A DNA stretch of 52,736 nt from assembly GCA_947505105.1 (NCBI GenBank), contig CANNKG010000013.1:1-52736 (forward strand), written 5' to 3'. The DNA is from Methylococcaceae bacterium. Lineage in GTDB: Bacteria > Pseudomonadota > Gammaproteobacteria > Methylococcales > Methylomonadaceae. The notes under the pieces are model-generated. The model ran no database searches, had not been told where the DNA came from, and saw nothing but the letters and a program-made list of their open reading frames with translations. The translations under genes and the position numbers were made by a program. This document shows positions 1 through 52,736 of the stretch, one piece after another. Position 1 is the first letter of the stretch. Each line of letters opens with the position of its first letter.

Positions 1-114
1 GCTCGCCATAATGACGTGGAAATGTGGGAAAAAGATAACATTCCTTACACTGTTCGAAAAAAACGCCAAGCTTTTTTCAACAATATTGCAAGCCAAAAAT
101 CGGGAGTAAAATAA
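1..114 (+). CDS. C-terminal end of an unidentified protein (partial)
   Basis: An open frame enters from the left edge and ends at TAA 112-114, giving 37 residues rich in Lys, Arg and Asn, with WEKDNIPYTVRKKRQAFF in the middle. I do not recognise the family. It does not look like Cas1, which normally precedes cas3 in a type I-F locus, nor like the Cas2 domain missing from the next gene. It may belong to the element that truncated cas3. The call rests only on an open frame running to the edge. Confidence 0.35.
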   Translation, partial: ARHNDVEMWEKDNIPYTVRKKRQAFFNNIASQKSGVK

Positions 115-182
115 CTGGGACAGAGGGACTTATTTCGACAGCCTAGATTGCGACTAAAACCCATCAATCCAATTTACTCAAT
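115..182. other. Junction sequence upstream of truncated cas3
   Basis: The stretch TGGGACAGAGGGACTTATTT (116-135) resembles sequences I associate with REP/insertion-element neighbourhoods in gammaproteobacteria. The cas3 reading frame is closed by TAG at 144-146, and no Cas2-like coding sequence precedes it, so this is the likely breakpoint where foreign DNA replaced the 5' end of cas3. The mobile-element assignment is from memory of similar sequences and is not proven here. Confidence 0.35.
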
Positions 183-3035
183 GTGCCGTGGTTAAATATT
201 GGATGTTCTATCGCTAAAGCATCGGGTCTTGGACACGATATAGGTAAGACAACACAGGATTTTCAAAATAAAATAAATCCAAAGATAAAATCTGCCAGTC
301 AATCAGATCCAGTCAGGCATGAGTTGGTTTCAACTGCGATTGTCCATAAAATGCTTAATGGCAAACAATGGAGCGATGCTTGGGCTGACCTTGATGCGGA
401 GGAGTTGTGTCGAAGCAACCATTTGCCAGACTCCAATAAGATGCCGGATTTCGTATCATTTATACAAAATGGCATTGCAAGCTATCGTGACGCTATTTTA
501 TTCAGCATCGCGACCCATCATAAATTATTTTTTTCAAATATAGATCACAGCAAAATCCTGAATATGGATAATCATATTAATGGACAGGCATCTAAAATTT
601 CTATCACCCTCAGCAAACGGGACTCACGCGCGGTTAATAAAATTGCCGAACACTTAGCTGAGTATATTTTGCGCAAGGAGCTTGATCTTAAGTCAGTAGA
701 TAGCACAGCTGACTTTTGGTATGGGATCTCTGTAGTCACCCGGGCGGCATTAATTCTGGCTGATCACAAGGTCTCTGCAAGGAAACCGGATGATCTGACC
801 AGCGTTGAATTTACGCAACGTAGCGAAGCCCTGCATAATGAAGAATGCTTCGCCAATACCTTAGATGAGCATTATAACCAACCACTGGCTTACCATTTAG
901 AGCATGTCAGCACGGAAGCGGCCAGTATTCTAAGAAATATGGTGCTGTTCGATCCACCGGGTTTAAGCGAAGATACCGTTGAAAAAATAACCAGTCGCGC
1001 TGAAGGCCGTTTTGAATGGCAAAACGTGGCGGCCTGCGCATTAACACCTGACGTGCCGACGCTAGTTTTTAATGTGGCGGCAACAGGTTCCGGCAAAACC
1101 ATTATGAATGCAAGAGCGGTAGCGGTGCTGGCGGGTGAAAAGCCTTTAAGGCTTTCTGTTGTGCTGAATCTGCGTTCATTAACCCTGCAAACCGGAGATT
1201 CCTACAAGCAAGACTTGGGGGTGGGATTTGATGAACTATCTGTGATCACGGGCAGTAGCGTTACCCGAAAGCTACATGATTATGAAAAAGCGGATGAACT
1301 TAACAGTAACAAAGATCACGATGAAATAGACGATTATGAAGAAAGCTTAGCGGAAGACTACCAACATGAGGCCCCCGCTTGGATCAATGCCAATTGCAAA
1401 AACAATGCGCAAAAAGCAATTGTAATGACCCCGATGTTGGTTTCAACCATTGACTATCTTATTTTTGCCGGCGACCCCGGAAAACAAGCTAAACACGCCT
1501 TTGCACTGCTCCGCTTGATGCACAGTGATCTGATTATTGATGAAATTGACGGCTATGATCCCAAGCCACTGATGGCCGTGCTGCGCTTGATTAAACTATC
1601 GGCAATGTTTGGACGAAATGTTATTGTGTCATCGGCCACCATGCCGAAGTTGATCGCCGAACAGGTATTCAATAGCTATCAGGCAGGTTTTGCTGTTTAT
1701 AAAGCCATGTGTGCTGATCAACATGACTTTAGCGCTGTGATTATTGACGATGCGATTTCGCCACAAAAGATATTACCCGCAGATGACTTTAGCACTGTTT
1801 ACCAGCAGCATATTGCGTCAATGATGGCGCATATTGGCAAAGGAAAAGTAACTAAAAAAGCAGAAATAATCCGTTTTGTAAAAACAGAAACCGGCTTATT
1901 TTCGGCAATATATCATAGCATTGATGTTATGCATCGGCGTCATAGCTGGCGCCCTCCGAACGATGATGACTTCAGAATCTCCTTTGGATTAATTCGTGTC
2001 GCCAATATAAAAAATGCGGTTAAATTGGCAAACAAAATAAAAAATAACGCAGTAAAAAATAAAACAGGGGTAAAAGTCTGCTGTTATCATTCAAGGCATT
2101 TTGTTATCCAGCGGTATTTCATCGAAAAAAGCCTTAATAAGCTGCTGAATAGAAAAAACAAAGAAAACCCCAATCAGCATATCCTGGAGAGCGAGGAGAT
2201 AAGGAACATCATTAATCAGCACAAGGCTGGAGGCTTAAAAGACTTGAAAATTATTGTAGTCGCGACGCCTGTCGAAGAAGTAGGTCGCGACCATGATTTT
2301 GACTGGGCCATTATCGATCCGTCCAGTGCCCAATCACTAGTTCAGACCGCTGGCCGGGTTAATCGGCATCGTTTGGTTGAAGTGCTTCAGCCTAATATCG
2401 GTATCTTACAGTTTAATTTTAAAGAAATTTTGAACGACAAGTGTGGTCATTGTTTTGTTCATCCAGGGTATGAGGCAGAAATAAGTAACAGTAGGGGTAA
2501 GTCCACCCATCCTAGTCATGACCTTGCCGAGTTGTTAAATGAGACCCATCTAAGTGAACGATTTGATGCAGATATAAGATTTTGCACTAGAAATCAGCAT
2601 TTGCTTTCGGAGTACGATAATAATTCAATTCAAGCAACACTCAATGAACATATTGACCATATCAATAGCAATATTAGCCCTGAGTGGATTGGCAAAGGTA
2701 TTTACGATAAGACGCCTTTAAGGGAGAACGATAACGAAAAATCCATTTATTACGATCCGGTCGAAAAAAAATGGTATGAATCTGTTTTTGATAGCAAAGG
2801 CAATCTGACCATCAATGATGTAGGTTATATCGAAATAGACAAGTGCTTATCTGGACTTTTTACCAAATCAATTGATGAACTCAAAATTGCGGCGGATGAA
2901 ATTGGTATTAGTTTTAAGGAAGCATTTAGCGTTTCTGTTCCAAATAACCAAAAGAAAGATTCAAAAATTGAAATCACGGATAAAAAGTACTTATTGGATC
3001 AGTTTGGATGCTATGAAATAAAAGCAGGAAATTAA
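183..3035 (+). CDS. cas3: Type I-F Cas3 helicase-nuclease, N-terminally truncated (Cas2 domain lost)
   Basis: Cas3 is the DNA-degrading nuclease-helicase of type I CRISPR systems; in type I-F it carries an N-terminal Cas2 domain. The 950 residues begin directly in the HD nuclease domain (GHDIGKTTQDFQ, H18-D19, then RHELVS and THHKL), followed by a Walker A motif (TGSGKT, about residue 300), the Walker B-like box LIIDEIDGYDP (about 450), SSATMP (about 483), VEEVGRDHDFDWAI (about 695) and the helicase motif QTAGRVNRHR (about 725). The last motifs are typical of the I-F branch. The family is usually about 1050-1100 residues, so roughly 100 N-terminal residues are missing. GTG 183 is the only plausible start after an in-frame TAG at 144. 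There are no csy genes or repeats nearby. The helicase core looks intact, but the gene is probably a decaying orphan. Confidence 0.85.
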   Translation: MPWLNIGCSIAKASGLGHDIGKTTQDFQNKINPKIKSASQSDPVRHELVSTAIVHKMLNGKQWSDAWADLDAEELCRSNHLPDSNKMPDFVSFIQNGIASYRDAILFSIATHHKLFFSNIDHSKILNMDNHINGQASKISITLSKRDSRAVNKIAEHLAEYILRKELDLKSVDSTADFWYGISVVTRAALILADHKVSARKPDDLTSVEFTQRSEALHNEECFANTLDEHYNQPLAYHLEHVSTEAASILRNMVLFDPPGLSEDTVEKITSRAEGRFEWQNVAACALTPDVPTLVFNVAATGSGKTIMNARAVAVLAGEKPLRLSVVLNLRSLTLQTGDSYKQDLGVGFDELSVITGSSVTRKLHDYEKADELNSNKDHDEIDDYEESLAEDYQHEAPAWINANCKNNAQKAIVMTPMLVSTIDYLIFAGDPGKQAKHAFALLRLMHSDLIIDEIDGYDPKPLMAVLRLIKLSAMFGRNVIVSSATMPKLIAEQVFNSYQAGFAVYKAMCADQHDFSAVIIDDAISPQKILPADDFSTVYQQHIASMMAHIGKGKVTKKAEIIRFVKTETGLFSAIYHSIDVMHRRHSWRPPNDDDFRISFGLIRVANIKNAVKLANKIKNNAVKNKTGVKVCCYHSRHFVIQRYFIEKSLNKLLNRKNKENPNQHILESEEIRNIINQHKAGGLKDLKIIVVATPVEEVGRDHDFDWAIIDPSSAQSLVQTAGRVNRHRLVEVLQPNIGILQFNFKEILNDKCGHCFVHPGYEAEISNSRGKSTHPSHDLAELLNETHLSERFDADIRFCTRNQHLLSEYDNNSIQATLNEHIDHINSNISPEWIGKGIYDKTPLRENDNEKSIYYDPVEKKWYESVFDSKGNLTINDVGYIEIDKCLSGLFTKSIDELKIAADEIGISFKEAFSVSVPNNQKKDSKIEITDKKYLLDQFGCYEIKAGN

Positions 3036-3158
3036 TGTGAAGCGCATTGATAACAACAAAATATTAAAGTAAGTAATATTTCAAATTAAACACACTTAAC
3101 AGGCTGTTGAAAGTGTGCTAAATGCCTTCGGATGAGCATCTGAGTGGTCAAGATTTAG

Positions 3159-4199
<1,041 letters not shown>

Positions 4200-4271
4200 G
4201 GGGTCAGATTGCCGATCTTGGATGCAATTTTTTAAAAGGATCCTTGCCAATCGAGATTTCTTGATGATCAT

Positions 4272-4301
4272 CTTGTTCCAAAGTTAGAACTTCGGAACAA
4301 G
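4272..4301. repeat. 30-nt palindrome downstream of hemF
   Basis: CTTGTTCCAAAGTT and AACTTCGGAACAAG form a 14-bp stem with one mismatch and a 2-nt loop. There is no T-run on either side, so it is not a classic rho-independent terminator. It may be a REP-like palindromic unit that ends the hemF message. A similar half (TTTGTTCCAAG) recurs near 4427. Confidence 0.55.
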
Positions 4302-4556
4302 GTAACACCCTATAGGAAGTGGAGGTCCTGTCTGCCATTCCCTCGGAAAGTAATTGGATAGTAACCGCCAGCCAATTCTAGTCTTACAGGTCTCTCTATG
4401 CCGTTGTTATAGTTGTTGACTTTGCTTTGTTCCAAGACATGCCCCTCATATTTTTGACTCCTCGTTGCCCCTATTGACGCTTATTTTTATGATCTAACCA
4501 TCAGTAAAATATGGTTTTTTATCCAGAATGCAGATTGTCTTAAATAATTTCAACAA

Positions 4557-4572
4557 TGTGATTTACGTCACA
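4557..4572. promoter_or_regulatory. CRP/Vfr-type binding site
   Basis: TGTGATTTACGTCACA matches the CRP consensus TGTGA-N6-TCACA exactly. Its centre lies about 71 bp before the start site predicted from the promoter at 4601-4629, a spacing typical of class I CRP activation. Function is inferred from sequence and position only. Confidence 0.6.
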
Positions 4573-4600
4573 GATTTTTTCACTTAAAACAAATTAGAAT

Positions 4601-4629
4601 TTTACCGTCTTCGTTTCTGGTGCTAATAC
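4601..4629 (+). promoter_or_regulatory. Sigma-70 promoter for the secreted lectin cluster
   Basis: TTTACC (4601-4606) and TAATAC (4624-4629) are separated by 17 bp and lie 48 bp before the first start codon. They sit just downstream of the CRP-type palindrome. Confidence 0.45.
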
Positions 4630-4676
4630 TTCGCCGCACTATGATTCTTAACCGCAGTTTAAATCTAGGAGTGACA

Positions 4677-4931
4677 ATGAAAATATCCAATAGATTGATT
4701 AGTCTTATCTTATCGATGCTATGGTTAAAGGTCTCGTATGCTTTTGGCGAGGCCCGAGAATATCGGCAAGTGCTGGTTCTTCCGCAACCGGATCAAACAT
4801 CGGCGGCGGATACGCCTATGCGCTTAAGTTCACCAGCTGCTGGACCCGATGGCAGCCTATGGGCAGTGGAGAGTGCTAGTCAATTGTATGAGCGTGATTT
4901 ATTTACCGTTGCATCTGTCATTCCGTTGTGA
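4677..4931 (+). CDS. Short secreted protein with a tectonin-like motif, possibly a remnant
   Basis: The 84-residue product has a signal peptide (MKISNRLISLILSMLWLKVSYA) and ends soon after AAGPDGSLWAVESASQLYERD. That segment resembles one blade of a tectonin beta-propeller, a family of carbohydrate-binding or bacterial surface-binding proteins. One blade cannot form a propeller, so this is either a small secreted protein or the 5' stub of a larger gene lost by deletion. ATG 4677 is preceded by AGGAG (4667-4671). It is the first gene after the CRP-type promoter and is followed 34 bp later by the ricin-type genes, which may share its transcript. Confidence 0.5.
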   Translation: MKISNRLISLILSMLWLKVSYAFGEAREYRQVLVLPQPDQTSAADTPMRLSSPAAGPDGSLWAVESASQLYERDLFTVASVIPL

Positions 4932-4965
4932 TCATTTAACACCTAGCTTTAGGAGTAACCATCTG

Positions 4966-6993
4966 ATGAGTCGAATAAATTTTCTCAAGAACATGATTGT
5001 CATACTGAGTGGCCTGTCGACGTGGCAAGCTTCGGCAGTAACCGTCGCGCAGAACGCTAGCAACATCGCGTTATCGAGCTCGACCGTCGCAGCCGAGCCA
5101 CAACTGGCAGGCACTATTTTAGAAGATGATCTGATTCCATTTTCCTTCAAAGGTATTACCGGAACGATTCAGCAGCGAGTGGTGCGATCTTCGGTAGATA
5201 ACACCATTGATTTTTATTGGCGCATTACCAATGATAAAACTTCGAACGGTACCCTCACTCAATTTCATTACCTAGAAAAAGAAGTGAACGATTATGGTGT
5301 CACCTACAACATCGGTTGGCGTAGCGATGGTGTTTTCGGTGAAACTGTACCGGTTAAGGTGACGCGTTTTGCCAATAATGCCTTGGCTCAGGGGGGCGCG
5401 CAGTTCGATTTTTTTAAAAGCGATGCTGAAATTCTCGAAGGAGCGGGCATTAAACCGGGCCAATCTACCCCCTTGTTTTTTATCGATACCAATAAAACCG
5501 CTTATGAAAAAACTGCGCAGTCAGTGGTTTCGAGCGTGTCGGTAGGTTCATCCGAAGTGTTTGCAGCTTATAAAGTCGCCAAGGAAGAAAGCTTCAATAA
5601 TGATAGTGCGTTGATCCCTGCCACGTTTGAAAATCAGGCTATCGTTTTTCAAGATGGCAAACTCGATATTCCATGCGTGGAAGTCTATGATGCCAACGGC
5701 GGCAAAGTTCGTTACCAGGCAAAGCTGAACTATATTCCTACCACTGATAATGAGCTTACGCTCGAATTAGCGGATGCAACTTTCGCAAACACTAAAGCCG
5801 AAAATTGCAATGCTTTCTATAAGGATGGTAATCTGGACTTGCCACGGGTCGAGGTGGCTGTCGACCGTGGTCTGAGTATTCGATATCAAGCCTCGATGTC
5901 GCTTGCCCCCAGTGTTGGCAAGTTGCGCTTCAAACTGACTAACGCGCGTTCCGACCTCAATCTGGACCAGGGGTATAATAGTGAATTCGGCGTGATTCAC
6001 CGGTTTGAGCTGACTGCTAACGGAAAAACCTTGGAAGTCGAGGACGGTTTGTTCAACAAAGGCGTTAGGGTTCAGCAATATCGAAGCTACAGCAGCAACG
6101 GCATTGTCGACGGCCATAACCAGGAATGGCTGGTTTTGCCGGGGCGTATCGTTAGGGACCGCAATGGCACGGTACGACATCTGGTTAGAATTTTAAATTA
6201 CGGTTTCATGAAATATCTGATTGCGACCGACCAGAATAAAGTTGAGCTGTCCGGCTTGCAAGCAGATAATTCGCCGATTGGTACCAGCGTTACCGATGAA
6301 AACATTGATCCGTTTATTGGCGCCTTGTGGGAAATTGTGCCCAGCGCTGACGGTAATAAAATTCGCTTTCGCTCGGAACTTAACGGTAACTTTCTGCAAG
6401 CGCCCGCCGATAATAACGACGGTTCGGAAATGCAACTTGGCGCTGATAGTCATTCTGTAGTCCAGCAATTTAGCGATATCCGTATTGCCAAAAGATTTGT
6501 GCCGTCCACGTTGAGAAATACCGCTATCGTGATGAAACCAACACATACCACCAACCAAAAGCTCGGCTTCCAATTTTACTCGGACTGTGATAATGCCATC
6601 AACCATCAAACGTCGCAATTAACCGCAGCTATCGCGTTAGGTCTAAACGACACCACGACGACCAGTGTCTGGGAGGGGCGGCGCGCGGCTTGTCTCCAAT
6701 TTACTTTAATTGAACACTTTTTAGGCATTTACAGTATTCGCTCCCAAGCCTTAGATGGATATAGTCTGCAACCTGGATGGCGACGTTCTATCGTAATCGG
6801 TAATGCCTCGCCGCCGGAAAATCTTTGGATCATTCATGATGTGGTGCGCGAACCCGGCAAATTCTTGATCGTCAACGGCAAAACTGGTTTGGCGTTAATC
6901 GCCCCGTTATCTCCGGGTGCCGGTGCTCTCGTCGAACAAGCACTGTTCTTGGACAATGATAACCAAAAATGGACTATGCAATTGCCAAATTAA
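4966..6993 (+). CDS. Secreted protein with C-terminal ricin-type beta-trefoil repeats (paralogue 1)
   Basis: A 675-residue exported protein with a signal peptide ending ASA at residues 22-24. Residues about 25-230 form a domain of unknown function. Residues about 235-350 hold two tandem repeats built on LDIPCVEVYDANGGKVRYQA and LDLPRVEV...IRYQA. The C-terminal half contains spaced Q-x-W/F and LW motifs (NQEW about 384, LWEI about 453, QQF about 500, LQF about 577, LWII about 619, NQKW about 665), the pattern of two ricin-B-like beta-trefoils that bind sugars. ATG 4966, with AGGAG at 4951-4955, is preferred over an upstream ATG at 4849 because it starts the signal peptide. A close paralogue follows directly. 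Ligand and role are unknown; surface glycan binding is an inference. Confidence 0.75.
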   Translation: MSRINFLKNMIVILSGLSTWQASAVTVAQNASNIALSSSTVAAEPQLAGTILEDDLIPFSFKGITGTIQQRVVRSSVDNTIDFYWRITNDKTSNGTLTQFHYLEKEVNDYGVTYNIGWRSDGVFGETVPVKVTRFANNALAQGGAQFDFFKSDAEILEGAGIKPGQSTPLFFIDTNKTAYEKTAQSVVSSVSVGSSEVFAAYKVAKEESFNNDSALIPATFENQAIVFQDGKLDIPCVEVYDANGGKVRYQAKLNYIPTTDNELTLELADATFANTKAENCNAFYKDGNLDLPRVEVAVDRGLSIRYQASMSLAPSVGKLRFKLTNARSDLNLDQGYNSEFGVIHRFELTANGKTLEVEDGLFNKGVRVQQYRSYSSNGIVDGHNQEWLVLPGRIVRDRNGTVRHLVRILNYGFMKYLIATDQNKVELSGLQADNSPIGTSVTDENIDPFIGALWEIVPSADGNKIRFRSELNGNFLQAPADNNDGSEMQLGADSHSVVQQFSDIRIAKRFVPSTLRNTAIVMKPTHTTNQKLGFQFYSDCDNAINHQTSQLTAAIALGLNDTTTTSVWEGRRAACLQFTLIEHFLGIYSIRSQALDGYSLQPGWRRSIVIGNASPPENLWIIHDVVREPGKFLIVNGKTGLALIAPLSPGAGALVEQALFLDNDNQKWTMQLPN

Positions 6994-7141
6994 TCGGTGT
7001 GTTTTGATTGACACGCGAAATGTCAACCAATGCAAAGCTATTATGTTATTCAGGATTGATCAGGTTCGTGACTGAATTCATCCTGCGCTCTTTCAATCTC
7101 TACAAGAACTGTAGTTTACCTCAACCAGGAGTATCACTATT

Positions 7142-9097
7142 ATGAAGTCAATTCAGTTACAACAAACCATGATGGCCATACTGTTTGGCCTGTCGACGTT
7201 GCCGGCCTCGGCGGTGGATGTCGCACAGAACGCTAGTAACATTGCCTTGTCGGGCACGACCGTCGCAGCCGAACCACAACTGGCGGGTGCTATTTTAGAA
7301 GATGATCTGATTCCATTTTCCTTCAAAGGCATTACCGGGACTTATCAGCAGCGAGTGGTGAGATCTTCGGTAGATAACACCATTGATTTTTATTGGCGCA
7401 TTACCAATGATAAAACTTCGACGGATACGCTCACTCAATTTCATTACCTGGAAAAAGAAGTGAACGATTATGGTGTTACTTATAACGTCGGTTGGCGCAC
7501 CGATGGAACAGCGGGTGAAGTTACTCCGGTTAAGGTGACGCGTTTTGCCAATAGTGCTTTGGCTCAAGGGGGCGCGAGATTTGATTTTTTTAAAAGTGAT
7601 AACGAAATTCTTGAAGGTGCCGGGATTAAGCCGGGTCAATCTACGCCGTTCTTTTTTATCGATACCAATAAAACCAATTATGAAAAAACTGCGCAATCTC
7701 AGGTTTCGAGAGTCTTTATAGGTTCGTCCGAGGTGAGCGCAGCCTTTAAAGTTACTAAGGAGGAAAATGCCAATAACAACACGCCACCGACGCCGACCGT
7801 ATTCGAGAATCAGGAGATCGTCTTTCAAGATAACCAGCTCGCCATTCCATGCGTGGAAGTTTACGACGCCAACGGCGGCAAAGTGCGCTATCAAGCAAAG
7901 CTGAACTATATTCCTACCAATGATAATACCTTTACCTTTGAATTAGCGGATGCCATGTTTGCCGACACTAAGGCTGAAAATTGCAATGCCTCCTATAAGG
8001 ACGGTAATCTGGACTTGCCGCTGGTCGATGTGGTTGACGGCAAGGGTGCCAAATTTAAATATCAAGCTTCAATGACACTGGCGCCAAGTGTAGGAAAATT
8101 GCGTTTTCAACTGAGAGGTGCGAATGCTGACCAAAGTCTGGATGATGGCTATAACATTGAACTAGGTCTATTTCATAGACTGGAAAACGTTCGCAACCGT
8201 AAGGATGTCGAAGTGGAAGACGGTCTTATTTTTAAAGGCAAAAGAGTGCAGCAATATTTTGGCTATTCCAGAAACGGTTCCTCCGATGGCCATAATCAAG
8301 AGTGGCTATTCCTGCCAGGTGACGTTGTGCCCGGTCCCAACGGAACGAAAAAGCATTTAGTGAGAATTTTAAACCGTGGCTTTATGAACTATCTGACGGT
8401 AAACAATCTAGGTCAGGTGGAATTATTACCGATTAATCCGAGTGGTCCAAATCTTGGCACATTGTGGGAAGTGGTTCCTGTCGTACCTTCGGTGAGCACT
8501 ATTCGATTGCGTTCGCAATTGACCGGCGGATTTTTACAGGTACCCGCTGATGACAACGACGGCTCAGCCTTAATCTTGGCAGAAAATAATAATTCTGCCG
8601 CGCAACAGTTCGTAAACATTCGATTTGCTTATCCTTTTGTGGAACGGCAACTGAAAAATACCAATATTACGTTACACCCTGCGCATAATGCCAATTTCGC
8701 CCTGGATGTCACGGCCTGCAGCACGGCGGAGAACACGCCCTTAGTCGTCTGGAGTAAGGGCACTAACAATAGCTGTCAACAGTTTGTACTAAAAGAGAAG
8801 TTTTTAAATGTTTATGCGATTCAGCCAATTATTGCATCTGACTTGCGTGTGCATCTGCTTGATCCAGGCAGTCGCCTCGCCGGATCCAATGTTGTGATTG
8901 GCTCGGCGGCTCAGCCAGATAATCTTTGGTTTATTTACAATGTGGTTCGTGAGCCTGGTAAATTCATAGTTGTTAACGGCAGAAGCGGTCTAGCGATGAG
9001 TGTTGCAAATACCTCCAGTACTCCTGGCGCTAATGTAGATCAAAATCTGTTCATGAATAATGAAAATCAAAAATGGACACTGCAGGCAATAAATTGA
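7142..9097 (+). CDS. Secreted protein with C-terminal ricin-type beta-trefoil repeats (paralogue 2)
   Basis: A 651-residue tandem copy of the preceding gene with the same order: signal peptide ending ASA (residues 22-24), unknown N-terminal domain, two LDIPCVEVY-type repeats, then beta-trefoil motifs (NQEW, LWEV, QQF, QQF, LWFI, NQKW). The first about 330 residues are nearly the same as in paralogue 1, including long shared runs of DNA. The C-terminal lectin-like half differs much more, including short insertions and deletions. It has its own RBS (CAGGAG) and a 148-bp spacer, so separate expression is possible. Tandem duplication followed by change of ligand specificity is the likeliest history. 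Function is unproven. Confidence 0.75.
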   Translation: MKSIQLQQTMMAILFGLSTLPASAVDVAQNASNIALSGTTVAAEPQLAGAILEDDLIPFSFKGITGTYQQRVVRSSVDNTIDFYWRITNDKTSTDTLTQFHYLEKEVNDYGVTYNVGWRTDGTAGEVTPVKVTRFANSALAQGGARFDFFKSDNEILEGAGIKPGQSTPFFFIDTNKTNYEKTAQSQVSRVFIGSSEVSAAFKVTKEENANNNTPPTPTVFENQEIVFQDNQLAIPCVEVYDANGGKVRYQAKLNYIPTNDNTFTFELADAMFADTKAENCNASYKDGNLDLPLVDVVDGKGAKFKYQASMTLAPSVGKLRFQLRGANADQSLDDGYNIELGLFHRLENVRNRKDVEVEDGLIFKGKRVQQYFGYSRNGSSDGHNQEWLFLPGDVVPGPNGTKKHLVRILNRGFMNYLTVNNLGQVELLPINPSGPNLGTLWEVVPVVPSVSTIRLRSQLTGGFLQVPADDNDGSALILAENNNSAAQQFVNIRFAYPFVERQLKNTNITLHPAHNANFALDVTACSTAENTPLVVWSKGTNNSCQQFVLKEKFLNVYAIQPIIASDLRVHLLDPGSRLAGSNVVIGSAAQPDNLWFIYNVVREPGKFIVVNGRSGLAMSVANTSSTPGANVDQNLFMNNENQKWTLQAIN

Positions 9098-9676
9098 TCT
9101 GAGTTAAGATTAAGAAAACTTATCTGTATCAGTCAGCGCTTACAGAATACGCTGTGAATAAGTCTTCTGTAAGCTTGATGGCTGCATTCATATGGTCGAC
9201 ACTGCTCCAGGCCTTGTCTGATAATTACTTAATTCGTCTTTTAGCTCAGCTATTAAGTCTGGCAATGCTGGGTGTTTTGCCTAACCAACATCCAGCCAAT
9301 TGGGATCTGTAGGGTAGAAATTGCCGAGCTTGCGCACAGTTTTTTGCAGGATAGTTTCCGAAGGGATTTTCTTGATGCTTGTAATATGAGCAATTTTATT
9401 AATAGAGCTCCCGGCACTATTGATTTGGAAAGCTTGTCAGTGAGTAATTCATCTATGTTTTGGTCAAAAACTGCTAAGCTTGCTGCTAATCAGGAGGGTC
9501 TTGCGCGTTGTAAGTTAGGCGGAGCGTTGCAACTTCTGATGATCATTTGAGTATTGGCATCGAGAGTCTTGGCATCAATTGTTGGTAATGTCGATTCAAC
9601 TTTGATTACGTAACTCAAAATTTGAATGTGAGGTGTGATGATTCACGCTGAGCGTCGTTTTACGAGGAATGAGCAA
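9098..9676. other. About 580-bp intergenic region with possible decayed sequence
   Basis: A 92-codon open frame at 9272-9550 has no signal peptide, family motif or ribosome binding site, and I do not support it as a gene. The part at 9308-9372 resembles the sequence just after hemF (IAELAHSFLQDS versus IADLGCNFLKGS if read as protein), so a decayed repeat may be present. The last bases carry the ribosome binding site of the next gene. Confidence 0.5.
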
Positions 9677-11269
9677 ATGTTTAAACATCTAATTAATTCA
9701 AAAATTACGCGAAGTTTTTTGTTATTGGCGGCGTTGGTTATTTTGAGCCAGAATGTCTTGGCCAGAAGTATTAGTCCGTTTCCGGACAAATTAGCAACGA
9801 TTTCTAATTTCCGTGGCCAAAATAATCTGGTTTTATATTTTTATATTACCGGTAATAGTACAGGTAGCCTATGGGGAACCGATATTTATACCGACGATTC
9901 AAGTGTTGCCAAGGCGGCAGTGCATGCAGGGCTTTTAGCGCCGGGGCAGTCGGGTGTAGTAAAAGTAACGGTGTTGCCGGGACAAAATAGTTATAACGGG
10001 ACAAGCGCCCATGGTGTGACCTCGACCCGTTATGACAAATTCGATGGAAGTTTTAAAATCGCAGCGGATGATGGCGGAGATAATAGCACGATACCTGCGC
10101 CGGCTGATTTAACAGAGTTTCGGGATCGTCCAGGTGAGGTCTACTTATTTTCATTGACGGCGAATAAAAACGGAGGTATCTGGGGAACCAATGTCTATAC
10201 CGCCGATTCGTCTCTTAAATCGGTGGCTGTTCATGCGGGGGTGTTGAGAGATGGTGAGTCCGGAGTTATCCGGGTTGTGACGGTTACGGGTCAGGGCAGC
10301 TATCTCGGCAGTGTTCAAAATGGTGTGAATTCCAACTCATATACAAAATATGCAGATAGTTATGCCGTTTCAAATGCTGGTGGGACGACCCCGTTATTAT
10401 TCTTGCCGGGGAGTCCGCAAAATCCTCTGCCAAATCCAGGCAATTTATCGAATTTCAAAGATCTTCTTGGCGGAGCCTATTACTTTACAGTGACGGGGAT
10501 TAATGCCGGGTCACTTTGGGGAACAGATTTTTATACTTCGGATTCACCGTTAGCGACTGCTGTTGTGCATGCGGGCGTGTTAGGCTTAAATCAGTCCGGG
10601 ACTGTCAAAGTGACGATCGGCGCTGGCAAATCAAGTTATGCCTCATCAACGCGTAACGGGATTACTTCCAGTGAATATGGGGCTTTCGCCTCTAGTTATT
10701 CCGTGGCAAGTGCTGATGGTAGTCTCGGTAGCATTCCGGTAATTAACAGTGCGGATACGGCCAATTATGTTGTGGGGCAGAGTTTCCGCTATCAGATTTC
10801 GGCGAGTAACAATCCCTTGGACTTTAACGCAACTGGCTTGCCAAAAGGGTTAAGCATTGATCGGAATAATGGCCTGATCACTGGGGCACCGAGCTTGACT
10901 GGACGCTTTTTAGTGGATTTACAGGTGGTGAATAAATCGGGCGCTAGTTCTAAAACGTTGATTTTAGATAGCGCCGGAACAACTACGCCGCCCGTGATTA
11001 ATCCGCCAAATCCTCCGACAAGTTCAACCAGCACCGAAGATTGTTTATTTGCTTGGGCGGAGTCGCACTTTCCGGTATTTTTTAATCCTGCTAATCAAAA
11101 GACCGAACAGGGCTTTGGTTATGTTTACCGGTTTTATTCGGGAACCAATACCTATTTGGGGATTTTTCAAGGGATCAGAATTGATTTGTTGCAGTTGAAC
11201 GGCTCAAGTTCTGCGATTCAGACCGTTGGAACTGTTCAAGACTTTAAGCTGTTTACGGGTTGTCAATAA
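9677..11269 (+). CDS. Secreted protein with three LCCL domains, a putative-Ig domain and a Cys-bounded C-terminal domain
   Basis: The 530-residue product has a signal peptide (ends NVLA). Three repeats at about residues 35-140, 148-245 and 262-355 each show the LCCL pattern WGT-x-x-YT-x-D-S, A-V-H-A-G, G-x-V-x-V and an NG/HGV-x-S-x-x-Y ending. The cysteines of animal LCCL domains are absent. A He_PIG-type Ig-like domain follows (about 360-430, LPKGLSIDRNNGLITGAP), then a Pro/Thr/Ser linker and a C-terminal domain from EDCLFAWAESHFP to FTGCQ that I have seen at the end of other proteobacterial exported proteins. ATG 9677, with GAGGA 8 bp upstream, is chosen over ATG 9635 because it gives a normal signal peptide. 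It extends the run of secreted binding-type proteins. Ligand unknown. Confidence 0.75.
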   Translation: MFKHLINSKITRSFLLLAALVILSQNVLARSISPFPDKLATISNFRGQNNLVLYFYITGNSTGSLWGTDIYTDDSSVAKAAVHAGLLAPGQSGVVKVTVLPGQNSYNGTSAHGVTSTRYDKFDGSFKIAADDGGDNSTIPAPADLTEFRDRPGEVYLFSLTANKNGGIWGTNVYTADSSLKSVAVHAGVLRDGESGVIRVVTVTGQGSYLGSVQNGVNSNSYTKYADSYAVSNAGGTTPLLFLPGSPQNPLPNPGNLSNFKDLLGGAYYFTVTGINAGSLWGTDFYTSDSPLATAVVHAGVLGLNQSGTVKVTIGAGKSSYASSTRNGITSSEYGAFASSYSVASADGSLGSIPVINSADTANYVVGQSFRYQISASNNPLDFNATGLPKGLSIDRNNGLITGAPSLTGRFLVDLQVVNKSGASSKTLILDSAGTTTPPVINPPNPPTSSTSTEDCLFAWAESHFPVFFNPANQKTEQGFGYVYRFYSGTNTYLGIFQGIRIDLLQLNGSSSAIQTVGTVQDFKLFTGCQ

Positions 11270-11292
11270 ATCATGCGGATGAGTTAGCGAAT

Positions 11293-11325
11293 ATGCCGGG
11301 TAGGAAGTAACCGCCCACCCGGCAT
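11293..11325. terminator. Bidirectional terminator between the LCCL gene and glgA
   Basis: ATGCCGGGT and ACCCGGCAT form a perfect 9-bp stem around a 15-nt loop in the convergent gap. A/T-rich flanks follow on the right, and the T-rich side serves glgA poorly, so it may act mainly on the rightward gene. Confidence 0.65.
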
Positions 11326-11334
11326 TTCAAAAAT

Positions 11335-12768
11335 TTAAATACTGTCGTATAAATTCAAATATTGCTGAGCGCTGTTATGCCATGAAAAATCTTTTAGCAT
11401 GGCATTCTTTTGCAATTGTCGCCAACCTGTTGGGTTACTGTATAAGAAAAGACTACGTTTAATGGCTTCGATCAGTGCGCCTGCCTGAGCGTTGCTAAAC
11501 ACAATGCCGCTGGCGGTTTTATTGGCAATCGTCGCTGGTAGGGTGTCGACTACGGTATCGGCAAGGCCTCCGGTTTTCCGAACGATCGGTAAAGTGCCGT
11601 AGCGTTGGCTGTACATTTGATTGAGTCCACAGGGTTCAAAACGGGACGGCATCAGGAATATGTCTGAACCTGCTTCGATTAAATGCGCTAGTTGTTCGTC
11701 ATAACCCACGCGCAGCGAAATTTTTTCCGGGTTTTGTGCGGCGAACATGTGGAGTTGTTGTTCAAACAGGCGATCGCCACTCCCAAGTAAGACAAATTGC
11801 AGTGGCATTTCGAGCATTTCGGGTAAACATTCCAAAATCATGTCGATGCCTTTTTGATGCACCAGTCGGCTAATCAAACCGAATACCGGAATTTTCGGAT
11901 TTTCGGGTAAGCCCATCGCTTGTTGCAACGCGGCTTTATTCAATGCTTTTTTATTCAGCGAATTGGTCTCGTAGTGATGTGATAAATAAGGATCGCTTTC
12001 AGGATTCCATTGTTCAAGATCGATACCGTTAATGATGCCGCTGAGATGATCTTTACGATGCTTGAGTAAATCTTCGAGGCCGTAACCAAATTCTGCGGTT
12101 TGAATTTCCAAGGCGTAGGTTGGACTAACCGTGGTGATGTGATCGGCAAATGCAAGTCCTCCTTTGATGAAGGACAACAAATTATGATATTCCAAACCAT
12201 TGGGATTCCATAACCGTCTGGGTAAGTTTAGATTATCGTAAGTCGCTGCCGGAAAAGTGCCTTGATAGGCCATGTTGTGGATCGTAAATATCGTAATCGG
12301 TCGTTGTGCTTCCAGGGAAAGTAATGCTGGCGTAAGCGCGCTTTGCCAGTCATTGCAATGGACGATGTCCGGTTGCCAATCCAGATAGGCGCGATTAGTG
12401 GCGATTTCGGTCGCAACCCGGCAAAACAAGGCGAAGCGATCAGCATTATTGGCCCAAGGATTACCATGTTCGTCTACATAAGGGTTACCAGGAAAATTGA
12501 AAAATTCCGGATAGTCAACGAGCCATACCAGAACGTTGCTGTCCGGCATCCGTGTTTCAAGAATATTGACGTTACAGTTGTTGACGCGCACGGTGCAACG
12601 ATAATAAACATCGTTGGTGGCTTTCAATGACTGATAATAAGGGATTAATAAACGGATATCCTGACCGAGTTCGGCCAATGCTTTGGGTAGGCTGCCGGAA
12701 ACATCCGCTAAACCTCCGGTTTTGATAAGAGGATGTGCTTCACTAGTGACAAAAAGTATTTTTTTCAT
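11335..12768 (-). CDS. glgA: Glycogen synthase (ADP-glucose:alpha-1,4-glucan glucosyltransferase)
   Basis: GlgA (GT5) extends alpha-1,4-glucan from ADP-glucose. The 477-residue protein has the N-terminal ADP-glucose loop KTGGLADVSGSLPKAL, the catalytic-region HNMAYQG and NGIDLEQWNP, and the C-terminal retaining-GT motif SRFEPCGLNQMYSQRYGTLPIVRKTGGLADTV. Length is normal. It lies 264 bp downstream of glgB on the same strand, so glgB-glgA is a probable operon, facing away from glgC, which makes its substrate. Confidence 0.96.
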   Translation of the reverse strand: MKKILFVTSEAHPLIKTGGLADVSGSLPKALAELGQDIRLLIPYYQSLKATNDVYYRCTVRVNNCNVNILETRMPDSNVLVWLVDYPEFFNFPGNPYVDEHGNPWANNADRFALFCRVATEIATNRAYLDWQPDIVHCNDWQSALTPALLSLEAQRPITIFTIHNMAYQGTFPAATYDNLNLPRRLWNPNGLEYHNLLSFIKGGLAFADHITTVSPTYALEIQTAEFGYGLEDLLKHRKDHLSGIINGIDLEQWNPESDPYLSHHYETNSLNKKALNKAALQQAMGLPENPKIPVFGLISRLVHQKGIDMILECLPEMLEMPLQFVLLGSGDRLFEQQLHMFAAQNPEKISLRVGYDEQLAHLIEAGSDIFLMPSRFEPCGLNQMYSQRYGTLPIVRKTGGLADTVVDTLPATIANKTASGIVFSNAQAGALIEAIKRSLFLYSNPTGWRQLQKNAMLKDFSWHNSAQQYLNLYDSI

Positions 12769-13032
12769 AGCAATATGTGTTCAAAAAAAGCCTTGCACCG
12801 GACATGTCTGAAATCTTAGTGGTTGCGTTTGGCGGAATCAACTATGGGATCACGGAATTCGGTACCCTGGCGAGAGGTGGTTTAATCATTATCGGGATTG
12901 TGCCGACCTTGTTGTCAGCATTCGGGTCACTGATAATTCATTTGGAGTTGTGAATATCAATGACCTGATGATGCTGAAACGGGCTGATTGGATAATCTGA
13001 CTTGTCGGCGTTATCTCAACAACAGCGAAAAA

Positions 13033-15207
13033 TTACTGTTTTAAAATAATGGCTCCGAGCGGCGGCAAATTCAAATGCAGACTGTGATAATGTCCCATCC
13101 ATGGCTCGTCTGTGGTTGAAATTGCGGCATTGCCAATATTCGTCCCATCATAATATTTGGAGTCGGAGTTGAAAATTTCATGGTAACGGCCGGGCGACGG
13201 CACACCGATTTTATAATTTTCTCTGACCACTGGCGTAAAGTTCAAGATCACAATTAAATCTGAGTGTTGATCTTTGCGTCGATAGCTGATGACGGATTGG
13301 TCGACATCGTGGCAGTTAATCCATTCGAAACCTTCATGCGAAAAATCAAATTGAAAAAGCACGGGATGAGTCTTGTACAAATGGTTCAAATCTTTTACCA
13401 AGGTTTGAATACCTTTATGATGTGGAAAATCAAGCACATACCAGTCTAAGGTTTGGTTGAAACTCCATTCGGTGCCTTGACCGAATTCGCAGCCCATAAA
13501 CAACAATTTTTTGCCGGGATAAGTAAACATCAATGTGTATAAAAGACGTAGGTTGGCGCAGCGTTGCCACTCGTCACCCGGCATTTTATTCAGTAATGAA
13601 CCTTTGCCATGAACGACTTCGTCATGTGAAAAAGGTAATACGAAATTTTCAGTAAAAGCGTACAGCAATCCGAAGGTGAGTTGGTCGTGGTGATACTTGC
13701 GATGCACCGGCTCTTGCTGCATATACGCCAGAATATCGTGCATCCAGCCCATGTTCCATTTCATTGAAAAGCCTAAGCCTCCCGTCCAGGTTGGGCGAGT
13801 CACTTGCGGCCACGCAGTCGACTCTTCAGCAAGAATGACAGAGCCTGGGTGTTGATCGTGGGTCACCGCATTCAGTTCGCGTAAAAAGTCAATCGCTTCA
13901 AGATTTTCGTTGCCACCATACATATTGGGAATCCAATCATTGGCTTCGCGCGAATAATCAAGGTATAGCATTGAGGCCACCGCATCAACGCGTAAACCAT
14001 CAAGATGAAACTCTTCGAGCCAGAAGATCGCGCTGGACAGTAGGAAGTTTTTAACTTCATTACGGCCATAGTTGTATATCAGCGTACCCCAGTCACGATG
14101 TTCGCCTTTCCGTGGATCTTCATGTTCGTATAACGGCGTGCCGTCAAAACGGGCTAAGGCAAAATTATCTTTCGGAAAATGCGCAGGCACCCAATCTAGT
14201 ATTACGCCAATGTTATTTTGATGGCAGATGTCAACGAAGTGGCGGAAATCGTCCGGAGTGCCGTGACGACTGGTAGGGGCAAAGTAACCGGTAGTCTGAT
14301 AACCCCAAGAGGCATCTAGCGGGTGTTCGGTAATTGGCAGTAATTCGATATGCGTAAAGCCCATAAATTTGACGTAATCGACTAATTTATTGGCGAGCTC
14401 TCGATAACTCAGGAAATTGCCACGCTCATCACGTTGCCAAGAGCCTATATGCACTTCGTATATCGAAATGGGTTGATGTTGCCAATCAAAGTGAGCTCTA
14501 TCCTCCATCCACTTTTCGTCTTCCCATTTGTAGTTATTGCTGTGGGTGACGATACTTGCAGTTTTCGGGCGAAATTCGAACGCTTGACCATATGGGTCGG
14601 TTTTGGCAAGAACTTCTTGAGAGTGTCGATTCAGAATCTCGAATTTGTATAAACAACCTTCAGTCAGGCCTGGGATAAAAATTTCCCAGATGCCTGAGCC
14701 GCCTAAATTGCGCATTGGATGGCAGCGACCATCCCAACGGTTAAAATCACCGACCGCACTGACGCGCTGGGCGTTAGGTGCCCATACACTAAAATGTACG
14801 CCTTCAATGCCATCTACGCTATGCAAATGACCACCTAGTTTTTTGTAGATGTGCCAATGGCGACCTTCGCCAAATAGATGTTGATCAAATTCGGAAAGCT
14901 GTACCGAAAAATCATACGGATCATAGTTCAGATGCTTTTGTCCGTGTTTATCAAGCCATTCTAGTTGATAATGGTTAGGCAACTCCACATCGTCTAGGCA
15001 GGCCGAGAAAAAATCACTCTCAGGGATGCGTTCGAGGGTAAGCTTTGGTTTAACAATTGTGACTGATTCGGCGTAAGGCATATAAACAGTCAGATATTTG
15101 TGGGTATTAACAAGATGTCTACCGAGCACTGAAAACGGATCATGGTGTTTTGCTTGAGCGATTAGACTTAAATTGCTATCAAGATTTTTTTTTGATTGTT
15201 TTTTCAC
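13033..15207 (-). CDS. glgB: 1,4-alpha-glucan branching enzyme
   Basis: GlgB (GH13) introduces alpha-1,6 branches into glycogen. The 724-residue protein has the usual N-terminal extension and CBM48 domain ([23 protein letters not shown]), the catalytic barrel with [11 protein letters not shown], the nucleophile region [15 protein letters not shown], the acid/base Glu in AEESTAWP and the third acidic residue in [13 protein letters not shown]. It starts with GTG at 15207, preceded by AGGA. It is divergent from glgC across 101 bp, so the two directions probably share a control region. Confidence 0.96.
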
Positions 15208-15308
15208 GTTAGCACGTCCTCAGTTGTAGTAATATAATGGGGCTAAAAATAGATGTTACCAAATAAAGATGCAGTTAAGTAGCCATATTTAATATCAGGG
15301 GATAAAAA

Positions 15309-16592
15309 ATGAAAAATTTAGACAATCCACATTACGATCACTACGTCAGTCATTTAGCGCGAAATACCATCGCGTTAATACTTGCTGGTGGACGAGGTTC
15401 TCGCTTACATCAGATGACTGATTGGCGGGCGAAACCAGCGGTCCCATTTGGTGGTAAATTTCGGATTATCGATTTTCCTTTATCCAATTGTATGAACTCA
15501 GGCATTCGAAAAATTGCGATTTTGACACAGTATAAAGCAGATTCGCTGATTCGCCATATCCAACAAGGCTGGGGATTTTTGAGAGGTGAATTTGGTGAAT
15601 ATGTCGATTTGATGCCTGCTCAGCAACGACTGGATGAAAATTCCTGGTATCAAGGTACGGCTGATGCTATTTATCAAAATTTGGATATCTTACGTAGTCG
15701 TAAGCCTGAACATATCTTGATTTTAGCGGGCGATCACATCTATAAAATGGACTACAGTGCCATGTTGGCTGACCATGTGACCAACAATGCGGATTTAACG
15801 ATCGGTTGTATTGAAGTGTCTCTCGAGGAAGCTTCTGCATTTGGGGTTATGGATGTTGATGACAATCGACGCGTGAGAGCGTTTGTTGAAAAACCGGCCA
15901 ATCCACCCAAAATGCCGGGACGTGAAGATACCGCACTCGCGTCCATGGGAATTTATATTTTTAATGCCGGATTTTTGTTTGAGCAGTTAATCAAAGACGC
16001 AGATACCAAAGGATCTAGTCGTGATTTTGGTAAAGATATTATTCCTTCGGTGATTGATAAGTATCGTGTCAACGCTTATCCATTCCTCGATATGCAAAAT
16101 TCCGATACGCAGAGCTACTGGCGCGATGTAGGAACTATTGATGCCTATTGGGCGGCAAATATGGAGTTGATCGGGGTAAATCCTGAGTTGAATCTTTATG
16201 ATAAAACCTGGCCGATCTGGACTCATCAGGAGCAAACTCCGCCCGCTAAATTTGTGTTCGACGATGAGGATCGTCGTGGGGTTGCCATTGATTCGATGGT
16301 TTCAGGTGGGTGTGTTATCTCCGGTTCAAAAATCAGGCATAGTTTGGTGTTCACGAATGTGCGCGTGAATTCTTATAGTGTCGTTCAGGATTCAGTGGTA
16401 TTGCCTGACGTTACTATTGCCAGACATTGTCGTATTAATAAAGCTATTCTCGATAAGGGTTGTAATATTCCAGAGGGTATGGTGATCGGGGAAGATCATG
16501 TTGAAGATGCCAAGCGTTTTCATGTTAGTCCAGGCGGTGTGGTGTTAGTTACTCCCGATATGCTGGGTCAGCCTCGCCATTATCTCCGCTAA
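15309..16592 (+). CDS. glgC: Glucose-1-phosphate adenylyltransferase (ADP-glucose pyrophosphorylase)
   Basis: GlgC makes ADP-glucose from ATP and glucose-1-phosphate, the committed step of bacterial glycogen synthesis. The 427 residues show the nucleotidyltransferase signature [40 protein letters not shown], and a C-terminal left-handed beta-helix ([15 protein letters not shown]...[12 protein letters not shown]). An AGGGG ribosome binding site precedes ATG 15309. Family enzymes are allosterically controlled by glycolytic intermediates; the effector here cannot be read from sequence alone. Confidence 0.96.
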
Positions 16593-17050
16593 ATTTATTG
16601 TTAGAAAAAAGTTTTATGCACAGTTTGCTCTTTAGAAGGTATTAGTTATTATTAACGTGCATGACATAATTTTGAGCAATTTAAGGATTGAACGTTGTTC
16701 GTGGTCGACTTGTATGGGTGCTGTAGATAAACAACCTATAAGCAGTTACCGAATGTTTGTTGAGTCATGAGCCTTCTAAGGAATGAATTTTGCTTGTTGT
16801 GTCAAAAATTTGTGCGATTTGTTGAGTTTCGAGAAACGTCAAAACTGTATTGACGATGCAATCATGGATCTGATTAACAATTTTTAGAAAGTATTAGTAG
16901 CTTTTCGCTGTATAATTATGGAGTTACGATTATCGCGGTTGCGATATTCAATACTTTTTAGATGAAGCTCCCTGCTCTCTTGACGTTTGCTCGAGACTGG
17001 GGTGATCCTGAAATTGGCGGAGCAATTTGCTCAGTTAAATTAAATTAAAG
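16593..17050. other. 458-bp intergenic region between glgC and malQ
   Basis: No gene seen. TATAAT at 16911-16916 could be a -10 box for malQ, but no good -35 box lies at the right distance. Short inverted repeats are present just before malQ: TATCGC-GGTT-GCGATA near 16931 and GAGCAATTTGCTC near 17021. Confidence 0.4.
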
Positions 17051-18550
17051 TTGAAGCGTGTGGCTAAAATAAATAAAGATTTAGATCGACGTCGGGCTGG
17101 TGTATTACTGCATATTACGTCTTTGCCTGGGCAGGGTGATTATGGTGAATTAGGTGAAGAAGCTTACCGATTTGTCAATTTTTTGCGGGATGCCAACATT
17201 ACGGTTTGGCAAACGCTGCCGATTGGAATGCCGCACGGCGATGGTTCACCTTATCAATGTTTGTCGGCAAATGCGGGTAATCCTCAGTTAATTAATCTTG
17301 ATCGCTTAATCCAAAAAGGCTGGCTAAATCCTGACGAATATCGTTGTTCAGATTCGTTATGTGCTGACTTAGGTAGTAAACGCTGCGCCTTGGATAAAGT
17401 ATTTCGGAATTTTTTGCATTCGGCTGATAAAGCGGATCGACACGCTTTTGCAGTATTTTGTGAAGAGCAGCATCATTGGCTTGAAGATTTTGCATTGTTT
17501 TTGGCATTTAAAAAAGAATTTAATCAGACCAGTTGGAGTGATTGGCCGGAACCGATTCGGCAGCGCGATGCTCAGACGATTCGTAATGGCCGTAGGCGTC
17601 ATGTGCATTTGATTGATTTTTTTAAATTTGAGCAATTTGTGTTTTTTCAACAATGGCACGATTTAAAAAACTATGCCCATCAGCAAGGGGTTTTGTTATT
17701 TGGTGACATTCCGATCTTTGTGGCTTTTGACAGCGCGGATGTGTGGGCTTTAAGAAAAAATTTTAAATTGAATGAACAGGGTGAAATGACGGTTGTTGCA
17801 GGTGTACCGCCGGATTATTTTTCATCGACTGGTCAACGTTGGGGAAATCCTCATTATGACTGGGACTATTTACGTAGTACCGGATTTAAATGGTGGATAG
17901 AGCGAATGCGGATGCAGCAGCAATTATTTGATTTCGTTCGTATCGATCATTTTAGAGCCCTTGAGGCTGCGTGGGAAATTCCGGCTGAAGAAGATACCGC
18001 AGTCAATGGTTCTTGGGTTGAAGCGCCGGGTAAAGAGTTGCTAGATGCAATTTATAATCAGTTGGGTGATATCAATCTTATCGCAGAGGACTTGGGTATT
18101 ATTACTCAAAATGTTGAAAAATTGCGCGATCATTTTAATTTGCCGGGTATGAAAATTCTTCAATTCGCTTTTGACGGCAGTTCTAACAATCCCTATTTGC
18201 CCTACAATTACGTGAAAAATTGCGTTGCCTACACTGGAACCCATGACAATAATACGACCTTAGGTTGGTATTATGAATTAAATGATGGTGAGCGACATCG
18301 TATCAATGAGTTTTTAGGTTTCTCTGATTTACCGATGCCTGCCGCCTTAGTGTGTGAAGCCTTGGCATCTATTGCGAATCTGGCGATTATCCCGATGCAA
18401 GATATTCTTGAATTGGGTGGAGAGCATCGCATGAATCGGCCGGGAACGACTGAAGGTAACTGGCATTGGCGTTTTGACTGGAGTCAATTGACATCGGATA
18501 AAGTCGGGCGTTTTGCGCATTGGGTACGGCTTTATGGTCGAGCAGGTTAG
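17051..18550 (+). CDS. malQ: 4-alpha-glucanotransferase (amylomaltase)
   Basis: MalQ (GH77) transfers alpha-1,4-glucan segments between oligosaccharides and links maltodextrin and glycogen turnover in the cytosol. The 499 residues contain RRAGVLLHITSLPG, WQTLPIG, GDGSPYQC, GDIPIFVAFDSADVWA, the nucleophile region FVRIDHFRALEAAWEIP, LIAEDLGIIT and GTHDNNTTLGWY, which is complete for the family. The start is uncertain: TTG 17051 or GTG 17060 give nearly the same protein, and neither has a strong ribosome binding site. It follows glgC after 458 bp and completes a glycogen synthesis and remodelling cluster. Confidence 0.94.
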   Translation: MKRVAKINKDLDRRRAGVLLHITSLPGQGDYGELGEEAYRFVNFLRDANITVWQTLPIGMPHGDGSPYQCLSANAGNPQLINLDRLIQKGWLNPDEYRCSDSLCADLGSKRCALDKVFRNFLHSADKADRHAFAVFCEEQHHWLEDFALFLAFKKEFNQTSWSDWPEPIRQRDAQTIRNGRRRHVHLIDFFKFEQFVFFQQWHDLKNYAHQQGVLLFGDIPIFVAFDSADVWALRKNFKLNEQGEMTVVAGVPPDYFSSTGQRWGNPHYDWDYLRSTGFKWWIERMRMQQQLFDFVRIDHFRALEAAWEIPAEEDTAVNGSWVEAPGKELLDAIYNQLGDINLIAEDLGIITQNVEKLRDHFNLPGMKILQFAFDGSSNNPYLPYNYVKNCVAYTGTHDNNTTLGWYYELNDGERHRINEFLGFSDLPMPAALVCEALASIANLAIIPMQDILELGGEHRMNRPGTTEGNWHWRFDWSQLTSDKVGRFAHWVRLYGRAG

Positions 18551-19025
18551 TTCAGTCCGAGTATCCAGGTATTAGTTTTTTCATGTGTAATATTTGTTTC
18601 TCTGTGAATTATTTGAATTTGAAGCTTTAGAATCGATTAGTTTCCTCAATTTTGACTGTCGGATCGTTACTGGGTAGCTTCCGACTGTCTCCCTTCATCA
18701 TGTATTTATCTTAAAGTTCAATTAATCGTCAACTTGGCCAGTCAAAAACTCGGCCTGTCAAATGGCGTAGTGATGTTTCTCAATATAGTTTGTGTTGGCT
18801 TTGATTTCTTGTAAACAGCTCTGCAATTTTCGTAGATTACCCTCTGCAAATTCCGTAGGGGTGCTAAAAATTATGCGGAGAGAAATCGTTTATTTTTAGG
18901 TTATGGTACAGATGGATTCATATTTTTTGTTTAAAATCATTTAATTATATATGATGGTTGGCGTTGGCATGGTGTGTGCTTTTGTCGTGTTATGTGACTT
19001 AAACAATTTAATCAGGAAAATATCA
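18551..19025. other. 475-bp intergenic region upstream of the cytochrome cluster
   Basis: No gene, RNA or clear promoter recognised. GACTGTC occurs twice, 32 bp apart, near 18654 and 18686, and the last 150 bases are very A/T-rich. This is where the promoter of the 19-27 kb cluster should lie. Confidence 0.4.
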
Positions 19026-19997
19026 ATGCCAAATATTACCTTTAAACCTTTATTGATGGCGGTTAGTTTTGCTTTGTTGAGTGCAAACGTTTTTGCACAC
19101 TCAATTGAAACTAATAAAACAGTCTTACAAAAAAATGATCGCGCTACCGTAACTGTAAAATTTCAACCCCCCTTATCCGGTGATTTATATGTCGCAACGG
19201 TAATGGATGGAAAATTATATTTTGTTACCGAGCAGGGCACTAAGCTTACGACGGTTCCAACACCATTCCAAACCGGCACCTTCGATGGCCTGATAAAATT
19301 ATTGGATGTGGTGGCCTTAGGAATTAATCCTGGTAATTACCCGCTTTATGAAGTGGTAGTTGCGAAAGGTACCGATCCATTAAATTTTATGAACTGGATT
19401 GGCGGATTAGGAGGGTTAAAACAGCTCCATTTTAAGATTGGTTTATCTTCTTCTGCTAACAATGATAAGAATGGTGATGGCTTTTTAGATGATGATTCCG
19501 ATCATGACGGCCTGAGTGATAGTAGTTCAAGTAGCTGTGATGATAGCGTCAATGCTCGCAAAAAGGGTGATGACGATGACGATGATGATGATGATGATGA
19601 TCTGAATGATGATCATGGAACCGATAATCGTGTAACAACTACTAATACTAACAATACCAATTGTGGTTCCACTGCTACTAATAATAAAACTCCATCACAA
19701 ACAAGCACTAATCCTCCATCTACTGTAACCCCCGTAACCCCTGTTGCATCGACTGCATCTACTACCTCATCAGCAACCGATAATTCTGTCGGCAAAAAAT
19801 TATATGTCGACCTTACCTGTTCAGGGGGGGGGTGTCATAAGGCTGATCCTGCACAAAATCGAAATAAGATTTTGAAAGGCACTTCAGTGGCCGCAATTCG
19901 TCAGGCCATCAGAAATAATCCCGGTGATATGGGGGATTTAAATGGCAGTACTGATGCTCAATTGCAAGCAATTGCAGATTACTTGAAAACTTTTTGA
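19026..19997 (+). CDS. Secreted beta-domain protein with Asp-rich linker and C-terminal cytochrome c (CX4CH)
   Basis: The 323-residue product has a signal peptide (ends NVFA) and an N-terminal domain (about 25-135; GDLYVATVMDGKLYFVTEQG, GNYPLYEVVV, NFMNWIGGLGGLKQLHF). A linker holds a DxDxDG-type Ca2+-binding-like segment (NGDGFLDDDSDHDGLSD) and an 11-Asp run, then a Thr/Ser/Pro stretch. The end is a small single-heme cytochrome c with CSGGGCH (residues 265-271), an unusual CX4CH heme motif, and a likely Met axial ligand in GDMGDL. ATG 19026 is chosen over 18951 because it starts the signal peptide. The heme motif includes nine consecutive G bases. First of three related genes; likely periplasmic or surface electron carrier. 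Confidence 0.8.
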   Translation: MPNITFKPLLMAVSFALLSANVFAHSIETNKTVLQKNDRATVTVKFQPPLSGDLYVATVMDGKLYFVTEQGTKLTTVPTPFQTGTFDGLIKLLDVVALGINPGNYPLYEVVVAKGTDPLNFMNWIGGLGGLKQLHFKIGLSSSANNDKNGDGFLDDDSDHDGLSDSSSSSCDDSVNARKKGDDDDDDDDDDDLNDDHGTDNRVTTTNTNNTNCGSTATNNKTPSQTSTNPPSTVTPVTPVASTASTTSSATDNSVGKKLYVDLTCSGGGCHKADPAQNRNKILKGTSVAAIRQAIRNNPGDMGDLNGSTDAQLQAIADYLKTF

Positions 19998-19998
19998 T

Positions 19999-20023
19999 AA
20001 ATAATCGATGACTGATTATTTTT
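19999..20023 (+). terminator. Weak terminator or attenuator after the first cytochrome gene
   Basis: AAATAATC and GATTATTT pair as an 8-bp A/T-rich stem around 7 nt, followed by TT. It lies in the 56-bp gap before the next cytochrome gene, so it may lower rather than stop read-through. Confidence 0.45.
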
Positions 20024-20053
20024 GTATATAAAATCAAAAAAGGTAAAATAAAA

Positions 20054-20731
20054 ATGGTAAAAATAAACACAAAAACACTCGCCTTACTTTTAACTTTGAG
20101 CTGTGGAAGTTTTAGCGCTTTTGCGCAATTAAATGCACCTAAGTTGGATATCAATGTCACGAATGGCGATAAAGCGATTATTACGGCAAGTTTTCCGAGT
20201 GCCACAAAGGGTGATTTGTATTTTGCAGTGGATTTTGGCGGACAATATTTGTTTTTTACTGAGCAGGGCGGGATTTCAGGTAGCCCCGTACCTTTTATCG
20301 CAAATGGTAGTTTTTCCCAAGCGGTGACGGTATTAGACATGGCGGTCCCTGCAGCTTTGCAAGGAACCTATACTTTTTATCAAGTAGTTGCGAATGCAGG
20401 TTCCAATGTGTTCGATATCACCAATTGGAATGGTGGTTTAAGTCAAATAACCTTAACGGTAAGTGCGCCACCCGCTGTTGTTACCCCTGTTTCTAATGTA
20501 GCGCTTGGAAAGTCTTTATATAAAAGTTTGACGTGTTCAAGCAGTTCTTGTCATGGCATCAATCCTAAGCTTAATAAAGATAGGGTGTTGTCGGGAGATA
20601 CTGTTGTTTCCTTGCGATCAGCAATACGAAAGAATCCTACCGATATGGGTTTTTTGAGCACCACTAGCGATGCCGATTTACAGGCCATTGCTGATTATTT
20701 AAGTAGTTGTCGAACAGCCAGCAGTTGCTAG
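20054..20731 (+). CDS. Secreted beta-domain protein with C-terminal cytochrome c (CX4CH), paralogue 2
   Basis: A 225-residue relative of the preceding gene. The signal peptide ends SAFA. The N-terminal domain (about 25-140; GDLYFAVDFGGQYLFFTEQG, GTYTFYQVV, ITNWNGGLSQITL) joins almost directly to a cytochrome c domain. The heme motif is CSSSSCH (residues 161-167), again CX4CH, with the presumed Met ligand in TDMGFL and the closing helix DLQAIADYL. The Asp-rich linker of paralogue 1 is absent, so that linker is not needed for the pairing of the two domains. It probably acts in the periplasm. Partner unknown. Confidence 0.8.
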   Translation: MVKINTKTLALLLTLSCGSFSAFAQLNAPKLDINVTNGDKAIITASFPSATKGDLYFAVDFGGQYLFFTEQGGISGSPVPFIANGSFSQAVTVLDMAVPAALQGTYTFYQVVANAGSNVFDITNWNGGLSQITLTVSAPPAVVTPVSNVALGKSLYKSLTCSSSSCHGINPKLNKDRVLSGDTVVSLRSAIRKNPTDMGFLSTTSDADLQAIADYLSSCRTASSC

Positions 20732-20846
20732 CTATTTAGAAGGTTAATGAGTCGGGATATTGAAATTCGACTTTAATTTAATACATAAAGATGAGTATCG
20801 TTTGTATAATCGACATGTTTAATTTAAAGATGATTCCCAGGTTGAG

Positions 20847-21752
20847 ATGGTTATGTTGATGTTAAGAGCGTTTTTTACTTTGGTTTGTTTTTGTCTGATC
20901 GGAACATCCGCGTGGGCAGAACTGCGTGCAGATCGGACAGATGTGAATACAAGTACTGGAAAAGCTATTGTTTCGGTGGTCTTTCCTGCAGAGATCAAAG
21001 GGGATTTGTACTTGGCGTTTAACTTAAACGGACAGCTCTATTTTTATAACAATCTGGGAACGACCTCGACTAAAGTGACGCCGTTTATTCGAAATGCAAG
21101 TTTTAGTAAAACATTGCAAGTGCTGACCGTTTCGAGTGATGGGGTGCCTTCCGGTGTTTATCCACTTTATCAAGTGGTGACCATTCCTGATGGTGACCCG
21201 CTTAATTTTAGTAATTGGATTGGTGGATTGGGGGGATTAAGCACTCTAAATTTCAGAATCAATATTGTTGATAAGCCTACCGATTCAGTGGCTACGTCTG
21301 CTAGCCCTTCTCCACCTCAGGATCTAGTATCTTCATCCACTAGTGATTGTATTGTCTTAAAGATTCAGAGTCGAATCACCAAACTCATTATTGCTAGAGA
21401 TAAAATTGGTGGCGAGGATGGGAGCGATTCGGACGATGAATCCTACTCGAGTGATTGTAAAACTGTCGTTGGGACAGCGACAACACAGGATTCGAGTTCA
21501 TTGGTTGGCTCAACTACCAATGCCACCTTAGCAGCGCAACGTACTGCTCTCGGTAAAGATTTGTATCGAAAAGTTTGTGCCAGCTGTCATGGTTCTAACG
21601 CAAAAGCCGATCAAAATAATGTGATGAAAGGTCGAGATCCTCTAAAAATCCGGAGCGCTATTAGAAGTGACAAAGGTGGATTGATGGGGATTTTGAGAGA
21701 TGTCACCGACACCGATTTGCAAGTGATCGCTGAGTATTTAAAATCACTTTGA
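20847..21752 (+). CDS. Secreted beta-domain protein with C-terminal cytochrome c (CX2CH), paralogue 3
   Basis: A 301-residue third member. The signal peptide ends AWA. The N-terminal domain matches the other two (GDLYLAFNLNGQLYFYNNLG, GVYPLYQVV, NFSNWIGGLGGLSTLNF). A linker with an acidic patch (GGEDGSDSDDE) and two Cys leads to a cytochrome c with the ordinary heme motif CASCH (residues 244-248) and Met in GLMGIL. The normal heme motif here against CX4CH in its two neighbours suggests different redox or maturation properties. It is followed by the TlpA-like gene after 63 bp. Confidence 0.8.
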   Translation: MVMLMLRAFFTLVCFCLIGTSAWAELRADRTDVNTSTGKAIVSVVFPAEIKGDLYLAFNLNGQLYFYNNLGTTSTKVTPFIRNASFSKTLQVLTVSSDGVPSGVYPLYQVVTIPDGDPLNFSNWIGGLGGLSTLNFRINIVDKPTDSVATSASPSPPQDLVSSSTSDCIVLKIQSRITKLIIARDKIGGEDGSDSDDESYSSDCKTVVGTATTQDSSSLVGSTTNATLAAQRTALGKDLYRKVCASCHGSNAKADQNNVMKGRDPLKIRSAIRSDKGGLMGILRDVTDTDLQVIAEYLKSL

Positions 21753-21815
21753 TCCGACATGAGATTCCGATTTTAGTTGCACAATACGTCAGTTTTTTGA
21801 ATGGGAGAGTTTTGA

Positions 21816-22319
21816 ATGAAGTTAAAACAGTTGTCTTTGGGGCTTATGTTTCTGATGCTCATAGGGGGGGCGAGTGTTGAAGCGCTAGAGGTCGGGCAAA
21901 CCGTGCCTGCTTTTAGTTTGCCAACGTTGAAAGGTAATCAAGCCACAACTTTGCAACAATTTGCCGGCAAGGTGATTTATCTCGATTTTTGGGCTTCTTG
22001 GTGTGCACCTTGTCGCGTGTCATTTCCATTATTGAATAAATTACATCAGAAATTAAAAGCTCAGGGCTTTGAAGTGATTGCGATTAATCTGGATGAAGAT
22101 GCAAGTAAGGCGGAGCAATTCTTAAAGGACTATCCGGTCGAATTTACCGTGTTAAGAGATGCCGAAGGCGGATGGGCCGACAAGTTTGCGGTTGAATCCA
22201 TGCCGACTTCTTTCATTATTGATAAGCATGGCGTTGTTCAAAAAATCCATAGTGGTTTCAGCAGCGATGACGTAAAAGAGTTGGAAGCTAAAATTACCGA
22301 ATTATTGGCGCTTAAGTAG
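21816..22319 (+). CDS. TlpA-like periplasmic thioredoxin
   Basis: A 167-residue exported thioredoxin-fold protein of the TlpA/AhpC-TSA type. The signal peptide ends VEA, then VPAFSLPTLKG, the active site WASWCAPCR (about residues 62-70) and the cis-Pro region ESMPTSFIID. Such proteins reduce disulfides in the periplasm, often for cytochrome c or copper-site maturation, and are kept reduced by DsbD, which is encoded five genes on. Only 5 bp separate it from the DUF4266 gene, so the two are surely co-transcribed. RBS GGGAGAG precedes ATG 21816. Confidence 0.88.
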   Translation: MKLKQLSLGLMFLMLIGGASVEALEVGQTVPAFSLPTLKGNQATTLQQFAGKVIYLDFWASWCAPCRVSFPLLNKLHQKLKAQGFEVIAINLDEDASKAEQFLKDYPVEFTVLRDAEGGWADKFAVESMPTSFIIDKHGVVQKIHSGFSSDDVKELEAKITELLALK

Positions 22320-22324
22320 ACATC

Positions 22325-22546
22325 ATGATGATGAAGTTGTTGAGAATTTGCTGGATGCTCGGTTTAATGCTTGAAATAGTTGCCTGTACCGAGGTATTAC
22401 CAAGGCAGCGAGGCAATTTAGCGCTTCCTCAAATGGCGCTGACAACTGATGCTCTTGAGTTTGGTCTCAGACAACATACTTCGTTCAGTAAAGAAGCTGC
22501 CTCAGGCGGTTATGGCGGTGGCGGCGGCGGCTGCGGTTGTAATTAG
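22325..22546 (+). CDS. DUF4266 lipoprotein with Gly-rich Cys-Gly-Cys-Asn tail
   Basis: A 73-residue lipoprotein. A signal peptide and Cys at about residue 20 (EIVACTE) are followed by PRQRGNLALPQMAL and RQHTSFSKEAASGGYGGGGGGCGCN, the characteristic DUF4266 core and C-terminus. The function of the family is not known to me. The two C-terminal Cys invite a redox or metal role served by the TlpA-like protein just upstream. In many proteobacteria it travels with DUF3570 and ApbE, as here. Confidence 0.85.
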   Translation: MMMKLLRICWMLGLMLEIVACTEVLPRQRGNLALPQMALTTDALEFGLRQHTSFSKEAASGGYGGGGGGCGCN

Positions 22547-22602
22547 GCGTTCTGCGATTTATCAAGGATTATTATGCTTATTTTGAGGTACCGAGGTTGC
22601 GT

Positions 22603-23793
22603 GTGAAAAAACCTAAATCTCATGCGTTGGTCAGTCGTTTAACGTTGGCGGCACTCTCCTTGCCGGGAATGATGCAAGAGACTCAGGCTGGTCGTATTGA
22701 GGAAACCTATAACGGCGATTTTCAATATGGCCATTATTCAGAAAATAATCAACGGATGTCGGTGGATATTTTCGAAGGCGTTATTTCTACACCGATAGGT
22801 CGCTCGATGACCGCCTCCGTGAACTTGGTGCGGGATGTTATTTCCGGCGCTTCACCTAGATTCAATCAATCGGTAAAGGGACAGGTCAAGCAAATTTTAA
22901 GTGGCGCAAGTATCGTTGAACAGCGAGATGCGATTAGTTCCAATTTGACGTATTTTTTTGATACGGTCGCGGTGGGGCTTGGCGGTGGTTTTTCGCGCGA
23001 AAACGACTATACCTCACGTTACGCTAACACCAATGTCAGTCTTGATTTGAATAAAAAGCTGACCACGCTTAATTTTGGCGCCTCGGTAGCATTTGATGAA
23101 GTCGAGCCGACTCCAACCTCTTCTGGATCGATTCGGAACGATGATTGCGGTACAAAATGCAATAAAACCAGCCAGCAATATCTGCTGGGAGTTTCCCAGG
23201 TACTGGATAAAGATTCGGTGCTTCAAAGCAATATAACCTTTGGTTATCACCAGGGCTATCTTTCAGATCCTTATAAATTGGTGTATTCCAATGAAGACGG
23301 GCTTTTATTTGATACTCGCCCGCGAGAAAAATTTCAGTGGGCTTGGTTGACGCAATATGTGCGTCATTTTAAAGAACTTAATAGCGCTGCTTTGCATGCG
23401 GATTATCGATTTTATACCGATGATTGGGGGATTAATGCTCACACAGTCGAATTGAGTTGGCACCAACCGATTATGGCTGGCTGGCAGGTGATTCCTCGAT
23501 TTAGATATTATTCTCAGGATCGAGCGGATTTTTATCAGGCTGTTTTTGATAATGTCAGTCAGGTAAGTAGCTATTCCAGTGATTATCGCTTGGCGGGGTT
23601 TGGTACTATTTCGGGAGGCATCAAGTTCAGTAAGGAAATAACGCAGATCAAGACATTAAATCAGTTAAAGTTTCAAACGGGATTTGAATATTTTGATCGT
23701 AAGGCAAATTATCAATTGGGCGGAACAGGTAGTGGGAACTTCGATGACTTTAGTTATTTTTTAGTAACTGCTTCATTCAATCTAAAATTTTAA
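22603..23793 (+). CDS. DUF3570 protein, probable outer-membrane beta-barrel
   Basis: A 396-residue exported protein (signal peptide ends TQA) made of alternating amphipathic strands, ending in a terminal aromatic-containing strand (FSYFLVTASFNLKF), as in outer-membrane barrels. The DUF3570 features are RMSVDIFEGVISTPIGRSMTASVNLVRDVISGASPR near the start and LSWHQPI...RYYSQDRADFY towards the end. GTG 22603, with GAGG 6 bp upstream, is preferred over TTG 22597. It sits between DUF4266 and apbE, the usual order. A role in export or electron passage across the outer membrane is speculation. Confidence 0.82.
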   Translation: MKKPKSHALVSRLTLAALSLPGMMQETQAGRIEETYNGDFQYGHYSENNQRMSVDIFEGVISTPIGRSMTASVNLVRDVISGASPRFNQSVKGQVKQILSGASIVEQRDAISSNLTYFFDTVAVGLGGGFSRENDYTSRYANTNVSLDLNKKLTTLNFGASVAFDEVEPTPTSSGSIRNDDCGTKCNKTSQQYLLGVSQVLDKDSVLQSNITFGYHQGYLSDPYKLVYSNEDGLLFDTRPREKFQWAWLTQYVRHFKELNSAALHADYRFYTDDWGINAHTVELSWHQPIMAGWQVIPRFRYYSQDRADFYQAVFDNVSQVSSYSSDYRLAGFGTISGGIKFSKEITQIKTLNQLKFQTGFEYFDRKANYQLGGTGSGNFDDFSYFLVTASFNLKF

Positions 23794-23968
23794 AGATGTG
23801 AAATTGATACCTTGGGAATGTGGTTAAGTAATTTATGCATCTCGTATTCTTGTCCTTGTTTTTGATGGGGTAAGGCGGGTATGAAATACGTACACTAATA
23901 AGCGTTGAATTTGATGCATCTGTTGCAGGGATTCTCGTCGGATCAGCTTTTCAGTCAAGGGTGATTTT

Positions 23969-24871
23969 ATGTCGCTACAGGTTTTTTATTTCGAATTCAA
24001 AGCAATGGGCTCGCCTTGTCATTTGCAATTTTATGCGGCGTCAGTCGCACACTCCGAACAGGTTTTCGATTTAGTGACTCGACACATCGCTCTCCTGGAA
24101 AATCGATATTCTCGCTATTTGGATGATAGTTTAATCTCCGTGATTAACCGCCGTGCCGGCACAGGCGTTAAAACCTCGCTGGATCCTCAAACCTTTGCAC
24201 TGTTACAGTATGCTGATCAATGCTACCGTGAAAGTGGGCGATTATTTGATATCACTTCGGGTGTACTGCGAAAAATATGGAATTTTAAGCAAACTCGCGT
24301 ACCAAGCAAGGCCGAAATTAAAGAATTATTACCCTTGATTGGATGGCAAAAAGTGCAATGGAATTACCATTCTGTCTACTTGCCTGTTACGGGTATGGAG
24401 CTCGATTTTGGTGGCATTGTGAAAGAATATGCCGCTGATAGCGCGGCTGATTTATGTCGGCAACAAGGTATTTGTTCCGGTATCATTGAATTGGGTGGAG
24501 ATGTCTGCGTAATTGGTTCAATGCCGAATGGGCGAGGGTGGCCGGTTGCCATTCGCAATCCACGCGAGCCTGAGCAGAAACTTCTGGAATTTACGTTGCA
24601 ACGAGGTGGGTTGGCAAGTAGTGGTGATTATGAGCGTTATCAGTTAATTGATGGTGTGCGTTATAGCCATTTGTTAAACCCTAAGACGGGGTGGCCTGTG
24701 ACCGGGTTGCAGGCTGTAAGTGTGGTGGCGGGTCAGTGTATTGTCGCGGGTAGTTTGGCAACTATTGCTATGTTGAAAGCCCAATCTGGATTGAGGTGGC
24801 TGGAAAAGTTGCATGTCGATTATTTATGTTGCCAAAGTAATGGGCAGATTTTTAATAGTTTATCGGTTTAA
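23969..24871 (+). CDS. apbE: FAD:protein FMN transferase (ApbE family)
   Basis: ApbE enzymes attach FMN covalently to Thr or Ser of exported proteins. The 300 residues contain AMGSPCHLQFY, ENRYSRYLDDSLISVINR, FDITSGVLRKIWNF, LDFGGIVKEYAADSAA, GIIELGGDVCVIGSMPNGRGWPVAIR, GGLASSGDYERY and YSHLLNPKTGWPV, in the normal family order. No N-terminal signal peptide or lipobox is evident, unlike many ApbE proteins, so the location is uncertain. No obvious flavinylation target with the usual D-x-x-x-G/S-A-T motif was seen in the neighbours. The downstream dsbD starts 4 bp after the stop codon. Confidence 0.9.
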   Translation: MSLQVFYFEFKAMGSPCHLQFYAASVAHSEQVFDLVTRHIALLENRYSRYLDDSLISVINRRAGTGVKTSLDPQTFALLQYADQCYRESGRLFDITSGVLRKIWNFKQTRVPSKAEIKELLPLIGWQKVQWNYHSVYLPVTGMELDFGGIVKEYAADSAADLCRQQGICSGIIELGGDVCVIGSMPNGRGWPVAIRNPREPEQKLLEFTLQRGGLASSGDYERYQLIDGVRYSHLLNPKTGWPVTGLQAVSVVAGQCIVAGSLATIAMLKAQSGLRWLEKLHVDYLCCQSNGQIFNSLSV

Positions 24872-24875
24872 CAAC

Positions 24876-26807
24876 ATGAAAAATTTTAGTTTAATATGCC
24901 TCCTTTGTTTGATGAATATCAGCATTGCGATGGCGGCAACGCCTAAAGCCATCGTGAATGTCAATTCGTTAAATAATCAAGGGTGGCCTGCTCAGTACAA
25001 AATTACGTTGATAGTACCCAAAGATCATCATGCTTATCTGGATGATGGCGATGAACATATCTATCTACCGATCACGATTAACGCTAATTCGCAGTTGAGT
25101 GAGGTCGGGTTGGAGGTGTCAAAACTGGAAAAACCGGCAGGAATTTATGATAGCCATGTCAAGGCTAGAGTGTTGCGAGATCAAGGCGATTTTATCCTCG
25201 CCTTAAATCAGGCAGGAGAACAGGGAGCGACAATTCAAAATGTTATGTTTGATCTTAAATATCAGCTTTGCAATGAATTAACAAATGTCTGTTTTCGCCC
25301 ACAAGCGGCGCAATTCGAGTTGGCGCTTCCTCCATTGTTAAAAAGCGAGGCAACATCTTCTAAAGCCTTAGCCCCGGCTAATGCCGGATTAATGGATAGT
25401 CTGGTAGCGCTGTACAAGAATCATCAGGAAAATACTTTGTTGATTTTTGGCTTGATGTTTTTGGCCGGTTTATTATCGGTGGCAACGCCTTGTGTTTACC
25501 CTATGTTGCCGATTACCTCGATGTTTATTCTGAATCGTGCTCAGGGTAATGTAACAAAGGAACGGCAGCATGCCATGGTTTATTTGTTCGGGATGATCGG
25601 GACTTATATGGCGCTGGGTTTGCTTGCCGGTTTAACGGGAGGCGCCTTTAATGCCGTCATGCAGTCGGCTTGGGTGAATTTGGGGTTTGCGATCTTCTTT
25701 GCGTTTTTTGCGGTTTCATTATTAGGCTTCTATGAACTGGCTTTTATGCAAAATGAAGTGCATTCGCTCGATCAGCAATCGGCGCGAATTAAAGGGCTAA
25801 CGGGCACTTGGTTAATGGGTACGGTTGCTGGACTAGTTATTTCGCCGTGCGTTGGCCCCATCGTCTTTGCCCTGTTGTTACAGATTGCCGATAATATTGC
25901 GCTTAAAGCAGAATCGCTGGCATTAGTTAATCAGCATATCGGTTTTGGGGATAAATTGCTCATTTCCGCTCAAGGTAGTATTTTGATGGGCGGTTTTGGT
26001 TTGGGTGTTGGTATACCGTTTTTTCTGGTTAGCGTGGTCAAATTCAAGAAATTGCCAAAAGCCGGTTATTGGATGAATAAGATCAAATACGCGTTTGGCT
26101 TAGTGATTTTGTATTTTGCCTATACCTATCTGGCGAAAGGCTTTGGGATTTTGGGCTTGGATCCTGAGAGTATTTTAGCATTCGCCTTGGCAATAATTGT
26201 TGTATGGTTCGCAGTGGTGCAGTTTAATGTCTTGACGCCTTTGTCGGCAGAAGCTCAGCCGAATCAAAAAATGTATCATTTTTGTGGTGTGATTGCACTG
26301 ATCATCGGTGGATGGTTAATGGTTAACAGTTTAGGTAAGCTTCCGGCTTTTAGTCATATTAAAAATGCTAGCTTGGTTTCTTCGGCAACCGCTTGCGATG
26401 CAAAAGTCGCTAAATCCGATTCTTTAACGGAGCAAGAGGCCGGTATTTCCTGGTATAGAAATTTTGATGCTGCACAGCAAGCGGCCAAAGCAAGTGGCTT
26501 ACCCATTTTTATCGACTTTTATGCCAGTTGGTGCGCCAACTGTGTCGCATTTAAAGCCGAAACAGCAAATAATCAAGAGCTTAATCGAGCGCTGCGTGAG
26601 AAGGCGATTGCCGTCAAATTGATCGACCAGGAACCGGAATTTGAAAAATTTCGCAATAACCCACAACATCGCCAGCTAAAAATCGGTTTGCCTTATTTTG
26701 TAATTTTGACGTCTGATGGACAGTTTGCTTGGTCCGGAACCGATTATCAAGCGAGTCAAGCTATGATTGCTGAACTGAATCGATTAACGTCCGATACTCT
26801 AATTTAG
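24876..26807 (+). CDS. dsbD: Thiol:disulfide interchange protein DsbD
   Basis: DsbD carries electrons from cytosolic thioredoxin to periplasmic thiol proteins. The 643-residue protein has a signal peptide (ends AMA), an N-terminal periplasmic domain with its Cys pair in CNELTNVC, a multi-helix membrane core with the two Cys in SVATPCVYPMLP and VISPCVGPIVF, and a C-terminal thioredoxin domain with ASWCANCVAF. All three Cys pairs are present. ATG 24876 starts the signal peptide; an upstream ATG at 24813 would overlap apbE. It is the last gene of the redox cluster and can supply reductant to the TlpA-like protein and to heme-site maturation. Confidence 0.93.
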   Translation: MKNFSLICLLCLMNISIAMAATPKAIVNVNSLNNQGWPAQYKITLIVPKDHHAYLDDGDEHIYLPITINANSQLSEVGLEVSKLEKPAGIYDSHVKARVLRDQGDFILALNQAGEQGATIQNVMFDLKYQLCNELTNVCFRPQAAQFELALPPLLKSEATSSKALAPANAGLMDSLVALYKNHQENTLLIFGLMFLAGLLSVATPCVYPMLPITSMFILNRAQGNVTKERQHAMVYLFGMIGTYMALGLLAGLTGGAFNAVMQSAWVNLGFAIFFAFFAVSLLGFYELAFMQNEVHSLDQQSARIKGLTGTWLMGTVAGLVISPCVGPIVFALLLQIADNIALKAESLALVNQHIGFGDKLLISAQGSILMGGFGLGVGIPFFLVSVVKFKKLPKAGYWMNKIKYAFGLVILYFAYTYLAKGFGILGLDPESILAFALAIIVVWFAVVQFNVLTPLSAEAQPNQKMYHFCGVIALIIGGWLMVNSLGKLPAFSHIKNASLVSSATACDAKVAKSDSLTEQEAGISWYRNFDAAQQAAKASGLPIFIDFYASWCANCVAFKAETANNQELNRALREKAIAVKLIDQEPEFEKFRNNPQHRQLKIGLPYFVILTSDGQFAWSGTDYQASQAMIAELNRLTSDTLI

Positions 26808-26882
26808 TGGTATAGACTTCGTTTACGTTTAGATCCCTATCCCGATTAATTTCCTTGTTCCTTTGGATATATTCCGCTACTG

Positions 26883-26904
26883 ACCGATCTTTTGATTGAT
26901 CGGT
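26883..26904. repeat. Short inverted repeat after dsbD
   Basis: ACCGATC-8 nt-GATCGGT forms a 7-bp stem 75 bp after the dsbD stop codon and about 200 bp before the multicopper oxidase gene. No T-run follows. It could end the cluster transcript or be an operator. Confidence 0.35.
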
Positions 26905-27098
26905 TACTCTCCATTTGCCTAAAATTTACATAACGTTTAATTAGCTACTCGTCAATTTTTATAGTGTTGTCGCTAAAGCCAAATTACAGATTCGTGGTAT
27001 ATTACCGTTAATTAATGTAGTGGTTTTCTCCAGTCCGGATGGGGTACGAAGAGTTTGTTTTTTTCGCGCGGCAATACGTAAATATTTAAGGTAATAAT

Positions 27099-28850
27099 AT
27101 GCATAAAAAAGTTCTCACCTTTATCGGTAGTAGTTTACTATTGATGTCCCCTTTAACCAGGGCGGCTGTTGATTTGCCTGCATCAGCAAAAATTCCAATG
27201 GGGCAGGTTGAAGAAGTTTGTGTCGACTTTAATCCTGCTTCTTGGCGCGACGCCCAGGAAATCGACGGGGTAAAAATTCAGGAATCACGTTTGTGTGAGC
27301 CGGATAACCCATTCGAAGTCGCCGCGTTCGTAAAAGGCACCAATAACATCTCGATGGAAACCTTGATGAAAACTGGTTTAGCGGCTGATGCTGTGACCAT
27401 GTCTGATGATGTCGATAATGATGGTGACCCTGATCATATTATTATCAAGCTTGAAATTGCCGAACTGAATGGCCATTCTCCGGATGTTAAAGACCCGATT
27501 ACCACATACGATATCGCACCGGGAATTCAACCGACTTTTTGGGTATATACGCCAAAGACCCGCGATATGTCTACTGTCAATCTATATGATTTGCGTGCCA
27601 ATCCGTTGTTACGTTTGCCTTCTCCGACAATTCGGGTTGAGCAAAATGACGTTGTCTGGTTAGTGCTTGAAAATACCCATTATTTGCCGCACTCCATTCA
27701 TTTGCATGGCGTTGACCATCCTTATATGGATCATGGCGGTGAAGGTAACGATGGTGTTGGTCAAACCAGTAATATGGATACCATGCCCGGCGATAGCAAA
27801 ACTTATGTGATCAAGCCACGGCAGCCTGGCACGATGTATTATCACTGTCATGTCCAGCCACATGTTCACATTCCAATGGGTTTGCAGGCGATGTTCATTG
27901 TCGAGGAAAATCGTCCGAACAACTGGCCGCAAACCTTGAACGTTGGGGCGGGTCAAGTACGCCATCCATCAGCAGCGGTACTTGAGAAATACGCCAGAGA
28001 ATATGACATGCATTATCAGTCAGCAGATAAAGAATTGCATGAAAATGTCGCCAGATCGGCGAATGATCCACGGCTTTTAGCGAAGCATTTGAATATGGAT
28101 TATGACATCACGGATGCGACTGATGATTATTACATGTTGAATGGTAAGTCATTCCCTTATACCTTAAGAGAATCGCTGATTCATATGGATAAGGAAGAAA
28201 AAGTTAAGTTGCGCGTTCTGAATGGACATACCGATATGTTTGCGATGCATATTCATGGACATAAACCAACGGTCACCCATTACGATGGGGTGGATAATGG
28301 CCCTGGATCTTATATTCAGCGCGACGTGCATGGTTTAACACCTGCTCAGCGTTTGGATTTGGAACTAAGTGGACAGGATGATGGTCTACATAGCTTCGGA
28401 GAGGGTATCTGGATGTTTCACGATCACGTTGAAAAATCCTTTACTACGAACGGTTTGGGTGAGGGTGGTGATATCAGCTTAGTCGTTTATAAAAACTATG
28501 TCGATGAACGTGGAATTCCTAAAGCCCACGGAATGAGTCTGGCGCCCTACTTTACCAAAGAATTTTGGCAAAAGAATTACCCGCTTTGGCAGGATTACGA
28601 CACTTGGCGTAGTTTAGGCTTACCTGAACTTAAAGGTGATCCTAAAGCAAAATCGGTAACCAAAACTCAGGCAACTGCAGTTGCGGTAAAGACGCCGGTT
28701 GCACCTGCTGCTGCGAATAATACTCAAAGTTCGGGTGGCTTGGGGCAACTCGTGTATGGGTTGATTTTTGGTGTTGCCGGTTATTTCTTGTTTGGCAAGT
28801 TATACACGATTTATCAGGCACGTCGTAAAACTCCGGATCAAGTGGCATAA
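27099..28850 (+). CDS. Periplasmic multicopper oxidase with C-terminal membrane anchor
   Basis: The 583-residue protein has a signal peptide (ends TRA). Copper motifs are HSIHLHG (about 197), YYHCHVQPHVHIPMG (about 247, a type 1 site with Cys, His and Met), MFAMHIHGHKP (about 382) and WMFHDHVEK (about 438). The type 1 ligands fall in the first cupredoxin domain, as in some two-domain oxidases and copper nitrite reductases. After a Pro/Ala-rich linker a single hydrophobic helix (LVYGLIFGVAGYFLF) and a basic tail anchor the protein in the membrane. A DNDGDPDH segment may bind Ca2+. The substrate is unknown. It stands alone 291 bp after dsbD. Confidence 0.85.
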   Translation: MHKKVLTFIGSSLLLMSPLTRAAVDLPASAKIPMGQVEEVCVDFNPASWRDAQEIDGVKIQESRLCEPDNPFEVAAFVKGTNNISMETLMKTGLAADAVTMSDDVDNDGDPDHIIIKLEIAELNGHSPDVKDPITTYDIAPGIQPTFWVYTPKTRDMSTVNLYDLRANPLLRLPSPTIRVEQNDVVWLVLENTHYLPHSIHLHGVDHPYMDHGGEGNDGVGQTSNMDTMPGDSKTYVIKPRQPGTMYYHCHVQPHVHIPMGLQAMFIVEENRPNNWPQTLNVGAGQVRHPSAAVLEKYAREYDMHYQSADKELHENVARSANDPRLLAKHLNMDYDITDATDDYYMLNGKSFPYTLRESLIHMDKEEKVKLRVLNGHTDMFAMHIHGHKPTVTHYDGVDNGPGSYIQRDVHGLTPAQRLDLELSGQDDGLHSFGEGIWMFHDHVEKSFTTNGLGEGGDISLVVYKNYVDERGIPKAHGMSLAPYFTKEFWQKNYPLWQDYDTWRSLGLPELKGDPKAKSVTKTQATAVAVKTPVAPAAANNTQSSGGLGQLVYGLIFGVAGYFLFGKLYTIYQARRKTPDQVA

Positions 28851-29029
28851 CGGTCACTGGTACTTTTGTTTAAGTTGGACCTGTATTTAAAGTTCATTAA
28901 GCTGTTGGCGGCTAGTTTTATTGAGGCGTGCAATGCTGTTGAGAGATATAGGTTCTATTTGGACAAAATTTATAATAAATTGAGTGTTTAGGCGCTCTAC
29001 TAACAACTATCCAAGATGGGGATTTATAG

Positions 29030-29608
29030 ATGTCTACAGTTTTAAATGAAGTATTGATTGCTAATAGAGATTATGCCGCGAGTTTTGATAAAGGCGATTT
29101 ACCTATGCCTCCGGGGCGTCGTTTTGCGATTTTAACCTGTATGGATGCGCGACTTGATCCTGCTAAATATGCGGGACTCAGCGAAGGTGATGCGCATGTC
29201 ATTCGTAACGCAGGCGGTCGAGCGAGTGATGACGCGATTCGTTCGCTGGTTATTTCTTATAAGTTGCTCGGAACGCGTGAGTGGTTTGTAGTGCATCATA
29301 CCGATTGCGGTATGGAAACTTTTAGTGATGAAATTATGCGCGGTTTACTGGCGAGCAGTCTTGAAACCGCAACGGTCGATGCGAGCGGTTGGCATGACGT
29401 TGGTGCTGGTCCTGGTTCTACTGAAGCGAATCATATTTCATGGTTGACGATTAAAAATCAGGCAGAGAGTGTGGCTGAGGACGTTACTCGGATTAAAAAT
29501 CATCCGCTGGTCCCTGGAAATATTCCGGTCTATGGTTACATCTATGACGTTAAAAGTGGACGATTGATCGAAGTGCCTGAAGCGACAAAAATTGGCGCTG
29601 CTCAATGA
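29030..29608 (+). CDS. Beta-class carbonic anhydrase
   Basis: The 192-residue cytosolic enzyme interconverts CO2 and bicarbonate. It has the zinc and proton-relay motifs [26 protein letters not shown] and VVHHTDCGM (Cys, Asp, His and Cys ligands) of the beta class, of the subgroup with a long insert after the second zinc site (about 110-150). TGGGGA lies before ATG 29030. CO2 handling fits a methylotroph or autotroph, but the enzyme is widespread. Two hairpins after it mark the end of its transcript. Confidence 0.92.
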
Positions 29609-29615
29609 GTTCTTT

Positions 29616-29650
29616 CTCAGCGACTCGTGTTAAATTGGTCGCTGAGTTCT
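29616..29650 (+). terminator. Terminator of the carbonic anhydrase gene
   Basis: CTCAGCGAC and GTCGCTGAG pair in a perfect 9-bp stem, followed by TTCTTC, 8 bp after the stop codon. Confidence 0.65.
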
Positions 29651-29653
29651 TCA

Positions 29654-29685
29654 AGTGGTACGAAATTATCGTATTCCGTACCACT
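29654..29685. terminator. Second hairpin in the convergent gap
   Basis: AGTGGTACG and CGTACCACT form a 9-bp stem; a shorter inner pairing is possible. It lies between the carbonic anhydrase gene and the leftward glycosyltransferase gene, so it probably ends the latter. No strong T-run. Confidence 0.5.
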
Positions 29686-29714
29686 ATCAAAATCTACAAG
29701 CTTTCAAATATTCA

Positions 29715-31127
29715 TTAGCCTTTGTAATAACGCCATAGCGTTGGCAGCAACTCAATAATCGCTTTAAGTGTCGGTTTTTGACGTAGGCAAAAGTTTTCAT
29801 CATTAATAAAAATCGTTTGTTTGCCAAGCCACGACAGTGGAATGATGGGGTGATAATCGGATTGAAACACCAGATCAAACGAGTGACGTAATTTAAAATA
29901 ATCCCAATAACGAAGCAGTCTCGAGTTTGAAACGTAAACAGGCTTGGTCCTCGGAATTTGTATGCCAGGATAAGCTTTAAGTTGTTTTGGTGGATGCAAA
30001 TAAAACACCTGTAGGTCCGGGCGTTGTTTTAAAACCTTGACTACTTCAGACTGAATTTTGGTTGCTTGGCAATTTACAGTGCAAGAAATCAGTACCCGTT
30101 TGATGTTCGGGTCTTGGAAAATAGTTTCAATCGAGGTTACCGAGCTAGTTTTGCCCGTTAATTGAATGGCCTTCTTGCCGGTAATCTGGTGTTGAAAATC
30201 CTCAATTGCGTCAAGATGTAACTGAGCCAAATCCTGTTTGCCGAGCAGGGCATAATAGAGCGCTTTTTTGGCTATCCAGCGGGTGACGCGTTTAACCGCC
30301 TGAGGATTATTGTGTTCGGCTAATAAATAGAGAATATTGCGGTTGTCATAATATAGCACCCAGCTTGGAACCTTGGCTGCCGCGGAAAGGTGCCAGATCA
30401 TTGATTTCGCCGAAGCTAAAATACGATGTCCCATTCTTGCAATGCGCAAACACCATTCGACATCGTCGAAATGGATGAAAAAATCCAACCAAAGTCCGGC
30501 CTGTTTAGCGATGGGAGCGCGAATTAATAATGATGCGGCGGCCACATAGTCGACATCAAGTGTTGGGCGACAATGAATCAGAAGTTCGGTTAAATCCTCG
30601 TCGGTTTGAAGTAATTCGGCTATTTTTTTGTTGCGCCAGCTTGGGATGGGTTCAAAGTGTCGATTTAGAACCAATGAACCAAGTTCTAAGTTGACAAATG
30701 CGCCCATTTCATTGATTTGCCAAGGATAATCTAATTGTAGCATTGTTGATCCGGCTACTGCTGCGTCTGCATTTTCATCCAGTACCGTCACTAATTCACG
30801 CAAGGCATTTTTATGGACTACAACATCATTATCGAGTAGCCAGAGATAGTCATATTGGGTTTCAGGCTGTTCAAATGCCCAGGTTAGGCCGGTATTAAAA
30901 CCGCCAGTGCCGCCAATGTTTTCGGAGTTTTTAATTAGATTGACGGTTGGAAAATGCTGTTCTAGTGCGCTTACTGTACCATCTGTGCTGGCGTTATCGA
31001 CAACGACAATATCCAAACTTTCGCGGGCATAATTGATGTTGTTTAACGAGTTGAGCAAATTAATCACATACTCTTTTTTGTTCCAGGTCACGATAATGAT
31101 CAGGATCTTTGGGTGTGCGGTATTCAT
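29715..31127 (-). CDS. Family 2 glycosyltransferase with extra C-terminal domain
   Basis: A 470-residue cytosolic or membrane-associated glycosyltransferase. Residues 1-270 are a GT2 (rhamnosyltransferase-like) domain: IVTWNKKEYVINLLNSL, VVDNASTDGT, ENIGGTGGFNTG, and the metal-binding WLLDNDVVVHK. A helical linker leads to about 150 residues (from ISCTVNCQATK) that look like an unrelated Rossmann-like half domain. ATG 31127 lies 2 nt after the stop codon of the preceding glycosyltransferase, so they form one operon. Probable role in cell-surface polysaccharide; acceptor unknown. Confidence 0.85.
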   Translation of the reverse strand: MNTAHPKILIIIVTWNKKEYVINLLNSLNNINYARESLDIVVVDNASTDGTVSALEQHFPTVNLIKNSENIGGTGGFNTGLTWAFEQPETQYDYLWLLDNDVVVHKNALRELVTVLDENADAAVAGSTMLQLDYPWQINEMGAFVNLELGSLVLNRHFEPIPSWRNKKIAELLQTDEDLTELLIHCRPTLDVDYVAAASLLIRAPIAKQAGLWLDFFIHFDDVEWCLRIARMGHRILASAKSMIWHLSAAAKVPSWVLYYDNRNILYLLAEHNNPQAVKRVTRWIAKKALYYALLGKQDLAQLHLDAIEDFQHQITGKKAIQLTGKTSSVTSIETIFQDPNIKRVLISCTVNCQATKIQSEVVKVLKQRPDLQVFYLHPPKQLKAYPGIQIPRTKPVYVSNSRLLRYWDYFKLRHSFDLVFQSDYHPIIPLSWLGKQTIFINDENFCLRQKPTLKAIIELLPTLWRYYKG

Positions 31128-31129
31128 AA

Positions 31130-32020
31130 TTAAGTAAGTTTAAAAATTTGATGGAAAATACTGTTTTGCTTCCAAAAGGCTGAAAGCTCTTTGCATAAGT
31201 TGTGTGATAACGGCGTTTGGGAAACTGGGCGGCTGAGTCCTTCCCTGACTGCCTGAAAATAACAGGTGGTTTCTCCGAAACTAATGGCCCGATAGAGTCC
31301 GATCATCAGTCTTGAAATAAGCAAATACCAAGCCATTGGTTTTGGATAATATCGACGAATCAACCATAGCGTGTTACGTGTTGGGTAGAACACGCGCCGC
31401 CAGCCTGGTCGCTGATTTGGTGTGCCTCGATGGACTATTATGCAATTTGGGTCGTAGATGATAGAAAAGCCTAATTGCCTGACTTTAAAACTTACATCGA
31501 TCTCGTTCTGATATAAAAAGAACTCATCGGGATACCAGTCGATTTTTTGAAATAAGTCGCGGCGGATAATGAAACCGCAACCAATGAAAAACGGGGACGA
31601 CGAAAGTTGCTTGGTTTTGGGTAGATGCCAGCTCCATTGTTGCGTACCGTCGGGTGTTTCTATATGACAAGCGGTGATTCCAATTAACGGATTAGTGTCC
31701 ATGCGTTGTAGGGCGGCATCAATGCCAGAAATATCTTTGGGGCATGAGTCGTCATCGAGCACCAAGATATACTCACCTGTCGCAGCGCTGAAGCCTGGTC
31801 GGTAACCTGCTATGCCAGTGTTGTCTTGGAGTAGAATAGATCTTATCCGAGTTTGTTGCTGCAAAAAATCAGCGGTGCCGTCAATTGAGCCGTTATCAAT
31901 CGCAATAATTTCAAATTCCGGACGATCTGCGCACTGTTGTAGCAGGTGCAAGGTTGTTTGTCGTGTTTCGGCGATGCGGTTGTAGTTTAGAAAGATGATA
32001 CTAAGTTTGGTTTTTGCCAT
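31130..32020 (-). CDS. Family 2 glycosyltransferase
   Basis: A 296-residue GT-A fold glycosyltransferase: LSIIFLNYNR, IAIDNGSIDGT, QDNTGIAGYRPGFSAA, the metal-binding YILVLDDDSCP, and FFLYQNEIDVSFKVRQLGF, typical of rhamnosyl- or galactofuranosyl-type family 2 enzymes. It is the first gene of a two-gene leftward operon. The promoter should lie in the 600-bp gap to its right. Substrate cannot be told from sequence. Confidence 0.87.
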   Translation of the reverse strand: MAKTKLSIIFLNYNRIAETRQTTLHLLQQCADRPEFEIIAIDNGSIDGTADFLQQQTRIRSILLQDNTGIAGYRPGFSAATGEYILVLDDDSCPKDISGIDAALQRMDTNPLIGITACHIETPDGTQQWSWHLPKTKQLSSSPFFIGCGFIIRRDLFQKIDWYPDEFFLYQNEIDVSFKVRQLGFSIIYDPNCIIVHRGTPNQRPGWRRVFYPTRNTLWLIRRYYPKPMAWYLLISRLMIGLYRAISFGETTCYFQAVREGLSRPVSQTPLSHNLCKELSAFWKQNSIFHQIFKLT

Positions 32021-32622
32021 GGGGTGGGGTGAGAGGATTTAAGTTGCTCAAGTTATTCCGTGCATGTTACTTAGTATAAAGAGTCGAGATGAAGTTTAAC
32101 ATCTATCATTTGATTCAGAAAGCCCAGTTTCTCAGACTCGGCGGTTGAAGTGCGTTTTATTTAACTTGTAAGAGTGAAATATCATTGTTATATATGTTGG
32201 GGGTAAAATACAAGCAGGTGAATATGTTAAAATAGTTTAGGTTTTGGGCTGATGCCTGGAACCTTACTTAAGGAAGGTTGATTGAATGTATTCATTGGAA
32301 ATGAGGTGTGATTTTGCCTGCTGTGACTGTTGACTGGGTTGGTAATGCAAGCTGTTCAGTTATTTGTCGTGGTGGAATTGTTGAAAGTGATTGCATATCA
32401 CTGGATAGCAACAATTCTCAATTTGGACCGTCTGTTGTCGGGAAGGGATAATCGAAGAATGTCGTAAACCCATTCGTGGGGGGGGGGCTTGACGGTAGCA
32501 TTCATGCCGCCGGCATCTTCGCTTAATCCTTCTCGACACTTTTATTGGCTTCAAATTGAGAATTGCTGCACTGACTAGTGAATGATAGAAAGAACCTAAT
32601 ATTATAGTAATGATGGAGTGAT
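32021..32622. other. About 600-bp intergenic region between divergent genes
   Basis: No gene seen. It contains a near-perfect 20-bp palindrome (32260-32279, two mismatched pairs), the MITE-like element at 32408-32569, and presumably promoters for both flanking genes. A 64-codon frame inside the MITE-like element is not supported as a gene. Confidence 0.55.
32408..32569. mobile_element. 162-bp MITE-like element with 18-bp terminal inverted repeats
   Basis: The left end GCAACAATTCTCAATTTG (32408-32425) is the inverted complement of the right end CAAATTGAGAATTGCTGC (32552-32569) with one mismatch. The interior has a run of 10 G and the small palindrome ATGCC-GCC-GGCAT. A diverged relative lies at 38184-38326. 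No transposase is encoded, as for a non-autonomous element. No clear target-site duplication was found. Confidence 0.65.
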
Positions 32623-33045
32623 ATGAGGAATCTAAGATTTGGCTATGTGATTTGGATGGCGTTGTTGTTAATTGTGCTTTCTGGATGTTCAGGGCTCAAA
32701 AGGTTGGCAACGGATGATGTTGAGTGGATTAAAGACCGTTCAAATGAGCGCTGGCAAATGTTAATGAATAAAAATTGGGAAGCTGCCTACCTCTTTGAAT
32801 TGCCCGCCTATCGTAATACACATGATATTAAGCAGTATCAGGCAAAATTTGGTCAGAAAATACAGTGGAAAACGGTTGAGATTGGTAATGTTGAAATATT
32901 GCAAGACGGTCGTTTGGCGGATGTGGCTGTAAATGTGAGTTATCAGTTTGCGCTGCCGGATGGTCAGGTTGTTGATAGTAATAAACCCCTTAAAGAACGC
33001 TGGATGAGGCAGGAAAATGAGTGGTGGATTGTTAGCAGTGAATGA
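32623..33045 (+). CDS. Small lipoprotein of unknown function
   Basis: A 140-residue protein with a type II signal peptide and lipobox LSGC (Cys 22). The mature part contains ERWQMLMNKNWEAAYLFELPAYRNTHD and ends with WMRQENEWWIVSSE, a layout resembling small alpha+beta periplasmic domains of the NTF2-like kind. This is only an impression. RBS TGGAG precedes ATG 32623. It precedes the surface-protein gene by 210 bp on the same strand. Confidence 0.7.
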   Translation: MRNLRFGYVIWMALLLIVLSGCSGLKRLATDDVEWIKDRSNERWQMLMNKNWEAAYLFELPAYRNTHDIKQYQAKFGQKIQWKTVEIGNVEILQDGRLADVAVNVSYQFALPDGQVVDSNKPLKERWMRQENEWWIVSSE

Positions 33046-33255
33046 ATTGTTGTGTTTTTGTAGAAATACGTTGTTTTTATGGTATGATTCTAAGCTCTAA
33101 AGGTTTGGTGTTTTTTGGGGAGTGTGTTATTCTAAGATTAAGCATTAAAATAGTTGCTTAAAGTAGTGTAATGATTTAGTATCGCACTCGATTGTTTATT
33201 CTCTGTGTTTCAAGCTTTATATTTTGTTCAATAAAGAAAATTAGGGGTATTTAAA

Positions 33256-34629
33256 ATGGAAAATATTAGAAAAAGTAAATTAGCTGTTGCTTTAACGGCT
33301 GCATTAGGTTTGGGCGCATTTGCAGGAAGCGCACAAGCGGTGAATGTTGCGAACGATGGTATTGGTGAATTGTCTTATATTCCATACTACTCAGTCACTA
33401 AAGGTCAAGAAGAGTTTATTAAGCTTGTCAACACCTCAGCTCGGACTGTTGCTGTTAAGATCGTTTTTCGTAGAGGTACTGACTCTCGCGAAGTAAGAGA
33501 CTTTAACATTATTATGAGCCCATTTGATGAGTGGGTTGCTAAAGTGGTTCCTTCCGCTAACGGTAATGCTAAAGTTGTTACTAAAGACACTACTTGTACT
33601 ATTCCTAACAAAGATCAGTGGACTAAAGAAGCAGACGGTTCATACTCTGTAGATTTCGACAATACATTGTTCGGAAGCAACGTAACTGTAGAGTCTGAAA
33701 ATGTTATTACTGGCTTCAAAAACAGCTTAGTTAAAGAAATCAAAGAAGGTTATGTATATGTTGCGGTAATGGGCATCAACAGACCAGATATTACGATTGG
33801 TACTGTGAACAGTGTTCCCTACTTGGCTAAGCATATTAACGGCGTTCCAAGAGATTGCGGTTCAATCGATTGGGGATTTGCAAATCGTTTAGACGATGTT
33901 GCTTCTCAGTTTACTACTCCAGAAAGCGTTCTACGTGTTACCTCTTCATTGGTTGACGTGAAAGCAGGTTCTGCTGTTGAAGTGCCTGTAACTACATTTG
34001 CTAACGCATTTAACATCGGTGCTAACATCACTTCTTCAAGTGTTGAGCAGCCAGATGAGTCTTTTGTTGATGTAGAATCAGACATCTTTATCGACAGTTC
34101 AGCTACTTTAGCGACTGGTACTTTAGATAAAGGTCAAAGAGCGTTATCAACTACCGTTATGGCTAACCAAGTGGTTGGTACTTACGATACTACTAACAGC
34201 CAAACTAGCAACTGGATTGTAAACTTCCCAACTAAAAGATCTTTGATGCAGTTGTTTCCAGCTGTTCAACCTTTTAATGATTCAGTAGTCACAATTGCAA
34301 AAGCTTCTTTCGATGAAGAAGAAGAAACTAGTGTAACTACTACTAAATTCTCGCCAGCATTGACTAAAACTGTTGTTCTGCCATGGGAAGTTAACGTTGT
34401 AGGTTTCAGCAACAACAATTCGTTAGTTTCAGGTTTATTCACTGATTCTGGACAGGGTTTTGCGAAAGGCTGGATGGCATTGACTTTCCCTAAAGCGGTT
34501 GCGGTTAGTTCTGTTGATGGTAAAGTTACCTACACAGGTATGCCGGTTATTGGTTTTGAGTTGAACGAAGGTGCGGGTATTGCTTCTTCACAGTCTTTAA
34601 GTTATACCAAAGGTATCCTTGCTAAATAG
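33256..34629 (+). CDS. Putative abundant cell-surface protein
   Basis: A 457-residue exported protein with a signal peptide (ends SAQA). The mature N-terminus IGELSYIPYYSVTKGQEEF and SREVRDFNIIMSPFDEW are the signature of a family of uncharacterised surface proteins of gammaproteobacteria that I associate with methanotrophs. Codon choice is biased (many ACT, GCT, AAC, TTC and GGT codons), a strong RBS (AGGGG) precedes ATG 33256 and a strong terminator follows. Together these suggest high expression, as for an S-layer or major surface protein. It is not cysteine-rich. The structural role is inferred. Confidence 0.72.
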   Translation: MENIRKSKLAVALTAALGLGAFAGSAQAVNVANDGIGELSYIPYYSVTKGQEEFIKLVNTSARTVAVKIVFRRGTDSREVRDFNIIMSPFDEWVAKVVPSANGNAKVVTKDTTCTIPNKDQWTKEADGSYSVDFDNTLFGSNVTVESENVITGFKNSLVKEIKEGYVYVAVMGINRPDITIGTVNSVPYLAKHINGVPRDCGSIDWGFANRLDDVASQFTTPESVLRVTSSLVDVKAGSAVEVPVTTFANAFNIGANITSSSVEQPDESFVDVESDIFIDSSATLATGTLDKGQRALSTTVMANQVVGTYDTTNSQTSNWIVNFPTKRSLMQLFPAVQPFNDSVVTIAKASFDEEEETSVTTTKFSPALTKTVVLPWEVNVVGFSNNNSLVSGLFTDSGQGFAKGWMALTFPKAVAVSSVDGKVTYTGMPVIGFELNEGAGIASSQSLSYTKGILAK

Positions 34630-34659
34630 TAGTTTCTAAAACTGCTGCGTTTAGTTGAT

Positions 34660-34694
34660 AAGGTCGAACGGTTATTAACCGTTCGGCCTTTTTT
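34660..34694 (+). terminator. Strong rho-independent terminator of the surface-protein gene
   Basis: AAGGTCGAACGGTT and AACCGTTCGGCCTT pair in a 14-bp stem with one G-T pair and a 3-nt loop, followed by TTTT, 31 bp after the stop codon. Confidence 0.9.
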
Positions 34695-34964
34695 GGTTTT
34701 ACGGTGTTTAATTTTGAATACCTTTAGCCCTGTTTGAGAGTTAGAGAATACTGAATATTTTGTAGATACCCTGCAATTAAGGTAGGCTATATGAAACAAA
34801 TATTGCACGTTGGAGTTGCTCTAATGTTATTTTTATGAATAAAAAGATGGTTTTTGGTTTTCTTAAATATGGCATGAATAGTGCTTAACATTATGTGGAT
34901 GCGATTTTAGGATGTGTGACATATCTTAAAAGTCGAGAGTTAATTAGTTTTTAGGAAACAAGTC
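34695..34964. other. Intergenic leader before the next secreted protein
   Basis: A/T-rich. No gene seen. It must hold the promoter of the gene at 34965 because a strong terminator precedes it. No convincing -35/-10 pair was identified. Confidence 0.4.
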
Positions 34965-36014
34965 ATGTGTAATGAAAAAAAATTGGGAAAGTTAGTCATT
35001 GGTGGATTGTTGGCTTTTTTGAGTAATAATGTACTTGCCGACGTGCAGTTTGATGTTGCATATGGCGATTATTTCAAAAAAGTATGTGCGGCCAAGAATT
35101 TAAAAGTGGTTTCTAACCAGATTGTCGTGGAAGGCTTTCTTGCTAGTAGTTGTATTGAAGACAGTAAGGCTGATTTTAGTAAACAAGTCGGTACCGATAT
35201 TAAGACATTGTTGGTTGATATTGATGGTAATCCAACGAAATTAAATGTTGTACGCATGTTTGGCGATGAAAATAATGGTGTGATTGGACCGTTAAATGGT
35301 CGAATTACATTAGTGTTAGGCCCGATTGAAGTTGCTGTTGTTCCTGTTCCGGTAGTAGACACTAAAAATCTTAAAATCGTTGAGCCTGAGCAGAATGGTG
35401 AGACTCATTTGCCAGGTTGTGCTGGTTTGACTAAAGTGTCGCCAAATGAATGTCGATTGAACGGTTCTATTGGTAACGAACATTTTGCGGTTAGACTGGA
35501 TAAAACACCTTTGATTAATTATCCTTCGCAGCAGTATTTTGTCAGAGGTATCACCAATGACGATATGCCAAATGTGAATGTGATTTATAGATCATTCGTA
35601 ATGGCAATTTCGACAACGCCAGGTGATTTTTCTCCAGCGAATGCTGCTTGTCGCCAAGATATTGGTTCTGCCGTAATTTCTCTTCCGGTGATGCTGGGAG
35701 AATTTGACATGAATATATTGACTACACTTAGATCTGCTCGTGATAAAGCAATGGCTAGTGCATACGCTAACTTGACAAATATTGAATTAGTTGATGAAGC
35801 TAATAAAAAAAGCATGGCAGTCAATATAGCAGAACGTAATTTACAAGATTATCAAAACGGCAAAGTGTGTGTTTTAGATAAAAATCAAGAGTACTATGTA
35901 AACGTTCGTCCAGAAAATCCTGGTTGTAAAGCCTATGTAAATGGTCAGTTGACTAATCCCAACGGAGAATGTCGAGTAGAAGTATTTGCAAATTTCCCCC
36001 ACGTTTCTAAATAA
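34965..36014 (+). CDS. Secreted protein of unknown function
   Basis: A 349-residue exported protein, not recognised. The signal peptide ends VLA (about residue 25). The mature part has scattered Cys (for example GCAGLTKVSPNEC, CRQDIG, GCKAYVNGQLTNPNGEC) that could form disulfides, and a repetitive VVPVPVVDTK linker near residue 125. RBS AGGAAAC precedes ATG 34965. The last 243 bases of the gene and the following 109 bases are the first copy of a tandem duplication. It sits between the surface-protein gene and the foldase gene, so a part in the cell surface is likely. Confidence 0.7.
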   Translation: MCNEKKLGKLVIGGLLAFLSNNVLADVQFDVAYGDYFKKVCAAKNLKVVSNQIVVEGFLASSCIEDSKADFSKQVGTDIKTLLVDIDGNPTKLNVVRMFGDENNGVIGPLNGRITLVLGPIEVAVVPVPVVDTKNLKIVEPEQNGETHLPGCAGLTKVSPNECRLNGSIGNEHFAVRLDKTPLINYPSQQYFVRGITNDDMPNVNVIYRSFVMAISTTPGDFSPANAACRQDIGSAVISLPVMLGEFDMNILTTLRSARDKAMASAYANLTNIELVDEANKKSMAVNIAERNLQDYQNGKVCVLDKNQEYYVNVRPENPGCKAYVNGQLTNPNGECRVEVFANFPHVSK

Positions 36015-36122
36015 TAGTGTGTCTTTGGCTGGATTGCCTTATGTGTAATCCAGCCTTAGTCAGCCATCTTAAGTGATATTGGCTGGCTACAATTAAATCT
36101 TGTTAATGGCAATTTTTCCTTT
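35771..36122 (+). repeat. Direct tandem duplication, copy 1 (352 bp)
   Basis: Starts CTTGACAAATATTG inside the secreted-protein gene and runs past its stop codon to TTTCCTTT. It includes a hairpin, GGCTGGATT-10 nt-AATCCAGCC at 36027-36054. Copy 2 follows directly. Confidence 0.93.
36027..36054 (+). terminator. Hairpin after the secreted-protein gene
   Basis: GGCTGGATT and AATCCAGCC form a 9-bp stem with a 10-nt loop, 13 bp after the stop codon. No long T-run follows. It is duplicated in copy 2 near 36379-36406. Confidence 0.5.
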
Positions 36123-36473
36123 CTTGACAAATATTGAATTAGTTGATGAAGCTAATAAAAAAGCATGGCAGTCAATATAGCAGAACGTAATTTACAAGAT
36201 TATCAAAACGGCAAAGTGTGTGTTTTAGATAAAAATCAAGAGTACTATGTAAACGTTCGTCCAGAAAATCCCGGTTGTAAAGCCTATGTAAATGGTCAGT
36301 TGACTAATCCCAACGGAGAATGTCGAGTAGAAGTATTTGCAAACTTCCCTCACGTTTATAAATAATAGTGTGTCTTTGGCTGGATTGCCTTATGTGTAAT
36401 CCAGCCTCAGTCAGCCATCTTAAGTGATATTGGCTGGCTATAATTAAATCTTGTTAATGGCAATATTTCCTTT
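36123..36473 (+). repeat. Direct tandem duplication, copy 2 (351 bp)
   Basis: About 97-98% identical to copy 1. One A is lost from an A-run (7 to 6), and there are about eight substitutions, for example HVSK to HVYK at the protein end. It starts exactly where copy 1 ends. Confidence 0.93.
36165..36365 (+). pseudogene. Duplicated 3' fragment of the preceding secreted-protein gene
   Basis: A 66-codon open frame that repeats the last 66 residues of the preceding protein (from MAVNIAERNLQDYQ). It has no signal peptide, no ribosome binding site of its own and no promoter, so it is probably not translated usefully. The single-base deletion upstream breaks the link to the earlier codons of the copy. 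Nearly all changes relative to copy 1 are silent or mild, so the event looks recent. Confidence 0.8.
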
Positions 36474-36598
36474 CAACATGGACTATTGCCGTTAATAATG
36501 TCATAAAGTTTCTCATGTTCTGACTGCTTATAATCGAGTTTTGCAGTTGTCAATCAAGAATACGCCAGTTATTAATTAATATATATTTGAAGTTATTT

Positions 36599-37486
36599 AT
36601 GAAAATATTTTTTTGTCTTAAGGTTCTTTGTTTAAGTTTGTTAGTCTCATCTTTGGTTTTGGCAGAAGATGTGGTTATTCACAGCCAGAATGTTGATTTG
36701 ACTAGGCAAAGAATATTAACCGAATTTGCAGCGCAGTCACAGGATGTACAAGATAAGTTGAAAGAAAATGAAATGGAATTAAAAAAATTTATCGATGCTT
36801 TGTATAACGAGTTTGCCTTTGAATACGAATTAAATAAATTGAATTTAAAGGATAATCCTAAAGTTGCTCAAAAAATACAGATAGCAATTAGAAAAGTTTT
36901 GATTGATGAATTTGTGGCGCAAAAAAAACAGTCTATCGTGATTCCGGAAATGGAACCGTTGGCATTAGCAGAATATGAAGCTCATCCTGAAAAATTTGTA
37001 GACCCTGAGTTTGTTCAAGCAAAACATATTCTCATTAAATTCGATGGTACCAATAAAGCTGATAAATTAAAGCTTATAGAATCTTTGAAAAAACGAATAG
37101 AAAAAGGTGAGAGTTTTGCTGAACTTGCAAAACAGTATTCTGAAGATAAAGCAAGTGCAATTAAGGGTGGAGAATTAGGTGCTTTTCAACGCAAGCAAAT
37201 GGTAAAGCCGTTTGAAGATGGAGCTTTTGCACTCAAAAAACCGGGACAATTGAGTAATATTGTCGAAACTCAATTCGGATTTCATTTAATTCAATTAGAT
37301 GTCTACACGCCTTCAAAGCAACAAGAGTTTGCAGTTGTTAAAGCTGAATTAATGGCGGAAATGGAACAGGAGTATCTTAAAAATGAGATAAGAACCTGGC
37401 GGGAAGCCATTATTGATCCTAAAAAGGCATCTTTGAATCAGGCTGAGTTAGATAAAGTGATTGCCGATATTAAAGCGATTAAATAA
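36599..37486 (+). CDS. Periplasmic peptidyl-prolyl cis-trans isomerase (parvulin type)
   Basis: A 295-residue exported foldase of the PpiC/SurA/EpsD type. The signal peptide ends VLA, then a helical N-terminal chaperone region and the parvulin domain from QAKHILIKFD through GESFAELAKQYSEDKAS, GGELGAFQRKQMVKPFEDGAF to GFHLIQLD (about residues 143-235), then a helical tail. ATG 36599, with TGAAG 6 bp upstream, is chosen; TTG 36587 would add four residues. Its place after the secreted and surface protein genes suggests that it helps fold them in the periplasm. Confidence 0.85.
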   Translation: MKIFFCLKVLCLSLLVSSLVLAEDVVIHSQNVDLTRQRILTEFAAQSQDVQDKLKENEMELKKFIDALYNEFAFEYELNKLNLKDNPKVAQKIQIAIRKVLIDEFVAQKKQSIVIPEMEPLALAEYEAHPEKFVDPEFVQAKHILIKFDGTNKADKLKLIESLKKRIEKGESFAELAKQYSEDKASAIKGGELGAFQRKQMVKPFEDGAFALKKPGQLSNIVETQFGFHLIQLDVYTPSKQQEFAVVKAELMAEMEQEYLKNEIRTWREAIIDPKKASLNQAELDKVIADIKAIK

Positions 37487-37540
37487 GCGTTAACTCGTTT
37501 TTTTAAAGTATATAGAGTTATATCTGAGCATTAATTAATC

Positions 37541-37567
37541 GACCCGTCATCAGTAATGATGCGGGTC
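37541..37567. terminator. Hairpin between convergent genes
   Basis: GACCCG-TCAT and ATGA-TGCGGGTC pair with a 2-nt bulge in the gap between the foldase gene and the response-regulator gene. It probably acts in both directions. Confidence 0.5.
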
Positions 37568-37602
37568 ATTCTTGCATGTGACGTAATTCGCGTCAAGCCA
37601 AG

Positions 37603-37998
37603 TTACTGATTTGGCAATATTTGATGAATAATTCCCATTAAATCGATCGGGCTGAATGGCTTGGTTAAGTAATAATCAGCTCCCGCTTGTTGGCCTTGTT
37701 CAAGATCGTCCTGTTGTGTGCATGCGGTTAGTAGAATAATCTTGTACTGTTGAGCATTTGGCCACGCTTTGATCATTTGGCACAGTTGAAAGCCATTCAT
37801 ATCCCCAGGCATCATCACATCGAGAACAATTAATTCAGGGCTTTCATTTTTGATAATTGGCAGTGCCTTTTCTGAGCTATCTGCTTCAAACAATATAAAA
37901 CGTGGGTCGGAAAGCGTTAGGCGCAATAAATAGCGGATCGTAGTGCTGTCATCGACAATCAGAATTTTACGCTGATGATTGTCAGAGGTTATTTCCAT
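37603..37998 (-). CDS. Single-domain response regulator (CheY-like)
   Basis: A 131-residue receiver domain with no output domain. Acidic pair in ILIVDDSTTIR, phospho-acceptor Asp in ELIVLDVMMPGDMNG, switch Thr in IILLTACTQ and the invariant Lys in YYLTKPFSP. Such stand-alone receivers relay phosphate to motor, pilus or diguanylate-type partners (CheY, PilG, PilH). The partner is not encoded nearby. The gene stands alone. Confidence 0.9.
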   Translation of the reverse strand: MEITSDNHQRKILIVDDSTTIRYLLRLTLSDPRFILFEADSSEKALPIIKNESPELIVLDVMMPGDMNGFQLCQMIKAWPNAQQYKIILLTACTQQDDLEQGQQAGADYYLTKPFSPIDLMGIIHQILPNQ

Positions 37999-38357
37999 GG
38001 CTTTTAACTTGATTAAAGTGAGTGAAAAAGTGCCTTACTAAACTAGTCGTCGGAGTCAATTTAGAACGCAAGTTCACTTGCTAGTGCAAAAAAACGTAGA
38101 GCACACTGTGCGTATCTGGCATTATTATTTAAGCGATAAATAATACTCCAAAGCGTGTCAAGGTGTGCAAGTTTCAGGTAAATAACAGCAATTCTAAATT
38201 TGCACAGTCTGGCGCCCCTTGGCCGAAGAACGCCGTAAACTCATCAATGGATGGGGGGGTACGGCGGTATCCATGCTGCAGACATTTCGCTTACCCCTTC
38301 CTGAGGCCGTATATTGGCTTCAGGTTGGATTAGTCATCATTGGTTAATTTTGGAAGC
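37999..38357. other. 359-bp intergenic region
   Basis: Promoter region of the leftward response-regulator gene, which then merges into the degenerate repeat element at 38184-38326. No gene seen. Confidence 0.5.
38184..38326. mobile_element. Degenerate copy of the MITE-like repeat
   Basis: Aligns by eye with 32408-32569: the left end CAGCAATTCTAAATTTG, then GAAGAACGCCGTAAAC, a G-run, ACGG and TTCGCTTA, ending TATTGGCTTCA. Overall identity is about two thirds. The right terminal repeat has largely decayed, so this copy is probably old. Confidence 0.5.
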
Positions 38358-38813
38358 TTATTGCGTCGAGGGTTGGTAGTTCACCGTAAAATCACGCAAG
38401 GTTTCAAGCGCTAAAGGGAGTTGCATTGGATTGGGTAATTGAAATGCGTTTACGCCAACCCGTGACAGATAAAACACCTGATCCACCATAAAATTGCCCA
38501 CGGCGCGGATTTCGCCCTGGTATTTGTAGTGATGGCGTAACATTCGGGCGTGACTGAACGCGCGCCCATCGGTATAAACCGGGAAATCGACTTCCACTAA
38601 GCTAATTTTATCCAAATCCGTCGCTAAATCGGCTGAATTATCCGCTGGCGCTAAACGCACGCCAACCTTACCGGTATGCTGAAGTAACGTTTCCCGTTCT
38701 TTTTGCCAGCGGTTCAGGGTTACTGAAATGTCGCCACTCGTTGGCAGGGTTTGATCGTCGGCAATAAATTGCAGCCGATCGTTAATTATTTGTTGATCTT
38801 TAATGAGTTGCAT
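38358..38813 (-). CDS. DUF934 protein, partner of sulfite reductase
   Basis: A 151-residue DUF934-family protein, annotated widely as probably involved in sulfite reduction. It shows DLDKISLVEVDFPVYTDGRAFSHARMLRHHY and QVFYLSRVGVNAFQLP, typical of the family. ATG 38813 overlaps the end of the reductase gene by 14 bp, which implies translational coupling; a longer frame reaching 38843 has no better start. Its exact biochemical role is not known to me. Confidence 0.85.
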   Translation of the reverse strand: MQLIKDQQIINDRLQFIADDQTLPTSGDISVTLNRWQKERETLLQHTGKVGVRLAPADNSADLATDLDKISLVEVDFPVYTDGRAFSHARMLRHHYKYQGEIRAVGNFMVDQVFYLSRVGVNAFQLPNPMQLPLALETLRDFTVNYQPSTQ

Positions 38814-40455
38814 AAACCTGCTCTTTAAATGGTTCCAAGCCAATCCGTTTTACGGTGTTCAAAAAAGTTTCGTCTGGATCAAGGCGTCGCTTGATATAAA
38901 CATCCAGAATATTCAAAATTGCCGAAGTGATTTCATGCTTCGCAACCGATGGACCTAAGCGCTCACCAATGGCGGCTTCGTTTTCAGAAGATCCCCCAAG
39001 TGTAATCTGATACCATTCCACGCCTTTTTTATCGACGCCCAAGATACCGATGTGGCCAACGCTTTGATGGGCGCAGCCGTTCATGCAGCCGGAGAAATTA
39101 ACTTTAATGTCGCCGAGATCGTGAATGTAGTCCAGATTATCTAATGCCAAGTTGATTTCTTTGGTCACGTCGATTGAGCTGGCGTTGGCCAGTGAACAGA
39201 AATCAAGGCCCGGACAGCAGATGATGTCGGTGACGGTGCCCATATTCGGGGTGGCCAGATTTAAAGCGCTAAGTGCTTGCCAAAGTGGAAAAATATCACT
39301 TTGTTTGACATCGGCCAGCAGTATGTTTTGTCGATGAGTGCTGCGAATCAAGCCAAAGCTATATTGGTCGGCAAGATCGGCTACCGCGTCAAGCTGAGCA
39401 TCTGTGATATCGCCGGGTGGAATTTCCGGAGCTTTTAATGAAACAAAGACAGCACGATATCCGGGAATTTTGTGTTCGACGGTATTGTGTTTTGCCCAGG
39501 CGGCGAATTCAGCATTAGCGCTTAAGTGTTCGGCGTAGCTTTGATCATTTTTTGCGTTGGCTTCGTACGCAGGGGGAATGAAATGCGCTTTGATTTCTTG
39601 AATGCGTTCATTGCTGACTTCAAGTTCATCTTTAATCTTGAGCCATTCCGCTTCAACTTGTTCGGTAATTTTGGCAAGACCTTCTTCTTTAACAAGGATT
39701 TTGATCCGGGCTTTATATTTATTGTCTCGACGTCCGTATAAATTGTAGATTCTGACGATTGCTTCCAAATAAGACAGAATGTGCTTAAGTTCTAAAAATT
39801 CTTTGATGACTTGGCCAATGACAGGGGTTCTGCCAAGGCCCCCGCCCACAAAGACTTTAAAGCCTAATTCTCCGGCAGAGTTTTTGATCAGATGCAGGCC
39901 GATGTCATGGAACTGCGTAGCGGCTCGGTCGCGTGTCGCGCCGGTGACCGCAATTTTAAATTTGCGCGGCAAATAGGCAAATTCAGGATGAAAACTGGTC
40001 CATTGACGGATGATTTCGCAATAAGGACGAGGGTCTGCAATCTCATCGGTGCAAATCCCGGCCAAATGGTCGGTGGTGGTGTTGCGCATGCAGTTGCCGC
40101 TGGTTTGAATCGCATGCATTTGTACAGTTGCCAATTCTGCGAGAATTTCCGGAACTTTGGAAAGTTCAGGCCAGTTGTATTGGATATTTTGGCGGGTCGT
40201 AAAATGGCAATAGCCTTTATCGTAGGTTCGGGCGATATGCGCGAGTTTACGTAATTGTTTTGAAGATAATAAGCCATAAGGGCCGGCTACGCGCAGCATC
40301 GGTGCATGGGTTTGGACATACAGCCCATTCATCAGCCTTAAGGTGCGGAAGTGATCTTCAGGAATTTCGCCGTTTAAAAAACGTTCGGTCTGACCCTTAA
40401 ATTGGGCGACGCGTTCGTCAATAATGGTTTGATCAGTTTGATTATACTTATACAT
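38800..40455 (-). CDS. Assimilatory nitrite/sulfite reductase (siroheme and 4Fe-4S)
   Basis: A 551-residue siroheme reductase of the ferredoxin-dependent or CysI type. It has the two-fold repeat of the family, GYCHFTTRQNIQYNW near the N-terminus, a second-half SFGLIRSTHRQNILL, and the 4Fe-4S and siroheme ligands in CCPGLDFCSLA and SGCMNGCAHQ. The linked DUF934 gene points to sulfite rather than nitrite as substrate, giving sulfide for cysteine synthesis. No CysJ flavoprotein is adjacent. It starts at ATG 40455. Confidence 0.9.
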   Translation of the reverse strand: MYKYNQTDQTIIDERVAQFKGQTERFLNGEIPEDHFRTLRLMNGLYVQTHAPMLRVAGPYGLLSSKQLRKLAHIARTYDKGYCHFTTRQNIQYNWPELSKVPEILAELATVQMHAIQTSGNCMRNTTTDHLAGICTDEIADPRPYCEIIRQWTSFHPEFAYLPRKFKIAVTGATRDRAATQFHDIGLHLIKNSAGELGFKVFVGGGLGRTPVIGQVIKEFLELKHILSYLEAIVRIYNLYGRRDNKYKARIKILVKEEGLAKITEQVEAEWLKIKDELEVSNERIQEIKAHFIPPAYEANAKNDQSYAEHLSANAEFAAWAKHNTVEHKIPGYRAVFVSLKAPEIPPGDITDAQLDAVADLADQYSFGLIRSTHRQNILLADVKQSDIFPLWQALSALNLATPNMGTVTDIICCPGLDFCSLANASSIDVTKEINLALDNLDYIHDLGDIKVNFSGCMNGCAHQSVGHIGILGVDKKGVEWYQITLGGSSENEAAIGERLGPSVAKHEITSAILNILDVYIKRRLDPDETFLNTVKRIGLEPFKEQVYATH

Positions 40456-40612
40456 GGGTTAAGCGCTAGGTTAGAAAGACTAAATCATGAGTAATTTAGT
40501 CAATATTATACTGCACACCATAAAATGACAAAGCTTATTATTAGATGCTATGATTGAGGGTAATTTTTAATTTTAATAAAGCAGTTTGATAATTTTTGAG
40601 GAGGATGTTTTG

Positions 40613-41971
40613 GTGCGCTTACTATTTTTACTATTAACACTGGTGCTGTTGCCGGGTTATGCTTTTGCCGGGAGCTTTGAAAATCTGGGCTTAACAGGGA
40701 CTGAACGTGGTATTTACACGGTTTTGATTTTTATAATAGCCTATGGCTTTGTGATGGCCGAGGAGTTTACGCATCTTCGAAAATCCAAACCGGTTATTTT
40801 GGCAGCAGGTATTATCTGGGCTCATGCGGCTATTTTGGCGCAAGAGGCGGGCGTTTCAACTGACGATTTACACGCGGCTTTCGAATATAATCTGACCGAA
40901 TACGCTGAACTAATGTTGTTTTTGTTGGTTGCGATGACCTACATCAATTCAATGGCTGAGCGTAATGTGTTTGAAGCGCTGCGTTCATGGATGGTTAGAA
41001 AGCAATTCGGGTATCGTAAATTGTTTTTAATTACCGGTGTCGTTACGTTCTTTTTATCAGCGGTTGCGGACAATTTGACCGCGGCTTTATTGGTAGGTGC
41101 TGTTGTATTAGCCGTAGGCGGAACTAATGAGAAATTTATCAGCATTGGTTTCGTGAACTTGGTAATTGCGGCAAACGCGGGTGGCGCTTTTTGCCCATTC
41201 GGTGACATCACCACTTTAATGGTATGGCAAGCCGGTTATGCCGAATTTTTCGATTTTTTTAGATTGTTTGTCCCTTCGTTTGTGAACTATGCGATTCCGG
41301 CAACTTTCATGTACTTGGCTATTCCGGATGAGCAACCGGCTGCCAGTGATGAAGAAGCAGTCAAGTTGAAACCAGGCGCGGTCACGATCTGTGTCATGTT
41401 TTTATTCACAATTGCTACAGCGGTCAGTTTCAAACAGATTCTTCATTTGCCGCCATTCATGGGCATGATGGTTGGTTTGTCGATCTTGATGCTTTACGGT
41501 TACTACCTCAAAGTTAAGTTTACCGTAGAGGGTGAAGCGGGCTTTGATATTTTCAATAAAGTGCGTCATGCTGAGTGGGATACCTTGTTATTCTTCTTTG
41601 GAGTAGTATTCGGTGTGGGCGGTTTAGGCTATATCGGTTATCTGGAGTTGTTGTCAGGCGCCATGTATGACGGCTTAGGCGCAACCACTGCGAACATTTT
41701 GGTTGGTTTGATTTCTGCGATTGTGGATAACATCCCAGTAATGTTTGCGGTATTGAATATGGGTCTGGATATGGACTTATACCAATGGTTATTGGTTACG
41801 TTGACCGCTGGAGTGGGTGGTTCATTGTTATCGGTTGGTTCAGCGGCAGGTGTTGCATTGATGGGCCAATCCAATCACAAATATACCTTCTTTAGCCATT
41901 TGAAATGGACGCCCGTCATTGCAGCAGGTTATGCAGGCAGTATTATTGTGCATTACATGATTAACGGCTAG
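40613..41971 (+). CDS. nhaD: NhaD-type Na+/H+ antiporter
   Basis: A 452-residue inner-membrane antiporter of the ion-transporter superfamily, with about a dozen hydrophobic segments. Typical NhaD blocks are VADNLTAALLVGAVVLAVGG, VIAANAGGAFCPFGDITTLM, GLISAIVDNIPVMFAVL and SLLSVGSAAGVALMGQ. The Asp and Thr in the paired motifs DNLTAAL and DNIPVMF mark the two inverted halves. The start is GTG 40613 (or TTG 40610), 8 bp after GAGGAGGA; the product then begins with a signal-like helix. It likely exports Na+ for pH and salt balance. A terminator follows. Confidence 0.9.
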   Translation: MRLLFLLLTLVLLPGYAFAGSFENLGLTGTERGIYTVLIFIIAYGFVMAEEFTHLRKSKPVILAAGIIWAHAAILAQEAGVSTDDLHAAFEYNLTEYAELMLFLLVAMTYINSMAERNVFEALRSWMVRKQFGYRKLFLITGVVTFFLSAVADNLTAALLVGAVVLAVGGTNEKFISIGFVNLVIAANAGGAFCPFGDITTLMVWQAGYAEFFDFFRLFVPSFVNYAIPATFMYLAIPDEQPAASDEEAVKLKPGAVTICVMFLFTIATAVSFKQILHLPPFMGMMVGLSILMLYGYYLKVKFTVEGEAGFDIFNKVRHAEWDTLLFFFGVVFGVGGLGYIGYLELLSGAMYDGLGATTANILVGLISAIVDNIPVMFAVLNMGLDMDLYQWLLVTLTAGVGGSLLSVGSAAGVALMGQSNHKYTFFSHLKWTPVIAAGYAGSIIVHYMING

Positions 41972-42016
41972 TTTGTCCAAACATTGCCGTGTCTTGGCGC
42001 GGCAAGTTACTCAATT

Positions 42017-42049
42017 AAGGTCGATGCCCATGTGGCTTCGGCCTTTTTT
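42017..42049 (+). terminator. Rho-independent terminator of nhaD
   Basis: AAGGTCGATGCC and GGCTTCGGCCTT pair over 12 bp with one G-T pair and one mismatch, followed by TTTT. Confidence 0.85.
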
Positions 42050-42093
42050 GTTTTTGGGGTGGTGTGTAGTTAAAAACAGTTTCGAGGAAAGAA

Positions 42094-43341
42094 ATGTCAA
42101 ATGATTTGACCTTAAAGCAGGTTTTGCTGAATAAAGCCATGTTGATATGCATATTGACAGGTTTTAGTTCGGGTTTGCCCTTGTACATTTTGATCAGTCT
42201 TGTGCCTGCTTGGTTGCGCTCTGAAGGCGTTGATTTAAAAGCCATCGGTTTATTTGCACTGATTCAATTACCCTTTACTTGGAAATTTTTGTGGGCACCG
42301 ATATTCGACCGATTTACGCCACCGTTAGGACGGCGGCGAGGTTGGTTAATACTGACCCAAGTGGCTTTATTGGCAACCATTCCGATATTCGGTGTGTTAA
42401 ATCCTAAGCTGGATTTAAGTATGATTGCCTTGTTGGCAGGGATCATGGCCTTTTTTAGCGCTTCACAGGATATTGTGTTGGATGCTTATCGACGTGAATT
42501 ATTGCTGGATGAAGAACTGGGGCTGGGCAATGCGATTCATGTTAATGCTTATAAAATTGCCGGGTTGGTGCCTGGATCGCTATCTCTTATCCTGGCGGAT
42601 TATTTGCCGTGGCAATCGGTTTATTCAATTACCGCACTGTTTATGTTGCCCGGATTGCTCATGACTCTTTGGATTAGTGAGCCGGTTTTGAAAAACGGTG
42701 CGCCGAAATCACTCAGGGCTGCGGTTGTGGAACCCTTTCGTGAATTTATGCAGCGTCATGGCTGGCAGTCGGCGTTATGGACGCTTAGTTTTATTTTCTT
42801 TTATAAATTAGGCGACAGTATGGCGACCGCTCTGGCGACGCCGTTTTATCTTGATTTGGGCTTTACTAAAACCGAAATTGGCCTAGTGGCTAAAAATGCC
42901 GGGTTATGGCCCAGTGTGGTTGGCGGCTTATTGGGTGGGTTGTGGATGGTTAAATTGGGTGTTAATCGCGCCTTGTGGTTGTTTGGTCTCGTGCAAATGG
43001 TCGCAATTCTTGGATTTGCAGGGCTTGCTTGGCTGGGAAAGGATTTGGTTTGGTTAGCGGTCGTTATCGGCGTTGAAGCGTTAGGTGTGGGGCTGGGAAC
43101 GGCTGCTTTTGTGGCGTTTATCGCCCAAACTACTCATCCTTTATATACTGCGACGCAATTTGCGCTGTTTACCAGTTTAGCTGCGGTACCTAGAACCTTC
43201 GCGAATGCGGCGACCGGGTATCTGGTGAGTTGGTTGGGTTGGGAAATGTTTTTTTTGCTATGTTTTGCGCTGGCAATTCCAGGGATGTTGTTGTTATTTA
43301 AAGTTGCCCCATGGCATGGTCGATATGAGTCGTTGAAGTAG
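42094..43341 (+). CDS. ampG: AmpG-like muropeptide permease (MFS)
   Basis: A 415-residue 12-helix major facilitator protein of the AmpG type, which imports anhydro-muropeptides for cell-wall recycling. Family features are FSSGLPLYILISLVPAWLRSEGV, FTWKFLWAPIFDRFTPP, GRRRGWL, SASQDIVLDAYRRELL and YKLGDSMATALATPFYLDLGFTKTEIG. RBS GAGGAAAG precedes ATG 42094. It is convergent with the exonuclease gene with only 7 bp between stop codons. Confidence 0.88.
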   Translation: MSNDLTLKQVLLNKAMLICILTGFSSGLPLYILISLVPAWLRSEGVDLKAIGLFALIQLPFTWKFLWAPIFDRFTPPLGRRRGWLILTQVALLATIPIFGVLNPKLDLSMIALLAGIMAFFSASQDIVLDAYRRELLLDEELGLGNAIHVNAYKIAGLVPGSLSLILADYLPWQSVYSITALFMLPGLLMTLWISEPVLKNGAPKSLRAAVVEPFREFMQRHGWQSALWTLSFIFFYKLGDSMATALATPFYLDLGFTKTEIGLVAKNAGLWPSVVGGLLGGLWMVKLGVNRALWLFGLVQMVAILGFAGLAWLGKDLVWLAVVIGVEALGVGLGTAAFVAFIAQTTHPLYTATQFALFTSLAAVPRTFANAATGYLVSWLGWEMFFLLCFALAIPGMLLLFKVAPWHGRYESLK

Positions 43342-43348
43342 TTGAAAT

Positions 43349-44122
43349 TTAAAAGGGGTAATCGTAATCAATAATGAGTGGTGCGTGATCGGAAAATCGC
43401 GCAGTTTTGAAAATTGATGCGGATTTAATGGTATTGATCAGTGAGGCGCTGATGATTTGATAATCAATGCGCCAGCCGGCATTGTTTGCCCAGGCTTGGC
43501 CTCTGCTTGACCACCATGTATATTGACCCGCCGAGGGGTCAATGATTCTGAACGCATCGAGCCATTGTCCGGTTTCGAACAGGCGATCAAGCCAGGCACG
43601 TTCTTCCGGGAGAAAACCGGGCTTGTGTAGATTGCCGCGCCAATTTTTCAAATCGATTTCCCGGTGAGCGATATTCCAGTCGCCGCAGATAATCATGTCG
43701 CGTTTTTGTTGGGCGCGCTGTTTTAGGTAGGGTTCGAAACGTTCAAGAAAGTTGAATTTGACGGCTTGTCGCGCTTCGCCGGAGGAACCGGAGGGTAAGT
43801 AGATCGAGATTAGGCTTATATTGCCGAATTCAGCTTCAATAAATCGACCTTCTTGGTCGATATCTTCCCAGCCAATGCCGTAGGAAACCTTATTCGGGGC
43901 CCGAGTGGTAAAGATCGCAACGCCACTATAGCCCTTTTTTTGGGCTGGATGATAAAAACAGTGATAATTCGGTGGCCAGAAGGTCGGATTGACGAGTTGG
44001 TCGGGGTGGGCTTTAAGCTCCTGGAGGCAGATCACATCAGCATTTTGTGTCGCTAACCAGCTAAATAAGCCTTTGCGTTCGGCCGCTCGGATTCCGTTGG
44101 TATTGAGGGTAATAATACGCAT
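43349..44122 (-). CDS. xthA: Exodeoxyribonuclease III
   Basis: A 257-residue exonuclease III / AP endonuclease used in base-excision repair. Metal and catalytic motifs are TLNTNGIRAAERKG, CLQELKA, GYSGVAIFT, SIYLPSG, CGDWNIAHREIDL, WWSSRG...GWRIDYQ and FSDHAPLIIDY. Length and motif order are normal. It is divergent from rpmE across a 94-bp gap that should contain both promoters. Confidence 0.95.
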   Translation of the reverse strand: MRIITLNTNGIRAAERKGLFSWLATQNADVICLQELKAHPDQLVNPTFWPPNYHCFYHPAQKKGYSGVAIFTTRAPNKVSYGIGWEDIDQEGRFIEAEFGNISLISIYLPSGSSGEARQAVKFNFLERFEPYLKQRAQQKRDMIICGDWNIAHREIDLKNWRGNLHKPGFLPEERAWLDRLFETGQWLDAFRIIDPSAGQYTWWSSRGQAWANNAGWRIDYQIISASLINTIKSASIFKTARFSDHAPLIIDYDYPF

Positions 44123-44216
44123 GGTTAACAGAGTCTTGCAGTTTTTTGAAGTACCACGTATTATACGCAGTTCTCCAATAATTAGCCTGCTCCGATGAGG
44201 GCAAGAAAGAAAGCTT

Positions 44217-44417
44217 ATGAAACCAGAAATTCATCCAGTATACAAACAAATCACGGTTACTTGCGGTTGTGGTAATACTTTTCAAACCGGTTCCGTATTG
44301 GCGCGTGATTTAACGATCGAGGTTTGTTCAGCTTGTCACCCATTCTATACCGGTAAGCAACGGGTAGTAGATACTGCGGGTCGTGTTGATAAATTCCGTA
44401 AAAAATACGCTAAATAG
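44217..44417 (+). CDS. rpmE: 50S ribosomal protein L31 (zinc-binding form)
   Basis: A 66-residue L31 with the zinc-binding Cys of the C+ form: CGCGNTF and [14 protein letters not shown], ending in the basic tail [18 protein letters not shown] precedes ATG 44217. This form stores zinc and is replaced by a Cys-free paralogue in zinc shortage in many bacteria. No Zur-like site was identified. Confidence 0.97.
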
Positions 44418-44490
44418 CCACATCTTTAGATTTTACTTGTGTAGCGGTCATAATTTTAGGCTATGGCAAGTAATTGATAATATAAGGGTA

Positions 44491-44517
44491 TGGCGGTTTT
44501 GAGCTATCAAGCCGCCA
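44491..44517. terminator. Hairpin between rpmE and mrcA
   Basis: TGGCGG and CCGCCA, with partial inner pairing (TT with AA), lie in the convergent gap. T-runs are short on both sides. Probably bidirectional. Confidence 0.45.
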
Positions 44518-44538
44518 ATCTCCATTCCTCTCTGTTTA

Positions 44539-46860
44539 TTAGAACAAGCTTTCAATCGTTTGTCTTAATTCTTTCACTTCAGCTTCAGGTCTGGGTCTAG
44601 GCGCGGACACTTCAGAGGCGCGAGGTTTCACAGAGCTGTCAAAATACTCCCAAATTCCCTCGCCGCTGTCTGCCGCTGCTCGTTGTCCGCTATACGGGTT
44701 GATGTAGCTGCGCACAATGCCTTCAGGTGGTTCAAGAGGTGATTCAGGCTGATCTTTGAGCGCCGTACGCATAAAATCGATCCACATCGGTAATGCGGCT
44801 TCTCCGCCGGTTTCTTTGTTGCCAAGTGGTGTTGGATTGTCAAAACCAACCCAGGCGCTTGCGGCGACCGTTTTGGTAAAGCCGTTGAACCACGCATCTT
44901 TCTGGTCATTGGTTGTGCCGGTCTTGCCGGCTAAATCGTTACGACCGAGGACCTTGGCGCGAGTCGCGGTACCGTGTTGCACGACGTCTCTTAGCATCGA
45001 ATTCATCAGGAAATTGACTGCCGGACTAATGATTCGCTTGGGGGGCTCGGGATTAGCTTGAAATAAAACTTTGCCCTCATGCGATTCAATGCGTTCGATA
45101 AAATAAGGGTTGATGAGTGAGCCGCCATTGGCAAAAACGGCATACATCCGCGCCATGTCAAGTGGCGCGGCTTCGCCACTTCCAAGCGCCATGGAAAAAG
45201 AATGAGGAACTGTTTCAGGTTTAAAGCCAAAACGGGTTGCGGTTTCAACGGCTTTATTGATTCCTACAGCCATGAGTAGTTTGATTGCGACGATATTGCG
45301 AGATTTTTTTAAGGCGTTTCTAACCGACGTTGGCCCATTAAAATCACCGCCAAAATTTTCAGGGCGCCAGCCATCTTTAAGAGAAGGGTCTTCAATGACG
45401 ATTGGCGCATCGTTGATCATAGTTGCCGGCGTAAAGCCATTTTCAAGAGCAGTAGTATAGATGATTGGCTTAAATCCGGAGCCTGGTTGACGTTTCGATT
45501 GGGTTGCTCGGTTATATTTGTTGTTGAAAAAATCGAAGCCGCCTTCTAATGCCATGATAGCGCCAGTGTTGGGGTCTAAGGCGACGAAGGCGCCTTCAAC
45601 TTGAGGAACTTGGCAGAGCGCCCATTCACCATTGTCAAGTTGACGAATCCGAATAATGTCATTCAAATTAAGTATATTGTTGATTGCCGTGTCAGACGGT
45701 GTTTGTGACCGAGTCGCCCATTTTAAATGTTTCCAGGAAATGTTGACCTGAAGGTGGTCGGCGAGTTCAGCGGTTATGGAACCATCGCTAATGGCAATGA
45801 CTCGCGCAGGAACGGTATCACCAATGTTGTTGGAGTCGGCCAAGTTTGTGGAATATCCTGGTTGTCTGGAGGGTTTTCGATAGCCGTGGCGTTGATCATA
45901 ATCGTGCAGCGCTTCTTGAAGTGCTTGGGTAGCGCTCACTTGCAATGGTTGGGTAATCGTGGTGTAGACGGATAATCCATCACCGTAGGCCGCTTCCTCG
46001 CCATAATGTTCTATCACGTACTGGCGAGCCATTTCTGCAATGTAAGGGGCATTGAGTTCAATACGTTGTTCCGGTGCGATAGTTGTGGCGGCGGTCACAG
46101 GTTGAATCAGCGCTGTATCAAGTTGTTCTTGATCAATGTAAGCGAGTTCATGCATTCTGCGCAATACGTAATCGCGACGCTGTTGCGCGCGATCAGCGTC
46201 GGTAATTGGGTTATAGAGTGATGGTCCCTTCGGGAGGCCAGCGATTAACGCATATTCTGCGAGATTAAGGTCGTTGAGCGGTCGGCCGAAATAAGTTTCA
46301 GCGGCCGCAATAACCCCATAGGAGCGTTGACCTAGATAGATCTTGTTTAGATACAGCTCAAGAATTTGGCGTTTGGTGAATGCTGCTTCAATTTTTAGCG
46401 CAAGGATAATTTCTTTAAGTTTACGAATATAGGTCTTTTCCGAAGAGAGTAAAAAATTACGGGTCACTTGCATGGTGATGGTGCTTCCACCCTGTCTCTT
46501 TTTTCCCGTCATCACCAATTGAATAAATGCGCGCGCTAACCCCTGATAATCAACGCCTGGATGTTCAAAAAAGCGATCATCTTCAGCTGCCAAAAAAGCG
46601 TTGATTAATTGCGGGGGGACGTCCTCAATCTTAATCGGGGTGCGTTTTTTTTCTCCAAAGCGTGCAATCAATAAATTATCGTGACTATAGACTTTTAGAG
46701 GTATTTGATACTGGACGTTTTGGAGTGAATGAACATCCGGCAGGTTGTCAAAAATTGGCTTGATAAACAAATAAGCTGCTATTGCTGAACAAACAATAAT
46801 AGAAAAACAAAGTAATATTAATACTTTGAATATGCTATACCGCAGAGATTTTTTAGTCAC
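44539..46860 (-). CDS. mrcA: Penicillin-binding protein 1A (bifunctional transglycosylase/transpeptidase)
   Basis: A 773-residue peptidoglycan synthase with a short cytoplasmic tail and one membrane helix (about residues 10-35). The glycosyltransferase domain has EDDRFFEHPGVDYQGLARA, GGSTITMQVTRNF and KLKEIILALKIE. An OB-like insert follows, then the transpeptidase domain with SGFK in RQPGSGFKP, SRN in KKSRNIVAIK and KTGTTNDQKDAWFNGFT. GTG 46860, preceded by GAGGA, is preferred over TTG 46887. It is divergent from pilM, the order found in many gammaproteobacteria, with a 279-bp shared control region. Confidence 0.93.
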   Translation of the reverse strand: MTKKSLRYSIFKVLILLCFSIIVCSAIAAYLFIKPIFDNLPDVHSLQNVQYQIPLKVYSHDNLLIARFGEKKRTPIKIEDVPPQLINAFLAAEDDRFFEHPGVDYQGLARAFIQLVMTGKKRQGGSTITMQVTRNFLLSSEKTYIRKLKEIILALKIEAAFTKRQILELYLNKIYLGQRSYGVIAAAETYFGRPLNDLNLAEYALIAGLPKGPSLYNPITDADRAQQRRDYVLRRMHELAYIDQEQLDTALIQPVTAATTIAPEQRIELNAPYIAEMARQYVIEHYGEEAAYGDGLSVYTTITQPLQVSATQALQEALHDYDQRHGYRKPSRQPGYSTNLADSNNIGDTVPARVIAISDGSITAELADHLQVNISWKHLKWATRSQTPSDTAINNILNLNDIIRIRQLDNGEWALCQVPQVEGAFVALDPNTGAIMALEGGFDFFNNKYNRATQSKRQPGSGFKPIIYTTALENGFTPATMINDAPIVIEDPSLKDGWRPENFGGDFNGPTSVRNALKKSRNIVAIKLLMAVGINKAVETATRFGFKPETVPHSFSMALGSGEAAPLDMARMYAVFANGGSLINPYFIERIESHEGKVLFQANPEPPKRIISPAVNFLMNSMLRDVVQHGTATRAKVLGRNDLAGKTGTTNDQKDAWFNGFTKTVAASAWVGFDNPTPLGNKETGGEAALPMWIDFMRTALKDQPESPLEPPEGIVRSYINPYSGQRAAADSGEGIWEYFDSSVKPRASEVSAPRPRPEAEVKELRQTIESLF

Positions 46861-47042
46861 AAAAGTCCTCAAGCATTTTGTTGTCAATCGACATTGATAA
46901 ATTGCGTTGCCTTGTAAGGAGGCAACAAACAGTCAGTGTGTGTAAAATAATCTTTTTTACAGTGCGTCACAACTCAAATAAAAAAATGTTGTGAATAAAA
47001 AAACGTTTTTATTATAAAAAATCAAAAAGGCTACTATACTTC

Positions 47043-47078
47043 AGTGGCATAGCATCGATATTGTAAGTGGTATAGCAT
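47043..47078. promoter_or_regulatory. Two 13-bp direct repeats in the pilM leader
   Basis: AGTGGCATAGCAT (47043-47055) and AGTGGTATAGCAT (47066-47078) are spaced 23 bp apart, about two helical turns, just after a -10-like TATACT (47035-47040). The pattern suggests an operator for the pilMNOPQ promoter. No matching regulator is known to me. Confidence 0.4.
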
Positions 47079-47139
47079 ATGTTAACCGCATTGTATTCTA
47101 TGGATAAATATAAGTATCAGATTTTTGAAGGAACTATAC

Positions 47140-48201
47140 ATGGTTTGGTTTAGTCGGAAACAGACATCTGTTTTGGGTATTGATATTAGCACCGCTGCGA
47201 TCAAACTTTTGGAATTGAGCAGGGAAGGTGCTCGTTATCGTGTTGAATGTTATTCGGTTGCGCCCTTACCACAAGACGCTGTTGTCGATAAGAATATTAC
47301 CAACATTGAAGTAATTGCCGAAGCCGTAAAAAAAGCGGTCAAGCAGTCTGATACTAAACTTAGACACGCCTGTGTTGCGGTTGCTGGGTCATCGGTGATG
47401 ACCAAAATTATTACGATGCCTGCGTCGTTAAACGATGAGGATATGTCCGAACAGATTCTGGTGGAAGCTGATCAATATGTACCGTTTTCATTAGATGAGG
47501 TTAATCTCGATTTCGAGGTCCAAGGGGTTAATGCCAATAATCAGGATTTAGTTGATGTGCTCTTAGCAGCTTCGAGGCGCGAAAATGTTGAGGATAGGGT
47601 TGAGGCTTTGAGTATGGCGGGTTTAAAAACCAAAATTGTTGATGTCGAAGCATTCGCAATGGAAAATGCTTTTGGATTACTTTTTGATCAGTTGCCGGAA
47701 AATTTGGTGGATCAGACCGTAGCCATTGCCGATATCGGCGCGACGATGGCAACGCTGAATGTGTTAAATAATAGTAGAACTGTCTATACTCGGGAGCAAA
47801 GTTTTGGCGGAAAACAGTTAACGGAGGAGATTCAGCGACGCTATGGATTATCTTATGAAGAGGCAGGGATGGCTAAGCGACATGGTGGTTTGCCTGATAA
47901 TTATGAAAGTGATGTGTTGTTACCGTTTAAGAAGTCTATGGTGCAACAAATTGCGCGTTCGCTACAGTTTTTTGTATCGTCCAGTTCTAGTCGTGGAGTT
48001 AGTGCGATTGTATTAGCTGGGGGATGTGCTTCTATTGGTGGGATGGAGAAGCTCGTTGAACACGAATTAGGTATTCCGGCATTTGTCGCCAATCCCTTTG
48101 TCAATATGGCATTATCCCACCGAATCAGGCCCCAAAGTTTGAGTAATGACGCTCCGGCATTGATGGTTGCATGCGGATTGGCTTTGAGGAGTTTTGATTA
48201 A
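47140..48201 (+). CDS. pilM: Type IV pilus assembly protein PilM
   Basis: A 353-residue actin-like cytosolic ATPase of the pilus alignment complex. It shows VLGIDISTAAIKLLEL, the phosphate-binding loops ADIGATMATLNVL and VLAGGCASIGGM, and QILVEADQYVPFSLDEVNLDF. ATG 47140 with GAAGGA is chosen over TTG 47125. It binds the N-terminal tail of PilN, and its stop codon overlaps the pilN start codon (TAATG). Confidence 0.95.
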   Translation: MVWFSRKQTSVLGIDISTAAIKLLELSREGARYRVECYSVAPLPQDAVVDKNITNIEVIAEAVKKAVKQSDTKLRHACVAVAGSSVMTKIITMPASLNDEDMSEQILVEADQYVPFSLDEVNLDFEVQGVNANNQDLVDVLLAASRRENVEDRVEALSMAGLKTKIVDVEAFAMENAFGLLFDQLPENLVDQTVAIADIGATMATLNVLNNSRTVYTREQSFGGKQLTEEIQRRYGLSYEEAGMAKRHGGLPDNYESDVLLPFKKSMVQQIARSLQFFVSSSSSRGVSAIVLAGGCASIGGMEKLVEHELGIPAFVANPFVNMALSHRIRPQSLSNDAPALMVACGLALRSFD

Positions 48202-48800
48202 TGGTCAAAATCAATTTATTGCCTTGGCGAGAAGAACTTAGAAAACAACGGCAACGCGATTTTTTGACCGCAATAGGTCTTGGCGTTCTCTTTGTCATTG
48301 CGGTTCTCATGCTTGGGCATTTGCATGTCGAAGGTTTAAAAGATTTTCAGATTTCGCGTAACAACTTGATAGAAAGTGAGATAGCGGAGGTTGATAAAAA
48401 AATTGCCGAAGTCGACAATATTGAAGCTAAAAAAAATAAATTATTAGTCAAAATCCAACTGATTCAGGGCTTACAGCAAAGCCGTCCTCAAATTGTACAT
48501 TTATTTGAAGAGCTTGCGAAAAGAACACCTGAGGGTGTGTTTTTAACCCAATTCAAACAGGTGGGTGGCGATTTAACGATTGAAGGTAAAGCTCAATCAA
48601 ATGCTCGGGTTTCTGCATTTATGCGAGAAGTGGAGAGCTCTGATTGGTTGAATATGCCAAAGTTGAGTATTATCAGAGGGCAGGACAAATTAGATAAGAA
48701 GTCTAAGACTAGTGACCTTGCTGGACAGGCGAGTGATTTTATTTTGTTTGCCAAGCAGAGTATGCCTGATAACAAGGCGAATGTTAGGAAGTCACCATGA
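48201..48800 (+). CDS. pilN: Type IV pilus assembly protein PilN
   Basis: A 199-residue inner-membrane protein. The cytoplasmic N-terminus carries the PilM-binding motif INLLPWREE, followed by one membrane helix (about 24-42), a coiled coil and a periplasmic ferredoxin-like domain. It forms a heterodimer with PilO. It overlaps pilO by 4 bp (ATGA). Confidence 0.94.
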   Translation: MVKINLLPWREELRKQRQRDFLTAIGLGVLFVIAVLMLGHLHVEGLKDFQISRNNLIESEIAEVDKKIAEVDNIEAKKNKLLVKIQLIQGLQQSRPQIVHLFEELAKRTPEGVFLTQFKQVGGDLTIEGKAQSNARVSAFMREVESSDWLNMPKLSIIRGQDKLDKKSKTSDLAGQASDFILFAKQSMPDNKANVRKSP

Positions 48801-49411
48801 ATTTATCAGACATTAATTGGGATTTTAATGCGGCCGGCAATTGGCCGTTGCCAATCAAAATCGCGACGATTGTCATTATTTCCTTGTTGACAGCTGGAGC
48901 AGGTATTTATTATTTCACATTGCCGCAGTGGGATGAGCTTGAAGTACTTGAAAAAAAGGAGCAAGAGCTTAAGCAAACATTTGAAGTGAAACAAAGAAAA
49001 GCAATCAACCTTGATGATTATTTGAATCAATTAACCGAAATTGAGGCGAATTTGGGGGAAATGATTAAGCAAATGCCTACTAAAGCTGAAGTTGCCAGTT
49101 TGCTGATTGATATTTCACAAACGGGGTTAGCGAATGGCCTTGAGTTTAAGCTTTTCAAGCCGAGTGAGGAAATTCAGCGGGAGTTTTATAATGAATTACC
49201 TATCAACATTGAAGTTGAAGGTAAATATCTGCAATTGGGATCTTTTGTGAGCGGTCTGGCTTCTTTGCCAAGAGTCGTAACCGTGCATGACGTACAAATT
49301 AAACCCGTTGAAGAAGGGCGTTTACGAATGACGGCAACCGTTAAAACTTATAATGAGCAAGTTTCCGACGCGGGCAGTTCTTCTAAAGTTAGTAGAATGA
49401 GTGCCAAATAA
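48797..49411 (+). CDS. pilO: Type IV pilus assembly protein PilO
   Basis: A 204-residue inner-membrane protein with one membrane helix (about 22-44), a coiled coil (ELEVLEKKEQELKQTFEVKQR) and the PilO periplasmic domain (LLIDISQTGLANGLEFKLFKP, FVSGLASLPRVVTVHDVQI). It pairs with PilN and contacts PilP. Its TAA overlaps an in-frame ATG of the pilP reading frame. Confidence 0.94.
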   Translation: MNLSDINWDFNAAGNWPLPIKIATIVIISLLTAGAGIYYFTLPQWDELEVLEKKEQELKQTFEVKQRKAINLDDYLNQLTEIEANLGEMIKQMPTKAEVASLLIDISQTGLANGLEFKLFKPSEEIQREFYNELPINIEVEGKYLQLGSFVSGLASLPRVVTVHDVQIKPVEEGRLRMTATVKTYNEQVSDAGSSSKVSRMSAK

Positions 49412-49575
49412 TGATTGGAAACTCGCTAGTTCAAAAATATCCTGTCTGTAAATTCTTAGCTTCGCTTCGAATTTTGTTACGGCGACTCTTGGCTTCCGGT
49501 GTTGATATAAAGACGCTGATAAATCAGTCTGCTGCGCTAATGGTAATGACAGGATCAGCGAGGTCTAAGTGTTCA

Positions 49576-50160
49576 ATGATTAAATCTGCCCCAGTGTTTC
49601 AGGTAACTCGTAACGTCATTAGTCTAAGTCTTAGTGTTTGTTTATTAAGCTGTACTGAAGGTGACATGTCTGATTTACAAAAATTTATTGCTGAGGTGAA
49701 GGCTAGACCTAAAACTGCGATTGAACCTTTGCCGGAAATTAAGGTTGTGGAGCCTTTTTTGTTTAATCCGGAAACCTTGCGCGATCCTTTTGTTGCAGCG
49801 ACGCAAAGTCTACAAGATACAGAAAGTGCGAATAGGGCCGCTTCCGGGATCAGGCCTGACCCGTTGCACCAAAAGGAGCTTCTGGAGCAATTTCCTCTGG
49901 ATGCGTTGAAGATGGTAGGGACGGTCACTATCAATTCGGAACTTTGGGGTCTTGTGCTGGTTGGCGAGGTCACTGAAAATGCCAAGGAAAAAACCTTGGG
50001 TACAATTTATAGAGTTCGGGTTGGTAACTATATGGGGAGCAATTATGGAAAAATTATTCGAATTACCGAAGATAAAATCGAATTGATGGAAATTGTACCC
50101 GATAAGCCAGGTACTTGGCGTGAACAAGAGCAAGCATTACCATTAGTATTAGCTCAATGA
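49576..50160 (+). CDS. pilP: Type IV pilus lipoprotein PilP
   Basis: PilP links the inner-membrane PilNO complex to the secretin PilQ. From ATG 49576 the product has 194 residues, with a lipoprotein signal ending LLSC, a disordered Pro-rich stretch and the HR domain (FPLDALKMVGTV...GLVLVG...YRVRVGNYMGSNYGKIIRI). The reading frame is open back to ATG 49411, which overlaps the pilO stop codon. That start would bury the lipobox 80 residues inside the protein, so I prefer 49576, although its ribosome binding site is weak. Confidence 0.85.
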   Translation: MIKSAPVFQVTRNVISLSLSVCLLSCTEGDMSDLQKFIAEVKARPKTAIEPLPEIKVVEPFLFNPETLRDPFVAATQSLQDTESANRAASGIRPDPLHQKELLEQFPLDALKMVGTVTINSELWGLVLVGEVTENAKEKTLGTIYRVRVGNYMGSNYGKIIRITEDKIELMEIVPDKPGTWREQEQALPLVLAQ

Positions 50161-50178
50161 TTTTAAGGTTATAGAACT

Positions 50179-52461
50179 ATGAGTATAAAACAAGGCAGTC
50201 TGCGGTGCATATTCCGTCCTCATACTAATATAAGACACTTGGGTGTGTGTTTGCTTTTATGGGCTTTGCAAATCAGTGTCGCTTGGGCGACCGATATAAA
50301 TTTGCAGGGGGTTGATGTGGCAACATTAGCGGGTAACAAGCTCCAAATTCAGTTTCAGATGGATGGGGCTGTTGAAGCTCCTCTGGTATTCAAAACTGAT
50401 AATCCGGCGCGAATTTCTCTGGATTTTACCAAGGTTCGCAATGGCCTGAATAAGAAGATTGTCGACATTAACGCGGGTGTCGTTTCAAATTTATTTGTCA
50501 TGGAGACTAATGATCGTACCCGGGTGATTGTGAATTTATTGAAATCGGTTCCCTATCAGACTCAAGTGAACGGTAATCAAGTTTTACTGACCTTGGAAGC
50601 GACGCAAGTTATTCCGAGTTCTCAGTCTATGCCGGTTGCTGCACCCATTGAGAGCAAGGCTATTGACTATATGCGCACTTTACCTAAGCAGGGAATTGCC
50701 AATATCGATTTTAAACGCGGCGAAAAGGGTGAAGGGCGTATCATTGTTGCTTTGGCTAACCCAAATACCGTGGTTGATACCAAAGAACAGGGTGGTAAAG
50801 TGCTAGTCAATTTTACCAATACTAGCTTGCCGGATAATCTCTCTAAAAGCCTTGATGTGTCGGATTTTGCGACGCCAGTTAAAATGATAGACACTCAGGC
50901 GCGTGGCAATAATACTTCAATGACTATTACACCAGTCAATGGTAACTACGAATATTCTTCTTTTCAGTCGGAAGGTTTTTTGACGCTGGAATTTCGTCCA
51001 TTGACGCCCGAAGAAAAAGTGGCGCAGGAAAAAGCAAAATTCACTTACTTGGGCGAAAAATTATCGCTCAATTTTCAGGATATTGAAATTCGCTCGGTTT
51101 TACAGATTTTAGCGGATTTTACCAAGCTTAATATCGTGGCCGCCGATAACGTGACTGGAAAAATTACCCTGCAAATGAATGATGTGCCTTGGGATCAGGC
51201 GTTAGATTTGATACTTAAATCAAAAGGTTTATCTAAACGTCAGAGTGGTGGAGTGATTATGGTCGCGCCAACTACTGATATTAACAAAATGGAAGAAGAT
51301 GAGTTAAAGGCTACTAATGTTCAACAGCAGTTGGAGCCATTAAAGACTGAATATATCCAGGTTAATTATGCTAAAGCTGAAAATTTTCGTCTGTTAGTCA
51401 CAGGGAGATCAACCGGTAGCATTGATGGTTGCGCAGTATCCAAACAGGAGATTAGTGCACAAGGCTCTTCAGGGGCAGGTGGTGGTTCTTCAGGTGCCGG
51501 CAATAGTGGTATGGATCAAATGAACCAAGGTAATAGCCAAAATGGTCAGCAGGATGTTTATCGACTATTGTCGCAAAGAGGCAGTGCGGTAGTTGATGGT
51601 CGTACTAATACCCTGATTGTTAAAGATACTAATGATAAGTTGCTGGAAATCAGAAAGCTGGTCAATTTGCTTGATAAACCCGTGCGGCAGGTTATGATTG
51701 AGTCCAGAATTGTCATTGCCACTAAAGACTTTGCGGAATCTTTGGGAGTGAAATTTGGGACCGCTAAGGCAGCCGATGTGGGGAGTGGTAAAACTTTTGG
51801 TGTCGGCGGTAAAGGAACCCAGGGAAATATTGCGGGTGGTCTGCAAGTCAATGATACCTTGGTTGATCTGGGGGCTGCGGCGCTGGCTGGTTTTCCACCT
51901 GGAGCATTGGGCATGACGCTCGCCCGAGGTGCCGATTATGTATTAAATTTAGAATTACAAGCTTTGCAAAACGTTGGAGATGGTGAAGTATTGTCTAATC
52001 CGAGGGTTTTGACCTCTGATCGCTGTAAGGCGGTGATCACTCAAGGGGAACAGATACCTTATACTGTTCTCAGTGCCGCTTCAAATGGCGCCGCTATAGC
52101 GAATACCCAATTTAAAGACGCTCTGTTGGAGTTATCTGTCATACCTCAAATAACTCCTAACGGCAATGTCATTATGAATTTGAATATCAAAAAAGATCAA
52201 CGAGGAACTGCGAATAGTGACGGAAACGTTGCGATAAACACTCGGCAGGTCAACACTACCGTTACGGTTTCTGATGGAGAAACCTTGGTGTTAGGAGGGG
52301 TGTTTGAAGAAAATAAAACCGAGCAGGGTAATAGTATACCGTTTTTCTCAGATATCCCCGGTATCGGTTTTTTGTTTCGTAACAGTCTGACATCGGATCA
52401 GAAAAAAGAATTGCTGATCTTTGTCACTCCAAAAGTCAAAAATGAAATGGTGATCAAGTAG
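50179..52461 (+). CDS. pilQ: Type IV pilus secretin PilQ
   Basis: A 760-residue outer-membrane secretin through which the pilus passes. It has a signal peptide (ends AWA), two AMIN domains (about 30-140 and 160-265), an STN/N0 domain (LSLNFQDIEIRSVLQILADFTKLNI), an N1 domain interrupted by a Gly/Ser/Asn-rich insert (about 430-455), and the secretin core with VGDGEVLSNPRVLT, QGEQIPYTVL and GETLVLGGVFEE...PFFSDIPGIGFLF. It closes the pilMNOPQ operon, which provides twitching motility and DNA uptake in related bacteria. Confidence 0.96.
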   Translation: MSIKQGSLRCIFRPHTNIRHLGVCLLLWALQISVAWATDINLQGVDVATLAGNKLQIQFQMDGAVEAPLVFKTDNPARISLDFTKVRNGLNKKIVDINAGVVSNLFVMETNDRTRVIVNLLKSVPYQTQVNGNQVLLTLEATQVIPSSQSMPVAAPIESKAIDYMRTLPKQGIANIDFKRGEKGEGRIIVALANPNTVVDTKEQGGKVLVNFTNTSLPDNLSKSLDVSDFATPVKMIDTQARGNNTSMTITPVNGNYEYSSFQSEGFLTLEFRPLTPEEKVAQEKAKFTYLGEKLSLNFQDIEIRSVLQILADFTKLNIVAADNVTGKITLQMNDVPWDQALDLILKSKGLSKRQSGGVIMVAPTTDINKMEEDELKATNVQQQLEPLKTEYIQVNYAKAENFRLLVTGRSTGSIDGCAVSKQEISAQGSSGAGGGSSGAGNSGMDQMNQGNSQNGQQDVYRLLSQRGSAVVDGRTNTLIVKDTNDKLLEIRKLVNLLDKPVRQVMIESRIVIATKDFAESLGVKFGTAKAADVGSGKTFGVGGKGTQGNIAGGLQVNDTLVDLGAAALAGFPPGALGMTLARGADYVLNLELQALQNVGDGEVLSNPRVLTSDRCKAVITQGEQIPYTVLSAASNGAAIANTQFKDALLELSVIPQITPNGNVIMNLNIKKDQRGTANSDGNVAINTRQVNTTVTVSDGETLVLGGVFEENKTEQGNSIPFFSDIPGIGFLFRNSLTSDQKKELLIFVTPKVKNEMVIK

Positions 52462-52482
52462 TTTTCCATTGCCAGTCGAGGT

Positions 52483-52517
52483 AGGGGGGATTTTATAACT
52501 CCCCTGTTCTTTATTAT
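52483..52517 (+). terminator. Probable terminator of the pil operon
   Basis: AGGGG and CCCCT pair around a 13-nt A/T-rich loop, followed by a T-rich stretch (GTTCTTTATTATTGTT), about 22 bp after the pilQ stop codon. The stem is short. Confidence 0.5.
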
Positions 52518-52625
52518 TGTTAGAAGAGAGAATTGTTGGTTCGGTTTTTCTGTAAGGATCTTTTGGTAAAATCAGGTACTATCGTAATTAGAGTCCGCTC
52601 AATTAATACAACTTATTGATATTTA

Positions 52626-52697
52626 TTGAATAAATAGCATTTTTTGGGTATAATTGTGCACGAAAAATGAGCCGTAACCCTCAAAAACCGTGCACCA
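52626..52697 (+). promoter_or_regulatory. Sigma-70 promoter with two GTGCAC motifs, for a gene beyond the right edge
   Basis: TTGAAT (52626-52631) and TATAAT (52649-52654) are 17 bp apart. GTGCAC follows at 52656-52661 and again at 52690-52695, the latter within TGCACCA, which resembles an NtrC half-site. The spacing suggests an operator over the start site. The downstream gene is not in the window. Confidence 0.5.
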
Positions 52698-52736
52698 ATG
52701 ATCCGATACTGTAGCTCAAAACAACTGACGATTGCC

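Follow-up and report, generated by a model that had tools for sequence, protein, structure and literature searches.

A DsbD-linked flavinylation locus with secreted heme-motif partners in Methylococcales: a candidate reductive relay to the outer surface

Background

The DsbD-type flavinylation system was named by Meheust et al. (eLife 2021; PMC8238504), who demonstrated FMN attachment and its motif for a Chlorobium DUF3570 protein and whose criterion for a system was that one or more target genes have a signal peptide or lipid site. The part of that paper dealing with DsbD already describes ApbE, DUF3570, DUF4266, a thioredoxin-like protein and DsbD together. All five, with [S/T]GA[S/T] in DUF3570 and CXC in DUF4266, are present in the locus considered here, so the label "undescribed", given to it in the initial annotation, does not apply. 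The same passage names no cytochrome, whereas loci of our clade frequently have a secreted heme-motif partner. The core is known and the heme part is new; the frequent pairing of a flavin module with a heme partner seems unreported. A further difference is that the ApbEs called at these loci have no signal peptide. As a signal in only one target gene is needed, this does not bar the locus from the DsbD-type system.

PgcA of Geobacter sulfurreducens is a tethered extracellular cytochrome (PMC11520253). Like the cytochromes of our locus, it is secreted and has class-I-like monoheme domains with His and a conserved Met, which in some relatives are on Pro/Thr-rich linkers. Unlike them, it carries three hemes in one chain. 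In the window each of three chains has one putative heme and a beta-type domain at the N-terminus, two of the three have CX4CH, and the linkers are rich in Asp or in Ser/Thr, or hardly present. Porin-cytochrome conduits (MtrCAB, Pcc) also use a barrel, as proposed for the locus, to bring electrons through the outer membrane, but the eight genes encode no multiheme protein by ORF and Pfam scan, and the barrel cofactor is a predicted covalent flavin. Cytochrome maturation by ResA/CcmG and DsbD also has a DsbD-fed thioredoxin-like protein adjoining c-type cytochromes. It differs in that our locus has a flavin barrel and a CXC lipoprotein, and a Pfam scan of 20 proteins of the window found no Ccm family. 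A further parallel is the handling of copper at the cell surface of methanotrophs, described for the CorA/MopE proteins (PMC3912023); none of the eight genes matched CorA in the Pfam scan.

Structure of the locus

The locus lies in a 52,736-nucleotide stretch of DNA analysed as a whole (the window). All eight co-directional genes proposed in the initial annotation were recovered in place on the plus strand, with short gaps: 5 bp between tlpA and the DUF4266 gene, 4 bp between apbE and dsbD, and 56-175 bp in the remaining five cases. Promoter-like patterns (21 observed, 20.2 expected from shuffles) and terminator-like patterns (11 observed, 8.8 expected) are near the shuffle level. The redox sites are intact: two SGAS motifs, the CXC tail, WCAPC, and every DsbD cysteine.

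The first three genes encode NDOM-cytochromes. Cytochrome A (19026..19997, 323 aa) consists of a signal peptide, N-terminal domain, Asp-rich linker of about 130 aa and class-I-like heme domain. Cytochrome B (20054..20731, 225 aa) has nearly no linker, and cytochrome C (20847..21752, 301 aa) matches Pfam Cytochrome_CBB3 (2.4e-7). Each contains one heme domain. The canonical CXXCH is found in C only (CASCH, 21576-21590); A and B have the unusual CX4CH in its place (CSGGGCH, 19818-19838, and CSSSSCH, 20534-20554, respectively). Compared with the N-terminal domain of A, those of B and C show 30% and 43% identity. These domains are likely beta-rich, judging by sequence; their profile found no relative in PDB, and the AlphaFold2 model of cytochrome C alone was unusable (pLDDT 37). 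Among solved structures the heme domain is closest to Geobacter PgcA, with 6.4e-14 to both 8qj6 and 8qjg, which are PgcA domains I and II (PMC11520253), and by this sequence comparison it is distantly akin to them. His and Met are invariant across 11 aligned heme domains. Pro and Thr make up 47-63% of five of the 23 linkers measured, and partner L186 contains several PgcA-like heme domains in one chain.

The thioredoxin-like protein TlpA/ResA (21816..22319) has a signal peptide and WCAPC, and belongs to the Redoxin/AhpC-TSA type (Redoxin, 5.2e-30); the PF13899 domain sits on DsbD instead. It falls below the curated cut-offs of both ResA (114.3 vs 170 bits; 5.4e-33) and DsbE (75.4 vs 123.15 bits). 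The DUF4266 lipoprotein (22325..22546; 1.2e-19) has a lipobox IVAC, assigned by eye, and the C-terminal sequence GGGGGGCGCN, the tail GCGCN carrying the CXC. DsbD (PF02683; 24876..26807, 643 aa; DsbD_TM 1.2e-38), most likely starting with the ATG at 24876, has CNELTNVC in the N-terminal part, TPCVYP and SPCVGP in the transmembrane part, and CANC in the C-terminal thioredoxin domain. A separate DsbD_TM protein in the same genome (G000:C80) scores better, which fits a dedicated DsbD copy at the locus.

The DUF3570 protein (PF12094; 22603..23793; 6.2e-100) is of the short type, ends in Phe and most likely starts with the GTG at 22603. It found no relative in PDB by sequence, and among the 50 Foldseek matches listed for its model, generic barrels such as FadL, OmpG and TonB receptors reach only TM below 0.5 to the query; for this reason we claim it only as a predicted outer-membrane barrel. 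Both SGAS motifs (residues 81-84, 22843..22854, and residues 100-103, 22900..22911) lie in the AlphaFold2 barrel on the side opposite the termini, so that both flavin sites are predicted to be in a loop on the outward side.

The flavin transferase ApbE (PF02424; 23969..24871; 3.5e-73) cannot accommodate a signal peptide: even in the longest frame opened by ATG, GTG or TTG, MGSPC starts at residue 13. The same holds for all 24 ApbE rows (23 places, 14 in the clade described below), where the MG motif is 11-22 residues from the longest such start. Flavin would therefore have to be attached in advance of export, or else by a different ApbE, for example that of G000:C118.

Linkage in Methylococcales

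The DsbD-linked DUF3570 proteins of Methylococcales form one clade with support 100/99 in a midpoint-rooted tree, where the G008 row is a flagged long branch of unsure placement. The genomes were sampled, 301 in the order search and 321 in the class search. The clade set comprises all 51 DUF3570 places scoring at least 430 bits (L138 and L226 denote one place, counted as L226); fragments of about 225-325 bits, e.g. G291:C40, G129:C85 and G278:C186, were left out, and some of them may belong. The short controls are the 15 full-length places outside the clade scoring 294 to 372 bits, with the near-full-length G138, G097, G134 and G124 (257 to 285 bits) left out. The long controls are 46 long-type genes, located on 39 stretches out of the 43 that were fetched; several of them share a genome.

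DsbD is encoded within 5.5 kb in 51/51 clade loci and in none of the 15 short controls. Genes of small secreted proteins with a single CXXCH or CX4CH heme motif were called by one rule in all groups, the signal test being crude. Such genes occur within 5.5 kb at 40 of the 51 clade loci, which come from one family and hence are not independent, at 0/15 short controls, and at one of the 46 long controls, whose flanks are shorter (5.5 kb on both sides in only four, 3 kb in 29). The single long match, L100, is a CX4CH, and without this motif the long count is 0/46. When both flanks extend at least 3 kb, a heme-motif gene is found within 3 kb in 23/26 clade loci, 0/10 short and 0/29 long controls. 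Inspection of the 11 clade loci missed by the script showed two cytochromes cut by the contig edge, one heme gene failing the signal test, six loci cut by contig ends, and two loci, G008 and G257, with no such gene; thus 43 of the 51 have a heme-motif gene, and contig ends cut six of the remaining eight.

Window-type cytochromes are directly upstream of tlpA in two genera, g1 (the window and G007:C229) and g20 (G140, G154, G238); in G007 and G238 the cytochrome gene runs off the contig, and what remains visible is the linker and heme domain or the heme domain only. Nine further genera have a different small protein with one heme motif near the set, so that 11 of 12 genera have some linked heme-motif partner. 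The heme motif is kept, but the remainder of the partner varies between genera, the window trio being one kind of several; most partners carry ordinary CXXCH. The cytochromes are thus truly linked to the DUF4266/DUF3570 set, as was proposed from the window. Absence of co-occurrence in relatives, named in advance as the outcome that would speak against it, was seen in part: G008 (g8) has cytochromes and module unlinked, and G058, G213 and G258 have the N-terminal domain with CX4CH and no DUF3570 match at 1e-20, whereas co-occurrence with window-type cytochromes holds in g1 and g20. A purely genus-local association is rejected by the linkage across genera together with the clade support. Chance, that is, a cytochrome tandem lying by accident beside a known flavinylation operon, could explain G008 and the NDOM-cytochromes without the module, but is hardly credible given the recurrence across genera and the near-empty control loci.

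The motif [S/T]GA[S/T] occurs at least once in 49 of the 51 clade DUF3570 proteins and twice in 32, and 44 of 46 DUF4266 ORFs at these loci pass a script test for terminal CXC. Beside long-type modules there are secreted partners that lack heme and share a conserved pair of cysteines. In the alignment of these partners, two inner histidine columns do not arise by construction; the N-terminal histidine column does, since the proteins were selected for an AH close to the N-terminus and trimmed at it.

Proposed mechanism and alternatives

The reading we prefer, holding it about equally open to acceptance and rejection, is a relay that would carry reducing power outward, from the cytoplasm to a secreted monoheme partner at the outer surface. 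We infer an order of electron flow in which cytoplasmic thioredoxin would reduce DsbD, and DsbD the TlpA-like protein. The latter would pass electrons to FMN placed on DUF3570 by ApbE, either directly or via the CXC tail of the DUF4266 lipoprotein at the outer membrane. From the outward-facing barrel loop the flavin, accepting two electrons from thiols, would release them singly to the heme of the partner, often borne on a flexible linker: the three NDOM-cytochromes here, other one-heme-motif proteins in other genera. This would give a chemical reason for the flavin, which would mediate between thiols reacting with two electrons and heme reacting with one, and makes the frequent partner of a single clade a defined, testable candidate acceptor. 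In turn, the heme protein would act as a reductant at the cell surface, with iron or copper as the likeliest target and assimilation or redox upkeep as the likeliest purpose.

In favour of the relay are the intact redox sites, the linkage of DsbD and of heme-motif genes in a well-supported clade, the kinship of the heme domain to PgcA, the predicted outward position of both SGAS motifs, the better-scoring second DsbD_TM protein of the genome, and the NDOM-cytochromes beside multiheme cytochromes in G071, G079 and G007:C45. Several observations weigh against the relay. G008 and G257 have the module with no heme gene nearby, and in G582, outside the order, where DsbD is recognised by a thioredoxin match, the nearest heme motif is about 8 kb away. 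In most genera the partner has a short CXXCH stretch with no obvious sixth ligand, and its heme binding is putative. The flavin loop is poorly modelled (residues 88-102, pLDDT below 50), and no path through the barrel is visible in the model. [S/T]GA[S/T] is absent from two clade DUF3570 proteins, and 19 of the 51 have fewer than two. In PgcA, iron oxide is bound by domain III only, not by the domains I or II matched here (PMC11520253). The 51 loci come from a single family, and none of the ApbE rows can accommodate a signal peptide. Finally, only 14 of the 51 clade loci have ApbE next to the module, and elsewhere the flavin would need an ApbE encoded apart. An apbE gene need not sit beside the gene of its substrate.

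Respiratory extracellular electron transfer, with the cytochromes as terminal carriers to minerals or electrodes and the flavin barrel as outer-membrane conduit, would agree with the PgcA-like heme domain. Moreover, NDOM-cytochromes adjoin multiheme cytochromes in G071, G079 and G007:C45, some with MtrC-like domains, and a bioanode Methylobacter is reported to have a porin-cytochrome conduit (PMC13322032). We consider this explanation unlikely, as entry through thioredoxin and DsbD conserves no energy, which also favours assimilation or upkeep as the role; in addition, the eight genes lack a multiheme protein and the PgcA domains matched are not the mineral-binding one. An equally unlikely alternative is dedicated maturation or repair, where TlpA and DsbD keep cytochrome cysteines reduced for heme attachment, and DUF3570 and DUF4266 aid export or folding. 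The ResA-like (below cut-off) character of TlpA and the DsbD copy set apart for the clade, with heme-motif partners adjoining it, point this way; the ordinary CXXCH of most partners, the long-type modules with TlpA and DUF4266 but mostly no heme-motif gene near, and the flavin sites, which it leaves unexplained, point the other.

One module type with changing partners, some of them heme-less with a cysteine pair in the long type, could also be read as an export device, in which the barrel serves as a pore that secretes or anchors the adjoining beta-domain protein, the redox parts loosen disulfides, and heme is incidental. Retention of the flavinylation motif in nearly all clade proteins, and of the heme motif in otherwise variable partners, makes this rather improbable. 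Within the relay we raise, tentatively and with more doubt than belief, a distinct class of outer-membrane conduit. Outward covalent flavins would replace enclosed multihemes, thioredoxin and DsbD would drive the flow, flavin would be loaded in the cytoplasm before export, and one-heme partners would be interchangeable; the partner of the sister long modules may hold histidine-bound metal instead of heme, one barrel type serving both. The relay bears on metal handling and low-oxygen survival of methanotrophs, and on the question whether multiheme wires are needed for electrons to pass the outer membrane.

In G007:C45, a CorA-like protein adjoins the NDOM-cytochrome. In the window, a multicopper oxidase gene (27099..28850, plus strand), CopA-like and below the CopA model cut-off, starts 291 bp 3' of dsbD. 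It is probably a separate unit and was set aside as a module part, a similarly labelled ORF being present upstream of tlpA in one other module only (L187).

The locus and its core module

Eight genes lie in one direction at 19026-26807 of the window: three secreted cytochromes sharing an N-terminal domain (NDOM) and each having its heme domain at the C-terminus, a TlpA-like thioredoxin, a DUF4266 lipoprotein, DUF3570, ApbE and DsbD. The initial annotation had described this set correctly, and its coordinates hold. It had also proposed that the module is undescribed, which is not so: the core is a member of the DsbD-type flavinylation system of Meheust et al. 2021 (PMC8238504). There, 285 DsbD-bearing flavinylation clusters are reported, which typically contain ApbE together with DUF3570 (227), DUF4266 (221) and a thioredoxin-like protein (183), and flavinylation of a Chlorobium DUF3570 protein is shown at two [S/T]GA[S/T] motifs. 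Both recur as SGAS in the window DUF3570. The DsbD passage of that paper does not mention cytochromes, and the role of DUF3570-based transfer is called uncertain (PMC8238504). The locus is a variant of this system with a heme partner, the partner being the new part. In a text search of 5.39 million papers, neither DUF3570 nor DUF4266 was named in any other. The matches listed for ApbE, flavinylation and DsbD included no further paper naming either family, and none listed for flavinylation in methanotrophs was on that subject by title.

Linkage of the module, DsbD and heme proteins

The short-type DUF3570 profile was run against 301 genomes of the host's order, Methylococcales, and neighbourhoods were labelled for all 51 places scoring at least 430 bits (the clade loci) and for 15 full-length places at 294 to 372 bits. 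DsbD was found within 5.5 kb in 51/51 clade loci versus 0/15 other short ones. Small secreted proteins carrying a single heme motif occurred within 5.5 kb of 40 of the 51, of none of the 15, and of one of 46 long-type DUF3570 genes (40/51, 0/15 and 0/46 by a slightly different counting rule). When the distance was reduced to 3 kb and both flanks had to reach 3 kb, the counts were 23/26 for the clade, 0/10 for short and 0/29 for long genes. The link of the module to heme proteins is both stronger and wider than the initial annotation could show. Among the 11 clade misses, the cytochrome is cut at the contig edge in two, contig ends cut six loci, and another has a heme gene of the cargo type that did not pass the crude signal test. 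In the other two, from genomes G008 and G257, no one-heme-motif gene was found near the module although the flanks are wide.

The 51 loci come from 12 genera of one family, and a partner is present in at least one locus in 11 of these, all but g8. Their DUF3570 proteins form one clade in the tree (support 100/99). As drawn, G008 branches first, followed by g20 with the window's genus, which have NDOM partners, and then by genera with other partners. The branching order suggests that NDOM may be the earlier partner and was exchanged later, with the caveat that G008 sits on a long branch. Outside the order, genome G582 contains a close DUF3570 with TlpA, DUF4266, ApbE and DsbD; no heme motif was found within about 8 kb of this module. 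In two other loci outside the order, L229 and L230, the neighbours of DUF3570-DUF4266-TlpA sets include a protein with a pair of CXXCH motifs and one that by eye looks Tat-exported, which again links the set to heme proteins.

Cytochromes of the NDOM type

The three NDOM copies of the window have 24 invariant columns in common. The heme domains align as minimal class I cytochromes, with the methionine conserved within M-G-x-L. In two of the three, CXXCH is replaced by CX4CH; when the two forms are aligned, the longer one has two residues inserted in the heme loop. Tetraheme cytochromes c3 also carry CX4CH. Among 45 distinct NDOM proteins from the fetched loci, 17 have CX4CH, 10 CXXCH and 18 neither, some of the last being shortened by contig ends. 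The matches listed in a literature search on motif names included several genome studies of iron oxidisers as well as papers about multiheme cytochromes; CX4CH was in none of those listed in a separate search.

The NDOM profile matched 5/61 genomes of the family and 26/301 of the order (7/50 genera). In the window, G140 and G154, NDOM-cytochromes immediately precede TlpA-DUF4266-DUF3570. Such cytochromes are likewise upstream in G007:C229 and G238, where a contig end cuts the gene and NDOM itself is not visible. In G034, TlpA follows five tandem NDOM-cytochromes where the contig ends, and a DUF3570 opens another contig. In G008, the NDOM-cytochrome genes stand singly and apart from the module. 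NDOM proteins with CX4CH are present in G058, G213 and G258, where DUF3570 had no match at 1e-20. In family f4, the NDOM proteins seen have no heme motif. Multiheme cytochromes adjoin NDOM-cytochromes in G071 and G079 (family f6) and in G007:C45. On the latter contig (L059, 1-20000), a copper-binding protein of the CorA-like kind (PF18252, 5e-6; 26.7 bits, just under the cut-off of 27) adjoins the NDOM-cytochrome, and the pair lies among clustered multiheme cytochromes, of which one has 18 CXXCH motifs.

Two neighbourhoods in the window were also recorded. At 27099-29608, a multicopper oxidase gene, whose product by eye ends in a membrane-like stretch, is followed by a carbonic anhydrase-like gene. 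At 7142-9097 and 9635-11269, a ricin-type lectin-domain protein adjoins one that combines an Ig-like domain with three LCCL stretches.

Partner proteins and possible function

The partners are built as NDOM-linker-heme, as a short heme stretch followed by an Ig-like region, as a short heme stretch followed by a domain ending in QNQ, or in a few other ways, one of these having a cyclophilin-like middle (by eye). Their short CXXCH stretches are putative heme sites. The partner in L186 has four to five PgcA-like heme domains per chain.

The solved structures nearest to the window heme domain are 8qj6 and 8qjg (6.4e-14), which are PgcA domains I and II (PMC11520253). In the PgcA cytochrome, flexible linkers tether the hemes, and mineral binding and reduction reside in domain III, not in I or II (PMC11520253). 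At its outer end the locus probably works like such a tethered-cytochrome system, but it is not a PgcA. The function we favour is a putative thioredoxin-driven surface reductase for metals.

The AF2 model of DUF3570 (12 sequences, pLDDT 71) is a barrel with 16 long strands by our count, and the nearest folds are generic barrels. Both termini of such barrels are usually periplasmic. Since they are taken to be so here, the low-confidence loop bearing both SGAS sites would face outward.

ApbE adjoins the module in 14/51 clade loci. Of the 24 rows in which it was called, the clade contributed 15, with one place counted twice, and the short controls 9; no row leaves space for a signal peptide. Thus flavin is likely to be added to its target before this is exported, or else by a different ApbE, for example the one on host contig G000:C118. 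A separate DsbD_TM protein of the host (G000:C80) scores better than that of the window. An ApbE fragment with two internal stop codons lies at G000:C15:40402-40752.

Long-type modules

The host genome contains a second module on G000:C39 (L068:1040-5936), with a 151-aa secreted cargo protein, TlpA, DUF4266, a long DUF3570 with an extra C-terminal part, and ApbE. Neither a DsbD match nor a single-heme gene was found near it. A small heme-less secreted protein adjoins many long-type modules, including this one, and its domain aligns to the one at the C-terminus of the QNQ-type heme partners. In 15 heme-less proteins (from loci L071, L080, L082, L087, L090, L091, L094, L098, L102, L106, L108 and L068), whose mature N-terminal histidine was a criterion for choosing them, two further histidines are conserved, one in 13 and the other in 14, versus 0/9 heme-bearing ones. 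A cysteine pair is kept in all 15 and all nine. Loss of the histidines with retention of the cysteines in the heme-fused relatives would be consistent with heme having taken the place of a metal site; the possible metal site is a lead.

Twelve DUF4266 matches were found in the single genome G018 (L069-L075), several beside tandem long DUF3570 genes. In G034:C214 (L056:14995-17521), a look at the sequence shows that a long DUF3570-ApbE set is followed downstream by a P-type ATPase and a protein with a heavy-metal-associated domain, a possible copper link.
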